This document shows, piece by piece, positions 1 through 36,595 of a stretch of DNA of 36,595 nt. This DNA comes from a virus. The notes under the pieces are model-generated. The model was given only the letters and a program-made list of their open reading frames with translations. It made no database searches and had not been told where the DNA came from. The position numbers and the translations under genes were made by a program. Position 1 is the first letter of the stretch; each line of letters opens with the position of its first letter. The stretch is taken from positions 1 to 36,595 of the IMG/VR virus record IMGVR_UViG_3300032893_000180; one strand, written 5' to 3'.

Positions 1-1
1 G

Positions 2-307
2 TGCCCAATCAGTTTAGAAGAAGATCCGGGGGCCAGTGGAAAAGCCGATGCTCAAAATCTAGTGCGCATTTTGGCCGGTTTCAATGTGCGACTCAAAAAG
101 CCCAGCAAAGACAAAGAAACGCGTGCTAGGCCTGTTTCTGCTCAAGCAGAGGCTGGCAACATTTTGCTTGTGAGAGCTCTCTGGAACGATCAATTTTTGA
201 AGGAGCTTGAGAATTTCCCTGAAGGCAGTCATGATGATTGTGTTGATGCTTTGAGCAATGCATTTAATGAAATTGCTGGTGGTCATTCGATTTTAAATGT
301 TTTATGA
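2..307 (+). CDS. terL: Terminase large subunit, C-terminal end (partial)
   Basis: This is the 3' end of the large terminase gene; the frame is open from base 2, so the start lies upstream of the window. Large terminases are the ATPase-nuclease motors that package DNA into the prohead. The visible part belongs to the C-terminal RNase H-like nuclease domain. It opens with an EDPGASGKADAQ segment followed by LVRILAGF, and near the end carries GSHDDCVDALSNAF, the acidic nuclease motif typical of phage TerL. The ATPase part is not in the window. It lies upstream of the portal gene, as usual, but a minus-strand cassette separates the two. Confidence 0.92.
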   Translation, partial: CPISLEEDPGASGKADAQNLVRILAGFNVRLKKPSKDKETRARPVSAQAEAGNILLVRALWNDQFLKELENFPEGSHDDCVDALSNAFNEIAGGHSILNVL

Positions 308-319
308 ATCGGTGCATTG

Positions 320-457
320 ATGGAAAAGAAAATTAAATTTGATCCCAATAAGATCGAATTTGACGGAAAAGGATTTAAGATTGCAGCGAACAAGCAGAAA
401 GTATTTACTGCAAAGCTCAAGAAATTACAAAATCGGGAATTGCCTAAGGTTTTATAA
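320..457 (+). CDS. Small basic hypothetical protein (45 aa)
   Basis: A 45-codon frame begins 12 nt after the terminase stop. The protein is lysine-rich (starts MEKKIKFDPNKIEF, ends LPKVL) with no recognisable domain. No good Shine-Dalgarno precedes the ATG, so expression would rely on coupling to the terminase. Its last 6 nt overlap the 3' end of the convergent minus-strand gene. It could be chance, but position, composition and a clean stop favour a real small gene. Confidence 0.45.
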   Translation: MEKKIKFDPNKIEFDGKGFKIAANKQKVFTAKLKKLQNRELPKVL

Positions 458-874
458 TTTTTGCCTCTCTTTTCTAATTCGTTCCCATGTTTCAAATAGG
501 CTTTCTTGTGGATTGAAATCATAGATAACCCCATTGTAACATTCGCAGATTTCGTTAGATTCCCCGCAAAAACCGCAACACGGTTCGGTCCCCGCCCCCT
601 TCCCACTAACTCCCGACCCTGTTCCCTCTGCTTTTTCCTCTTCTTTTGGTCTTTCAATAAAGCCGCAAAGGCATCCACCTTTAAATAAGTCAATTGAGTC
701 GCAAGTACATTGGGTTTTCATTTTTGATTTCCGTTCTTTGTTCGAAGATTTACAAAATCCGCAGCCAGCTTCGGCGCATTTTTGTTCTTCCGGAGTGTCT
801 CTATGAACACAATCGAAATCAAAAGGACCGGTTTCATCGCCCTTTCCACAATTTTCATGGGAATTTTGTTTCAT
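452..874 (-). CDS. Cysteine-rich hypothetical protein
   Basis: A 140-aa protein with about 15 cysteines, many in CxxC or CxC spacing, so zinc binding is likely but not shown. Two related segments, GCGFCKSSN near residue 38 and CCGFCGESN near residue 99, look like an internal duplication. The ATG at 874 has a good ribosome site (AGAGGAAG). The stretch GTGSGVSGKGAGTEP at residues ~83-97 is encoded by a copy of the dispersed CCGACCC-type repeat, so it may be an insertion rather than part of the fold. It is the last gene of the minus-strand cassette 1414-452. Function unknown. Confidence 0.65.
   Translation of the reverse strand: MKQNSHENCGKGDETGPFDFDCVHRDTPEEQKCAEAGCGFCKSSNKERKSKMKTQCTCDSIDLFKGGCLCGFIERPKEEEKAEGTGSGVSGKGAGTEPCCGFCGESNEICECYNGVIYDFNPQESLFETWERIRKERQKL
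600..623 (+). repeat. Dispersed CCGACCC-type repeat, copy within the minus-strand gene
   Basis: One of the best copies of the element with consensus TTCCCACTAAYCACCGACCCTGTTTT. It lies inside the minus-strand Cys-rich gene, which reads through it in frame. Other long copies are at 3777, 8897, 13141, 23043, 26247 and 28631 in this orientation, and 18063 and 25971 inverted. Confidence 0.6.
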
Positions 875-948
875 TCTTCTTCCTCTTCTTTTAACAAAAT
901 CTGTAGTTTGTCATAGAGAGCGAGTTTTTCCTCAATTCTATTTTCTAT
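871..948 (-). other. Possible 25-aa ORF with an ATA start
   Basis: A minus-strand frame of 25 codons (IENRIEEKLALYDKLQILLK then EEEEE) ends with a TGA that overlaps the ATG of the next gene in the ATGA arrangement used by true operon neighbours. A strong GGAGGG lies at 952-957. The codon 3 nt after it is ATA, not ATG, and a TAG further upstream in this frame excludes another usual start. The charged helical composition looks protein-like. Either the start has been lost by mutation or ATA is used. A sequencing error is also possible. Confidence 0.3.
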
Positions 949-1001
949 AAGCCCTCCAATCAGCTATAGTTGTGTCTGGAAAAATATTCGCTCTTCCGAA
1001 T

Positions 1002-1331
1002 CTATAGATTCGGCAACCGTCCAAATTCGATTATCGTTCCGTTTGTATAATGTATGAATGAAGGAATAGTCCAGCTATCTTTATACTCAAAAGCGAATCG
1101 GCCATAAACACTTGGAATTTCGTTAGCTTCTGATTCATCTACAGGATGCCAACGATTTCCACAACATTCACAGTCACTCTCGCCATCAAAATAAATTCCA
1201 ATCGTTTCCGCTTTACAATTAGCTTCTTCGGCCGAGATAGCTTCAATAATGACATAATGACCAAGGCCTTTTTCCTCGTCTATATCAAAGCTGCCTCCTG
1301 AATTATTTTGAGCAAATGTATAAAATTTCAT
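1002..1331 (-). CDS. Conserved small phage protein, N-terminal F..NNSGG.F motif
   Basis: A 109-aa protein starting MKFYTFAQNNSGGSFDID. The start at 1331 is chosen because a GGAGAAAG ribosome site lies just before it; an ATG at 1355 has none. The central CECCGNRW segment could bind a metal. From memory, small phage proteins with an N-terminal NNSGG.F and a CxCC/CxxC stretch form a widespread uncharacterised family; membership is my inference. It is the middle gene of the minus-strand cassette 1414-452, transcribed away from the portal gene. Function unknown. Confidence 0.75.
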   Translation of the reverse strand: MKFYTFAQNNSGGSFDIDEEKGLGHYVIIEAISAEEANCKAETIGIYFDGESDCECCGNRWHPVDESEANEIPSVYGRFAFEYKDSWTIPSFIHYTNGTIIEFGRLPNL

Positions 1332-1351
1332 TCTTTCTCCTTTTTTCGATA

Positions 1352-1414
1352 TCAATGGTTAAAAGAAGGCCTCTTAAAGAAATGACCAGTTGTCAGTGCT
1401 TCTTGAATTGTCAT
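1352..1414 (-). pseudogene. 20-codon ORF resembling a truncated DUF2829/Tad2-like N-terminus
   Basis: The ATG at 1414 is the first start downstream of the minus-strand arm of the divergent promoter at 1412-1480. It encodes MTIQEALTTGHFFKRPSFNH and then TGA. The pattern M.I.EAL..G..F.RP.. resembles the N-terminus of DUF2829 proteins, the family that includes the Thoeris inhibitor Tad2, where a conserved tryptophan and a further ~50 residues follow. Here the frame stops and the next gene's ribosome site begins. It is probably a remnant, but could act as a leader peptide. The family link is inferred from a short stretch only. Confidence 0.35.
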
Positions 1415-1480
1415 AGGTCAATTGTGCTCTCAAATTATAAAGCAAATGTGAAGGAAATGTGCTAAAATTGTGGAACAATG
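1412..1480. promoter_or_regulatory. Divergent promoter module, copy 1 (portal / minus cassette)
   Basis: Plus arm: extended -10 TGC-TAAAAT (hexamer 1463-1468) with only 9 nt to the portal ATG at 1478 and no Shine-Dalgarno, so a leaderless or nearly leaderless mRNA is expected. Minus arm: TATAAT (1439-1434) with 19 nt to the ATG at 1414. The box TGTGAAGG lies at 1447-1454, 8 nt before the plus -10. The module is repeated at 5468-5534 with the same order and spacing. Confidence 0.65.
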
Positions 1481-3010
1481 AAAAAAGCCAAAAGCCCACC
1501 CAAAAATAGCCAAAAACAACCGACAAAACGGGAGTTTGTTAAGTCATTGAAAAATGAGAAAAAAGAGAACATCATCAATGGGCTCTATGCGGCGATTTTT
1601 GGAGGCGGTTCTTTTCCTGGCCTCAATTTTGGACTTCCTGGCACCCAACAAGTCAGTCAACTCAATCCACTTTTCGATAATTTAAGATGGTATTTTGCTA
1701 GTAACTGGTTTCAACAGCTTTCCGAAGCCTATTGTGAACTTGGCATGATTCAGACAATTGTCGATGTGCCTGTGGATGATGGGATGAGGGGCGGTGTTGA
1801 AATTTTTTCTAGAAAGCTTTCTCCCGAGCAACTTTTGCAATTGCAAGATGTTGTGGATCGGGAAGATGATTTGGGTAGACTTGCGCAAGCATTAAAATGG
1901 AATCGACTTTTCGGCGGTGCCGGCATTCTCATTTTCACTGAACAAGACCCCTCGACACCCTTAGATTTGTCGACGATTAAAAAAGGCGAACCTCTAGAGT
2001 TCCATGCGGTTGACATGTGGGAACTCTATTATGACATGCAAAACGCCGAAGGCTACGACGAAGCAATCCAAGACGAACGTTTTCAATTCTACACCTATTA
2101 TGGAGAAAAAATTCATAAGAGTCGTGTCATTAGATTGAAAGGCATTGTTGCCCCGGCCTTTTTAAGACCGCGTCTTCGTGGCTGGGGAATGAGTGTGGTT
2201 GAAATTTGTGTGCGTTCTATCAATCAATATATGAAAGGCACCAATCTCATTTATGAATTATTGGACGAAGCAAAAATTGACGTGTACGGCATTAAGAACC
2301 TAACTAACACACTTCTTTCTCAGGGCGGAACTGAGCAAGTTGCTGCCCGAATTCAGATGGCCAATCGGCAGAAGAATTTTCAGCATGCTCTTGTGATGGA
2401 CGCTGAGGATCAATACACACAGAAAAGTCTAACATTTTCAGGCCTTTCTGATGTTATGAAAGAAGTGCGCTATCAATTAGCTGCAGATTTGCGCATGCCA
2501 CTTACAAAATTGTTTGGAATGGGAGCAGTGGGACTCAATGCTTCAAGCGAAGACGACATTGAAGTTTATAATGGCATGGTGGAATCGACTGTCAGACAGA
2601 AAGCAAAAGCTTCACTCATTCGAATGCTCGAAATCAGATGTCAGGAACAATTCGGTTTCATTCCCGACGATCTTTCCATTTCATTTGCTCCAATGAGACT
2701 CATGTCGGCTGAGCAAGAGCAGGCAATTAAAAAACAGAAATTTGAGGCGATTTCTAAGGCATTAGAGCAGGGCGCCATCAGTTTGGAAGAATTTAGGCAA
2801 GCCTGTAATAAGGATGATCTTTTGGGGATTCAGCTTTCAGATCAAGCCCCAAATGCACAAGAAGGGGTGGATTCCCTTAGTAATCAGCCTGGAAACGATG
2901 ATTTAAAACTAGACAAAGAAAGAGAAGACGGCGAAGGCAAAGATGCCTTGGCCTATGAAGCTCCGGCAGTTGAGTTGGATGCTTCTAAAGGAAAAGAGTC
3001 TGAACAATGA
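1478..3010 (+). CDS. Portal protein (DUF1073 / Phage_portal_3 type)
   Basis: The portal forms the dodecameric ring at the capsid vertex through which DNA passes and to which the neck and tail attach. At 510 aa it has the usual size. Sequence features match the DUF1073 (Phage_portal_3) family: an early NWFQQLSEAYCELGMIQTIV segment, then DVPVDDGMRGG (residues ~96-106), the LKWNRLFGGAGILI stretch, and LAADLRMPLTKLFG in the middle. The last ~90 residues are charged and low in complexity. Translation starts at the ATG 9 nt after a -10 hexamer without a ribosome site. It is followed by a small gene and an HNH gene. Confidence 0.9.
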   Translation: MKKAKSPPKNSQKQPTKREFVKSLKNEKKENIINGLYAAIFGGGSFPGLNFGLPGTQQVSQLNPLFDNLRWYFASNWFQQLSEAYCELGMIQTIVDVPVDDGMRGGVEIFSRKLSPEQLLQLQDVVDREDDLGRLAQALKWNRLFGGAGILIFTEQDPSTPLDLSTIKKGEPLEFHAVDMWELYYDMQNAEGYDEAIQDERFQFYTYYGEKIHKSRVIRLKGIVAPAFLRPRLRGWGMSVVEICVRSINQYMKGTNLIYELLDEAKIDVYGIKNLTNTLLSQGGTEQVAARIQMANRQKNFQHALVMDAEDQYTQKSLTFSGLSDVMKEVRYQLAADLRMPLTKLFGMGAVGLNASSEDDIEVYNGMVESTVRQKAKASLIRMLEIRCQEQFGFIPDDLSISFAPMRLMSAEQEQAIKKQKFEAISKALEQGAISLEEFRQACNKDDLLGIQLSDQAPNAQEGVDSLSNQPGNDDLKLDKEREDGEGKDALAYEAPAVELDASKGKESEQ

Positions 3011-3030
3011 ACTGGAAAGGAAGTCAACCA

Positions 3031-3240
3031 ATGAAAATGTCTGAAAAAGCCGAAGAAGGCAAGAAACGCTACGGAGCCAATTCAAAGGTCGACCCCAAAG
3101 TTGAAAATCCGGGGCATGTCGATGAATCAATTTGGGAGCGTGCAAAGAAAAAGGCACAAGAAGAATATGGGGCAGGACACTGGGCTGCAGTTTCCTTTCT
3201 TTATAAACGGCTTGGAGGTCGTTTCCATCATAAACCTTAA
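3031..3240 (+). CDS. Small conserved phage protein ending LGGRFHHKP
   Basis: A 69-aa basic protein (MKMSEKAEEGKKRYG at the start, DESIWERAKKKAQEEYG in the middle). The start at 3031 is chosen because AAAGGAAG lies 7 nt upstream; the ATG at 3007, which overlaps the portal stop, has no ribosome site. Phage proteins with a WERAK...YG..YWAAV...YK.LGG pattern are, from memory, common near portal or terminase genes and are uncharacterised. Its last nine residues are almost identical to the end of the next gene, the HNH endonuclease, although the codons differ. Confidence 0.75.
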   Translation: MKMSEKAEEGKKRYGANSKVDPKVENPGHVDESIWERAKKKAQEEYGAGHWAAVSFLYKRLGGRFHHKP

Positions 3241-3243
3241 CGA

Positions 3244-3759
3244 ATGACTCGTAAATGCACAACCTGCGAACTTGAAAAAGAATTTGCAGAATTTGATAAA
3301 CATAAGAATGGTAAGTTCGGTCTTCGTAGCACGTGTCGACTATGCAAACGTGAAGCTGGAAGAATTTATCGAGAACTAAATAAGAACCAGATTAAAGAAC
3401 GGGGATTTCTGTATCGACAGAGACCTGAAGCTAAAGAAAAATCGAGAGAACGTACTCGACAATGGCAGCGCAGTCATCCGGATGTTGTGTTTCGTTCGCG
3501 ATTGAAGAAATTTGGCATAACTCCAATTCAATATGAAGAATTATTAAGAGCGCAGAATGGGGTTTGTGCTATCTGTAAAACGGTAAAGCAGTCAACCATA
3601 AAAACCAAATTACATGTTGATCACGATCATTTATCAGGCGAAATTCGTGGACTTCTTTGTCACAATTGCAATGTCACCTTAGGACTTATGAAAGACAACC
3701 CCGACCTCCTGCGTGCCGCTGCAGATTATTTGGGCGGGAAATTCCATCACAAGCCTTAA
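3244..3759 (+). CDS. Endonuclease VII-like HNH protein, probable free-standing homing endonuclease
   Basis: A 171-aa nuclease. Residues 1-35 form a zinc-ribbon-like part (CTTCELEKEF ... STCRLC). Residues ~105-160 match recombination endonuclease VII: CAICK, then LHVDHDHLSGEIRGLLCHNC and NVTLGLMKDNPDLL, with the His-Asp-His catalytic core and paired zinc cysteines. T4 endonuclease VII resolves branched DNA, while many small phage relatives are mobile HNH genes. The position, tucked behind the portal operon with 3 nt between stop and start and no ribosome site of its own, fits a mobile insertion. It ends LGGKFHHKP, copying the end of the upstream gene. Confidence 0.85.
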   Translation: MTRKCTTCELEKEFAEFDKHKNGKFGLRSTCRLCKREAGRIYRELNKNQIKERGFLYRQRPEAKEKSRERTRQWQRSHPDVVFRSRLKKFGITPIQYEELLRAQNGVCAICKTVKQSTIKTKLHVDHDHLSGEIRGLLCHNCNVTLGLMKDNPDLLRAAADYLGGKFHHKP

Positions 3760-3776
3760 ACCGGGATTTTTCTTCT

Positions 3777-3804
3777 TTCCCACTAACCACCGACCCCCTG
3801 TTTT
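3777..3804 (+). repeat. Dispersed CCGACCC-type repeat, intergenic copy
   Basis: TTCCCACTAACC then ACCGACCCCCTGTTTT, lying between the HNH gene and the end of the minus-strand cassette. It is set in a pyrimidine-rich stretch, as are the copies at 8897 and 13141. No hairpin forms here, so it is not an ordinary terminator. Confidence 0.6.
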
Positions 3805-3822
3805 TGCTCTCTTTTCTTGTCT

Positions 3823-3951
3823 TTAGAAAGAATCTGGGCGTTCGTCTAATGCATAGTGCTTAATTCGTTCTAGTTGCGAGAATTGCGGCCAATGAAAAGC
3901 CATGTAACGTCCGTCAATCATGAAATAGAAGGCTTCGTGTTTTGATTTCAT
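3823..3951 (-). CDS. 42-aa hypothetical protein
   Basis: A short minus-strand frame with a near-perfect ribosome site (AAGGAGGAAAA just before the ATG at 3951). The protein begins MKSKHEAFYFMIDGRYMAFH and ends DERPDSF. It has no recognisable domain; its aromatic residues and mixed charge look like a small folded protein. The ribosome site overlaps the end of the membrane-protein gene upstream, so it is the last gene of the operon starting at 5470. Confidence 0.65.
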   Translation of the reverse strand: MKSKHEAFYFMIDGRYMAFHWPQFSQLERIKHYALDERPDSF

Positions 3952-3960
3952 TTTTCCTCC

Positions 3961-4308
3961 TTAAAATTTAAATGCAAATGCCGAAAAACCAAATGCCCCA
4001 ATTCCTAAAGCATTTTCTCCCATTGCTCGACCAAAAGAGGAAGGCCAATGAGGGTCGTTGGGAGCGATTTCCGTAAATTTGTAAACTGCTCCAATCATTA
4101 GAGTTGTTACAGCTGAGAAGACAAATGCTTCAGTGGGAGAACAATGAAATGCATTTTTCGCGATTCCATAACTAAACGCAGAGATTGCAAAACTCATTCC
4201 GAAATGAGCAGCAAAATGTGTTGATGCCTCATCAGACGATTCGGCATGCGATACTGTCGCTAGCGCTCCAAGTGCGACGAAAATGAGACCTATTAAAATC
4301 GTTTTCAC
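3961..4308 (-). CDS. Small membrane protein with N-terminal signal
   Basis: A 115-aa protein with a signal-like N-terminus (MKTILIGLIFVALGALATV followed by SHAES, a plausible signal peptidase I site) and two further hydrophobic segments, around HFGMSFAISAFSYGIA (residues 35-50) and FVFSAVTTLMIGAVY (residues 62-76). The rest contains a GENALGIGAFGFSAF stretch near the end. It should sit in or outside the inner membrane. The gene overlaps the methyltransferase by 4 nt (ATGA), so the two are translationally coupled. The family is not recognised; a host-derived accessory function is likely. Confidence 0.7.
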   Translation of the reverse strand: MKTILIGLIFVALGALATVSHAESSDEASTHFAAHFGMSFAISAFSYGIAKNAFHCSPTEAFVFSAVTTLMIGAVYKFTEIAPNDPHWPSSFGRAMGENALGIGAFGFSAFAFKF

Positions 4309-4841
4309 AGTGGTTTCCTAATCATTAAAAGTCCCCGGTTGCATCGTTCATCCGACCTTGATGATTTAGTGAAATGAATTGACAAAAGACCCATTTCTTG
4401 GGCTTTTTGGGGCAACGTAGCAAGACCTGGAAACATCTGCGGAGCATTGGTGTCGTGAAAAAAGGCAAAACCTCCAGGGCTCAAAATGCGAACATGCTCT
4501 GAAAACCAAAGATGACTTCTGAAGTGGTCGGCATCAGAAATGAGAAGATTGATTGAATCAGATGGTTGGGATTTGACAAACTCCTCTTCTCCAGAGACAA
4601 TGATTCGGATGTTCGGATTGATTTTAAGATGATCGGGGCGTTGTCCTTGCCAGTCTGCCCAATTATCAACGGCCGTTAATGTTCCTGTTCCATTAAATTC
4701 AAGTGCCAGTTGCATTGCCTTAGTTAGCCGACCTGATCCAATGCCCAATTCAAGCACGGTTTGAGGCTTAGTTGCTTCGATGAATGAAGCAATTAGGTTG
4801 ATGTGGCAGTCATCCATTGCGATTAAATCATTCCAATTCAT
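4305..4841 (-). CDS. Class I SAM-dependent methyltransferase
   Basis: A 178-aa Rossmann-fold methyltransferase. Motif I is TVLELGIGSGRLTKA (residues ~29-43), the acidic end of strand beta2 is LTAVDNWADWQG, motif IV is LLISDADHFRSH and a later strand is GGFAFFHDTNAP. The order and the DADH/HDTN residues resemble small-molecule or sugar O-methyltransferases (Methyltransf_24-like) rather than DNA methyltransferases, which would carry DPPY or PC motifs. The substrate is unknown. The start has a GGGGAAA site. It lies in the minus-strand cassette between a repeat protein and a membrane protein, with 4-nt overlaps on both sides. Confidence 0.82.
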   Translation of the reverse strand: MNWNDLIAMDDCHINLIASFIEATKPQTVLELGIGSGRLTKAMQLALEFNGTGTLTAVDNWADWQGQRPDHLKINPNIRIIVSGEEEFVKSQPSDSINLLISDADHFRSHLWFSEHVRILSPGGFAFFHDTNAPQMFPGLATLPQKAQEMGLLSIHFTKSSRSDERCNRGLLMIRKPL

Positions 4842-5470
4842 TTTTTCCCCGAATTAATTTGTTTTCTATTAGGAACCAATTTGAGAGCAGCTTTCAATAA
4901 TTTTCTGTACCGTATGAATAGATCTTCTGGAAGTCCCAGATAGCCGGCTTCTTGTTTTGTCACTTTAAGCCATGCAGATCGTTTTTTCAGTTGACACCCA
5001 ATAACAGCATTATCAGGAGTGATGGTTATTGAAAATTTTGTCGCAATTATTATATTGATGATGTGCGAATGATGTTCAATTTTTGCATTCCCGGACACTT
5101 GAGCATTCCCGGACACTCGAGCATCCCCGAACACTCGAGCATCCCAGAACACCCAAGCATTCCCGGACACTTGAGCATTCCCGGACACTTGAGCATTCCC
5201 GAACACTTGAGCATTCTCGGACACCCAAGCATTCCCGGACACTTGAGCATTCCCGGACACTTGAGCATTCCCGAACACTTGAGCATTCCCGAACACTCGA
5301 GCATCCCCGAACACTCGAGCATCCTCGGACACCCAAGAACTCCCAGTTTGGTCTAAATTTGATTCTTTTTCGATCCAACCACCCAATTCACCATCAGATA
5401 GCCGTTCGATTCTAAATAATACTAAATCGCCTAATTTCAGAGTTAAATCCCATCTAAGTTTATATTTCAT
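4838..5470 (-). CDS. Hexapeptide-repeat (beta-helix) protein
   Basis: A 210-aa protein. Residues ~1-45 form an N-terminal cap ending GELGGWIEKESNL. Residues ~46-130 are tandem hexapeptides of the form NAQVSG / DARVFG / NAWVSE, the pattern of left-handed beta-helices. Residues ~130-210 form a distinct C-terminal domain (IATKFSITITPDN onward). Phage and bacterial proteins with a GGWIE.E.NL cap followed by such repeats are known, usually with unknown roles. It is the first gene of the minus-strand cassette, 19 nt downstream of a CATAAT -10. The repeat number is probably variable because the DNA is a tandem array. Confidence 0.8.
   Translation of the reverse strand: MKYKLRWDLTLKLGDLVLFRIERLSDGELGGWIEKESNLDQTGSSWVSEDARVFGDARVFGNAQVFGNAQVSGNAQVSGNAWVSENAQVFGNAQVSGNAQVSGNAWVFWDARVFGDARVSGNAQVSGNAKIEHHSHIINIIIATKFSITITPDNAVIGCQLKKRSAWLKVTKQEAGYLGLPEDLFIRYRKLLKAALKLVPNRKQINSGKK
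5087..5338. repeat. 18-bp tandem repeat array, 14 units
   Basis: Fourteen units of 18 bp read ATTCCCGGACACTTGAGC or close variants on the plus strand. Units 4, 8 and 14 carry the variant ending CCCAAG, which gives a 4-unit (72-bp) higher-order period over units 5-12. Each unit encodes one hexapeptide of the beta-helix on the minus strand. Because the unit is a multiple of three, several other frames stay open across the array, but they encode nothing credible. Confidence 0.95.
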
Positions 5471-5534
5471 AGGTCAATAATGCCCGTCAATTATGTTGGA
5501 AATGTGAAGGAATTGTGCTAAGATGTACACAATG
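5468..5534. promoter_or_regulatory. Divergent promoter module, copy 2 (protease / minus cassette)
   Basis: Plus arm: TGC-TAAGAT (hexamer 5519-5524) with 7 nt to the ATG at 5532 and no ribosome site. Minus arm: CATAAT (5495-5490) with 19 nt to the ATG at 5470, exactly as in copy 1. TGTGAAGG is at 5503-5510, 8 nt before the plus -10. Both copies start with CATAGGTCAAT on the plus strand. Confidence 0.65.
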
Positions 5535-6917
5535 AATCACAAAGAGATTGATGAATTAGTTAAGAATGCTAAGCAGCTTCCTAAGCGCTATTACGGGTTA
5601 CATATTGTCCCCGGAGTGGCCCAATATCCCGGAACTAATGAGAAAGGTGAGCCTAGGCGTCTTCTTGTGACCGAGAACGCAATCAGAGCAATGGAACCCA
5701 CTTTCGAATGTCGCCCTGTGTTTGTTGATCATCAATCAGTGCCAATTGTGGATGCGGAACAGGAAGCTGATGGATGGGTGATTCGATCTTTTTTTAATCA
5801 GGCAGACGGAAAGCATTGGGTTGAATTCATAGTGACTTCAGACGAAGGACAGGAAGCTATTAGAAAAGGCTTTCGTCTTTCCAATGCCTATGAGCCGACG
5901 CAACTTGGACTTGGTGGGGAATGGAACTGCGTGCCTTATGAGCGAGAATTGATTGATGGTAAGTTCAATCATCTGGCTCTAGTGGAACATCCGCGCTATG
6001 ACGAATCTGTAATTTTAACGCCTGAACAATTTTCTGCATATAACGAAAAGCTTTTGGAAGATTTGAAACGGGTTGACAATTCCAAAAAGCCATCTAATCA
6101 GCCCCAAACAGAGGAGAAGTCAAAAGTGGAAAAACTTTTGGGTTTCTTTAAAAAAACCCCGGCCGAGGTTGATCCCGAAATGAGCATCAAGCTTAAATCT
6201 GGGAAAACGGCTACGTTAGATGAGTTGGTTGAATTGGCCAACAAAGCTGACGAAATGGAAAAAAGGGCTCCCGAAGCGAAGAAAGATGAGTCTGAAGAAG
6301 GCGAAGCGAAGGGTCGGCCTAAGGAAATGGGAAAAGAAGAGGAAGCCAAACAAGGACACCGCGAAGATCGAATGGATGCGGCTCCTCAAATGGCCAATCT
6401 TGATCATCATGTTCATGTTAACGGCGCATCGATGTCCATCAGAGAGTTGATGGCGTCTCACGAAAAAATGCGAAATTGCATGAATGCCCTTTCTGAGCAT
6501 CACGCGTCAATGCTGAAACAAGCAGCTGATTTGGATGATGGGCAAGAAAGAGCCGAAAAAGATTTGGATTCCATGGACAAAACGGCACGCAATGCTGAAG
6601 ATGGTGGCGAAAAAGATGCCATGAAAGACATGGAAAAATCAGATCGTACGAAACGGAATGACGATCAGCAACAGGGTCCAGATTTAGATCCGGAAAAAGT
6701 TGCACAATTTGAAAAAGGATTTTCGGGCAATTCGAAAGAAACGCCTGAAATGCTTAGATTTCTTGATGGGATGACCGGGGCTGCAAAAAAACCCGATTAT
6801 TTCACTCAGTTAAAAAATGCTCAGGAAAAGGGGTTGGGCGAACGCCAATTCATTGATCCTGTTAGTCAGGGCCGCAGTGGCGTTGGCTTAGGCAAAATTC
6901 GCTACGGAAGCAAATAG
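5532..6917 (+). CDS. Prohead protease-scaffold fusion (DUF2213 type)
   Basis: This protein should provide the maturation protease and internal scaffold of the prohead. The N-terminal ~165 residues match DUF2213 proteins: RYYGLHIVPGVAQYPGTNE, then CRPVFVDHQ (a possible catalytic histidine), GFRLSNAYEPT and FNHLALVEHPRYDES. The remaining ~290 residues are highly charged and coiled-coil-like, rich in K, E, D and M, as expected for a scaffold. An ATG at 5523 overlaps the -10 element, so the start at 5532 is preferred; it is 7 nt after the -10 and has no ribosome site. Portal and capsid genes flank it in the usual order. Confidence 0.85.
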   Translation: MNHKEIDELVKNAKQLPKRYYGLHIVPGVAQYPGTNEKGEPRRLLVTENAIRAMEPTFECRPVFVDHQSVPIVDAEQEADGWVIRSFFNQADGKHWVEFIVTSDEGQEAIRKGFRLSNAYEPTQLGLGGEWNCVPYERELIDGKFNHLALVEHPRYDESVILTPEQFSAYNEKLLEDLKRVDNSKKPSNQPQTEEKSKVEKLLGFFKKTPAEVDPEMSIKLKSGKTATLDELVELANKADEMEKRAPEAKKDESEEGEAKGRPKEMGKEEEAKQGHREDRMDAAPQMANLDHHVHVNGASMSIRELMASHEKMRNCMNALSEHHASMLKQAADLDDGQERAEKDLDSMDKTARNAEDGGEKDAMKDMEKSDRTKRNDDQQQGPDLDPEKVAQFEKGFSGNSKETPEMLRFLDGMTGAAKKPDYFTQLKNAQEKGLGERQFIDPVSQGRSGVGLGKIRYGSK

Positions 6918-6931
6918 AAAGGAATTAAACA

Positions 6932-7717
6932 ATGGCAACTACTATTGGTTCATTAGTGCTAGTCAGTGTGGGGTCGACAGTCGACGTCATAACTGTACCA
7001 GCTGCTACGGGAGGCAGTTCTCCCTATTCTTATCAAGGCTATCGTTCGACGACCTCTGGGTTCACGCCTGGGTCTGCGAATGCGATTGCTGGAGCCACGG
7101 GGCTCACGATCAATGATTCAGGCCTCACTCCTGGAACGGTTTATTATTACAAAGTGGTCGCGACGGATTCTTCGGGAACACCAGTCAGCGCCACAACTTC
7201 ACAATTGACAGTCACCACGACTGCCGCGTCTCCGCAACCTAACCAGTTTTCTGGTTCACAGGTTCTTGGTGCGCTTGATCTGCCTTATAACGTTAACACG
7301 TTGGCAGTTCAGTTCGATCCCGCTGGGTCGGGCACATTGGTTGCTGGAATGGCCGTAAAATGGTCTTCCAATGCTTCCAGTGGCGTTCCTCTTGTGGTTC
7401 CGAGCTTAGCGGCTTCTGACGTTGTCGCTGGATTTGTGAACTACAACATTAAGAATGCATCATTCAGCCCTGGCAATGCTCTTGAAATCAGCATGGCCGG
7501 CAATGTGATGTATCTTTATGCGGCTTTAGCGCTCACTCGCGGTCAATATGTGACCTCGCTTCCAGCTGGTGTTGCTGGCGGCTGTAATGGCGGTGTGGTG
7601 CCTGTGACGGGAAGCTCCGGCTATCCAATCATCGGTTATGCGCTTAACACAGTGGCAATTGGAGCATTAACCAGGATCATGTTGGCGACCCCAGCTGCTC
7701 CTTATGCAATTGACTAA
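6932..7717 (+). CDS. Head decoration protein with N-terminal Ig/FN3-like domain
   Basis: A 261-aa virion protein between the protease and the major capsid gene, where decoration or cement proteins normally lie. Residues ~1-95 form an FN3/Ig-like domain (GLTPGTVYYYKVVATDSSG is the typical FN3 strand pattern). Residues ~103-261 resemble the capsid-cement (DUF2190-like) type, with AVQFDPAGSGTLVAGMAVKW and later VVAGFVNYNIKNASFSPGN, EISMAGNVMYLYA and ALTRGQYV. Ig-like domains displayed on capsids are thought to bind surface glycans weakly. The ribosome site is AAAGGAA. Domain assignment is by pattern only. Confidence 0.72.
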   Translation: MATTIGSLVLVSVGSTVDVITVPAATGGSSPYSYQGYRSTTSGFTPGSANAIAGATGLTINDSGLTPGTVYYYKVVATDSSGTPVSATTSQLTVTTTAASPQPNQFSGSQVLGALDLPYNVNTLAVQFDPAGSGTLVAGMAVKWSSNASSGVPLVVPSLAASDVVAGFVNYNIKNASFSPGNALEISMAGNVMYLYAALALTRGQYVTSLPAGVAGGCNGGVVPVTGSSGYPIIGYALNTVAIGALTRIMLATPAAPYAID

Positions 7718-7741
7718 TTTTAGAAAGGAAACTTAAAACTT

Positions 7742-8854
7742 ATGAAAAAAATCTTTTATGACACGATTAAGAACGAGAAGGGGGGACCTCAAGAGGTCAT
7801 TCTCTCTCCTCGTGAGGCTCGCATGGCGGCCTATTGGGATCGAGTGGCGAATGCTCTCGGTTTCGATGTTGCCATCACGACCCTAACTACAATTGCCAAA
7901 AAGATCACTGAACAGAAGTTCTATCAGGTTGCACCTGCGGACTTTGTTCCGATTCGTGTTGGCGAAGGTGCGTGGTCTGATCAGATCATGACCTACCGCG
8001 ATTATTCGCTGTTCAATGACTTTTCTAAAGGAATTGTGCAGACGGGCGATCAGAATTCCAGACTTCATTCTGTAAGCACTGGTGTCGATTCGGTCTATGT
8101 GCCTGTGTTTAATTGGGCCACTGAGATTGTTTATTCGATTCCTCAGCTAGAACAGGCTGCGAAGTCTGGTAACTGGAGCTTGGTTGAGGCTCTTCACAGA
8201 GCTCAGAAGAAAGACTGGGACTTAGGAATTCAGCAAGTTGCTTTCACGGGACTTGCCGGAGCCAACAGCGCAGGGCTGCAAAGTCAAGCACTGGGTCTTC
8301 TCAATCAGAACTTAAGCTCGGTTTATGGTGGGCAAATCACGGTCAACACTTCGTTTTTGACGAACTCAATCACGAGCTTGGCTGCCACGCCTTCTAATCT
8401 ATCGGCATTCATTGGCGGACTTCTCAACATTTACAGACAGAACTGCCAATCGACTGCTTGGCCGACTCACTTCGTGATTCCTCAGAGCGATTTCTTAGGA
8501 TTGGCGACTCCTTCGAGCCCGTCTTTCCCCTTGAAATCCATCCTGGAGCTCATGCAGGAGACTTTCCAGACGATGACCGGCAATCCGAACTTCCAGATTC
8601 TTCCCGCCGCTTATGCAGACGCAATCAGCGCGAGCAATCCACAGGGAGCTTCGTCTTCCAATCAGATCTATACTCTGTACAACTATGCAGAGGAATCGAT
8701 CCGAATGGACATTCCGGTGGACTTCACGAACACCTTGGCGAACACACTTAACAACTACCAATTCCAATCAGCTGCCTATGGCCAGCTAACTGGTGTTGGC
8801 GTTTATAGGCCCGCCGAGCTGCTCTATTTGCAGTTCCCCGCATCTAATCTATAA
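7742..8854 (+). CDS. Major capsid protein (DUF2184 type)
   Basis: At 370 aa, the gene has the size and position of the major capsid protein, after the decoration gene and before a strong terminator. DUF2184 capsid proteins adopt the HK97 fold. Features include LSPREARMAAYWDRVANALG near the start, the VGEGAWSDQIMTYRDYSLF segment, DWDLGIQQVAFTG in the middle, and FVIPQSDFLGLATP followed by QILPAAYADA toward the end. The ribosome site is AAAGGAAAC. The gene is immediately followed by a stem-loop terminator, consistent with a separate abundant transcript. Confidence 0.87.
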   Translation: MKKIFYDTIKNEKGGPQEVILSPREARMAAYWDRVANALGFDVAITTLTTIAKKITEQKFYQVAPADFVPIRVGEGAWSDQIMTYRDYSLFNDFSKGIVQTGDQNSRLHSVSTGVDSVYVPVFNWATEIVYSIPQLEQAAKSGNWSLVEALHRAQKKDWDLGIQQVAFTGLAGANSAGLQSQALGLLNQNLSSVYGGQITVNTSFLTNSITSLAATPSNLSAFIGGLLNIYRQNCQSTAWPTHFVIPQSDFLGLATPSSPSFPLKSILELMQETFQTMTGNPNFQILPAAYADAISASNPQGASSSNQIYTLYNYAEESIRMDIPVDFTNTLANTLNNYQFQSAAYGQLTGVGVYRPAELLYLQFPASNL

Positions 8855-8865
8855 CAGTTCTCTAG

Positions 8866-8898
8866 GGAGAGCCCCTAAAAAGGCTCTCCTTTTCTTTT
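8866..8898 (+). terminator. Rho-independent terminator after the capsid gene
   Basis: The stem GGAGAGCC (8866-8873) pairs with GGCTCTCC (8882-8889) around an 8-nt loop and is followed by TTTTCTTTT. It starts 11 nt after the capsid stop and is the clearest intrinsic terminator in the window. Confidence 0.88.
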
Positions 8899-8920
8899 CC
8901 CACTAACCCGACCCTGTTTT
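8897..8920 (+). repeat. Dispersed CCGACCC-type repeat, after the capsid terminator
   Basis: TTCCCACTAACC then CGACCCTGTTTT, directly after the terminator T-tract. Together with the copies at 3777 and 13141 it shows that the element favours short gaps between genes. Confidence 0.6.
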
Positions 8921-8965
8921 TTGTTTTTCTCCACAATTGATTGTGTGAGGAAAAAGCATTACAAA

Positions 8966-8996
8966 GCACAATTCCTTCACAATTGGCTGCTAAACT
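8966..8996 (+). promoter_or_regulatory. Promoter with inverted TGTGAAGG box, before GT9 gene
   Basis: Extended -10 TGC-TAAACT (hexamer 8991-8996). GCACAATTCCTTCACA at 8966-8981 is the exact reverse complement of 16 bases of the promoter at 5503-5518, so the box is present but flipped, 9 nt before the -10. A ribosome site AGGAGG follows at 9009-9014, so this transcript has a normal leader of about 18 nt. Confidence 0.55.
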
Positions 8997-9020
8997 CTTA
9001 CATTAACAGGAGGAACATCA

Positions 9021-10301
9021 GTGCCAATCATTCAAAAGCAAAACGCAATGTTTCAGGCTCGATTTGTCACTCAAGTTGAGGGCGGATTTCTTTTGCCGAA
9101 AGGGTCGTTTAAAGAGGATGAGGATGGGAATGCGGTATTTCCTGGCCCAAATGGTCAAGGAGCAACGATCATTAAAGCAGGGCACTTTGGCATCACCGAG
9201 GACGGTTCTCTTCGTATTGCGGAGAAATTTGTAAACACAGCAACTCCCGGCATCATTCTAGTCTCCGGCGAAATTCTATTAATCGACCCTAATGCATGCC
9301 TCATGGTGCCCAATCGTCTAATTCCTTCCTGCCGCACGGTGATTGCTCGAGAACGAGGAGCTGATCGTAATTTATTAATTAAATGTCATGGTGGCGTTGG
9401 GGATGTTGTGTGCGCTGAACCAGCGGTCAGATTTGCCTTAAATCGTTTCCCCGAAGAAAAAATCTCACTTTGCACCGACTATCCCGAATTTTTTCAACAC
9501 CTTAAGTTTGCAGAAATTTTTCCTGCCTCTGGCGAAAATCAGCCTAAATACCGTAAATTCTTAGTTTTTCAAAATTTTTCTCAAGGGGACGAACTTGCTT
9601 GGGAATTTGTTGCTCATCCGTTAATGCATGCGGTTGATTATGCGTCGTTAAACATGTGGCGACTCATTCTGCCCAATTCTTTAAAGCGCGTGATTTTGCA
9701 GCCGACAGAGAAACAAATCTCTAGAATGATTGGGCATTTTCCTCTTGGATTTTTCGAACAACCGATGGTTGTAATTCATCCAGGAAAAACTTGGGACTCA
9801 CGAACATTTCCTAAAAAGTGGTGGGACACAATCATTTCGGGGCTTAAAGATGCCGGCATCATGCCTGTCATAATTGGAGGCAATGTTGACAAACAGAAAG
9901 ACGGGAGTTATAGGGCCGGGACAGTGGATGTTGAGACGGATGGTTGCATTGATTTGCGTTATAAATTAGACTGGGGGGAGACGGTTGCATTATTGCAAGC
10001 AACCTCAGTTTTGTTAACGAATGACTCGAGTCCTCTTCACATTGCTGCATCAGGAGATGCTTTCATAGGATTTGTATCAACAGTGAAGCATGCAGATCAT
10101 TTGCTCCATCATCGAAGAGGTGGGCTTGGTTGGCGCATGAAAGACTTCGCGAAGGACACTTTGTTTAACCAACTTAATTTCTGTCCCAATCAGGAAAAGG
10201 AAATTCACGTGGACAAAGTGCATGTTCTCGATCTTTTAAAAATGCTACCTGAGCCCACCGAACTTGTGGATTGGACTCTTTCCAAATTAAAAGGAGAATG
10301 A
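9021..10301 (+). CDS. Glycosyltransferase family 9-like protein
   Basis: A 426-aa protein. Residues ~1-110 form a separate N-terminal part without a recognised fold. From ~115 on it follows the GT-B fold of family 9 (heptosyltransferase-like): LLIKCHGGVGDVVCAEPAV at the first Rossmann strand, VVIHPGKTWDSRTFPKKWW at the start of the second half, PVIIGG, and the nucleotide-sugar site LLTNDSSPLHIAAS. Bacterial members add heptose to lipopolysaccharide core. The GTG start at 9021 has a strong AGGAGG site and its own promoter. Being inside the virion operon, it may glycosylate virion proteins or host surface sugars; that is inference. Confidence 0.85.
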   Translation: MPIIQKQNAMFQARFVTQVEGGFLLPKGSFKEDEDGNAVFPGPNGQGATIIKAGHFGITEDGSLRIAEKFVNTATPGIILVSGEILLIDPNACLMVPNRLIPSCRTVIARERGADRNLLIKCHGGVGDVVCAEPAVRFALNRFPEEKISLCTDYPEFFQHLKFAEIFPASGENQPKYRKFLVFQNFSQGDELAWEFVAHPLMHAVDYASLNMWRLILPNSLKRVILQPTEKQISRMIGHFPLGFFEQPMVVIHPGKTWDSRTFPKKWWDTIISGLKDAGIMPVIIGGNVDKQKDGSYRAGTVDVETDGCIDLRYKLDWGETVALLQATSVLLTNDSSPLHIAASGDAFIGFVSTVKHADHLLHHRRGGLGWRMKDFAKDTLFNQLNFCPNQEKEIHVDKVHVLDLLKMLPEPTELVDWTLSKLKGE

Positions 10302-10305
10302 ATTA

Positions 10306-10506
10306 ATGCCTTTGTTTGATTTTAAGTGTTCAAATTGTCAGAAAATTTTCGAAACCCTAGCGACCTATCAGGACAAACCTTCGTGTCCTCATTGTGGATC
10401 AGGCGCCGTAGAACGTCAAATTTCTAAGCCTGCTCCTCCACAATTTAAAGGAAGTGGCTTTTATGAAACAGATTATAAGAAAAAGACCTATCAGAAAGGG
10501 AAATGA
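10306..10506 (+). CDS. FmdB-family zinc-ribbon protein
   Basis: A 66-aa protein starting MPLFDFKCSNCQKIFE with a second pair CPHC at ~28-31, which makes the four-cysteine zinc ribbon of the FmdB/Zn-ribbon family. The tail is basic (GFYETDYKKKTYQKGK), a typical FmdB ending. The original FmdB was proposed as a regulator of formamidase genes, but the role in phages is unknown. It follows the GT9 gene by 4 nt with AAGGAGAATG as ribosome site, so it is cotranscribed. The next gene starts inside its 3' end. Confidence 0.85.
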   Translation: MPLFDFKCSNCQKIFETLATYQDKPSCPHCGSGAVERQISKPAPPQFKGSGFYETDYKKKTYQKGK

Positions 10507-10747
10507 CACAATCATTGTCTTAAAAAAGAAAATTAATGAGGCGCAAAAAGCACAGGCTCATATGGCAAGTTGTAATCTAGAACTCATGCGAAAAATTGAT
10601 CGATTAGAAAGCATGATTAGGCATACAAAGATTGTGCTGAAAGCCGTGCTTGATTTTCCCAACAATGCATGGCCGTTGGATGAGGCGAGAAATCTTTTGA
10701 GATTGATTGAAAAACATGACAAAAAGGCCCATAAAGATGACATTTAA
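10463..10747 (+). CDS. Hypothetical coiled-coil protein
   Basis: A 94-aa basic, helical protein (MKQIIRKRPIRKG at the start, NLELMRKIDRLESMIRHTK in the middle) that probably forms a coiled coil. A GTG at 10454 extends the frame but sits almost on the AAAGGAAG element; the ATG at 10463 has proper spacing and is preferred. It overlaps the FmdB gene by 44 nt in another frame. Composition past the overlap looks coding. Function unknown. Confidence 0.55.
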   Translation: MKQIIRKRPIRKGNDTIIVLKKKINEAQKAQAHMASCNLELMRKIDRLESMIRHTKIVLKAVLDFPNNAWPLDEARNLLRLIEKHDKKAHKDDI

Positions 10748-10756
10748 TTTTCCATA

Positions 10757-10774
10757 TGGTATAATTAATCTATG
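10757..10774 (+). promoter_or_regulatory. Leaderless promoter of the GIY-YIG gene
   Basis: Extended -10 TG-G-TATAAT (hexamer 10760-10765) with 6 nt to the ATG at 10772 and no ribosome site. The mobile gene would thus be transcribed on its own, starting at or next to its first codon. Confidence 0.6.
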
Positions 10775-11371
10775 AATTGTGCCGGTTACATTTATAAAAT
10801 CACCAATTTGAAAAGCGGCAAAATGTATATCGGACAAACTAGCCAAACAATTGAGGAACGATGGGCAGTTCATCTTGCATGGGCTAAGAAAAGGCGCAGT
10901 TATTTAGCTAACGCAATGATTAAATGTGGAATTAGTAATTTTGTAATAGAACCAGTTGTTTCCGTGATGAACAAGGAAGCCCTAGACGAATTAGAAAAAG
11001 AATTAATTCTTTCGTTTGGAACTATTGCACCAAAAGGTTATAATATATTCTTGGGCGGATCAAAAGGAAAAATCAGTTCCTCGTTTGGACGTAGACGAAA
11101 TGCCGCTAGACAAACTGGTCGAACACATTCAGAGGAAACAAAGCGTAAAATGTCATTAGCTGCAAAAGGAAAAAAGAAGTCTAGATCTCACCACGCAAAA
11201 TTACGAAAAGCAGTTGTTTGCTTAGAAACTGGCATTGTATATGATGGACTTTCTGATGCGGCAAAAGCAATTGAGTGTCGTCCCAGTGATATTTGGAATA
11301 ATATAACTGGTCGTCAGAACCAAGTGTATGGGTTTAGCTTTATTTATGAGAAAGACATAGTATGTATCTAG
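10772..11371 (+). CDS. GIY-YIG homing endonuclease with NUMOD domains
   Basis: A 199-aa free-standing homing endonuclease. Residues ~5-90 form the GIY-YIG nuclease domain: GYIYKITN, KMYIGQTSQTIEERWAVH (catalytic Arg in ERW), the late EKELI glutamate and YNIFLGG. Residues ~115-135 are a NUMOD3-type repeat (GRTHSEETKRKMSLAAKGKK). Residues ~146-195 match the NUMOD1/IENR1 DNA-binding type (YDGLSDAAKAIECRPSDIW and then YGFSFIY). It has its own leaderless promoter, and its last 10 nt overlap the DUF4054 gene, whose ribosome site lies inside it. This fits a mobile element that integrated upstream of that gene. Confidence 0.92.
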   Translation: MNCAGYIYKITNLKSGKMYIGQTSQTIEERWAVHLAWAKKRRSYLANAMIKCGISNFVIEPVVSVMNKEALDELEKELILSFGTIAPKGYNIFLGGSKGKISSSFGRRRNAARQTGRTHSEETKRKMSLAAKGKKKSRSHHAKLRKAVVCLETGIVYDGLSDAAKAIECRPSDIWNNITGRQNQVYGFSFIYEKDIVCI

Positions 11372-11868
11372 ATCCCACAATTGATCAATTTAAACAATAC
11401 TTTAATCGTGACTTCCCTTACTCTAATGCAGACTTAACGACAGTGCAGGACGCCGACATTAATAAGGCTTTGGCTCAGCAACAAAACACGATCAATTCGT
11501 GTCTTTTCGCCAATCAAAACATTTACACACAAGGCGCATTGTTGTTAGCAGCCCACTATTTAGTGCTCAATCTTAGAGCATCAAGTCAAGGCATTGCAGG
11601 TAAATGGGATTGGCAGACAGTGAGCAAAGGCGCTGCCGCCATTACAAGCTCTTTCGCCGTCCCTCCCCGCATTCTCGAGAATCCAGAATTCTCCATTTTA
11701 TGTTCCACAACCTATGGCACCCAGTTTCTTTTCTTAATTTTGCCAGTGCTAACGGGTCAAATGTTTTCAGTTGCGGGCGGCACAGTTGTGCCAGGAGGCA
11801 ATCAAGGACTTTTTGCAGGAGTTTGGGGAAGACCTGGTCCTTGGGGCGGAAATGATCCGGGAGCTTAA
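11362..11868 (+). CDS. Head-tail adaptor (DUF4054-like)
   Basis: A 168-aa protein placed where head-completion genes begin. The N-terminal part fits DUF4054: a TIDQFKQYFNRDFPYS segment, then DADINKALAQQQ, and ALLLAAHYLVLNLRASSQG (residues ~58-76), the AH.L.L helix typical of these adaptors. The C-terminus is glycine- and proline-rich (VVPGGNQGLFAG onward). Such proteins sit under the portal and connect to the tail. GAGAAAG, inside the end of the GIY-YIG gene, serves as ribosome site. It is followed by small overlapping genes. Confidence 0.75.
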   Translation: MYLDPTIDQFKQYFNRDFPYSNADLTTVQDADINKALAQQQNTINSCLFANQNIYTQGALLLAAHYLVLNLRASSQGIAGKWDWQTVSKGAAAITSSFAVPPRILENPEFSILCSTTYGTQFLFLILPVLTGQMFSVAGGTVVPGGNQGLFAGVWGRPGPWGGNDPGA

Positions 11869-12067
11869 ATTGGAAGACAAAAAAGACATTTATTTGGGCG
11901 GATGTGAAAAATTTCACGGTGGATGCTGCTCTTCATGTCACGAGGATGCTGAGGACTTTTATCCCAACTATCCGCTTTCTATAATAGAAACTAATGAAGG
12001 ATTTTATGAGGTTTGCTGCCGACATTCATTAAAAGATTTAATTAAGAATGAGGAAAAAGTTGGCTGA
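11852..12067 (+). CDS. Small Cys/His-rich hypothetical protein
   Basis: A 71-aa protein starting MIRELKLEDKKDIYLG. It has a dense cluster, CEKFHGGCCSSCHEDAEDF (residues ~18-36), and a second CCRHS near 57, so zinc binding is likely. The start at 11852 is preferred over an in-frame upstream start that would overlap the DUF4054 gene more; a GGGCGG just before it is a weak ribosome site. It overlaps the neighbouring genes on both sides, as is common in this packed region. Function unknown. Confidence 0.55.
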   Translation: MIRELKLEDKKDIYLGGCEKFHGGCCSSCHEDAEDFYPNYPLSIIETNEGFYEVCCRHSLKDLIKNEEKVG

Positions 12068-12518
12068 CGAACTCACAAAATTAATCAGGTTGCTCTCGCA
12101 AGCTCCTCCAGCTGTTCACATTAAAGTTGATGACACAGCCAGGTTTGCTCTTCCCACTGGTGATCATGGAACAGTGACAACTGAGAGCAATGCAGAAATT
12201 GGTGCAAAGCATGAATTTGGAATTGGTGTGCCGCAACGTAGCTTCTTGCGAATGCCTTTAGAGAACAAACTTCCAGAATTTGTTGAAAAGACTGTTAAGG
12301 AACCAGAGGAACTCATTAAAGACAGTCTGAAAAACAGCACGCTAGCACCATTAATGATGGCTTTGGCGACAGCATGTGAAGCGACCATTCAAGGAGCGTT
12401 TGAAACGGGGGGATTTGGGAATTGGCCAGCGCATTCACCAACAACTAAATCGATTAGCGGAAAGCTTTTAGACGAGACAGGACAATTAAGAAAAGCCATT
12501 AAGACGGAGGTTAAATAA
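12048..12518 (+). CDS. Virion morphogenesis / neck protein
   Basis: A 156-aa protein with the sequence pattern of Mu gpG-like or HK97 gp10-like completion proteins: AEIGAKHEFGIGVPQRSFLRMP at residues ~49-70 is the conserved core (A..HEFG...P.R.FLR). The C-terminal ISGKLLDETGQLRKAI is also typical for this group. These proteins sit at the top of the tail tube and permit joining to the head. The gene lies between the adaptor and the terminator-type genes. Translation is probably coupled to the upstream gene, since no strong ribosome site is present. Confidence 0.78.
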   Translation: MRKKLADELTKLIRLLSQAPPAVHIKVDDTARFALPTGDHGTVTTESNAEIGAKHEFGIGVPQRSFLRMPLENKLPEFVEKTVKEPEELIKDSLKNSTLAPLMMALATACEATIQGAFETGGFGNWPAHSPTTKSISGKLLDETGQLRKAIKTEVK

Positions 12519-12715
12519 TGTTTTTTTGTGTGCGTGGATCGACAATGGAAGTTAAATGCACTAAATGCTCCGTCTATTATGAGATTAGAAATTTTTGGCC
12601 TCCCCGAGAAGATGTTGATGTTTTGTGTCCGGAATGTGGAGCAGAATCCAGATGGGAAAATGGGGTCGGGTTTGTGATGGAAGAATGGGAAGGGAAAAGG
12701 GACAATGAGCAATAG
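12518..12715 (+). CDS. Small zinc-ribbon protein
   Basis: A 65-aa protein with two CxxC pairs, KCTKCSVYYEIR at ~13-24 and VLCPECGAESRW at ~35-46, a classic zinc ribbon. The ATG at 12518 has GGAGG seven nt upstream; an internal ATG at 12545 would remove nine residues but lacks a site. GGGGTCGGG near 12662, within the gene, is an inverted copy of the dispersed heptamer. It is one of three tiny zinc-binding proteins in the head-completion block. Function unknown. Confidence 0.68.
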   Translation: MFFCVRGSTMEVKCTKCSVYYEIRNFWPPREDVDVLCPECGAESRWENGVGFVMEEWEGKRDNEQ

Positions 12716-13133
12716 ACCAATCTGGCCGACGCAGCCCATTTGGAATGCTAGTGACGTTCCCTTGTCTTCCAATCCAGGAACGTTGCCTAATTTAAGCAAC
12801 TCGATTTGTAATTGGTTTCAATTAATTGTTATGGAGCAACTTGTTAAAACCATTGTGAATTTTCAAGTTGTCGAAACAACCACGCCGCTAATGTTTCAAG
12901 GAATCGTACAAACCTTCACGCCCCGGCAATTGATGATGAAACCAGAAGGACAAAGGGCATGGAAATGGAAATCGGTGATTTGTTGGCCGTCTGTAATTCT
13001 AAAACCTGATGATGTTTTGCTTTATGAGGGACTGCAATATAGAGTTATGGCGACTTTTGATTGGAAACAGATGGGCTTCATTGAATATCACATTCAGTCG
13101 GACTATGTTGACAGCGGACCGGAGGTTGCATGA
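12705..13133 (+). CDS. Putative head-tail joining protein
   Basis: A 142-aa protein starting MSNRPIWPTQPIWNAS. The middle (FQGIVQTFTPRQLMMKPEGQ, then RAWKWKSVICWP) and the end (LYEGLQYRVMATFDWKQMGF, then IEYHIQSDY) give the mixed-beta pattern of small neck or tail-completion proteins, seen between a gpG-like protein and the tail-terminator gene in related myoviruses. No named family is recognised with certainty. It has a GGGA ribosome site and overlaps the zinc-ribbon gene by 11 nt. Confidence 0.6.
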   Translation: MSNRPIWPTQPIWNASDVPLSSNPGTLPNLSNSICNWFQLIVMEQLVKTIVNFQVVETTTPLMFQGIVQTFTPRQLMMKPEGQRAWKWKSVICWPSVILKPDDVLLYEGLQYRVMATFDWKQMGFIEYHIQSDYVDSGPEVA

Positions 13134-13140
13134 TTTCCCC

Positions 13141-13164
13141 CCTCCCAATCACCGACCCTGTTTT
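13141..13164 (+). repeat. Dispersed CCGACCC-type repeat, intergenic copy
   Basis: CCTCCCAATCACCGACCCTG then TTTT in the 57-bp gap before the gene at 13191. The C-rich left part, ACCGACCCTG core and T-rich right part match the other copies. Confidence 0.6.
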
Positions 13165-13190
13165 CTTTTTCTTAATTTAAGGACTGGCGC

Positions 13191-13610
13191 ATGAGAAAAG
13201 AATTAGACGAAGCATTGTGTCGAGATTTTCCTAAGCTATTTTCTAATCGACACGGTGATGTGATGGAAACGGCAATGTGTTGGGGATTTGAATGTGGAGA
13301 CGGATGGGAGAAAATTATTAGACAGGCAGCTTCAATGTTAGAATTACTCAACAATAAGTGGCAGTTGCCAAAAGAAGAATGGATTAGGGCCAGCCAGATT
13401 AAAGAAAAATTTGGAACTCTTCGATTCTATGTGGACTGCCCTGTAGGAGAAGCAGCGGACATTGCTTTTGCTGTCGCTGATCAAGCAGAAAGACGATCGG
13501 AGGGAATTTGTGAAGAATGTGGAGAATGGGGTCGTCTTAGAGGTCGTGGGTGGTTTTACACTGCGTGTGACAAACATTCGAGAGAAGAAGATCGTGGGGA
13601 AGAAGAATGA
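13191..13610 (+). CDS. Conserved hypothetical phage protein (IKEKFGTLRFY motif)
   Basis: A 139-aa protein with a pattern known from many phages and bacteria: GFECGDGWEKIIRQ, then QIKEKFGTLRFYVDCP, and at the end CEECGEWGRLRGRGWFYTAC followed by DKH, where three cysteines and a histidine can bind zinc. Its function has not been determined to my knowledge. The ribosome site AAGGA precedes the ATG. It is unrelated to virion assembly by motif, so it is likely an inserted accessory gene (moron-like) between the neck genes and the next virion gene, which it overlaps by 4 nt. Confidence 0.78.
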   Translation: MRKELDEALCRDFPKLFSNRHGDVMETAMCWGFECGDGWEKIIRQAASMLELLNNKWQLPKEEWIRASQIKEKFGTLRFYVDCPVGEAADIAFAVADQAERRSEGICEECGEWGRLRGRGWFYTACDKHSREEDRGEEE

Positions 13611-15343
13611 GCAGTTTGTCTCTCATTCAAACTTACACAGCTGTCCGTAACATTGGGCTTAGTGTTCCTTTTGGCGCAACTGGCGGCACTGCTCCCTACA
13701 TGTTTGCAGTTGCTCCCGGAGGAGCAGGGGGCACAATCGGGTCAAGTTCTGGCCTGTATGTGTCGCCAATCGGGTCAACTGGAATTGATGTCATTACGGT
13801 CACTGATGCTTCTGCTTCATCAGTTAGCGGCTCCATTCTTGTAGGAACACCTATTGAGCTTGTTTGTGACATTGTGAGAAATCAGCTTGCGTTGGCAAAT
13901 GACCAAGTTTGGCTTTGGCAGCAAAAAGTTAACATTCCCAGCGATTCACGAAGCTATGTAGTTGTTGGAATTCAGAGCAATAAGTTTTTTGGCAACAAAC
14001 CCGACTATCAGGGAGGAAGTGCCTCATTCGTAGCAGTTCAGTCGGTTAATGTTCAGCAAAAGCTCACTTTGGACATTTTCTCCCGATCTCTCGCCCCATC
14101 GACGGGAATTGAACTGATCGAGCTTGCGTTAGCAAGCCCCTATGCAGAACAGCAAATGGAGCTCAATTCTTTCTTTGTCGCCCCTCTTTCTGAATCAGTG
14201 ATTAACATCGGGGTGATTGATGGGGCCGCCATCCCCTATCATTTTCAGATGAGGGCTAATTTACAATTTGCTTCAACATTACAAAGCAGTCCCAGCTATT
14301 TTTCCTCTTTCTCTAGTCCTACAGTTGTAGTCGAATCCCCAGTTTCAGTTTTACAATCAATCGATGTGATTCCTTATGGAAGTTCTGTTGCGTTAGGCAG
14401 TCAAATTCAAATGACCGCTGTTGCTCGTTATTCATTAGGACAAATGGTGAATGTCACTGACAGTGCTGATTGGTCAATTTCAGGGGGGTCTGGAATTGCT
14501 TCAGTGGGATCAACCGGACTGGTGACTGGAATTTCTTCAGGAACAATTTCAGTGGTGGCAGCCTTATCAGATGTGAGCGGCTCGGCACCACTTTCTGTTG
14601 TTTATAGTTTTTCTCCGACAGACATTGCAGGATTAACACTGTGGATGGATGGGGCTGACAAATCAACCATGGCTCTTTCGGGAAATCTAATTTCTTCTTG
14701 GGTGGATAAGAGTTCTAATGCACAAAATTTCGTCGCTAATGGTTCAGCCCGACCCACTTACACTGCCAATTCCCTTAATAGCAACAGTGGAGTTGCGTTC
14801 AATGGATCTTCAACTAACATGTCAGGAAATGCGACTTCTCTTTTCACTTATAATTCAGGCGGTTACTCGGCATTTTTCGTGTGTACATTAAATTCATTTG
14901 CCAGCGCGAACACATTTCCGGGATTGTTAGTGGCTTTAAATAATGGGTCTCCAATTCACTTTGGCTTTTCTAATGATGTGGCGGATTCTTATAACTATTT
15001 TTCATTCGGTGGCGCTAGCACAGGAAATGCCGGTCGCACTTTATTAGACGCTTCAGTTACTGGAACTCCGCATCTTATTAAATTTGTTAACAACGGCGGC
15101 AATGCAACTAACATCGCAAATTACACAATCACTGATAATGGGAGTCCATCGACTGTGCTAGCGGCTGGTGGTTGGAACAGTCCAGTTAGCGACAATTTAA
15201 TAGGAAATTGGAATTTGAATGCCTCAACTGGTTTTTGGAACGGTCTCATTTACGAAATGATTGTTTATAACACCCAACTTTCATCTGGTGATCAGGCGAC
15301 AGTTTCTAGTTATTTAAGTTCCAAATGGGGCATTGCGCTTTAA
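13607..15343 (+). CDS. Multi-domain virion protein: Ig-like, neck/LIC_12616-like, Big_2, LamG-like
   Basis: A 578-aa chimera. Residues ~12-80 form an Ig-like domain (VPFGATGGTAPYMFAV ... STGIDVITVTDAS). Residues ~84-235 resemble the LIC_12616 family, linked to phage neck/tail-terminator proteins (VCDIVRNQLALANDQVWLWQ, IQSNKFFGNKPDY, YHFQMRANLQ). Residues ~246-333 form a Big_2-type domain (IDVIPYGSSVALGSQIQMTA, STGLVTGISSGTISVVAA). Residues ~337-578 form a LamG/concanavalin-like lectin domain (LTLWMDGADKS, ARPTYTANSLN, VAFNGSS, FWNGLIYEMIVYN). The core is probably structural, with the added domains displayed to bind surface glycans. It stands just before the sheath gene. Confidence 0.75.
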   Translation: MSSLSLIQTYTAVRNIGLSVPFGATGGTAPYMFAVAPGGAGGTIGSSSGLYVSPIGSTGIDVITVTDASASSVSGSILVGTPIELVCDIVRNQLALANDQVWLWQQKVNIPSDSRSYVVVGIQSNKFFGNKPDYQGGSASFVAVQSVNVQQKLTLDIFSRSLAPSTGIELIELALASPYAEQQMELNSFFVAPLSESVINIGVIDGAAIPYHFQMRANLQFASTLQSSPSYFSSFSSPTVVVESPVSVLQSIDVIPYGSSVALGSQIQMTAVARYSLGQMVNVTDSADWSISGGSGIASVGSTGLVTGISSGTISVVAALSDVSGSAPLSVVYSFSPTDIAGLTLWMDGADKSTMALSGNLISSWVDKSSNAQNFVANGSARPTYTANSLNSNSGVAFNGSSTNMSGNATSLFTYNSGGYSAFFVCTLNSFASANTFPGLLVALNNGSPIHFGFSNDVADSYNYFSFGGASTGNAGRTLLDASVTGTPHLIKFVNNGGNATNIANYTITDNGSPSTVLAAGGWNSPVSDNLIGNWNLNASTGFWNGLIYEMIVYNTQLSSGDQATVSSYLSSKWGIAL

Positions 15344-15361
15344 TGAAAACAAGCATATAAT
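15333..15361 (+). promoter_or_regulatory. Sigma-70-like promoter before the sheath gene
   Basis: TTGCGC (15333-15338), a 17-nt spacer and TATAAT (15356-15361) sit across the end of the previous gene. A ribosome site GGAG follows at 15371. Spacing is canonical and the -10 is perfect, though the -35 matches only four of six positions. Confidence 0.5.
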
Positions 15362-15383
15362 TATAAAAACGGAGAATTAACTC

Positions 15384-16829
15384 ATGGGTCAAGTTAGCTT
15401 AGTAAATGTTGTTTCAATCAGTGTCTCGCAAAATCAAATTGCGGCACAAGAATATAATACGGCGAATGTAGGGCTTTTCACCAATGATGCGCCCAATCTT
15501 GGGACTTTTGGATCTTTAGGTTATGCCCTCTATTTAGCCCCGACCCAAGTTGGGATTGATTTTGGGACTTCTTCTCTCACTTATGAGATGGCGTCGACCC
15601 TTTTCTCTCAACAGCCCAACATTCTCGCCAATAACGGGTATTTGGCGGTCATTCCTTTCCTCCCTAACACTCAAACACTGACGTTTTCTGGTGGCACGCC
15701 GGCAATGGGGAGTTTCACTCTTGTTCTTAATGGTAGCCAATCGGTTGTCATAACTGCGACTGAGAGTGCTTCCGCGATTCAAGCCGCCATTCAGGCACTT
15801 CCTGGACTAAGCCAAGTGCAAGTTTCAGGAAGCCCAATCTCAGGCCCAATTTCCTTAGTGTTTTATGGAGTGCATTCTCAAGGTGCAGTTTCAACGACAG
15901 GAAACACACTAGAAACAAGTGGAAGCGCATCAATCACCATTGTGGCTGCAGTGTCTCAGAGCAGCGAAACGCTCAGCGCAGCAATTGTTCGCACCCAAGG
16001 TCTCGTCAGCTATTTTGGAATTTTGCCGGCTCAATTAATGGACACGATGGGAAGTGCAGAAGTGCTTGCAGCTGCAACGACTGTTCAAGGCCTCAATGCG
16101 ATCATGCTTCTATCATCGAACAATTCTTCCGATTTAGGTTCTTCGGGCTTAATTTCAACTCTAACAAGCGCGTCTGATAAACAAACCCGTTCCCTCTATT
16201 ACGGAAACACTTCTGACGGTGGAAGTTCGGCATTGGCATTCGCCTCTGCCTACGCAGGAAAAGGATTTTCGACCAATTTTGAGGGGTCGAACACCACGCA
16301 GACGATGCATCTTAAGCCCCTTTCCTCCATTGTCCCCGACCCTTCCATGACCCAAACAATTCTTAATGAGGCTATTGCAGCGGGAGCAGACACTTTCCCA
16401 TCAATTCAGGGAATTCCATCTGTTTTTACAAGCGGAGTGAATGATTTCTTCGACAATCAAATCAATCTTCAATGGCTTGTCGGCGCTATCCAAGTTGCCG
16501 GCTTTAATTATCTTGCGCAGAGTGCAACGAAAAGTCCGCAGACTGAGCAAGGAATGAATGGACTCAAAGGAGCCTATCGAGCAGTGCTGCAACAGGCAGT
16601 TGCGAACGGTTATTTAGCTCCTGGAAGTTGGACAAGCAGCACGACATTCGGCATTCAGTCTGATTTCTTAACAAACATTTTAACTTACGGTTATTACATT
16701 TACAGTCAGCCTGTTTCCCAGCAATCTGCAGCGAACAGAGCAGCTCGTCAGGCCCCTCTTGTTTCAATCGCTATTAAACTTGCTGGCGCAATTCAATCGT
16801 CTGATGTGATTGTTTATGTTAATGATTAA
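15384..16829 (+). CDS. Tail sheath protein (DUF3383 type) with an inserted beta domain
   Basis: A 481-aa protein of the DUF3383 family, which forms the contractile sheath. The N-terminal VVSISVSQNQIAAQEYNTAN, the central RTQGLVSYFGILPAQLMDTM, and the C-terminal DFFDNQINLQWLVGAIQVAG and GMNGLKGAYRAVLQQAVANG segments are family-like. Residues ~94-190 are an extra domain (QTLTFSGGTPAMGSFTLVLN ... GSASITIVAAV) that breaks the conserved reading PFLPNT...ETLSAAIVRTQG. The same kind of domain occurs in the DUF2612 baseplate gene at 26000. The sheath establishes that this is a contractile-tailed phage. The ribosome site is GGAG. Confidence 0.85.
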   Translation: MGQVSLVNVVSISVSQNQIAAQEYNTANVGLFTNDAPNLGTFGSLGYALYLAPTQVGIDFGTSSLTYEMASTLFSQQPNILANNGYLAVIPFLPNTQTLTFSGGTPAMGSFTLVLNGSQSVVITATESASAIQAAIQALPGLSQVQVSGSPISGPISLVFYGVHSQGAVSTTGNTLETSGSASITIVAAVSQSSETLSAAIVRTQGLVSYFGILPAQLMDTMGSAEVLAAATTVQGLNAIMLLSSNNSSDLGSSGLISTLTSASDKQTRSLYYGNTSDGGSSALAFASAYAGKGFSTNFEGSNTTQTMHLKPLSSIVPDPSMTQTILNEAIAAGADTFPSIQGIPSVFTSGVNDFFDNQINLQWLVGAIQVAGFNYLAQSATKSPQTEQGMNGLKGAYRAVLQQAVANGYLAPGSWTSSTTFGIQSDFLTNILTYGYYIYSQPVSQQSAANRAARQAPLVSIAIKLAGAIQSSDVIVYVND

Positions 16830-16845
16830 TTAAAAAGGAAAAAGA

Positions 16846-17016
16846 ATGCTTAATTTATTGAAAGCACATAAGAAACTAATCATTCAAATTGGTCTGATTT
16901 TAAGTTTAATTTTAATTTGCTCTCAGTCTCTTTACATGCTCCTAATTCTAGCCGGAATTGGTGCGTCGAAGTTGGCCGGCAGCATTGCAGAGATTGTTTG
17001 TCAGGAGAAAAAGTAA
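16846..17016 (+). CDS. 56-aa membrane protein
   Basis: A short frame with the ribosome site AAAAGGAAAAAG and a clean fit between the sheath stop and the next start (its TAA abuts the ATG at 17017). The sequence MLNLLKAHKKLIIQIG is followed by a long hydrophobic stretch (residues ~12-40) that can form one or two membrane helices, then a polar end VCQEKK. It is unusual to find a membrane protein between sheath and tube genes. Function unknown; a small holin-like or superinfection role cannot be excluded. Confidence 0.62.
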   Translation: MLNLLKAHKKLIIQIGLILSLILICSQSLYMLLILAGIGASKLAGSIAEIVCQEKK

Positions 17017-17499
17017 ATGTCATTAATCAATCTTCTTCAAATTGGATTAACAGATGATGCTGTAAGCCGTAATTTAGGCTTCACGCCGGCTGGTCAATAC
17101 GATGTAGGTGTGACGTCTTTGGACACTTATGGCAGTGGATCGGCTCTGGTTGCAGCTCCACGAAATTTTGCATGCGAAGGCTGGATTGCCTACGGAATTA
17201 CGGTGTCTTCAGATGTGGGAGCATCAACTCCTAAGCAATGGCCACCCAACATTTCCACAATGATTCTGGCCCCAGGATCTGACACGGGATCAGGGAACGT
17301 TGTAATGCCTGCGGCTGTGGTTCCTGGAATGAGAGTTACGCTCGGTTGTTTCAATCACAGTGTCACCACTTTAGTCATGACAACTGGTGGAAGCAATCAG
17401 AGTTTGCAAGGTGCATTAACATCAATTTCGCCCAATCAATTCGCTTCTTGGCAAGCATTGCTATTTGGCGGAACCTATTATTGGATGAGGGTCGGTTAA
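17017..17499 (+). CDS. Hypothetical virion-associated protein
   Basis: A 160-aa protein, rich in G, S, T and A with beta-strand character (LDTYGSGSALVAAPRNFACE, then PAAVVPGMRVTLGCFNHSV). It has no recognised family. Composition and position between sheath and tube suggest a structural protein. GGAGAAAA before the ATG is the ribosome site. The N-terminal LINLLQIGLTDDAVSRNLGF helix precedes the beta-rich part. Confidence 0.6.
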   Translation: MSLINLLQIGLTDDAVSRNLGFTPAGQYDVGVTSLDTYGSGSALVAAPRNFACEGWIAYGITVSSDVGASTPKQWPPNISTMILAPGSDTGSGNVVMPAAVVPGMRVTLGCFNHSVTTLVMTTGGSNQSLQGALTSISPNQFASWQALLFGGTYYWMRVG

Positions 17500-17528
17500 T
17501 TTAAAAGAATTTTTCGAAAGGAAAAACA

Positions 17529-17984
17529 ATGGCTGTAACTGCAATGTCAGGGAATGACACGATCATTCTCAATAATAATGTCTTCACAGGGCTTGCTGAT
17601 GGTGATTTTGCTAAGCTGAGTTTCCCTAATAAGATTGCCAACGTTAAGATTGGAAAAAATGGCAATGCCATCTACGGTCTTAATCAAACCGGAAAAATGG
17701 CGGAATTTGATCTTAGGTTGATCAGAGGATCGGCTGACGATCAGTTCATGAATGCTTTGCTTTTGCAACAGCAAAACAATTTCCAAGCATTTCCGCTCAT
17801 GTTTGGAACGTTTGTTAAATTGATTGGCGATGGATCGGGCAACGTTAAGAATGACACTTACATTGTCTCTGGTGGCGTGTTTGTAGAACAAGTGATGGCA
17901 AAGAGCAATGCTGAAGGCGACACTGAACAGTCAGTTTCCATCTATAAAATCAATTTTAGCAACGCCCCGAGAGCGTTAACTTAA
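17529..17984 (+). CDS. Tail tube protein (DUF3277-like)
   Basis: A 151-aa protein of tail-tube size directly after the sheath block and before the tail chaperones, the standard order. The pattern SGNDTIILNNNVFTGLADGD, then VKIGKNGNAIYGLNQTGKMA and FDLRLIRGSADDQFMNALLL resembles DUF3277-type tubes (Phage_tube_2). Tube proteins form the hexameric rings through which DNA passes. AAAGGAAAAAC precedes the ATG as ribosome site. Family assignment is from pattern and order. Confidence 0.78.
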   Translation: MAVTAMSGNDTIILNNNVFTGLADGDFAKLSFPNKIANVKIGKNGNAIYGLNQTGKMAEFDLRLIRGSADDQFMNALLLQQQNNFQAFPLMFGTFVKLIGDGSGNVKNDTYIVSGGVFVEQVMAKSNAEGDTEQSVSIYKINFSNAPRALT

Positions 17985-17989
17985 GAACA

Positions 17990-18064
17990 ATGCTGGTTTG
18001 GTTTTTGCTTTTAATTACGGGATTGCTTCTCTTTCTTGTGGAGGAAGAAGACAAGTTCCTATAA
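17990..18064 (+). CDS. Possible 24-aa transmembrane peptide
   Basis: A 24-codon frame starts 5 nt after the tube stop: MLVWFLLLITGLLLFLVEEE then DKFL. It has a clear single hydrophobic helix and an acidic end. No good ribosome site is visible, so coupling to the tube gene would be needed. It may be chance, but the amphipathic order (helix then acidic tail) is not typical of random DNA. Confidence 0.3.
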   Translation: MLVWFLLLITGLLLFLVEEEDKFL

Positions 18065-18091
18065 AAACAGAAGAAGGGTCGGTTATTGGGA
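18063..18091 (-). repeat. Dispersed CCGACCC-type repeat, inverted copy
   Basis: AGGGTCGGTTATTGGGA with flanking AAAAACAGAAG is the inverse of the element. It lies just upstream of the tail-chaperone start and supplies the purine-rich stretch in which a ribosome site would be expected. Confidence 0.5.
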
Positions 18092-18496
18092 ATGGGAGAA
18101 CTGAAAGACATTACGATGCCATCAGGAGCCATCCTATCAGTTTCTTTGGCTCCTTTTTCGGAAGCAAAAGCCCTCTACAAGGCGGCATTAAAAGAAATTA
18201 AATCGCTGGACATTAAAGAAAGCGACGAAGTCGATCTCAATCTTTTCAAGAATCTCTTCTCCACATTCTTTGCGTCGGACGAGATTGAACGAGCGTTGCA
18301 GCCATGCATGGCTCGTTGTCTTTATGACGGCCTTAGAATTGTAAGTAACACGTTTGAAAACGAAAAAGCCCGGGAAGACTATGTTCAGGTGTGCTGGGAG
18401 GTCGCACACGCTAATGTCTCCCCTTTTTTGAAAAACCTGGGGCTTCTGTCAAAAACCGCCATGTCGACTCTGGCAAAAAGCTCCCAGAAACAGTGA
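18092..18496 (+). CDS. Tail assembly chaperone (G-like)
   Basis: A 134-aa acidic, helical protein between tube and tape measure, the position of the G-type chaperone that coats the tape measure during tail assembly. It starts MGELKDITMPSGAILSVSLA and has YKAALKEIKSLDIKESDEVD and FENEKAREDYVQVCWEVAHA segments. A TTG two codons earlier is possible, but the ATG at 18092 is favoured. The upstream purine-rich DNA is part of an inverted repeat copy. Near its end, at 18424-18430, lies a slippery heptamer that should give a -1 frameshift into the G-T form. Confidence 0.75.
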   Translation: MGELKDITMPSGAILSVSLAPFSEAKALYKAALKEIKSLDIKESDEVDLNLFKNLFSTFFASDEIERALQPCMARCLYDGLRIVSNTFENEKAREDYVQVCWEVAHANVSPFLKNLGLLSKTAMSTLAKSSQKQ

Positions 18497-18672
18497 TTGA
18501 TGAGAAGCACGAGGATTGGTTGATTTGTTTAAGACTCAGCAAGGCAGGACTTGGAATTCCCGAACAAATTGCGGAATGGGATGCGCGTAAGATGATTCAG
18601 GCATTGACTTACATTAAATTTTTAGAAGATTGGGAATCCACCTACATTGAACTTAACAAAGAGGACTCCTAA
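18092..18672 (+). CDS. G-T tail chaperone fusion made by -1 frameshift at 18424-18430
   Basis: The heptamer T-TTT-TTG (18424-18430) lies in the correct phase of the G frame (CCT TTT TTG). A -1 slip enters a frame open from 18415 to a TAA at 18670-18672, adding about 80 residues: EKPGASVKNRHVDSGKKLPE, then WLICLRLSKAGLGIPEQIAE and KFLEDWESTYIELNKEDS. The extra frame has no ATG that would express the whole of it, and it ends one base before the tape measure GTG. This is the lambda-type G/G-T arrangement, found in most long-tailed phages. The exact slip site is inferred. Confidence 0.72.
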
Positions 18673-19752
18673 GTGAAAGTCGGTGAGTTAGAAATTGTTG
18701 TTTCGCTTAAAGGCGCGTCTGATGTTGGAACAGGCCTCACTCATGTCCACGATGGCATGCAGGACGTCAAGAGCATGGCATTGGAGACTAAGGCAGCGAT
18801 TCTCGGCGTAATTTATGGATTGGAGCAAATGGCCTCTCAGTCTCTTCACGCTGGACTCGGACTTCAAAAATTTGGAAATTTGACAGGACTTAACACAGTT
18901 GTGTTGCAGAAATGGCAATATGCACTGCAGCAATCCGGTGTGGAAGCAAGCGAAACTGAATCGGCAATTGTTAATTTGCAGAGCAAAATGGCCGAAGTGA
19001 TTGTTAAGGGAACTGGCGTGACTGGAATGCAGCCTGTTTTCGAAGCTGTTGGAATTGATGAAAAACGCATTCGTGACACCTATTATGTACTGGGAAAACT
19101 GAGGGAATTTGCTCAATCGCATCAAGCAACGCCCGACATCACGCGAACGTTGATGCAGAGTTTGTTGCCTCCTGATGTAATTCAAGCGTTGATGACAGGA
19201 ACATTCAATCCAGAAAATGCCCCCAAATCGCAAATCTATGGGGATCGCACTGCACAAGGACTTGCTCAGTCTCAAATCGCTTTAACTAACCTGAAAACTA
19301 AGCTTGAGCATGAATTCGGTCAGTTAACAGTTAAGTTTGCTCCAACATTAATTCCGGACATCGATCGTCTGGCCACTTCAATTTTTCACTTAGTTGACGC
19401 CTTTTCCCAATTATTAATTCGACTCAATGCAATTAAAGCAATCAATTCAATCTTTTCTGGTTGGAGTCAGCTATTTCAAACGGCTGCCGATCTAATTCCC
19501 AGTTCCACTAACAAACAAACTCTTCTGCCGTCGAGTTCTAATTTAGATTATTTTCTAAGGAATTCCTTGACAGGAATTCTGGGAACAGCTCCTGTAGGAA
19601 CAAAAACTTTGATTAATAATTCGAACACAACAGTGCATGCTCATGGAATGGATGCGAACGAAATGACCAAGCTGATTAAAGACACCCATTCGAAAGCAAC
19701 TAGTAATGCGTTTCGAGACATTAATTCAGTGAGCAAGAAGCAAAATAATTAA
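18673..19752 (+). CDS. Tape measure protein (short)
   Basis: A 359-aa protein directly after the frameshifted chaperones, which identifies it as the tape measure. It starts with GTG after an AGAGGA site. The sequence is largely helical (ALETKAAILGVIYGLEQMA, then QKWQYALQQSGVEASETESA), with a hydrophobic part and a QIALTNLKTKLEHEFGQLTV stretch. The length is small: at about 0.15 nm per residue it predicts a tail near 54 nm, so a short contractile tail. The protein lacks recognisable peptidase or lysozyme domains, which some tape measures contain. Confidence 0.78.
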   Translation: MKVGELEIVVSLKGASDVGTGLTHVHDGMQDVKSMALETKAAILGVIYGLEQMASQSLHAGLGLQKFGNLTGLNTVVLQKWQYALQQSGVEASETESAIVNLQSKMAEVIVKGTGVTGMQPVFEAVGIDEKRIRDTYYVLGKLREFAQSHQATPDITRTLMQSLLPPDVIQALMTGTFNPENAPKSQIYGDRTAQGLAQSQIALTNLKTKLEHEFGQLTVKFAPTLIPDIDRLATSIFHLVDAFSQLLIRLNAIKAINSIFSGWSQLFQTAADLIPSSTNKQTLLPSSSNLDYFLRNSLTGILGTAPVGTKTLINNSNTTVHAHGMDANEMTKLIKDTHSKATSNAFRDINSVSKKQNN

Positions 19753-20666
19753 TGCAGAAATTCAATCGAAATTATATAATTAACTTCACATTCGAAAGCG
19801 GGGCTTTGTCTTTCTCAATTTCCCGACCCCTCACTATTGAATTCGACATCAATCGTCAAGACTATGCCTCCTGCAATTATGCCTCTATAAGATTAATCAA
19901 TTTGTCTCAACAACATCGAAACAAACTAGAACATGACATCATTAATACGAATGAAGGATCGGCAATTAATGTTGAACTTCAGGCAGGTTATGGAAATGGG
20001 CCAACTTTTCCAGTGATTTTTAAAGGGAATGTTCAAAAAGGCTATTCACATCGCGAAGGAACTAGATTTGTTACGACATTAGAATGCTATGATGCGGGAA
20101 TTGGGCTTCAAACTGGCTGGTCAATGCATCAGATTGCTGCCGGCACTTTGATGACCGATGTCTTTAAACTCCTGATTGCCGATCTTCTGCCTTATGGAAT
20201 TGTCCAAGGACCCATTTCTCCAGGTCCGGTTCCTGGATCGACAACTTGGGGAGTTGTGAGCAAGGGATTTGGGATTGATGGTCCGACTCGCGATGTTTTG
20301 AGCCAATTAACTAACAGTAATTTCTACGTAGACAATGGCGTTGCAATCATTTGTCCTCCTGGTTTCGCTACAGGTCCCCAAATCAATCCTCCAGTTATTA
20401 ATGCCCAGTCAGGTCTTCTTTCGACACCATTCACTCAGCAATCCATAATTGATTTCGAAATGATTTTTGAGCCAACACTCAAAGTTGGGGATACAATTAA
20501 TTTGCAGAGCTCAACAGCCAACTCAGCCGTTAATGGTTTTCATCAGATCATTGGAATTAATCATAGAGGGGTAATTTCGGATGCTGTTGCTGGCACAGCA
20601 ACCACACGGCTTCGGTGTCGAGGTGGCGTGTTTCAGGGACTTTTGGCGAACACAGGAGCTGTTTAA
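19752..20666 (+). CDS. Baseplate hub protein
   Basis: A 304-aa protein just after the tape measure, the site of baseplate hub genes (gpD / gp27 / Mu gp44 type). Features are FTFESGALSFSISRPLTIEF, then DYASCNYASIRLINLSQQHR, VELQAGYGNGPTFPVIFKGN (a typical hub strand pattern GY....PVIFKG) and VGDTINLQSS near the end. Hubs form the trimeric or hexameric base on which the spike sits. The ATG overlaps the tape measure stop by one base. The family is inferred by order and pattern. Confidence 0.72.
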   Translation: MQKFNRNYIINFTFESGALSFSISRPLTIEFDINRQDYASCNYASIRLINLSQQHRNKLEHDIINTNEGSAINVELQAGYGNGPTFPVIFKGNVQKGYSHREGTRFVTTLECYDAGIGLQTGWSMHQIAAGTLMTDVFKLLIADLLPYGIVQGPISPGPVPGSTTWGVVSKGFGIDGPTRDVLSQLTNSNFYVDNGVAIICPPGFATGPQINPPVINAQSGLLSTPFTQQSIIDFEMIFEPTLKVGDTINLQSSTANSAVNGFHQIIGINHRGVISDAVAGTATTRLRCRGGVFQGLLANTGAV

Positions 20667-21214
20667 TGAGTAAATCAATTCTAGGGGACGGAAAGCTCGA
20701 AATTCTGCGGCAGGCAGTGTTGGAAACGAAAATGTTACCTGGAGACATGGCCGAATTAGGCGTCTATCAAGGTGGCACTGCCAAAATGATGCTTGAAAAT
20801 GCCTCAGGAAAAACAATACATCTTTTTGACACATTTGAGGGCATGCCTTTTCAAGGATCCGAAGATGTTCATAAAAAAGGTGAGTTTGCTGACTGTATCG
20901 ACCCAAATGATCTTCTAGAAGAGCTTAAAGACTATAAAGTCGTGATTTATAAAGGGATTTTTCCTGACGATCGATTTCCATTTCATGCTCGATTTTCGTG
21001 TGTTCATTTAGATGCTGACCAATTCCAATCAACGTTAGATGGACTAAAACATTTCGGACATCGAATGGTCGTTGGTGGACTAATGGTTTGTGATGATTGG
21101 GAATGGAGAAACTGTCCAGGCGTTAAAGAAGTCATTCTTCAATGGCTTCCCACCAATCCCAATTTCAGCTATAATGTTATTGGGCATCAAGCGTTAATTC
21201 GGAGGAATGAATAA
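20666..21214 (+). CDS. TylF/MycF-type O-methyltransferase
   Basis: A 182-aa protein that matches the TylF (macrocin O-methyltransferase) family, which methylates sugar hydroxyls with SAM and a metal ion. Key motifs: GDMAELGVYQGGTAKMMLEN (residues ~27-46), KTIHLFDTFEGMP (SAM-binding acidic residue), FSCVHLDADQFQSTLDGLKH and GGLMVCDDWEWRNCPGVK, whose aspartates fit the metal site. It is a little shorter than bacterial members. The start ATG overlaps the hub stop. Lying inside the baseplate operon near a GT8-like gene, it probably methylates a glycan linked to the virion or host surface; substrate unknown. Confidence 0.85.
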   Translation: MSKSILGDGKLEILRQAVLETKMLPGDMAELGVYQGGTAKMMLENASGKTIHLFDTFEGMPFQGSEDVHKKGEFADCIDPNDLLEELKDYKVVIYKGIFPDDRFPFHARFSCVHLDADQFQSTLDGLKHFGHRMVVGGLMVCDDWEWRNCPGVKEVILQWLPTNPNFSYNVIGHQALIRRNE

Positions 21215-22096
21215 GTGGCGGTTAGTCTTTCCACAATTACAACTGCCGTTTCTGGCATCACGTCAATCCTTTTGGTTAGTCCTCAAACTATTGTGGGCTA
21301 TCAGCCTCAACCAAGTCTAATCAGCGGGTCTTCAGTTGCTGCCAATCCTCCTGCTTTTTTGTTTCATTATGAAGGAGAAAACACCGCAACAATTGATTCC
21401 GACATCACCGACGAGTTTGTAGAAGACAACACAGCGATTCAAGATCAAATTGCTTTACGCCCTATTTTAGTTACAACTCAAGGCTTCATTGGGGAACTGA
21501 ACAACATTCCGCCATTGCCGAGTGGTCTTGCTGGCCAAATCATTTCAACTGCATTAAATGCGCTCACTCCACTTGCTCAATATGCGCCTGGAGTTAGTGT
21601 CACTGCTCAAAATGCATATAATGAGGCTTTCTTTGCCATTCAAGTTGCAAATGCTGCAAAAAATAATGCTGTTGCTGCTTGGAGCACAATCACTGGAACT
21701 GGCGGCGAATCAGTTATAGGACCTAATGGAATTGCCATTCAACCCAATCAAAGCAAACAGCAAACTGCTTTTCAAACATTTTTTGGCTATTGGACAACAC
21801 GAACATTATTCACGATTCAAACGCCGTGGGTTATAATGCAGAACATGGCAATTAAAACTCTTAAAGCAATCCAAAGCCCCGAAACAAACGTCATAACTGA
21901 TTTCGAGATCACATTCAAACAGATGAGATTTGCCTCAAGTCTTTTAGGCAATCCAACATCAACGTTGCCCTATTCATTGCCGGAAAATTTTGGAGGAAGA
22001 TTGCAACAACAAGGCGCATTGCCTGTGGACTTAGGAACGAGCAACTTAACAACGAGCCCAACTGGATTTACTTCTGCTCTTTCAGGAGTTGCTTAA
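21215..22096 (+). CDS. Baseplate protein (Dit-like / hub adaptor)
   Basis: A 293-aa baseplate protein. The sequence HYEGENTATIDSDITDEFVE, then NTAIQDQIALRPILVTTQGF and IGEL resembles the N-terminal domain of Dit-like proteins in myovirus baseplates, where NTA(I)QDHI.L.P....... GF.GEL is typical. The middle is helical (VTAQNAYNEAFFAIQVANAA), and the C-terminal part (FQTFFGYWTTRTLFTIQTPW, TDFEITFKQMRFA) is beta-rich. It lies between hub and plug genes. The GTG start follows GGAGG. The assignment is from pattern only. Confidence 0.68.
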   Translation: MAVSLSTITTAVSGITSILLVSPQTIVGYQPQPSLISGSSVAANPPAFLFHYEGENTATIDSDITDEFVEDNTAIQDQIALRPILVTTQGFIGELNNIPPLPSGLAGQIISTALNALTPLAQYAPGVSVTAQNAYNEAFFAIQVANAAKNNAVAAWSTITGTGGESVIGPNGIAIQPNQSKQQTAFQTFFGYWTTRTLFTIQTPWVIMQNMAIKTLKAIQSPETNVITDFEITFKQMRFASSLLGNPTSTLPYSLPENFGGRLQQQGALPVDLGTSNLTTSPTGFTSALSGVA

Positions 22097-22452
22097 TGTT
22101 TCAGATTCAACAAATCACGAGTGATCCAATCCAACAGCAAACCCTTGTGCTTCCTGATGGAACACAGATTGGTTTGTTAATGTTCTTTTCTCCCATTTCA
22201 TCAATTTGGAATTGTAATTTAACCTATGGATCTTCATTTGTTCTTAATGGGATGCAAATTGTAAATAATCCAAACATGCTTCAGCCTTGGAAAAACCTCA
22301 TTCCCTTTGGTCTTGCCTGTTTTTCTTCTGCCCAACGAGAACCGACCCAAATTTCTGATTTCTCTTCCGGCTACTCGTCTTTGTTTGTTCTTGACGCAAC
22401 GGATGTTGCGTCCTATCAAGATGCTTTAGAAGCAGGGAGTGCAAGTGGATGA
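22096..22452 (+). CDS. Baseplate plug protein (Pam3 gp18-like)
   Basis: A 118-aa beta-rich protein. The pattern QQTLVLPDGTQIGLLMFFSP, then IWNCNLTYGSSFVLNGMQIV, LQPWKNLIPFGLAC and DFSSGYSSLFVLDATD resembles the small plug proteins that close the hub in Pam3-like myoviruses (DUF6983). These span the inside of the baseplate between the Dit-like hub and the spike. The ATG overlaps the previous stop by one base and has AGGAG. Order and size agree. Confidence 0.72.
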   Translation: MFQIQQITSDPIQQQTLVLPDGTQIGLLMFFSPISSIWNCNLTYGSSFVLNGMQIVNNPNMLQPWKNLIPFGLACFSSAQREPTQISDFSSGYSSLFVLDATDVASYQDALEAGSASG

Positions 22453-22645
22453 GTCGGTAACAAAAACTAAGGTTTGGGAGCTTGTTTGCGACTTCTTTGA
22501 AGGAGACGAAGTTAAAACAATGCGATGGCTTATGATGCCCAATCCTAGCTTAGGACACATTAAACCGATCATAATGCTGAAAACAAAGCCCGAAAAGCTA
22601 GAAAAAATTGTTCGAAATTGGTTAAGAGGCGACTATCACAAATGA
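22439..22645 (+). CDS. Orphan MbcA/ParS/Xre-type antitoxin domain protein
   Basis: A 68-aa protein that consists almost wholly of a DUF2384-like domain, the toxin-binding part of MbcA/ParS/Xre antitoxins: VWELVCDFFEGDEVKTMRWL, then MMPNPSLGHIKPIIMLKTKP and EKLEKIVRNWLRGDY follow the pattern A..lFg....A..WL..PNp.LGg..P...l.t.....V...L. No RES toxin or DNA-binding domain accompanies it. The start is the GTG at 22439 or, with better ribosome spacing (GGGAG), the GTG at 22445. It overlaps the plug gene and the next gene. It might neutralise a host RES/MbcT-type toxin; that is inference. Confidence 0.72.
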   Translation: MQVDESVTKTKVWELVCDFFEGDEVKTMRWLMMPNPSLGHIKPIIMLKTKPEKLEKIVRNWLRGDYHK

Positions 22646-23286
22646 AACGACTTGCAATCATCACACTAGCGATTGGGGATGGGATTAGGGAACTTGCTCA
22701 GCTCACTCATCCGCGCATGAAAAGTTATGCAGATTCGATTGGCGCTGATTTCATTGTTTTAAATGAGCGTAAATTTCCCACAGACATCATTTGCTACGAA
22801 AAGCTTCAAATTGCCGACCTTTTAGTCGGTTACGATCGAATTTGCTACGTGGACACAGATGTTCTAATCAGCCCTTTTGCCCCATCAATTTTCGAACAGG
22901 TGCCGGAAGACAGGGTCGGGTTATTCGAAGAGGGGCAAATCCTCGATCGAAAACAGGCCTTAGAAAAAGCAAAGGCAGATGGGTGGGGTGACTGGATTTG
23001 CGAAGCAAATCATTATTTTAACGCCGGGGTCTTTGTCTTTTCTTCTAATCACCGACCCATTTTGTCCCCTCCTCCCGTCTTTATAAATAATTTCCAAGAT
23101 CAAACATGGATGAATTGTCAAGTGTTTAAAAGTGGCGCCAAAAGAGAGGCATTGCCGTTAAAGTTCGACCACATGCCGTCAATTGATTGGCATGAACGCC
23201 ATAAGAGTTATTTTGTGCATTATGCAGGTTGTGGAGCCGAACAGGCGGCTCGTTTAGTGGCTGAGGACATTAGGAGGGGCATGTGA
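22642..23286 (+). CDS. GT8-like glycosyltransferase
   Basis: A 214-aa GT-A type glycosyltransferase. RLAIITLAIGDGIRELAQLT forms the first strand, the metal- and nucleotide-sugar-binding DxD motif is ICYVDTDVLISPFAP (residues ~71-85), and further typical segments are HYFNAGVFVFSSNHRP and SYFVHYAGCG. These resemble galactosyl/glucosyltransferases of family 8. The ATG at 22642 overlaps the previous stop (ATGA). Two copies of the dispersed heptamer (22910 inverted and 23043 direct) lie inside the coding region. With the TylF-type and GT9 genes it suggests sugar modification by the phage. Confidence 0.82.
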   Translation: MKRLAIITLAIGDGIRELAQLTHPRMKSYADSIGADFIVLNERKFPTDIICYEKLQIADLLVGYDRICYVDTDVLISPFAPSIFEQVPEDRVGLFEEGQILDRKQALEKAKADGWGDWICEANHYFNAGVFVFSSNHRPILSPPPVFINNFQDQTWMNCQVFKSGAKREALPLKFDHMPSIDWHERHKSYFVHYAGCGAEQAARLVAEDIRRGM

Positions 23287-23999
23287 GTCAACCGGTTGTT
23301 CCTCCGTTTCTTCCAATTGCAGAACCTTCATTAAAAGATTTGTTGGACGCGCATAAGAAAGACATTCTTCTTTCCACTAATTGTCACGCAATTGCAACAG
23401 TGTTTTCATTCACACCGCAAGACTCAGGAAATGGGCTTGCAAAAATCACCGCAACGATGAATTATAAAAAATCATTCACAGTGCAACAACCAAACGGTGG
23501 CTTTGTCACACAAGTTCAAAACTATCCAGCACTTGTTGACTGCCCTGCGATTGTTTTGGGAGGAGGGCCAGTCAGTTTACAAATGCCAATTGCTTCTGGG
23601 GATCAATGCTTAATTCTTTTTAACGATCGAGACCTAACAACGTGGTGGGCGTCGCCAGAAGGAGCTGCTTCAGCATTGCCCAGCTCTCGTTTGCACAGTT
23701 TTTCAGATGCTATTGCACTAGTCGGATTTAAACAATGGCACATTGATGACACCATTAGAGCCTTATTAACAAATGGAAATGCGGCTTTAGGAATTAATCC
23801 ATCGAACAATAAAATTACGATTAAAAATACAGATGAAGGCACTTTAAACACTCTTTTACAAAATTTAATTAACGCAGTTAAAGCCATCACTGTGACAACA
23901 TCAGTGCCGAGCACACCAGGAAATTATACGAGCGGGACGCCTAACAATTCAGGGGATTTGACGGCTGCAGCAAATGCTTTGGCGGCACTTCTTGAATGA
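23283..23999 (+). CDS. Baseplate spike protein (Gp138-like)
   Basis: A 238-aa protein of the central spike or membrane-piercing needle type. The OB-fold region carries IATVFSFTPQDSGNGLAKIT, then CPAIVLGGGPVSLQMPIASG, DQCLILFNDRDLTTWWASPE and RLHSFSDAIALVGF (residues ~139-152), the usual Gp138 pattern. The C-terminal third contains a short repetitive beta part (INPSNNKITIKNTDEGTL) typical of the needle. The start is GTG at 23283, within a GGAGGGGCAT context that overlaps the previous gene. It follows hub and plug genes in the expected order. Confidence 0.8.
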   Translation: MSQPVVPPFLPIAEPSLKDLLDAHKKDILLSTNCHAIATVFSFTPQDSGNGLAKITATMNYKKSFTVQQPNGGFVTQVQNYPALVDCPAIVLGGGPVSLQMPIASGDQCLILFNDRDLTTWWASPEGAASALPSSRLHSFSDAIALVGFKQWHIDDTIRALLTNGNAALGINPSNNKITIKNTDEGTLNTLLQNLINAVKAITVTTSVPSTPGNYTSGTPNNSGDLTAAANALAALLE

Positions 24000-24008
24000 A
24001 TGGGTTTT

Positions 24009-24045
24009 TTGACTAAAATGTGCTAGAATTATAATACTGAAAATG
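24009..24045 (+). promoter_or_regulatory. Leaderless promoter of the gp25-like gene
   Basis: TTGACT (24009-24014) is followed by TATAAT (24030-24035, 15-nt spacer), 7 nt before the ATG at 24043. A second -10, TGC-TAGAAT (24024-24029), overlaps it and matches the TGCTARAAT type of 1463. The gene has no Shine-Dalgarno, so the mRNA would start at or just before the ATG. Confidence 0.55.
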
Positions 24046-24465
24046 GTTTCAAATAATTACATTGTGAGAGCTCTAAATGGGGATGGTGACTGGACATTTG
24101 GTGCTGGTCTTAATAATTACGCGGCCAATAATGCAGCCGTGGCTCAAGACATTGAAATGAGTCTTAATATGCTGTTGGGAAACTGCTTTTTTGCCACAAA
24201 TGTCGGTCTGCCTTGGTGGACTTTGTTGGGCGGAAAATCCCTTTTGGCGATTTCGTTAGCTGTTAATGCAGCTTTGCTTTCAGTTACGGGAGTAACTGGC
24301 ATCATTTCATCGACCCCCATTTTAACATCCGATCGCAATCTCACATTGACTTATAATGTTCAAACGCAATATGGAACTCTACAGTCTACATTTGTTTATG
24401 ACCAAGGATTGGCAACACAAGGCGGAACAATTGGAACAGAAAATGGGGCAGCTAATGCTCAATGA
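24043..24465 (+). CDS. Baseplate wedge protein (gp25/W-like)
   Basis: A 140-aa protein with the pattern of the gp25-like family: LNGDGDWTFGAGLNNYAANN, then AAVAQDIEMSLNMLLGNCFF and PWWTLLGG. Such proteins nucleate the sheath on the baseplate. It comes directly before the J-like gene, as in P2 (W, J). The C-terminal half is beta-rich (TPILTSDRNLTLTYNVQTQY). It heads its own transcript with a leaderless promoter. Confidence 0.8.
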   Translation: MVSNNYIVRALNGDGDWTFGAGLNNYAANNAAVAQDIEMSLNMLLGNCFFATNVGLPWWTLLGGKSLLAISLAVNAALLSVTGVTGIISSTPILTSDRNLTLTYNVQTQYGTLQSTFVYDQGLATQGGTIGTENGAANAQ

Positions 24466-24476
24466 AATGAGGACGC

Positions 24477-25958
24477 ATGCCTAATTCATTTGGCTCTCAA
24501 GGGCTCACAACTGCAACTCAATCTGAACTTGTCGCCAATTATGTAGCTGGATTTCAAGCGATTTATGGCCCGAACATTAACGTCGGTCCTGAAACGCCCG
24601 ATGGTCAGATGATCAATCTGCCGATTCAAACGGCACTTGATGTTGAAAATCTTCTTCTTCAAATTTATAATTCTTTTAATTATCAAAATGCTTTTGGAAC
24701 GTCTCTCGATCAAAGAGCAGCAATCGTTGGCATTCAAAGACAAGCCGGCACATTCACGACAATTGATATTACTGTTGTAACTTCTCAATCTGTCAATCTT
24801 TATGGGCTTGATCAAACAGCCCAATCTGTTTATACAATTAGTGATGAGGCCGGAAATCAATATCAACTTCAAACAACTCAATTAGGTTTAAGCCCTGGAT
24901 CTTCCACATTAATTTTCTCAGCCGTAACTCCAGGAGCAATTACACCAGTTCCGAACACAATTACAGTTCCTGTTTCTATCGTGCTAGGTGTGACATCAGT
25001 TAATAATCCAACAAATGCATTGACAATTGGACTTAATGAAGAGAGTGATGCAGCTCTTCGCATTCGAATTTCTCAATCTGTTGCGCTTTCAGGACAAGGC
25101 TTTTATAACAGTTTGCTCGCAGCTCTTCTTAACATTCCTGGCGTAACATATGCGACAATCATTGAAAACAACACAGGAACTCCCGAAGCATTCGGTTCTC
25201 TTTCTTTGCCTGGACATACAATTTGGGTGATCACGGCCGGAACAGGAAGTCCCTCTCAAATCGCTAATGCAATTTATATGAAGCGAAATGCCGGGGCAGG
25301 AATGTTTAATTCTGGGGGGTCGGGAGCACAAAGCTATAATATAACACAGGCAGATGGATCAATTTTCACAATCTATTGGGATGATGTGGTTGGCGAACCC
25401 CTTTATATTAAATTTAATGTAAGCTCAATTAATGGAAGCACGCCCCCCAATCTTCCTGCCATCACCGACCCTTCAACAGGCCTTGCTTCGAAATTAATGC
25501 CTGGTGTTAATGCTTCGGTCAACGCTAATGAAATCGCCACACTTGTGCAGCAAATTGATCCAAACAGTTATGTTTCGAACATTGGACTTGGAACGGCAGT
25601 TGATGGGTCGGCGTCAATTATAAGTCCTTCAACACCGAACGAACAATTCACAGTTGCCCAAAGTGACATAATTGCAATTCCAATGTACATCACATCACCT
25701 AACGGAAATTTAACTGTTTCTTCGGGATCAGTCATTTCCGCAGTGTCAGTGACAACCTTAGGAAGCATCCAATTTACGGCCTATGGCGGCTATTCCACTT
25801 ATGTTTGGTCATTACAGACGAATGTTAGCGGAGGATCAATTAATTCAGTGACAGGAGCCTATGTGGCAGGGTCAAGCACAGGAATTGATGTGGTTAAAGT
25901 GCATGATTCTGATCCGGCTGGATCTAACGTTGCTTTAAGCTATGTAACCGTGACTTAG
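24477..25958 (+). CDS. Baseplate J-like protein with C-terminal Ig-like domain
   Basis: A 493-aa protein of the baseplate J / gp6 family that builds the wedge. The N-terminal part has GPNINVGPETPDGQMINLPI and FNYQNAFGTSLDQRAAIVGI (residues ~70-89), the middle ALTIGLNEESDAALRIRISQ and LLAALLNIPGVTYATIIENN (residues ~210-229), all usual in J proteins. The last ~75 residues (SIQFTAYGGYSTYVWSLQTN ... STGIDVVKVHDSDPAGS) form an Ig-like module closely similar to the one starting the 13607 protein. The ribosome site is GAGGA. An inverted repeat copy lies just after its stop. Confidence 0.86.
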   Translation: MPNSFGSQGLTTATQSELVANYVAGFQAIYGPNINVGPETPDGQMINLPIQTALDVENLLLQIYNSFNYQNAFGTSLDQRAAIVGIQRQAGTFTTIDITVVTSQSVNLYGLDQTAQSVYTISDEAGNQYQLQTTQLGLSPGSSTLIFSAVTPGAITPVPNTITVPVSIVLGVTSVNNPTNALTIGLNEESDAALRIRISQSVALSGQGFYNSLLAALLNIPGVTYATIIENNTGTPEAFGSLSLPGHTIWVITAGTGSPSQIANAIYMKRNAGAGMFNSGGSGAQSYNITQADGSIFTIYWDDVVGEPLYIKFNVSSINGSTPPNLPAITDPSTGLASKLMPGVNASVNANEIATLVQQIDPNSYVSNIGLGTAVDGSASIISPSTPNEQFTVAQSDIIAIPMYITSPNGNLTVSSGSVISAVSVTTLGSIQFTAYGGYSTYVWSLQTNVSGGSINSVTGAYVAGSSTGIDVVKVHDSDPAGSNVALSYVTVT

Positions 25959-25970
25959 AACAAGAAAGAA

Positions 25971-25989
25971 GAAGGGGTCGGGTTAGTTA
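25971..25989 (-). repeat. Dispersed CCGACCC-type repeat, inverted intergenic copy
   Basis: GAAGGGGTCGGGTTAGTT in the 41-bp gap before the gene at 26000; its complement reads AACTAACCCGACCCCTTC, matching the intergenic copies elsewhere. The adjacent AAAAGAAAAG is the only ribosome-site-like DNA for the next gene. Confidence 0.58.
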
Positions 25990-25999
25990 AAAGAAAAGA

Positions 26000-26968
26000 A
26001 TGGGAAATCAAACTTACAATCAGCTGTTAGCTTATTATGCAGGGTTGCTAATTGCCCAATATTTGAATAAGCCTAATGCTTCGGCCACTATTGAGCAACT
26101 TTGCTCAGGCATTTTGATGCCCGATGGTGAAGGCAGCACTTTGCCTCTTGATGTTCTTAATGGCTTTAATCTAAATGCCACAGTTCAAACGGTTTCTTTT
26201 TCGGCTGTTCCTGATTCCGGGTCTTTTGCTTTTTCGTATTTGGGAACCCAATCACCGACCCTATCTTTTTCTGCTTCTCAAGACAACGTGCTTGCAGCAC
26301 TTAATGTTCTGTTAGGAACGGGAACTGCCACGCCGCAAGGAACTCCAGAAGATCAATCAATCGTTGTGACTTTTAACACAATCATTGCTCCCCAATTACT
26401 GAGTGTTGTTAATAACACATTAATGAGCTCTGGGTCAGCTGTTATAGCAACGGTTACGACAAATGTGGCAATTGGTCAACAACTTGATTGGCTTGGCCTT
26501 TATAATGGCGTTACGCGCTCTGGCATTGGAATTAATGGACAGGCGATTACACTAGATGATGCGCAGTTTCTGCAGTTAATTCAAATTGCAATTTCATCTA
26601 ATCATTTAGGAAGCTCTTTAGCGGACATTCAAGATTTCATTGCAACCTATTTTCCTAATGGCGCCATTCTCGTGTTTGATTATGCAAACACAACGCCAAT
26701 GCAAATGTCTTATTTGATTTCATCGACAGCAATTAATGAGAATGTCATTCAGTTAGCTGTTGCCGACGGACTTTTACCAGTTCCAATGGCTGTCGGTGTA
26801 AGTTATATCGTTGCTCCGGTTGTCAATGAGTTCTTTTCCCCATCCGACTATTACATTAATGGGGGAGCACAATTTGCGAACACAACACCGCTTAACTGTT
26901 TTGCCGGCTATTCATCCGGAAACATCAATCCTGATTCATTAATAGTGGATTATGCTGATGCATTTTAA
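26000..26968 (+). CDS. Baseplate protein (DUF2612 type) with an inserted beta domain
   Basis: A 322-aa protein of the DUF2612 family, which lies between J and the tail fibre and probably links fibre to baseplate. Family parts are YAGLLIAQYLNKPNASATIE, then IGQQLDWLGLYNGVTRSGIG, LDDAQFLQLIQIAISSNHLG and DFIATYFPNGAILVFDY. Residues ~61-156 (VQTVSFSAVPDSGSFAFSYL ... GSAVIATVTTNV) are an inserted domain that splits the normally continuous F.L..A.G.QLD motif. The same type is inserted in the sheath gene. The gene follows an inverted dispersed repeat. Confidence 0.78.
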   Translation: MGNQTYNQLLAYYAGLLIAQYLNKPNASATIEQLCSGILMPDGEGSTLPLDVLNGFNLNATVQTVSFSAVPDSGSFAFSYLGTQSPTLSFSASQDNVLAALNVLLGTGTATPQGTPEDQSIVVTFNTIIAPQLLSVVNNTLMSSGSAVIATVTTNVAIGQQLDWLGLYNGVTRSGIGINGQAITLDDAQFLQLIQIAISSNHLGSSLADIQDFIATYFPNGAILVFDYANTTPMQMSYLISSTAINENVIQLAVADGLLPVPMAVGVSYIVAPVVNEFFSPSDYYINGGAQFANTTPLNCFAGYSSGNINPDSLIVDYADAF

Positions 26969-26986
26969 ATTTGAGGAGAAAAAACA

Positions 26987-28027
26987 ATGAGTCTTTTAAG
27001 TCGTTTTACGGCTAAGCTTTTCGGAAGCAGTGCATCTGCTAATCGAATTGGAGAATTCGGGTCTTTGGCAGAAGGATCGCCAACGGCTTATGCAGGAGCA
27101 GTCGCAACTCCTGCATTAACGCAAGCATTAAGCAATTGGAATGATGGATTTGATGGATGTGTTGTTGGAGCAGGAAGTATTCCAATTCAAGACTTAAACG
27201 CTGTCTTGTTCACAAACAGCTATCAGCTAAGCTATTTAATGCAGCAAGGAATTGCGGAATGGGACTCAGGCACTAATTATAATTCAAACAGTCTTGTTCT
27301 TTCAGGCACAACCGTTTATCAGTCATTAATTGCCAATAATTTAAACAATCCAACTTCAGGCTCATCATGGGCAGTTTTTGCGACGGCTAAAACGGCTCCT
27401 CAAGTGATTTTAAGAACAACGAGTTCGGGAAGTGGATCAGTTTCAATTCCGGTCGGTTGCACTTACATTGTTGTAGAAATGGTTGGCGCTGGAGGAGGTG
27501 GAGGTGGAGGAGCGGGAGGAAATGGATCTAATGGAACGGCGACATCTTTCGCAAGTTCTTCTTACATTGCATTTGGAGGATTTGGTGGGGGCGGAGCAGG
27601 GTTAGCTGGAGGAAATGGAGGATCAACATTTTTTTCCGGCGGAGGAATTGTTGCTGTAGTTGCCGGAGCTGGAGGCGATGGAAGCAGTGAAGCTTTTGGG
27701 AGCGGTGTAACTGTTCCTGGAGGAAGTGGCGGAAATAGCTTTTTTGGTGGGGCAGGAAGAGGCGGAGTTGGGACTGGGTCGGGAGTTATTGCGGCAGTTT
27801 CGAGCGGAAGCGGTGGAGGAGGTGGAGGAACGGCCGATGGTCTTGGTCAATCTTCTGGCGGAGGAGGCGGAGCTGGAGCTTATTTAAAAATGTTACTTTC
27901 AGCTCCTTCGTCTTCTTATACATACACGGTGGGTGCTGGAGGAGCAGGTGGAACTGCGGGTTCTTCATCTGGAGCAGGTGGCGCTGGTGCTGACGGATTT
28001 ATTTCAGTTATTGCTTATTTTGATTGA
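26987..28027 (+). CDS. Tail fibre protein with glycine-rich tip
   Basis: A 346-aa fibre. The N-terminal ~130 residues attach to the baseplate (IGEFGSLAEGSPTAYAGAVA, then VVGAGSIPIQDLNAVLFTNS and YQLSYLMQQGIAEWDSGTNY). Residues ~140-160 form a short stem (SGSVSIPVGCTYIVVEMVGA). Residues ~160-340 are glycine-rich (runs such as GAGGGGGGGAGGNGS), as in phage tips built of polyglycine-II helices that recognise the receptor. The ribosome site GAGGAG is strong. Its 3' end overlaps the convergent lipoprotein gene by 13 nt. No chaperone gene follows. Confidence 0.82.
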   Translation: MSLLSRFTAKLFGSSASANRIGEFGSLAEGSPTAYAGAVATPALTQALSNWNDGFDGCVVGAGSIPIQDLNAVLFTNSYQLSYLMQQGIAEWDSGTNYNSNSLVLSGTTVYQSLIANNLNNPTSGSSWAVFATAKTAPQVILRTTSSGSGSVSIPVGCTYIVVEMVGAGGGGGGGAGGNGSNGTATSFASSSYIAFGGFGGGGAGLAGGNGGSTFFSGGGIVAVVAGAGGDGSSEAFGSGVTVPGGSGGNSFFGGAGRGGVGTGSGVIAAVSSGSGGGGGGTADGLGQSSGGGGGAGAYLKMLLSAPSSSYTYTVGAGGAGGTAGSSSGAGGAGADGFISVIAYFD

Positions 28028-28374
28028 TCAATTGGCAATTGTATTGGTGGGACTGAAGGATTGCATTGCATGTTTCCCCATCCATAAATGCAGCATGCAC
28101 CAGGACCTAATTTTGAGAGATCACAAGAAGCCGGTGGCGTTAGATTCGCAGGCTGTGTGACGACTTTTACAGAGGCATCTAGCGGTTTTCCGCAACCAAT
28201 AAGTCCTTGCATCATTACAATCAATAATAGAAGTTTTGGGACATAGCCCCAAACTCGTTTAGCAAAATTCGCCCATTCGTTATAATTCATAAACCGTTTT
28301 GTTACTAAAGTTGAGCGGTCTTCCAAATAACCAACCAGTTTGTAAGTCCCATTATTGTTTCTATAAAGTTTCAT
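28015..28374 (-). CDS. Putative lipoprotein with a lipobox
   Basis: A 119-aa protein with an unusually long N-terminal region (residues 1-43, MKLYRNNNGTYKLVGYLEDR onward), a hydrophobic helix (VPKLLLLIVMMQ) and the lipobox LIGC, after which the sequence continues with GKPLDASVKVV and a Cys-rich end (GACCIYGWGNMQC). The start at 28374 has an AAGGGAGG ribosome site; an internal ATG nearer the signal lacks one. The mature part would be a small periplasmic or surface lipoprotein. It could take part in lysis (spanin-like) or superinfection exclusion, neither of which can be shown from sequence. Confidence 0.62.
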   Translation of the reverse strand: MKLYRNNNGTYKLVGYLEDRSTLVTKRFMNYNEWANFAKRVWGYVPKLLLLIVMMQGLIGCGKPLDASVKVVTQPANLTPPASCDLSKLGPGACCIYGWGNMQCNPSVPPIQLPIDQSK

Positions 28375-28412
28375 AACTGCCTCCCTTAAGACAATCATCG
28401 CATTTGATGTTG

Positions 28413-28444
28413 TTGACATTATGCTGCAAATGTGAAATCATAAT
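28413..28444 (+). promoter_or_regulatory. Weak candidate promoter upstream of the TerS-like gene
   Basis: A perfect -35 TTGACA (28413-28418) is followed at 20 nt by CATAAT (28439-28444). The spacer is longer than ideal. If used, it would give a leader of about 150 nt that contains the hairpins at 28453-28559. Confidence 0.35.
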
Positions 28445-28452
28445 GGTGATGT

Positions 28453-28559
28453 CTCCCCCTGGTCGACGTCGCTGACGAAACCCAAGGCCAGGGGGAGAGG
28501 GTCGGGAAATCTCGCGAAAATCGCTCGATTCCCTTCCGATTTTCAATCGGCGGGGAATC
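28453..28559. promoter_or_regulatory. Structured GC-rich block upstream of the TerS-like gene
   Basis: Three stem-loops follow one another. CTCCCCCTGG (28453-28462) pairs with CCAGGGGGAG (28488-28497) over a 25-nt loop. GCGA-AAA-TCGC lies at 28514-28524. GATTCCC (28527-28533) pairs with GGGAATC (28553-28559) enclosing CCGATT-TTC-AATCGG (28536-28550), a nearly continuous 13-bp hairpin. The region is non-coding. It could be a 5' regulatory leader, a pac/cos-type site recognised by the small terminase, or protein-binding sites. Confidence 0.6.
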
Positions 28560-28598
28560 AATCTCCAGGCCCCCCTAAAAAACACAAATCCAACGCAC

Positions 28599-28988
28599 AT
28601 GGCTAAATCACCTAAACAATCAGCTTCTTCTTCCCCACTAATCCCCGACCCTGCTTGCATTGGTTCAATTCTTCAAACAATTGAGAATCATGTTCCCCCT
28701 ATAGTGGCTTTTAAAGCGCGTGGTTTTGATTTAAATGCCGTTCTAACTGCACGACCAGACCTAATTGATGTTGTGGCTTGTGCAGAAGCAAACGCCGAAA
28801 TTAAGGCAATAATGCAGCTTAATGAGCTTGCTAATCAAGGCCATGCCGCAGCCATCATGTGGCGTCAAGAACGCCGCTATGGGGCATCCTGGGGCAAAAA
28901 AGAGGCCATTACGGAAGAGAAAGAAATCATTGACAATGGTGTTGTTCTTGTCTCTCTTCCTGTCAATGGTCGGGAAACAAAAATCTAA
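28599..28988 (+). CDS. Candidate small terminase subunit (TerS-like)
   Basis: A 129-aa protein. The N-terminal ~35 residues are low in complexity and include SSSPLIPDPAC, encoded by a copy of the dispersed repeat. The rest has IVAFKARGFDLNAVLTARPD, possibly a helix-turn-helix, then IKAIMQLNELANQGHAAAIM and WRQERRYGASWGKKEAITEE. The pattern L.ELA..G...A.......R...W is shared with some TerS-like packaging proteins. Other helical DNA-binding proteins could look similar. It lies far from the large terminase in this window, which is unusual. No ribosome site precedes the ATG. Confidence 0.5.
   Translation: MAKSPKQSASSSPLIPDPACIGSILQTIENHVPPIVAFKARGFDLNAVLTARPDLIDVVACAEANAEIKAIMQLNELANQGHAAAIMWRQERRYGASWGKKEAITEEKEIIDNGVVLVSLPVNGRETKI
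28631..28653 (+). repeat. Dispersed CCGACCC-type repeat, copy inside the TerS-like gene
   Basis: TTCCCCACTAATCCCCGACC then CTG, one of the closest matches to the intergenic copies, but here within codons ~11-18 of a gene and preceded by the same CTTCTTC run. It indicates that the element can insert into or arise in coding DNA. Confidence 0.6.
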
Positions 28989-29122
28989 TCATTGGTTCTT
29001 CTCTCATCGATGAGAATTTGTTTTCGCGGTTTGTCTTGTAATTTCAAGAACAGCCAAAGATGAATCGCGTTTGCCAGAACCAATCCGAGGCCAATTCCTG
29101 CTATTAACGATTGCCAATTCAT
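28985..29122 (-). CDS. 45-aa single-helix membrane protein
   Basis: The ATG at 29122 has GGGAGAAAACA as ribosome site; longer starts lack one. The protein MNWQSLIAGIGLGLVLANAI continues with HLWLFLKLQDKPRKQ and a charged end, so it has one membrane helix (residues ~5-27) and a basic cytoplasmic tail. It is the last of three small minus-strand genes read from 29517 and overlaps the convergent TerS-like stop by 4 nt. Function unknown. Confidence 0.65.
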   Translation of the reverse strand: MNWQSLIAGIGLGLVLANAIHLWLFLKLQDKPRKQILIDERRTND

Positions 29123-29144
29123 TGTTTTCTCCCAAGCAAAAAGA

Positions 29145-29357
29145 TTAAATTCCTTGCACATTTGCCCAAGTTGAAAGTCCTTGAACTGAAATGGGTTTGC
29201 CATTAATGGAATGGACAACCACATCTAATGTTTCTGATTCACTATATTGACTCGGAATCACGAGAATTTCGCCAAGTCTTGTTTGCACAGTGATTGTTGC
29301 CGCATAGGCATCAATTTCAATGATTCGTCCTGGGGTTATTGAATGAGTTGTTTTCAT
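29145..29357 (-). CDS. 70-aa hypothetical protein, beta-rich
   Basis: The ATG at 29357 follows AAGGAGAACAA. The sequence KTTHSITPGRIIEIDAYAAT, then ITVQTRLGEILVIPSQYSES and ETLDVVVHSINGKPI suggests a compact beta-barrel. No family is recognised. It lies 22 nt upstream of the small membrane-protein gene, in the same transcript. Confidence 0.65.
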   Translation of the reverse strand: MKTTHSITPGRIIEIDAYAATITVQTRLGEILVIPSQYSESETLDVVVHSINGKPISVQGLSTWANVQGI

Positions 29358-29367
29358 TTTGTTCTCC

Positions 29368-29517
29368 TTAATAATTATAATTAATTTTTTCTTGAATTGC
29401 GGCTTTAATCTCTTTGATTGAAAGTACGCCATAGGCCTCTTTTGCCCATTGGATTAGTTCATTTTCTCTATTTGAATCTAGCCCAAATCCTTCGATCCAT
29501 TTAATTAGTGTTTTCAT
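29368..29517 (-). CDS. 49-aa hypothetical protein
   Basis: MKTLIKWIEGFGLDSNRENE then LIQWAKEAYGVLSIKEIKAA, a short helical protein. The start at 29517 is the first ATG giving a plausible protein; an upstream ATG at 29601 would add a Cys-rich, unlikely sequence. It has no good ribosome site and no clear promoter, though A/T-rich TATCTAATTC precedes it. First gene of the three-gene minus-strand operon. Function unknown. Confidence 0.5.
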   Translation of the reverse strand: MKTLIKWIEGFGLDSNRENELIQWAKEAYGVLSIKEIKAAIQEKINYNY

Positions 29518-29624
29518 AAGAATTAGATAATGCAAACTCGTTGCCAACTCATTTAGGCACAAACAATTGTGTTTTTCCGCCAATCTTTTAGACAAGCACA
29601 AATGCTATGAATGCTGTTGTTAAA

Positions 29625-29650
29625 CAAATGCCGCGACTTAGCGGCATTTG
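29625..29650. terminator. Perfect 10-bp hairpin, possible bidirectional terminator
   Basis: CAAATGCCGC (29625-29634) pairs with GCGGCATTTG (29641-29650) around GACTTA. TCAATCTTTT follows on the plus strand and TTTAAC on the minus side, so neither tail is ideal. The site lies upstream of the minus-strand genes, and could be a terminator or a protein-binding site. Confidence 0.5.
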
Positions 29651-29696
29651 TCAATCTTTTGCATATTAAGAGTTAAACACATCCTAAAACAGTTAT

Positions 29697-29726
29697 TCTG
29701 TCCACGTCCTCCAAGACGTGGACAGA
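29697..29726. other. Perfect 12-bp hairpin
   Basis: TCTGTCCACGTC (29697-29708) pairs with GACGTGGACAGA (29715-29726) around a 6-nt loop. No T-tract follows on either strand, so a terminator is unlikely. It may be part of an origin, an operator or a structured RNA. Confidence 0.6.
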
Positions 29727-29804
29727 GCTGGCCCCGCGCTAGCGTTACACTAATCTCTACAAAAATCCACAACAAAATCAATCACTTGCGCGTCAACCAA
29801 AAGC

Positions 29805-29916
29805 CTTGTTGCAAAAAGCGTGCCAACTTTGTTATGCAACAAGTGTGCCAAATTGCCCTGCAGGCGCTCGAAATCATTGGCTTTATTAATGCTAATGCAA
29901 AAAGCATGCCAACTTT
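29805..29916. repeat. Iteron-like direct repeats with inverted repeat
   Basis: GCAAAAAGCGTGCCAACTTT (29811-29830) recurs with one change at 29897-29916 (GCATGCC). A shorter GTGCCAA copy lies at about 29845. CTTGTTGCA (29805-29813) is the inverse of TGCAACAAG (29835-29843). Three related 7-mers and two long repeats within 110 bp indicate binding sites for one protein. Confidence 0.6.
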
Positions 29917-30147
29917 CCGGCACGGAACTTGCATGGGCAAAAACCGAAACGGGTCCCATCTGCCCGGGGGGTGAGCTTTAGCACTGGTCCACCCATTACA
30001 AAAAATTTTAAAAAAGTCAAATTTTAATCTCTAATAAAATCAATAAGTTGCAAATTCCCCATGTGCCCTGTTTTGTTCACAAATTCGCATACATTTTGTG
30101 ATACCGCATGGCACTAATTTTGCCTTGTTTCGTAGGGGTCGTAAGAT

Positions 30148-30165
30148 TGTTATAATCATTTAATG
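30148..30165 (+). promoter_or_regulatory. Leaderless promoter of the nucleotide-metabolism operon
   Basis: Extended -10 TG-T-TATAAT (hexamer 30151-30156), 6 nt before the ATG at 30163 and no ribosome site. An imperfect inverted repeat TTCACAAA / TTTTGTGAT (about 30077-30103) upstream could be an operator. Confidence 0.62.
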
Positions 30166-30540
30166 TCCGGACGCAAAGACGACCAAGAAAAAATTATTCC
30201 GCAAGGTCGTAAAGATGACAGCGGAAAAGTGCCCCTCCAACTAATTCCTGGCGCTGCTCTCTTAGAGATTGGCCTTGTTTTACGCCATGGTGCCTCTAAA
30301 TATGGCGCTTCGAATTGGAGGGCGGGGTTGGCCTACACAAGGCTCATTGGAGCGATTCTGAGGCATGTGGTGGCCTTTAACGAAGGGGAAAATCTCGATC
30401 CAGAGACCGGCATCAGTCACATTGCCCATGCAGCCTGTGAAGCAATGTTCCTTCTGCAGTTCATTAAAGATGAACGGGTCGATTTAGATGATCGCTTCTC
30501 CGCGACACTAAAGAAAATTAAGGAAGCGGGGGAAAAATGA
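30163..30540 (+). CDS. dATP/dGTP diphosphohydrolase-like protein (DUF5664 type)
   Basis: A 125-aa protein matching the phage DUF5664 / dATP-dGTP diphosphohydrolase domain: DDSGKVPLQLIPGAALLEIG, then RHGASKYGASNWRAGLAYTR, LIGAILRHVVAFNEGENLDP and GISHIAHAACEAMFLLQF. Conserved Glu, Asp and His residues in EGENLDPETGISHIAH suit metal-dependent nucleotide hydrolysis. Related enzymes (MazZ) cut dGTP to dGMP in diaminopurine phages, but many phages with ordinary DNA carry such domains. It heads a three-gene operon and has its own leaderless promoter. Confidence 0.82.
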   Translation: MSGRKDDQEKIIPQGRKDDSGKVPLQLIPGAALLEIGLVLRHGASKYGASNWRAGLAYTRLIGAILRHVVAFNEGENLDPETGISHIAHAACEAMFLLQFIKDERVDLDDRFSATLKKIKEAGEK

Positions 30541-31031
30541 CAAATTTGCTTTGGGTTTGCGACATTGACGGCACCATTGCCGATGACAGGGAAAGAAAAC
30601 TAATTGCAGGCCCTGAGCCGGATCGAGCAGACAAGAAAGCCTATTTAGGGTGGCTCGACCGCATTCAATCGGACGAATCCTTGGCAGCCGATCGTCCAGT
30701 CCCAGGCATGGCCCATCTTCTTAAAGGCCTAACTCAGCAAAATAACTTGGTTTATGTGACAGCAAGAGAAGAAAAACACCGTTTCACCACCTACGCATGG
30801 CTTAAAAAACACGGATTTCCCACCCATCCAATCATAATGAGACCTAATGGCTCATGGCTCTCCACAAGAGAACTGAAAGAATGCACAATGCGAGAATTGC
30901 AAAATAAGTACAATGAAATCGTAGTGTTAGATGACGACGGAAGCGGAGACTGTGCAACCATGTATATGGAACTTGGAATTGTGCATTTACATGTCAAACT
31001 GCCTTTTTTAAAACTTTCGGAGAAAAAATGA
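30537..31031 (+). CDS. HAD-family phosphatase
   Basis: A 164-aa HAD-superfamily phosphatase. Motif I is VCDIDGTIADD (nucleophile and acid/base aspartates), motif II VYVTAREEKHRFTTY, and motif IV VVLDDDGSGDC. Phage members include the 3'-phosphatase domain of polynucleotide kinase and deoxynucleotide monophosphate phosphatases; the protein lacks a kinase P-loop. It overlaps the upstream gene (ATGA) and has a strong ribosome site. Pairing with a dNTP diphosphohydrolase suggests a pathway from dNTP through dNMP to nucleoside; that is inference. Confidence 0.82.
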   Translation: MTNLLWVCDIDGTIADDRERKLIAGPEPDRADKKAYLGWLDRIQSDESLAADRPVPGMAHLLKGLTQQNNLVYVTAREEKHRFTTYAWLKKHGFPTHPIIMRPNGSWLSTRELKECTMRELQNKYNEIVVLDDDGSGDCATMYMELGIVHLHVKLPFLKLSEKK

Positions 31032-31261
31032 AAAAAGGAAACATTGTCCGAATTGTTTTTGACGACCATTGCGCCCATTCAGAAGAAGCTGCGGAAGTTT
31101 TGCCTTGCGAAGTGATTGGAAGAGTTGTTGCTTTTGATCGCAAGCAAATCATTCTGCGCACTTGGGGATGTCCCGATAATTTGATTTATGACATCAATTC
31201 GGACGGCTACACCATCCTAAGATCGGCCATCACCAAACTCACGATTCTTCGGAAGAACTGA
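31028..31261 (+). CDS. Small conserved phage protein
   Basis: A 77-aa beta-rich protein (KGNIVRIVFDDHCAHSEEAA, then VLPCEVIGRVVAFDRKQIIL and SDGYTILRSAITKLTIL). Phage proteins with this G.IV.I.F.DH...............V.GRV pattern are common next to nucleotide-metabolism genes, but their role is not known to me. It overlaps the phosphatase by 4 nt and has GGAG. Its 3' end overlaps the convergent lysis-cassette gene by 23 nt. Confidence 0.72.
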   Translation: MKKGNIVRIVFDDHCAHSEEAAEVLPCEVIGRVVAFDRKQIILRTWGCPDNLIYDINSDGYTILRSAITKLTILRKN

Positions 31262-31463
31262 CATTTTTTGCATAGAAATGAAGAAGAACACCCAGCACAC
31301 CGCTGATTGATCCCCAGTCCAAAGATGGGGTTCGTGCAATTTTCCAAATCACAATACAGCACAAAATGTCAGCAATGTTGAGATTGCCTTCGGCATCGAG
31401 CAAATGAAGGAAAATCGCCAATCTTTTAAAACGAGAGACCAATCGAAGCCCCCAATTGACCAT
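31239..31463 (-). CDS. Small holin-like membrane protein
   Basis: A 74-aa protein, MVNWGLRLVSRFKRLAIFLH at the start, with hydrophobic segments around IADILCCIVIWKIA and GVLGVLLHFYAKN. The D.........I......PS..W....GVLG.LL..Y.K pattern is typical of small phage membrane proteins near lysis genes. The ATG at 31463 is inside the upstream gene's 3' end, so it is probably coupled. It is the last gene of the minus-strand lysis-like cassette. Whether it is the holin is uncertain, since another candidate lies at 32914-33165. Confidence 0.55.
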   Translation of the reverse strand: MVNWGLRLVSRFKRLAIFLHLLDAEGNLNIADILCCIVIWKIARTPSLDWGSISGVLGVLLHFYAKNVSSSEES

Positions 31464-31848
31464 TAGAAAGTGCTTGACCGCCAATCCAAATTGGACCGAA
31501 CACCCGTCCTTGCACCGAAGCTCCCCAAACAGGCCCACTCCCATTGACTGGATTAACCGCACCAATTAAAGAAAATAGTAAATGGGTGGAGTCTCTTTGA
31601 ACAATCTTTTCGGATTGGTTCTGTTCTTGAGACTTCTCTCCAACATTTTTCTCGATTGTCGTTATAGTTGTAACCGACCCATCTGGTTTCTTTTGCTCTG
31701 TCTTTGTAATTTTTGAATGATCTTCTAATTGTTCGGTCTTCTGCGTCTGTGTGCTAAGTTGCGTCCTTGTAGGCGCGGCTAGTCTGCCGATCGCCGCCCC
31801 CACAAAGAGCGCTAAACCAATTGCTATTGCGGCATTCTTCCCACTCAT
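31426..31848 (-). CDS. Membrane-anchored coiled-coil protein (possible inner-membrane spanin)
   Basis: A 140-aa protein with one N-terminal membrane helix (AAIAIGLALFVGAAIGRLA), a polar, probably coiled-coil stretch (TQLSTQTQKTEQLEDHSKIT and TEQKKPDGSV) and a beta-rich end (VWGASVQGRVFGPIWIGGQA). An N-terminal anchor with periplasmic coil suits an inner-membrane spanin (Rz-like), but the end domain is not typical. It overlaps the protease gene by 4 nt. Confidence 0.6.
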   Translation of the reverse strand: MSGKNAAIAIGLALFVGAAIGRLAAPTRTQLSTQTQKTEQLEDHSKITKTEQKKPDGSVTTITTIEKNVGEKSQEQNQSEKIVQRDSTHLLFSLIGAVNPVNGSGPVWGASVQGRVFGPIWIGGQALSNGQLGASIGLSF

Positions 31849-32510
31849 TTCGAACGCCTTTTGTGAGCTGCCTCTTGCGCTTCGCGCAGAGCGGCAGAAA
31901 TTGAGGAAGATGGGACGGACCAGAAAAGAGGCAAGTCAAAAGCAGCAATGGACTCGTTGAGTCCAATTGCCCCACGATCAATTAATGTAGGTCCCCCCGA
32001 ATCGCCATGATCCACTTCACCGTGTCCTGCAATTAAGCCCGCCCGATCATAATGCTTGTCGTCAAGACGGCAAAGTGACACTCTTTGAACGGGGTTGCCG
32101 TCTTTTCCCAATTCCCCACCCCAGCCCATTGTCACGCACCATTGAGCTCCTTTGTGCGGCTTAACAAGAGAGATTGGGTGAATGCCTAGAGTCGGGCCTT
32201 TAAGGATAGCCACATCTTCGGGCGAGAAGCCACGGAAGTTCTTTTTAAAAACAACGACAGTGAATTGTTCCGTTTTCCCATTCGTGAACGTCACATCAAG
32301 CCTCTCGCCTTTGAAGGAAGCACAATGAGCAGCCGTCGCAACAAACCCGTTCGCCACCACAAACCCTGAACAGCGCGAACACGGACTTGTAATTAACACC
32401 ACTTGAGGCATCTCACTAATTCTAGAATGAGGCCTCAATTTAAAAGCATTATGAGGATGAGGGGGACAAACAAGGGCGACAAAAACAATAATTGAAAGAA
32501 ACAGTTTCAC
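31845..32510 (-). CDS. Secreted trypsin-like serine protease
   Basis: A 221-aa protease with a signal peptide (MKLFLSIIVFVALVCPPHPH) and the full chymotrypsin-family triad: VATAAHCASF (His), EDVAILKGP (Asp) and GEVDHGDSGGP (Ser, with oxyanion GDSGG). Four or more cysteines can form disulfides, which implies export. The mature enzyme acts outside the cytoplasm. It lies between a DUF5675 gene and a spanin-like gene, so it may help to break the cell envelope, cleave surface proteins or process virion proteins. Such a protease is rare in a phage lysis cassette. It overlaps both neighbours by 4 nt. Confidence 0.85.
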   Translation of the reverse strand: MKLFLSIIVFVALVCPPHPHNAFKLRPHSRISEMPQVVLITSPCSRCSGFVVANGFVATAAHCASFKGERLDVTFTNGKTEQFTVVVFKKNFRGFSPEDVAILKGPTLGIHPISLVKPHKGAQWCVTMGWGGELGKDGNPVQRVSLCRLDDKHYDRAGLIAGHGEVDHGDSGGPTLIDRGAIGLNESIAAFDLPLFWSVPSSSISAALREAQEAAHKRRSK

Positions 32511-32917
32511 ATAATCTCCAAAGAAAACTGAGTTGTTCTAACTTGCAATTCCATGAAATCAGAAAAAGCCTGCCTAGAATTCATAATTAAATTTCCGTGT
32601 CGCGATTGACCAATCAAAATGCAACCTGACGAATCGTCATTGCAATTTCCAACATGGATTAAAATTCCTGAATGATTAGGGACATTTTGCAATTCGAATG
32701 CAATGAATCGGGAACTCATTCCCTCTAATTGGTGAAGGCCCCGCAGGCATTGAAAAGTTCCGGAAAGAGGAATTGCGGGAAGAAAAGCCGCACGCCCGTC
32801 ACCAGACAAATTAGGGAAGGCATGCTCTAACGTGTGAAATTGGACGCCAGAAGCCATCGTCAGAATGCCGAAAATGCCTTCGGACTGGAAATCGGTTCTT
32901 ATTAGTGTTGCATTCAT
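32507..32917 (-). CDS. DUF5675 family protein
   Basis: A 136-aa protein with the DUF5675 pattern: EGIFGILTMASGVQFHTLEH, then PAIPLSGTFQCLRGLHQLEG, NHSGILIHVGNCNDDSSGCI and LIGQSRHGNLIMNSRQAF. The conserved His, Asn, Asp and Cys in HVGNCNDDSSGCILIG recall a catalytic site, similar in form to L,D-transpeptidase-like folds, but activity is unproven. It is common in phage lysis regions. In this cassette it stands where an endolysin would be expected. ATGA overlaps couple it to both neighbours. Confidence 0.82.
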   Translation of the reverse strand: MNATLIRTDFQSEGIFGILTMASGVQFHTLEHAFPNLSGDGRAAFLPAIPLSGTFQCLRGLHQLEGMSSRFIAFELQNVPNHSGILIHVGNCNDDSSGCILIGQSRHGNLIMNSRQAFSDFMELQVRTTQFSLEIM

Positions 32918-33165
32918 TTAATCAGTCTTGAAAAAAGATTGGGGAAAAGAGCGCCAACTCCGGCGCCCATTGCAGCCAACAAACTTATTGATTTAACCAA
33001 AAAACGAATGACGGTCACTTGAAAAAAGACTGGCTTGAGATCGTCTCTCAACTCTTTAAGTTCTGCTCTCAGATCTTTCAAATCAGAACGCAAGTTCTGC
33101 ACTTGAGCGTTGAGACAACCAGCCTGGGCAAGCAATTCGTCCAATTTGTCTTGATTGGTGCCCAT
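32914..33165 (-). CDS. XhlA/holin-like membrane protein
   Basis: An 83-aa protein with an N-terminal coiled coil (CLNAQVQNLRSDLKDLRAEL) and a C-terminal membrane helix (LVKSISLLAAMGAGVGALFP). This order resembles XhlA-type haemolysin/holin accessory proteins. It is the first gene of the minus-strand lysis-like operon, with a leaderless promoter at 33182-33174. The next ATG overlaps its stop by 4 nt. Confidence 0.65.
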   Translation of the reverse strand: MGTNQDKLDELLAQAGCLNAQVQNLRSDLKDLRAELKELRDDLKPVFFQVTVIRFLVKSISLLAAMGAGVGALFPNLFSRLIK

Positions 33166-33182
33166 GTTTTTTAATTATGACA
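33163..33182 (-). promoter_or_regulatory. Leaderless promoter of the lysis-like operon
   Basis: On the minus strand TG-T-CATAAT (hexamer 33179-33174) lies 8 nt before the ATG at 33165, without a ribosome site, in the same arrangement as the leaderless promoters on the plus strand. Confidence 0.58.
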
Positions 33183-33543
33183 TGAATTGCAAATTTTTGC
33201 AGCTGCAATGTGCGCGAATGAGGTTGGGCTTCCGCTCGTTCGTCCCTGCCTCGCCCGCCCAACCAGAGCTGCGCGGCATGCAGCCTGAGAACAAAAACAG
33301 AAAAAAGAAATGGGTCGGTGTTTTGGATGGGCTTCGCTTTTTTCTTCTTTTTTAAAAAAATCAGTTGAAATTGAACGGTTAGGCCCCCAACAATGCTTAA
33401 AAAGGCCTCTTCGTAAGAAGAAATTAGTTGCCCGACCCAATTTCACGTGATAGACTCTTAAGCAGAGAAGTGTGGGCTTCGCCCCTAAAATAATTATAAG
33501 GTTATAAGAAGACAGTTTTCAACAAAAACTGAAAGGACGTGGC
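33183..33543. other. Non-coding region between lysis operon and helicase
   Basis: About 360 bp without a credible gene. It includes an inverted copy of the dispersed repeat at 33311-33331 (TGGGTCGGTGTTTTGGATGG), a direct heptamer near 33431, a GTTATAAG -10-like element near 33501 and a hairpin just before the helicase ribosome site. Regulation of the helicase gene is the likely role. Confidence 0.5.
33513..33531 (+). promoter_or_regulatory. Hairpin before the helicase ribosome site
   Basis: CAGTTTT (33513-33519) and AAAACTG (33525-33531) form a 7-bp stem around CAACA. The stem ends at the GAAAGGA ribosome site, so it could act as an operator in DNA or affect translation in RNA. Confidence 0.5.
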
Positions 33544-34824
33544 ATGAGTGGCATCAACAAGATGGTGGAGATTTTGCATCGGTGTTTGTGGGTGAGGAAC
33601 ACGGAGCGGCCTGATGAGGCTTTGTTCTTCAACGAAGACGAGCATCGCATCATGCCAGAGCTCGATCTCAAAGTGACCTATCTGCTGTACGGCAAACGTG
33701 ATGCAGATATGTTGTGGCGGGACAAAGGGTATTGGGCGAAATTTATTTATGATCCGTATGCAGAATTAGGTCCCGTTGGGGAAAATGAACAAGGATTCCC
33801 GATCTTTAACACTTATGCCCCCCCTAAATGGCGCCATGCCAACTATTTCTTAGGGGATTTGATTTTGCCCGAGCATTCAATACCGACCCTGATCGATCGA
33901 TTTCTGACCCATTTCACCGCGGAACACGCGGAATCTAAGGAATTTCTTCTTGATTTCTTGGCCACTGCTCTAAGAAAACGCAATGGCAGCTATCTTTGCA
34001 TTCTTTCAAAGACGCAAGGAACTGGAAAAGGTGTGCTCGGGGAAATGTGTCGAACCATCTTCGGCGATGGGAACATGCGAAAAGTGAGGGGAGACACGCT
34101 AAATAATCGATTTAATGCGGCTTTTTTAGGCAGACAATTCATAATGTTTGATGAATTTGATTTCAAAAATAAAGAAACGCTCGATCGTGCGAAGGATTTG
34201 GTGAATGCTGAACTTGAAATTGAGAAAAAAGGTGTGGATGCTTTTGAAATTAGCAACACAGTTAATGTCTATCTAGCAACCAATCGTCTAGAAGGTCTTA
34301 AAGAACCGGGACGCCGGTTTTCCATTCCCATGACTTCTGACCGACCCCTTAAAGAATTCTTCTCTGATGAGGAAATTAAACGATTACAATATGATGAGAA
34401 GATGATTTTTAAGTTTGCAAGATTTCTTTGGTGGCGAGAAGTTAAGCGCGATATGCAGGTGCCGTTTCTTTCTGAACGAGCCAACGAAATTAGGGAAGCC
34501 AATTTAAGCGAATGGGAGCGGCTTCTCTGCGAAGAGTTCTTCCCATGCGTGCCGAAGGGTGTCTTTGTACCTTTGGAGTCATTACAGGCCTTTTTAAAGC
34601 GAAAGTCAGGCCATGGGAAAGCTGTGCCTGGCCGTGCTCGCATGTCTGAATTTGCAAAAAAATTCCCTGAATTCTTCGTGTTTGACCGAGAAGCGAATTT
34701 AGAAGGGATTAAAGAATTTGGCATTAGAAGCATTGGCGAATTTACAGATTTTCAGCCCGGACTTTTCTGTGAAGAATGCCGGACAATTGAATCTTTTTGC
34801 ACCCATTCAAAGCGACCTAAATAA
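33544..34824 (+). CDS. SF3 helicase (DUF5906 / primase-helicase C-terminal type)
   Basis: A 426-aa replication helicase. Walker A is SKTQGTGKGVLGEMC (residues ~155-169), Walker B FIMFDEFDFKNKETL, and the sensor/motif C region VNVYLATNRLEGLKEPGRRF. These match superfamily 3 helicases of the DUF5906 type found at the C-terminus of D5-like primase-helicases. An N-terminal primase domain is absent; the first ~130 residues are a short accessory part. The end has CEECRTIESFC, a possible zinc site. A primase must come from elsewhere in the phage or the host. The ribosome site AAAGGA is good. Confidence 0.86.
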   Translation: MSGINKMVEILHRCLWVRNTERPDEALFFNEDEHRIMPELDLKVTYLLYGKRDADMLWRDKGYWAKFIYDPYAELGPVGENEQGFPIFNTYAPPKWRHANYFLGDLILPEHSIPTLIDRFLTHFTAEHAESKEFLLDFLATALRKRNGSYLCILSKTQGTGKGVLGEMCRTIFGDGNMRKVRGDTLNNRFNAAFLGRQFIMFDEFDFKNKETLDRAKDLVNAELEIEKKGVDAFEISNTVNVYLATNRLEGLKEPGRRFSIPMTSDRPLKEFFSDEEIKRLQYDEKMIFKFARFLWWREVKRDMQVPFLSERANEIREANLSEWERLLCEEFFPCVPKGVFVPLESLQAFLKRKSGHGKAVPGRARMSEFAKKFPEFFVFDREANLEGIKEFGIRSIGEFTDFQPGLFCEECRTIESFCTHSKRPK

Positions 34825-34831
34825 CATTTTT

Positions 34832-34854
34832 CCTTCACAATTAGGTGCTAATCT
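34832..34854 (+). promoter_or_regulatory. Promoter with inverted TGTGAAGG box, before the collagen-like gene
   Basis: CCTTCACA (34832-34839) lies 9 nt before TGC-TAATCT (hexamer 34849-34854), exactly as at 8974-8996. The ribosome site GGGAGG follows near 34864, so the transcript has a leader of roughly 15 nt. Confidence 0.55.
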
Positions 34855-34875
34855 GATTTCAATGGGAGGTTAGTT

Positions 34876-35559
34876 ATGAATCGTCATTGGAAACGTAAAT
34901 TAGAGTCTACAAAGGTTAAAAATCAAATTGCTGCTCGTAGGGCATTAATCCAAACTCGACAACGACTCATGCTCACGTTCTTTCTTGGAGTTTTGGGCTA
35001 TGTTCTTTTTGCCTTTTTCATAATCAGTTGTTTGATTGGTTGTGCAAAAATTACACCAATTCCTCAGGCTCAGAATTGCTCAGTCGTGCAAGATGACAAT
35101 GGGGCTACAATCACATGTCCTAATGGGTCGACGGCTGTTGTTGCTAATGGGGCGATTGGACCACAAGGAGACCAAGGACCGCAAGGAGTTGCTGGACCAC
35201 AAGGGGAGCAAGGGCCTCAGGGAGCAACTGGTGCCACAGGAGCGACAGGGGCTCAGGGGGCTGTTGGTGCTACGGGTGCCACTGGAGCAACCGGTGCCAC
35301 AGGTGCTAAGGGCGAAAAGGGCAGCCCAGGAACGCCAGGAACTGTCATAACGGCTATTCAGTTCTGTTCCTCCGACTTCATTCCGACCTATCCGACCACT
35401 TTCCCTGAATTCGGTCTCTGCATTGGAGGTCAGCTTTATGGAGTTTATTCCGCAAATGGAGGTTTTTTAACCCTTTTGCCTCAGGGAACTTACAGTTCGG
35501 ATGGTGTTAATGCCTCATGCAATTTCACCATTGGCGCAAATTGCACAATCACTCGCTAG
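34876..35559 (+). CDS. Collagen-like lipoprotein
   Basis: A 227-aa protein. Residues ~1-33 are basic ([17 protein letters not shown] at the start), residues ~34-52 hydrophobic, and the lipobox LIGC (cysteine ~56) is followed by [13 protein letters not shown]. Residues ~92-158 are G-X-Y repeats ([16 protein letters not shown], then [14 protein letters not shown]). The last ~70 residues form a Cys-containing domain ending [15 protein letters not shown]. It should be a trimeric lipoprotein at the cell surface of the infected host. Its separate promoter marks it as a probable accessory gene. A role in host-surface change is inference. Confidence 0.82.
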
Positions 35560-35567
35560 GAGGAATT

Positions 35568-35771
35568 ATGAGATCAATCGTCGACTTAGTTCTTGTTTCA
35601 ATAATTCTAATGTTGGTTTATGCTTGGGCGAAGGAAGACAAACGAGCCAATGAATTCTCTTCCGCCTATCATCAATGTCAAAACATTGCTGACACTGAAT
35701 GGCAATTTCTTTCAAAGCGAGCTAAATGGGCTGTGCTTGGAAAGCAACAAAGAAAGGCATTTGTGAAATGA
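35568..35771 (+). CDS. 67-aa single-helix membrane protein
   Basis: MRSIVDLVLVSIILMLVYAW forms an N-terminal membrane helix, followed by a polar helical part (AKEDKRANEFSSAYHQCQNI). The start has AGGAGGAATT as ribosome site, 8 nt after the collagen-like gene. A small type-II membrane protein of unknown role; it lies in the same transcript as the lipoprotein. Its stop overlaps the next ATG. Confidence 0.7.
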   Translation: MRSIVDLVLVSIILMLVYAWAKEDKRANEFSSAYHQCQNIADTEWQFLSKRAKWAVLGKQQRKAFVK

Positions 35772-35980
35772 AACAGCTAACTGAAATGGTGATTTCAAGA
35801 CTTAGGGAAGAATTCCCGAATGGAGCCTCAGCGGAAGAGGCGGCTGATGTGTGTGAAATTGACGATTCGTCACTTAGGGAACTAATGAGACGGGGAAGAA
35901 AAACTCGTCGAGGGCTTGAGTGGCAATTGTTTCGAACATTAATGAGGCCTGTTTATGAAGAAGAAGACGAGGAAGAATGA
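35768..35980 (+). CDS. Small helical protein, possible helix-turn-helix
   Basis: A 70-aa protein, MKQLTEMVISRLREEFPNGA, then SAEEAADVCEIDDSSLRELM and RRGRKTRR, which reads like a helix-turn-helix, ending EEEDEEE. The ATG overlaps the previous stop (ATGA). No family is recognised with certainty; a small DNA-binding regulator is plausible. Confidence 0.6.
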   Translation: MKQLTEMVISRLREEFPNGASAEEAADVCEIDDSSLRELMRRGRKTRRGLEWQLFRTLMRPVYEEEDEEE

Positions 35981-36155
35981 ATTGGTTGGCGCAATCCGCG
36001 CTGTTTATGATCAGACCAAAAAATCACTAGGAGTTCCTAATCAGATTATAATGGACGCAGATGATTTCAGCTTGATCGCAAAGCATCATGGAATGGCGGA
36101 TTCTTGGATTGAATCCTACATTGAGAGACACACAATTAAACCGGAAAAAGAATGA
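35955..36155 (+). CDS. 66-aa hypothetical protein
   Basis: MKKKTRKNELVGAIRAVYDQ, then SLGVPNQIIMDADDFSLIAK and HHGMADSWIESYIERHT, a charged and probably helical protein. The start overlaps the preceding gene by 26 nt and uses its GAAGAA-rich end as a weak ribosome site. It overlaps the XRE gene by 4 nt. Function unknown. Confidence 0.62.
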   Translation: MKKKTRKNELVGAIRAVYDQTKKSLGVPNQIIMDADDFSLIAKHHGMADSWIESYIERHTIKPEKE

Positions 36156-36502
36156 GGCGGACTATTAAACGTGCGACAATTACAATGGCAGTGGATGGTG
36201 TTATTGAATACTTTACAGTGCCGAGAAATATCTTGGTGCAGATTCGGCAGAAGCACCTGGCTCCATACGCCTTAACTAGCTTCATTAAAGGTGACCGGCC
36301 TGGCGAACGGATTCGACGCCTACGTCAAGAGCGGAATTGGAATCAGGCTATGTTGGGGAAAAAACTTAAGGTTGGGCAAAGTGCCATTACGGCTTTGGAA
36401 ACGGGTCCGAAAGAAGTGAGCGCAAAAATGGCCTTGAAGCTTGGGGATTTATTTCAGATAAACCCAAGGATTTTTTTAGGGTCTAATAAGAAAAAGAAAT
36501 GA
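36152..36502 (+). CDS. XRE-family helix-turn-helix protein
   Basis: A 116-aa protein. Residues ~52-110 are an XRE/Cro-CI domain: GERIRRLRQERNWNQAMLGK, then KLKVGQSAITALETGPKEVS and LGDLFQINPRIF, with all five helices. Residues 1-50 (TITMAVDGVIEYFTVPRNIL) form a short extra part that may dimerise or bind a ligand. It could be a phage regulator or an antitoxin, but no toxin-like gene is visible next to it. It lies at the end of the accessory operon and is a candidate to bind the repeated DNA boxes described here. Confidence 0.8.
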   Translation: MRRTIKRATITMAVDGVIEYFTVPRNILVQIRQKHLAPYALTSFIKGDRPGERIRRLRQERNWNQAMLGKKLKVGQSAITALETGPKEVSAKMALKLGDLFQINPRIFLGSNKKKK

Positions 36503-36595
36503 GGAAAATTTTTGAAGAAGGAATGGAAGGACTTTTTTTAATTTGCAAGCAATTTCTTCGAATTCTTTTCTTCTTCACACTACGACCCTTGTCTT
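36499..36595 (+). CDS. Partial small protein, possibly membrane-bound
   Basis: An ATG overlapping the previous stop opens a frame (MRKIFEEGMEGLFLICKQFL, then RILFFFTLRPLS) that runs off the window. The hydrophobic, aromatic stretch could be a membrane helix. The last bases include CTACGACCC, related to the dispersed heptamer. Too short to classify. Confidence 0.4.
   Translation, partial: MRKIFEEGMEGLFLICKQFLRILFFFTLRPLS

Follow-up and report, generated by a model that had tools for sequence, protein, structure and literature searches.

A duplicated divergent promoter-like region between accessory cassettes and head genes of a phage carries a box that recurs in bacterial genomes

A 58-bp intergenic region is present twice in the window, the term used here for the whole 36,595-nt stretch analysed (IMG/VR record IMGVR_UViG_3300032893_000180). 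Each copy stands between a minus-strand accessory cassette and a plus-strand virion gene. On balance we favour the reading that this region is a host-style regulated promoter for the cargo, with a second promoter, that of the virion gene, on its back. Judged by position, geometry and bacterial counterparts, the minus arms probably act as promoters of host type that turn the cargo on.

The duplicated regions and their flanking genes

The two copies and the genes around them were as follows.

1411–1468, no strand: duplicated divergent promoter-like region, copy 1, between cassette 1 and portal
5467–5524, no strand: duplicated divergent promoter-like region, copy 2, between cassette 2 and protease
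1478–3010, plus: portal protein (phrog_146, PF06381)
5532–6917, plus: head maturation protease (phrog_2229, weak DUF2213)
452–1414, minus: cassette 1, with a 20-codon ORF (1414–1352), a DUF7296 gene (1331–1002) and an unknown gene (874–452)
3823–5470, minus: cassette 2, with the four genes that follow
5470–4838, minus: YdcK-type beta-solenoid
4841–4305, minus: Methyltransf_24
4308–3961, minus: membrane-protein-like ORF
from 3952, minus: short ORF

In an ungapped alignment the two regions were identical at 46 of 58 positions, far above chance, and self-BLAST of the window recovered the pair (E = 3e-7) and no other intergenic one like it. The minus half (1411–1443) alone matched at 23 of 33 positions, a score reached by about 3e-6 of random pairs, and the box with the plus arm matched at 23 of 25. 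Because the minus half matches separately, the similarity amounts to more than two promoters of the same class in the same orientation. TCATAGGTCAAT was identical in both sites; the virion-facing half pattern TGTGAAGGAANTGTGCTAARAT was found at two places in the window, both of them duplicated sites, and in none of 100 shuffles. The minus −10 hexamers, TATAAT at 1439–1434 (site 1) and CATAAT at 5495–5490 (site 2), each lay 19 nt from the minus ATG. The shared order of elements reported in the initial annotation, this distance included, was thus confirmed over both halves. Identity ended just inside the minus ORFs and short of the plus ATG.

It also held true that each copy separates a minus-strand cassette from a plus-strand virion gene (portal at site 1, head maturation protease at site 2) and that the cassettes differ in their recognised gene families. 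The minus ATG at site 1 opens merely the 20-codon ORF, and the first recognisable gene, of the DUF7296 family, begins at 1331 with its own Shine-Dalgarno sequence. The beta-solenoid of cassette 2 is encoded by 18-base tandem repeats (5049–5386), similar to those of two plus-strand copies (locus L067). Endonuclease genes were observed near the duplicated sites (3244–3759 and 10772–11371).

The virion-facing arms

1463–1468, plus: portal arm, extended −10 (TGC)TAAAAT, 9 nt from the ATG at 1478, with its TG inside box w1 or on its border
5519–5524, plus: protease arm, extended −10 (TGC)TAAGAT, 7 nt from the ATG at 5532

A TAnnnT hexamer directly behind the box toward virion genes occurred only at sites 1 and 2 (C-TAAAAT, C-TAAGAT); since it abuts the box there, the TG of the box itself would serve for the extended −10. 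Portal and protease starts had no Shine-Dalgarno sequence and a −10 lying 7–9 nt upstream of the ATG; the mRNAs of both genes in the window may be leaderless or nearly so. Leaderless-type −10s were modestly enriched in the window (10 observed vs 5.1 expected). A perfect TATAAT stood 6–7 nt ahead of a start codon at window positions 10772, 24043 and 30163 and, in the nearest relative (G001, described below), at 21125; its place next to starts in both phages suggests leaderless mRNAs. The protease start is likely 5532 rather than 5523.

The core box and its copies

At the core of the region lies CAYAATT-CCTT-CAYAATT, an 18-bp direct repeat with a period of 11 bp, followed six bases downstream by a TAnnnT hexamer. 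The sequence TTCCTTCACAWTT was exact at four places in the window (0.014 expected), of which 8972 and 34830 lie outside the duplication. The duplicate pair described earlier is real, but its core is not limited to those two sites. Shuffled sequence essentially never reached the box score. The four copies, with the genes that follow the latter two, were:

1444–1461, minus: box w1, CACATTT-CCTT-CACATTT, with TAATTT (1437–1432) at N6 or TATAAT (1439–1434) at N4
5500–5517, minus: box w2, CACAATT-CCTT-CACATTT, with CATAAT (5495–5490) at N4
8967–8984, plus: box w3, CACAATT-CCTT-CACAATT, then GGCTGC TAAACT, after the MCP terminator (8864–8891) and before the GT9 gene
9021–10301, plus: glycosyltransferase family 9 (GT9), cargo behind MCP, downstream of box w3
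34825–34842, plus: box w4, CATTTTT-CCTT-CACAATT, then AGGTGC TAATCT, before the collagen-like tail-fibre gene
34876–35559, plus: collagen-like tail-fibre protein, downstream of box w4

Boxes w3 and w4 are one-way, each preceding a plus-strand gene, and box w1 has a weaker third repeat unit that overlaps the −10. All seven placed boxes (four in the window, three in G001) face the start of a non-core gene or operon. In six of these seven, from two phages, xAxxxT stood exactly 6 nt past the box, and any other offset was found in at most three; at sites 1 and 2 the better hexamer sits at N4, not N6. TTCACA as a −35 at 17 nt was considered and rejected, as sites 1, 2 and 4 had no fitting −10.

The box in related phages

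Relatives were fetched by portal (31) and by MCP (25). In most of them terL and portal almost touch, the portal gene has a Shine-Dalgarno sequence, and the block from portal to MCP lies entirely on the plus strand with a Mu-F-like minor head gene ahead of the protease. That gene was present in 13 of 15 records and absent exactly in the window (3010–5532) and in G001 (L142 6552–9090), and only these two had minus-strand cassettes among the head genes. An apparent minus-strand gene in another relative (L011, 6767–7246) was discarded because the plus strand at that position codes for an HTH protein that relatives also have.

The nearest relative, G001 (contig 3300032893_000226; portal 58–62% and MCP 61% identical), was the single close relative in the comparison, and both its record and that of the window are incomplete. 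It was found via the solenoid protein, whose gene there lies in plus orientation ahead of the terminase genes. The check proposed in the initial annotation, a search for the module with other cargo in a relative, was positive for one slot, between portal and protease of G001, where a minus-strand cassette of four genes (short ORF, PfkB kinase, SIS/GmhA-like isomerase, adenylyltransferase) makes up an ADP-heptose-like pathway. These genes are unrelated to the window cargo, yet they are headed by the same box, the first being preceded by CATAATTCCTTCACAATT-GGCTGA-GACTAT-GTATTC-ATG. The MCP terminator is followed, as in the window, by a second box that precedes glycosyltransferase cargo. A third stands ahead of a minus-strand gene in the early region, and a fourth, weaker match falls within the protease gene. 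Genes of an ADP-heptose-like pathway in the head operon of G001, together with a GT9 gene of the heptosyltransferase family downstream of MCP in each phage, were noted (L142 6673–8829 and 13797–14828; window 9021–10301).

The cassette box of G001 is one-way, and the protease has a −10 of its own, TGGTATAAT-N7-GTG, about 240 nt off. Portal and protease each have a −10 6–7 nt before the start and separate from the box; between terL and portal the portal promoter is present and cargo and box are both absent. Since the virion −10s of G001 are separate from the box, virion promoters appear independent of cargo, and the two-way fusion appears peculiar to the window contig. G001 has box and cargo in the portal/protease slot and neither in the terL/portal slot, so the site 1 copy is probably derived; it may have been copied from site 2.

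Elsewhere among the relatives, terL/portal cargo lies on the plus strand without the box. The box occurred in 2 of 17 related records, the window (G000) and G001, the other fifteen being without it, and the reversed pattern had no match across the 17. Exact and gapped patterns of the two-way unit gave no true second case in IMG/VR, the few matches being intragenic or in unrelated records, and known phages gave only repeat or chance matches. The duplicated intergenic elements of two other loci (L012 and L065) were dissimilar to the box and not divergent.

The box in bacterial genomes

In GTDB genomes, CAYAATTCCTTCAYAATT-N6-TA matched 46 sites, 44 of them intergenic, in Bdellovibrionota, Nitrospirota, Bacillota, Desulfobacterota and others. 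Position 6 of the hexamer was T in 42 of the 46, although the pattern does not demand it. Five genomes (four named Bdellovibrionales, Bdellovibrionaceae or Bdellovibrio, and one named only Deltaproteobacteria that shares orthologous targets) held 4–10 boxes each vs 0–1 for the reversed control, with about 7–10 in the larger Bdellovibrionota genomes. Four orthologous gene groups in Bdellovibrionota, each in 3–5 of the five genomes, were box-headed: a secreted protein (~165 aa), a Cys/His-rich protein (~125 aa), a beta-helix protein (~780 aa) and a GNAT protein (282 aa). The N6 offset was dominant in this set of genomes, with 22 of 37 intergenic sites. Among the genes that follow the box in other phyla were those for HtrA-type proteases, a metal ATPase, a metal-responsive repressor, DUF2680, LTXXQ and SHOCT proteins and a sensor kinase, genes typical of envelope or metal stress systems. 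The two-way form was seen at one of 54 bacterial sites, and that one was intragenic.

Across phyla, bacterial loci (L144–L189, L220–L257) displayed a promoter-like class, TTCAYA-N5-TTCAYA-ATT-N6-TAnnnT, before HtrA, metal and envelope genes. This class is apparently unnamed so far: the box sequence was not found in print in the literature searched, which names no regulator for the bacterial sites. 'Pho box' was rejected as a name, because the downstream genes shown include HtrA, metal and envelope families and none of the pst/pho families. An assignment of Bdellovibrionota as the host was not adopted; a −10 flavour is shared (TAAACT, TAAGAT, TATTGT), but tetranucleotide usage gives no support, and no relative of the portal was found in GTDB genomes.

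Proposed mechanism and alternatives

As the box stands before bacterial genes and before phage cargo, the virus appears to use a borrowed host-style promoter. In the proposed mechanism, the minus arm would be a site of the OmpR/PhoB type in which a pair of 7-bp repeats with an 11-bp period takes the place of a −35 and the −10 follows at N6, or at N4 with a better hexamer at the two duplicated copies. A response regulator, most likely the host's, would bind the box and start cargo transcription. The plus arm would be an extended −10 that borrows its TG from the opposite end of the box and yields a leaderless portal or protease mRNA. Both arms presumably fire; a regulator bound to the box should cover the TG of the virion arm, so that the arms would be used on an either/or basis and binding would favour cargo over virion. 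The fullest version of this scheme is a tentative one that we hold to be possible and no stronger: a copied host stress-response promoter back to back with two essential virion promoters, one host regulator toggling cargo against virion at each junction, and a box belonging to an unnamed, cross-phylum class of response-regulator sites.

Alternatively, the box could be the target of a phage-encoded activator and mark a normal middle or late class of promoter, with the bacterial sites belonging to a related regulator family. That each phage genome has several box copies, and that only one small clade has them, would suit such an activator, and an HTH_3 protein is encoded near the end of the window (36152–36499). 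HTH_3 proteins usually bind inverted repeats, however, and the box is a direct repeat. OmpR-type DNA-binding domains, 3–5 of which were found in each of the five bacterial genomes, were absent from the window and G001 records; as both are incomplete, a phage regulator could be out of view. The occurrence of these 18 bp, with an identical spacing to the −10, ahead of bacterial genes in bacterial genomes also argues against a phage activator, which we consider rather unlikely.

The initial annotation had taken the duplicated two-way promoter for a ready-made port for inserting cargo into the virion operon. Part of this idea survived: the box travels with cargo, the entire 58-bp unit is duplicated with its minus start, and other cargo lies behind the same box in the same slot of G001. 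The two-way form, however, is unique to the window contig. The G001 box is one-way, as are two of the four window copies (8967 and 34825), the terL/portal cargo of relatives is on the plus strand and boxless, and the G001 portal has its own promoter with no cargo there. A dedicated port is thus doubtful. Still less credible, and in our view highly improbable, is that the repeat mainly reflects the copying of a cassette boundary by recombination or gene conversion, with only the minus promoter working and the virion genes read through from upstream: the limits of identity (just inside the minus ORFs, before the plus ATG), the 20-codon stub that is the first minus ORF of site 1 and the nearby endonuclease genes (3244–3759, 10772–11371) would fit, but the plus −10 is kept (CTAAAAT / CTAAGAT) without a Shine-Dalgarno sequence, G001 retains −10s right before portal and protease, and the other ends of the cassettes have no similarity except the GGGTCGG repeat.

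Comparison with known systems

Morons of tailed phages, such as the 'ant moron' of the P22 group, are independently expressed gene groups inside the virion operon (PMC2629481). Like them, the window cargo is inserted in the virion operon, variable between relatives and absent in others, in an operon that is otherwise continuous (terL and portal tens of bases apart in most relatives). The cassettes have putative promoters of their own, with conserved box and −10 geometry; terminator-like sites, often present in morons though no part of the definition in PMC2629481, were not found in 300–1000 and 3760–3960. Unlike those of morons, the window cargo promoters share one host-type box at several genome places, two of which have it joined to the promoter of a virion gene.

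Some cyanophage genes carry a host Pho box and are under PhoBR control (PMC10976474), and the window cargo would resemble them as phage accessory genes behind a host-type response-regulator box of direct repeats. It differs in box sequence and in lying within the head operon. The 7-4-7 repeat shares the layout of OmpR/PhoB-family promoters, in which a pair of short direct repeats, 11 bp apart, substitutes for the −35 close to the −10 (Pho box, PMC4971064; CiaR box, TTTAAG-N5-TTTAAG with a −10 about 10 nt on, PMC3091779), but its repeat sequence, unlike that of the Pho and CiaR boxes, is TTCAYA-like. The start-associated sequences of cluster K mycobacteriophages lie 3–7 bp from start codons, have a Shine-Dalgarno core and are thought to be translational (PMC3203893). 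They too are short, asymmetric, repeated before gene starts and mostly in one orientation within one phage group; the window box, in contrast, lies upstream of a −10-like hexamer and has no Shine-Dalgarno sequence. With −10-like hexamers on both sides, the duplicated regions are candidate bidirectional promoters. What sets the window apart from known morons and Pho-box cargo is the box itself, its reuse for several cargo insertions in one genome and its fusion to two virion promoters.

If the favoured reading of a host-style cargo promoter backed by a virion promoter is right, cargo genes inside a phage head operon would be under a host two-component system, linking extra functions of the phage (here glycan- and surface-related enzymes) to host state. 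It would also offer one way to place a cassette within an essential operon without silencing the next gene. The box provides a searchable promoter signature that may link uncultured phages with hosts; the promoter class to which it points is found in several phyla and seems not to have been described before.

Other repeats in the window

GGGTCGG occurred at 29 places in the window vs 1.7 expected (e.g., 613, 3790, 8908, 13152, 18076, 26255 and 33312), often as part of a 25–30 bp repeat, AAAACAGGGTCGGTGATTGGGAAG, on either strand and both in and between genes. G001, the other relatives and the bacterial loci showed no enrichment of GGGTCGG. A noncoding stretch of about 500 bp (29620–30160) contains three near-identical 21-bp repeats, TGCAAAAAGCGTGCCAACTTT, at 29810–29916.

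Follow-up and report, generated by a model that had tools for sequence, protein, structure and literature searches.

Profile searches and structure prediction together confirm that an open reading frame among the baseplate genes of a soil-type bacterial virus (22439-22645, + strand) encodes the predicted toxin-binding half of a RES-type antitoxin and lacks the part that binds DNA. The window analyzed here is a whole IMG/VR record (IMGVR_UViG_3300032893_000180; 36,595 nucleotides, or 36.6 kb). Our leading reading, held tentatively, is that the phage has kept this minimal half as a free-standing antitoxin mimic; a binding domain re-used for some other partner is nearly as likely. Proteins of the same kind recur in other viral records, and they are a real, selected, and scattered phage gene family.

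A toxin-binding domain on its own

The gene would be read from GTG 22439 as 68 residues or from a second in-frame GTG at 22445 as 66 residues; a putative Shine-Dalgarno-like AGGGAG (22434-22439), read from the sequence, lies 5 nt upstream of the latter. Residues 20-54 match Pfam PF09722 (Xre/MbcA/ParS toxin-binding; E=1.9e-6, 28.2 bits against a cut-off of 24.5), with profile positions 6-38 falling on 22496-22600, and the protein closes with a C-terminal tail, G64-D65-Y66-H67-K68 (22628-22642), at the place where most aligned full antitoxins end in G-x-F/Y-A/S. The PF09722 score is not outstanding: a second profile search gave 26.8 bits, against 15-33 for lone phage copies. The NCBIfam models TIGR02293 and NF049845 are matched in their C-terminal halves only, at positions 75-117 of 133 (29.4 bits, under the cut-off of 57) and 54-96 of 112 (29.5 bits, under the cut-off of 90). 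Together with structure alignments that begin at residue 81-82 of 6gw6 and 8gug, these matches show that the N-terminal Xre-type HTH half is missing. A search for a RES gene (PF08808) at E<=10 found none in the record, which is possibly incomplete, and neither PHROGs nor PADLOC has a family for the protein. The initial annotation had described 68 residues that are nearly all DUF2384-like domain, with no DNA-binding part and no accompanying RES toxin, and this description holds.

The predicted fold points the same way. In phmmer searches of the PDB with the protein by itself, a ParS antitoxin ranked first (E=0.5), and a profile built from it and seven plasmid relatives found five RES antitoxins (E 2e-18 to 0.005). 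Matches of the domain profile to RnlA (E 0.78-0.84) were weak and were taken as chance. An AlphaFold2 model built on a 26-row alignment has four helices (pLDDT 85.6, pTM 0.65), and the top 12 of its 14 Foldseek matches in the PDB are RES antitoxins, namely ParS, MbcA, Xre, NatR, and VPA0769 (E 0.41-2.7, prob 0.54-0.98). The MbcA/ParS-type fold that the initial annotation had assumed is therefore what structure prediction gives, with Foldseek E values that are weak even at best (0.41). In VIA, the antitoxin rows align over 61-66 residues with Z 6.2-9.2, whereas two unrelated rows reach 2.1-2.2; the best are 8gug_B (Z 9.2, covering residues 1-67 of the model) and 6gw6_B (Z 8.6). That other folds are missing from these lists was not counted as a test. 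In the structure alignments the protein stays co-linear as far as the C-terminal ends of 8gug, 6gw6, and 6d0h, and fold and sequence together match the toxin-binding half alone, beginning with its first helix. The closest comparison is with the ParS fragment in the ParT-ParS structure (6d0h), which is the same domain, 72 residues long against 68, and co-linear to the C-terminus. The ParS of 6d0h is a fragment of a full antitoxin from a toxin-antitoxin pair, whereas the phage gene encodes that part alone. With the RES/Xre type II antitoxins in general (MbcTA, NatRT, VPA0770-0769, GndRX) the protein shares PF09722, the fold, and the conserved W..P...LG...P; unlike them, it comes without an HTH half and without a RES gene, and it stays under the TIGR02293 and NF049845 cut-offs.

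Single-protein searches with the 68 residues found no relative in viral contigs or genome contigs, and phages gave chance-level matches only. The best plasmid matches, mostly annotated antitoxins, are weak as well (E 0.05 or worse). A RES gene is annotated right after the antitoxin in four of the eight plasmid regions first inspected (L052, L053, L055, L056); a ninth region has none. The alignment with seven plasmid relatives shows F20, W30, L38, P43, T49, and G64 kept, and the tail reads G-D-Y where most of the seven have G-x-F/Y-A/S. A Marinobacter antitoxin ends G-D-Y-S at the place where the window protein ends G-D-Y-H-K. Two Shewanella plasmids carry a lone toxin-binding domain of 69 residues (L062:2501-2710 and L054:2501-2710) with no RES reading frame after it; umuDC precedes the gene in L062, and an Alteromonas plasmid (L063) has a frameshifted relative.

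Lone PF09722 proteins in other viruses

A degenerate DNA pattern for the core F-x9-W-[hydrophobic]-xx-PN-xx-L/F-G-xxx-P retrieved 32 IMG/VR stretches, of which L068, L070, and L072 were dropped (28-codon frames) and 29 kept for tests. All 29 further records match PF09722, 17 of them above the cut-off, and the domain stands essentially alone in 26. Leaving out three longer, bacterial-type proteins (L078, L088, L092) and four that duplicate a protein already counted (L085, L094, L096, L097) gives 22 distinct proteins, mostly of 62-86 residues; extra N-terminal sequence occurs in L065 (137 or 97 residues) and L098 (94 or 77 residues). The pattern itself fixes F20, W30, P34, N35, L/F38, G39, and P43, so the conservation of these residues in our alignment of the members (A4) proves nothing, and because members without them would be missed, 29 records is a lower bound. 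A RES gene was found in none of the 29, many of which are fragments. In A4, 25 of the 26 members match an NCBIfam RES/Xre antitoxin model at E<=0.01.

The window protein fits within this family: a model built from the other 22 gives it 55.7 bits, inside the 50.8-89.6 that those 22 span in leave-one-out scoring. On a bacterial model it scores 48.4 bits; both models are small and home-made, and since the bacterial set was mostly drawn with the window protein as query, the comparison of bacterial with phage affinity was not used. Three related phage copies show pN of 0.19-0.25 against pS of 0.82-0.96, which is strong purifying selection. PHROGs has families, all of them weak, for two of three other lone phage proteins tested. 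UniProt holds at least one stand-alone phage case of the domain, known from its database name alone, and our literature searches on the topic turned up no publication about a lone PF09722 protein in phages. The further records, the domain standing alone in most of them, the absence of RES, and the selection on three copies are new here. One phage contig carries two lone PF09722 genes in tandem (L079; G021:C1:3497-3610 and 3765-3893, - strand).

Candidate functions

If the window protein is an antitoxin mimic, it would be made alongside the baseplate proteins by translation from overlapping start and stop codons and, as a small helical domain, would bind a NAD-degrading RES toxin of the host or a related toxin of the ADP-ribosyl-transferase fold. 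The helix and tail at its C-terminus would block the toxin's NAD pocket, and the NAD of the infected cell would stay available until assembly is finished. For this mimic we infer the toxin binding, the identity of the toxin, the timing, and the benefit. The 72-residue ParS fragment (6d0h_B), which is the same half, was solved in complex with the toxin ParT, indicating that the toxin-binding half suffices for binding. In NatR-NatT, the C-terminal helix of the antitoxin is reported to enter the substrate cavity of the toxin (PMC11535050), and the same cavity-filling mode is reported for other RES-Xre systems (PMC12457610). The residues and G-D-Y tail kept in the alignment with plasmid relatives, the recurrence of lone domains in viral records that lack RES, and the purifying selection on three phage copies also speak for the mimic. 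Phage antitoxin mimics are moreover an established kind (PMC11481870). A free copy lacking the HTH half could hardly repress a toxin operon but could bind, which makes an antitoxin mimic the leading explanation. The likeness to Dmd, pseudo-ToxI, and ICP1 Gp145 (PMC11481870) and to TifA lies in neutralization of a host toxin and extends to the proposed role only; those are different molecules that meet other toxins and have a proven function, whereas the role of the window protein is predicted. Phage-borne pairs of RES and HTH proteins (PMC9503650) share the RES-antitoxin biology on phages, but they are complete pairs, compared with half an antitoxin here.

Several points speak against the antitoxin mimic. 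According to PMC11535050, immunity has not been linked to any RES system, and the absence of NatT left susceptibility to >50 phages unchanged. An antidote to an early-acting toxin would not be expected in a late operon. Counting against the mimic too are the C-terminal third, which has diverged in most siblings, the absence of the gene from 16 other records of its phage group, and the weak Foldseek E values.

That divergence is also a ground for the strongest alternative, in which the helical binding surface is kept but now serves another host or phage protein or a nucleic acid, the protein being a small adaptor or regulator encoded among the late genes. We regard this as a serious possibility, somewhat short of the antitoxin mimic. 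In most phage copies the PF09722 match stops at about position 33-38 of 51, which means that the region closest to the toxin pocket has changed in them, and with most sibling proteins differing in the C-terminal third the protein may bind some other partner. Beyond the residues set by the pattern, most copies have K at 26, many have a GR..KL..FI-like segment where bacterial ones have G..xV..L, and the tail of G plus an aromatic residue occurs in only some. The C-terminal part is also often basic: the net charge from P43 on is +1 to +6 in 19 of 23 phage proteins (+4 in the window protein), compared with -5 to +4 in the seven plasmid relatives. Neighbor annotation, which covered 20 large proteins, puts several sibling genes in head-packaging clusters. 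The lone gene is flanked by terminase and portal in L075 and L082, comes directly after portal in L099, immediately precedes terminase in L086 and L095, is two genes away from it in L098, and stands ahead of a portal/adaptor gene in L091. Terminase or portal lies within 1.5 kb of the lone gene in seven of 13 marker-bearing records; this adjacency is weak against the 4.3 expected (P=0.048), and we claim no enrichment because some markers were found by searching neighbors first, which introduces a bias. Also arguing against a changed partner is the match to the RES/Xre antitoxin model that nearly all aligned members retain.

A far less probable variant leaves the binding mechanism unchanged and alters the beneficiary: the protein would protect an infected or phage-carrying cell from addiction modules borne by plasmids or competing mobile elements, and host defense would not be its target. 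Plasmids do bear RES pairs beside full antitoxins, and the lone 69-residue copies without RES on two Shewanella plasmids would fit, but a strictly lytic phage would gain little.

Whether the antitoxin mimic extends beyond this phage is more doubtful than the mimic itself. The wider proposal is that tailed phages of the environment repeatedly carry RES-antitoxin domains on their own to inhibit the NAD-degrading RES toxins of their hosts. If true, RES-Xre modules would be a phage-defense system betrayed by its counter-measure, and a simple reason for the repeated retention of the toxin-gripping half alone would be that phages meet such toxins during infection. The 22 small genes make this idea of an encounter directly testable and would also give ready-made RES inhibitors.

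The baseplate operon and its cargo

The genes described here around the lone domain lie on the + strand. The baseplate hub (19752-20666; Pfam, PHROGs, relatives) is followed by a TylF-like methyltransferase (20615-21214; PF05711, E=3.3e-15), which is cargo between hub and Dit, then by the Dit-like baseplate protein (21215-22096; Pfam, homologues in relatives) and a baseplate plug-like protein (22096-22452; PF22479 at E=0.00099, below cut-off; phrog_349; homologue in the stretches of 9/9 relatives). After the lone domain come a GT8-like glycosyltransferase (22642-23286; PF01501 at E=1.5e-4, below cut-off), which is further cargo, a baseplate spike-like protein (23283-23999; PF18352, homologues in relatives), and baseplate J (24477-25958; Pfam, PHROGs, relatives). 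The plug gene stop falls within the start of the lone domain gene, whose own stop overlaps the ATG of the GT8-like gene at 22642 (ATGA). From this overlap, the lone domain would be expressed late together with the virion genes; a promoter and terminator scan gave 10 promoter-like sites against 14.8 in shuffles, or no excess, and carries no weight either way.

Among the named relatives that the searches reached, Bdellovibrio phage phi1422 is the closest (37% in baseplate J, 40% in Dit, 51% in portal). A related portal was found in thirty-one viral contigs, and a search of genome contigs with the portal protein found no relative. None of the 16 other records of the group that were searched (15 portal-related viral contigs and phi1422) has PF09722, and seven of the same 16 have Dit homologues. 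Eight stretches (L043-L050, including phi1422) contain the complete operon of TMP, Dit, plug, hub, spike, gp25, and J, with best baseplate J segments 38-60% identical to that of the window; a ninth, L051, ends inside the hub and agrees in order up to there. The lone domain gene is absent from all eight complete operons, in which the ORF lists show the plug directly followed by the hub and no small gene between them. In the window, the lone domain occupies the place of the relatives' hub. The gene is thus accessory cargo and not a needed part of the baseplate.

This bears on the suggestion, made in the initial annotation, that the domain was turned into a virion assembly factor, to which one may add a minor baseplate component. 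The gene does sit between plug and spike with codons overlapping on both sides, but the complete relative operons have neither it nor a small gene in its stead, and the PDB fold matches are to antitoxins and none to virion proteins. Such a role is accordingly improbable, and one arm of the earlier interpretation is weakened. The other parts fared better: a lone domain, free of HTH and RES, does lie inside a baseplate operon, as the Dit-like, Pam3-plug-like, and hub families (Pfam) and the baseplate J and gp25-like wedge families (Pfam, PHROGs) establish, and neutralization of a host toxin is compatible with the results. It is equally improbable that the gene is a non-functional passenger left from a captured antitoxin gene, as its presence in a single record of its own phage group and its lone domain might suggest, given that it is intact, confidently folded in the model, and tightly overlapped with both neighbors, with purifying selection on lone copies elsewhere.

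The window operon is rearranged, with the hub ahead of Dit instead of after the plug as in the eight complete relatives, and with three cargo genes: the TylF-like methyltransferase, the lone domain, and the GT8-like gene. A related phage has a further cargo position, an 821-residue reading frame between gp25 and baseplate J (L047, oriented 8117-10582). Sugar-related cargo lies among the structural genes of the window at 20615-21214, 22642-23286, 9021-10301, and 4305-4841 (- strand), comprising the TylF-like methyltransferase, GT8-like and GT9-like glycosyltransferases, and a second methyltransferase; perhaps it modifies host-surface or virion glycans. Adjoining a methyltransferase, a probable beta-helix protein has short VFGNAQVSGNA-type repeats (4838-5470, - strand). 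At the other end of the record, an Xre-type HTH protein with a long N-terminal extension (36152-36502) has a weak PADLOC match to defense-locus regulators, and a collagen-like repeat protein (PF01391, E=5.3e-10) is encoded at 34876-35559.
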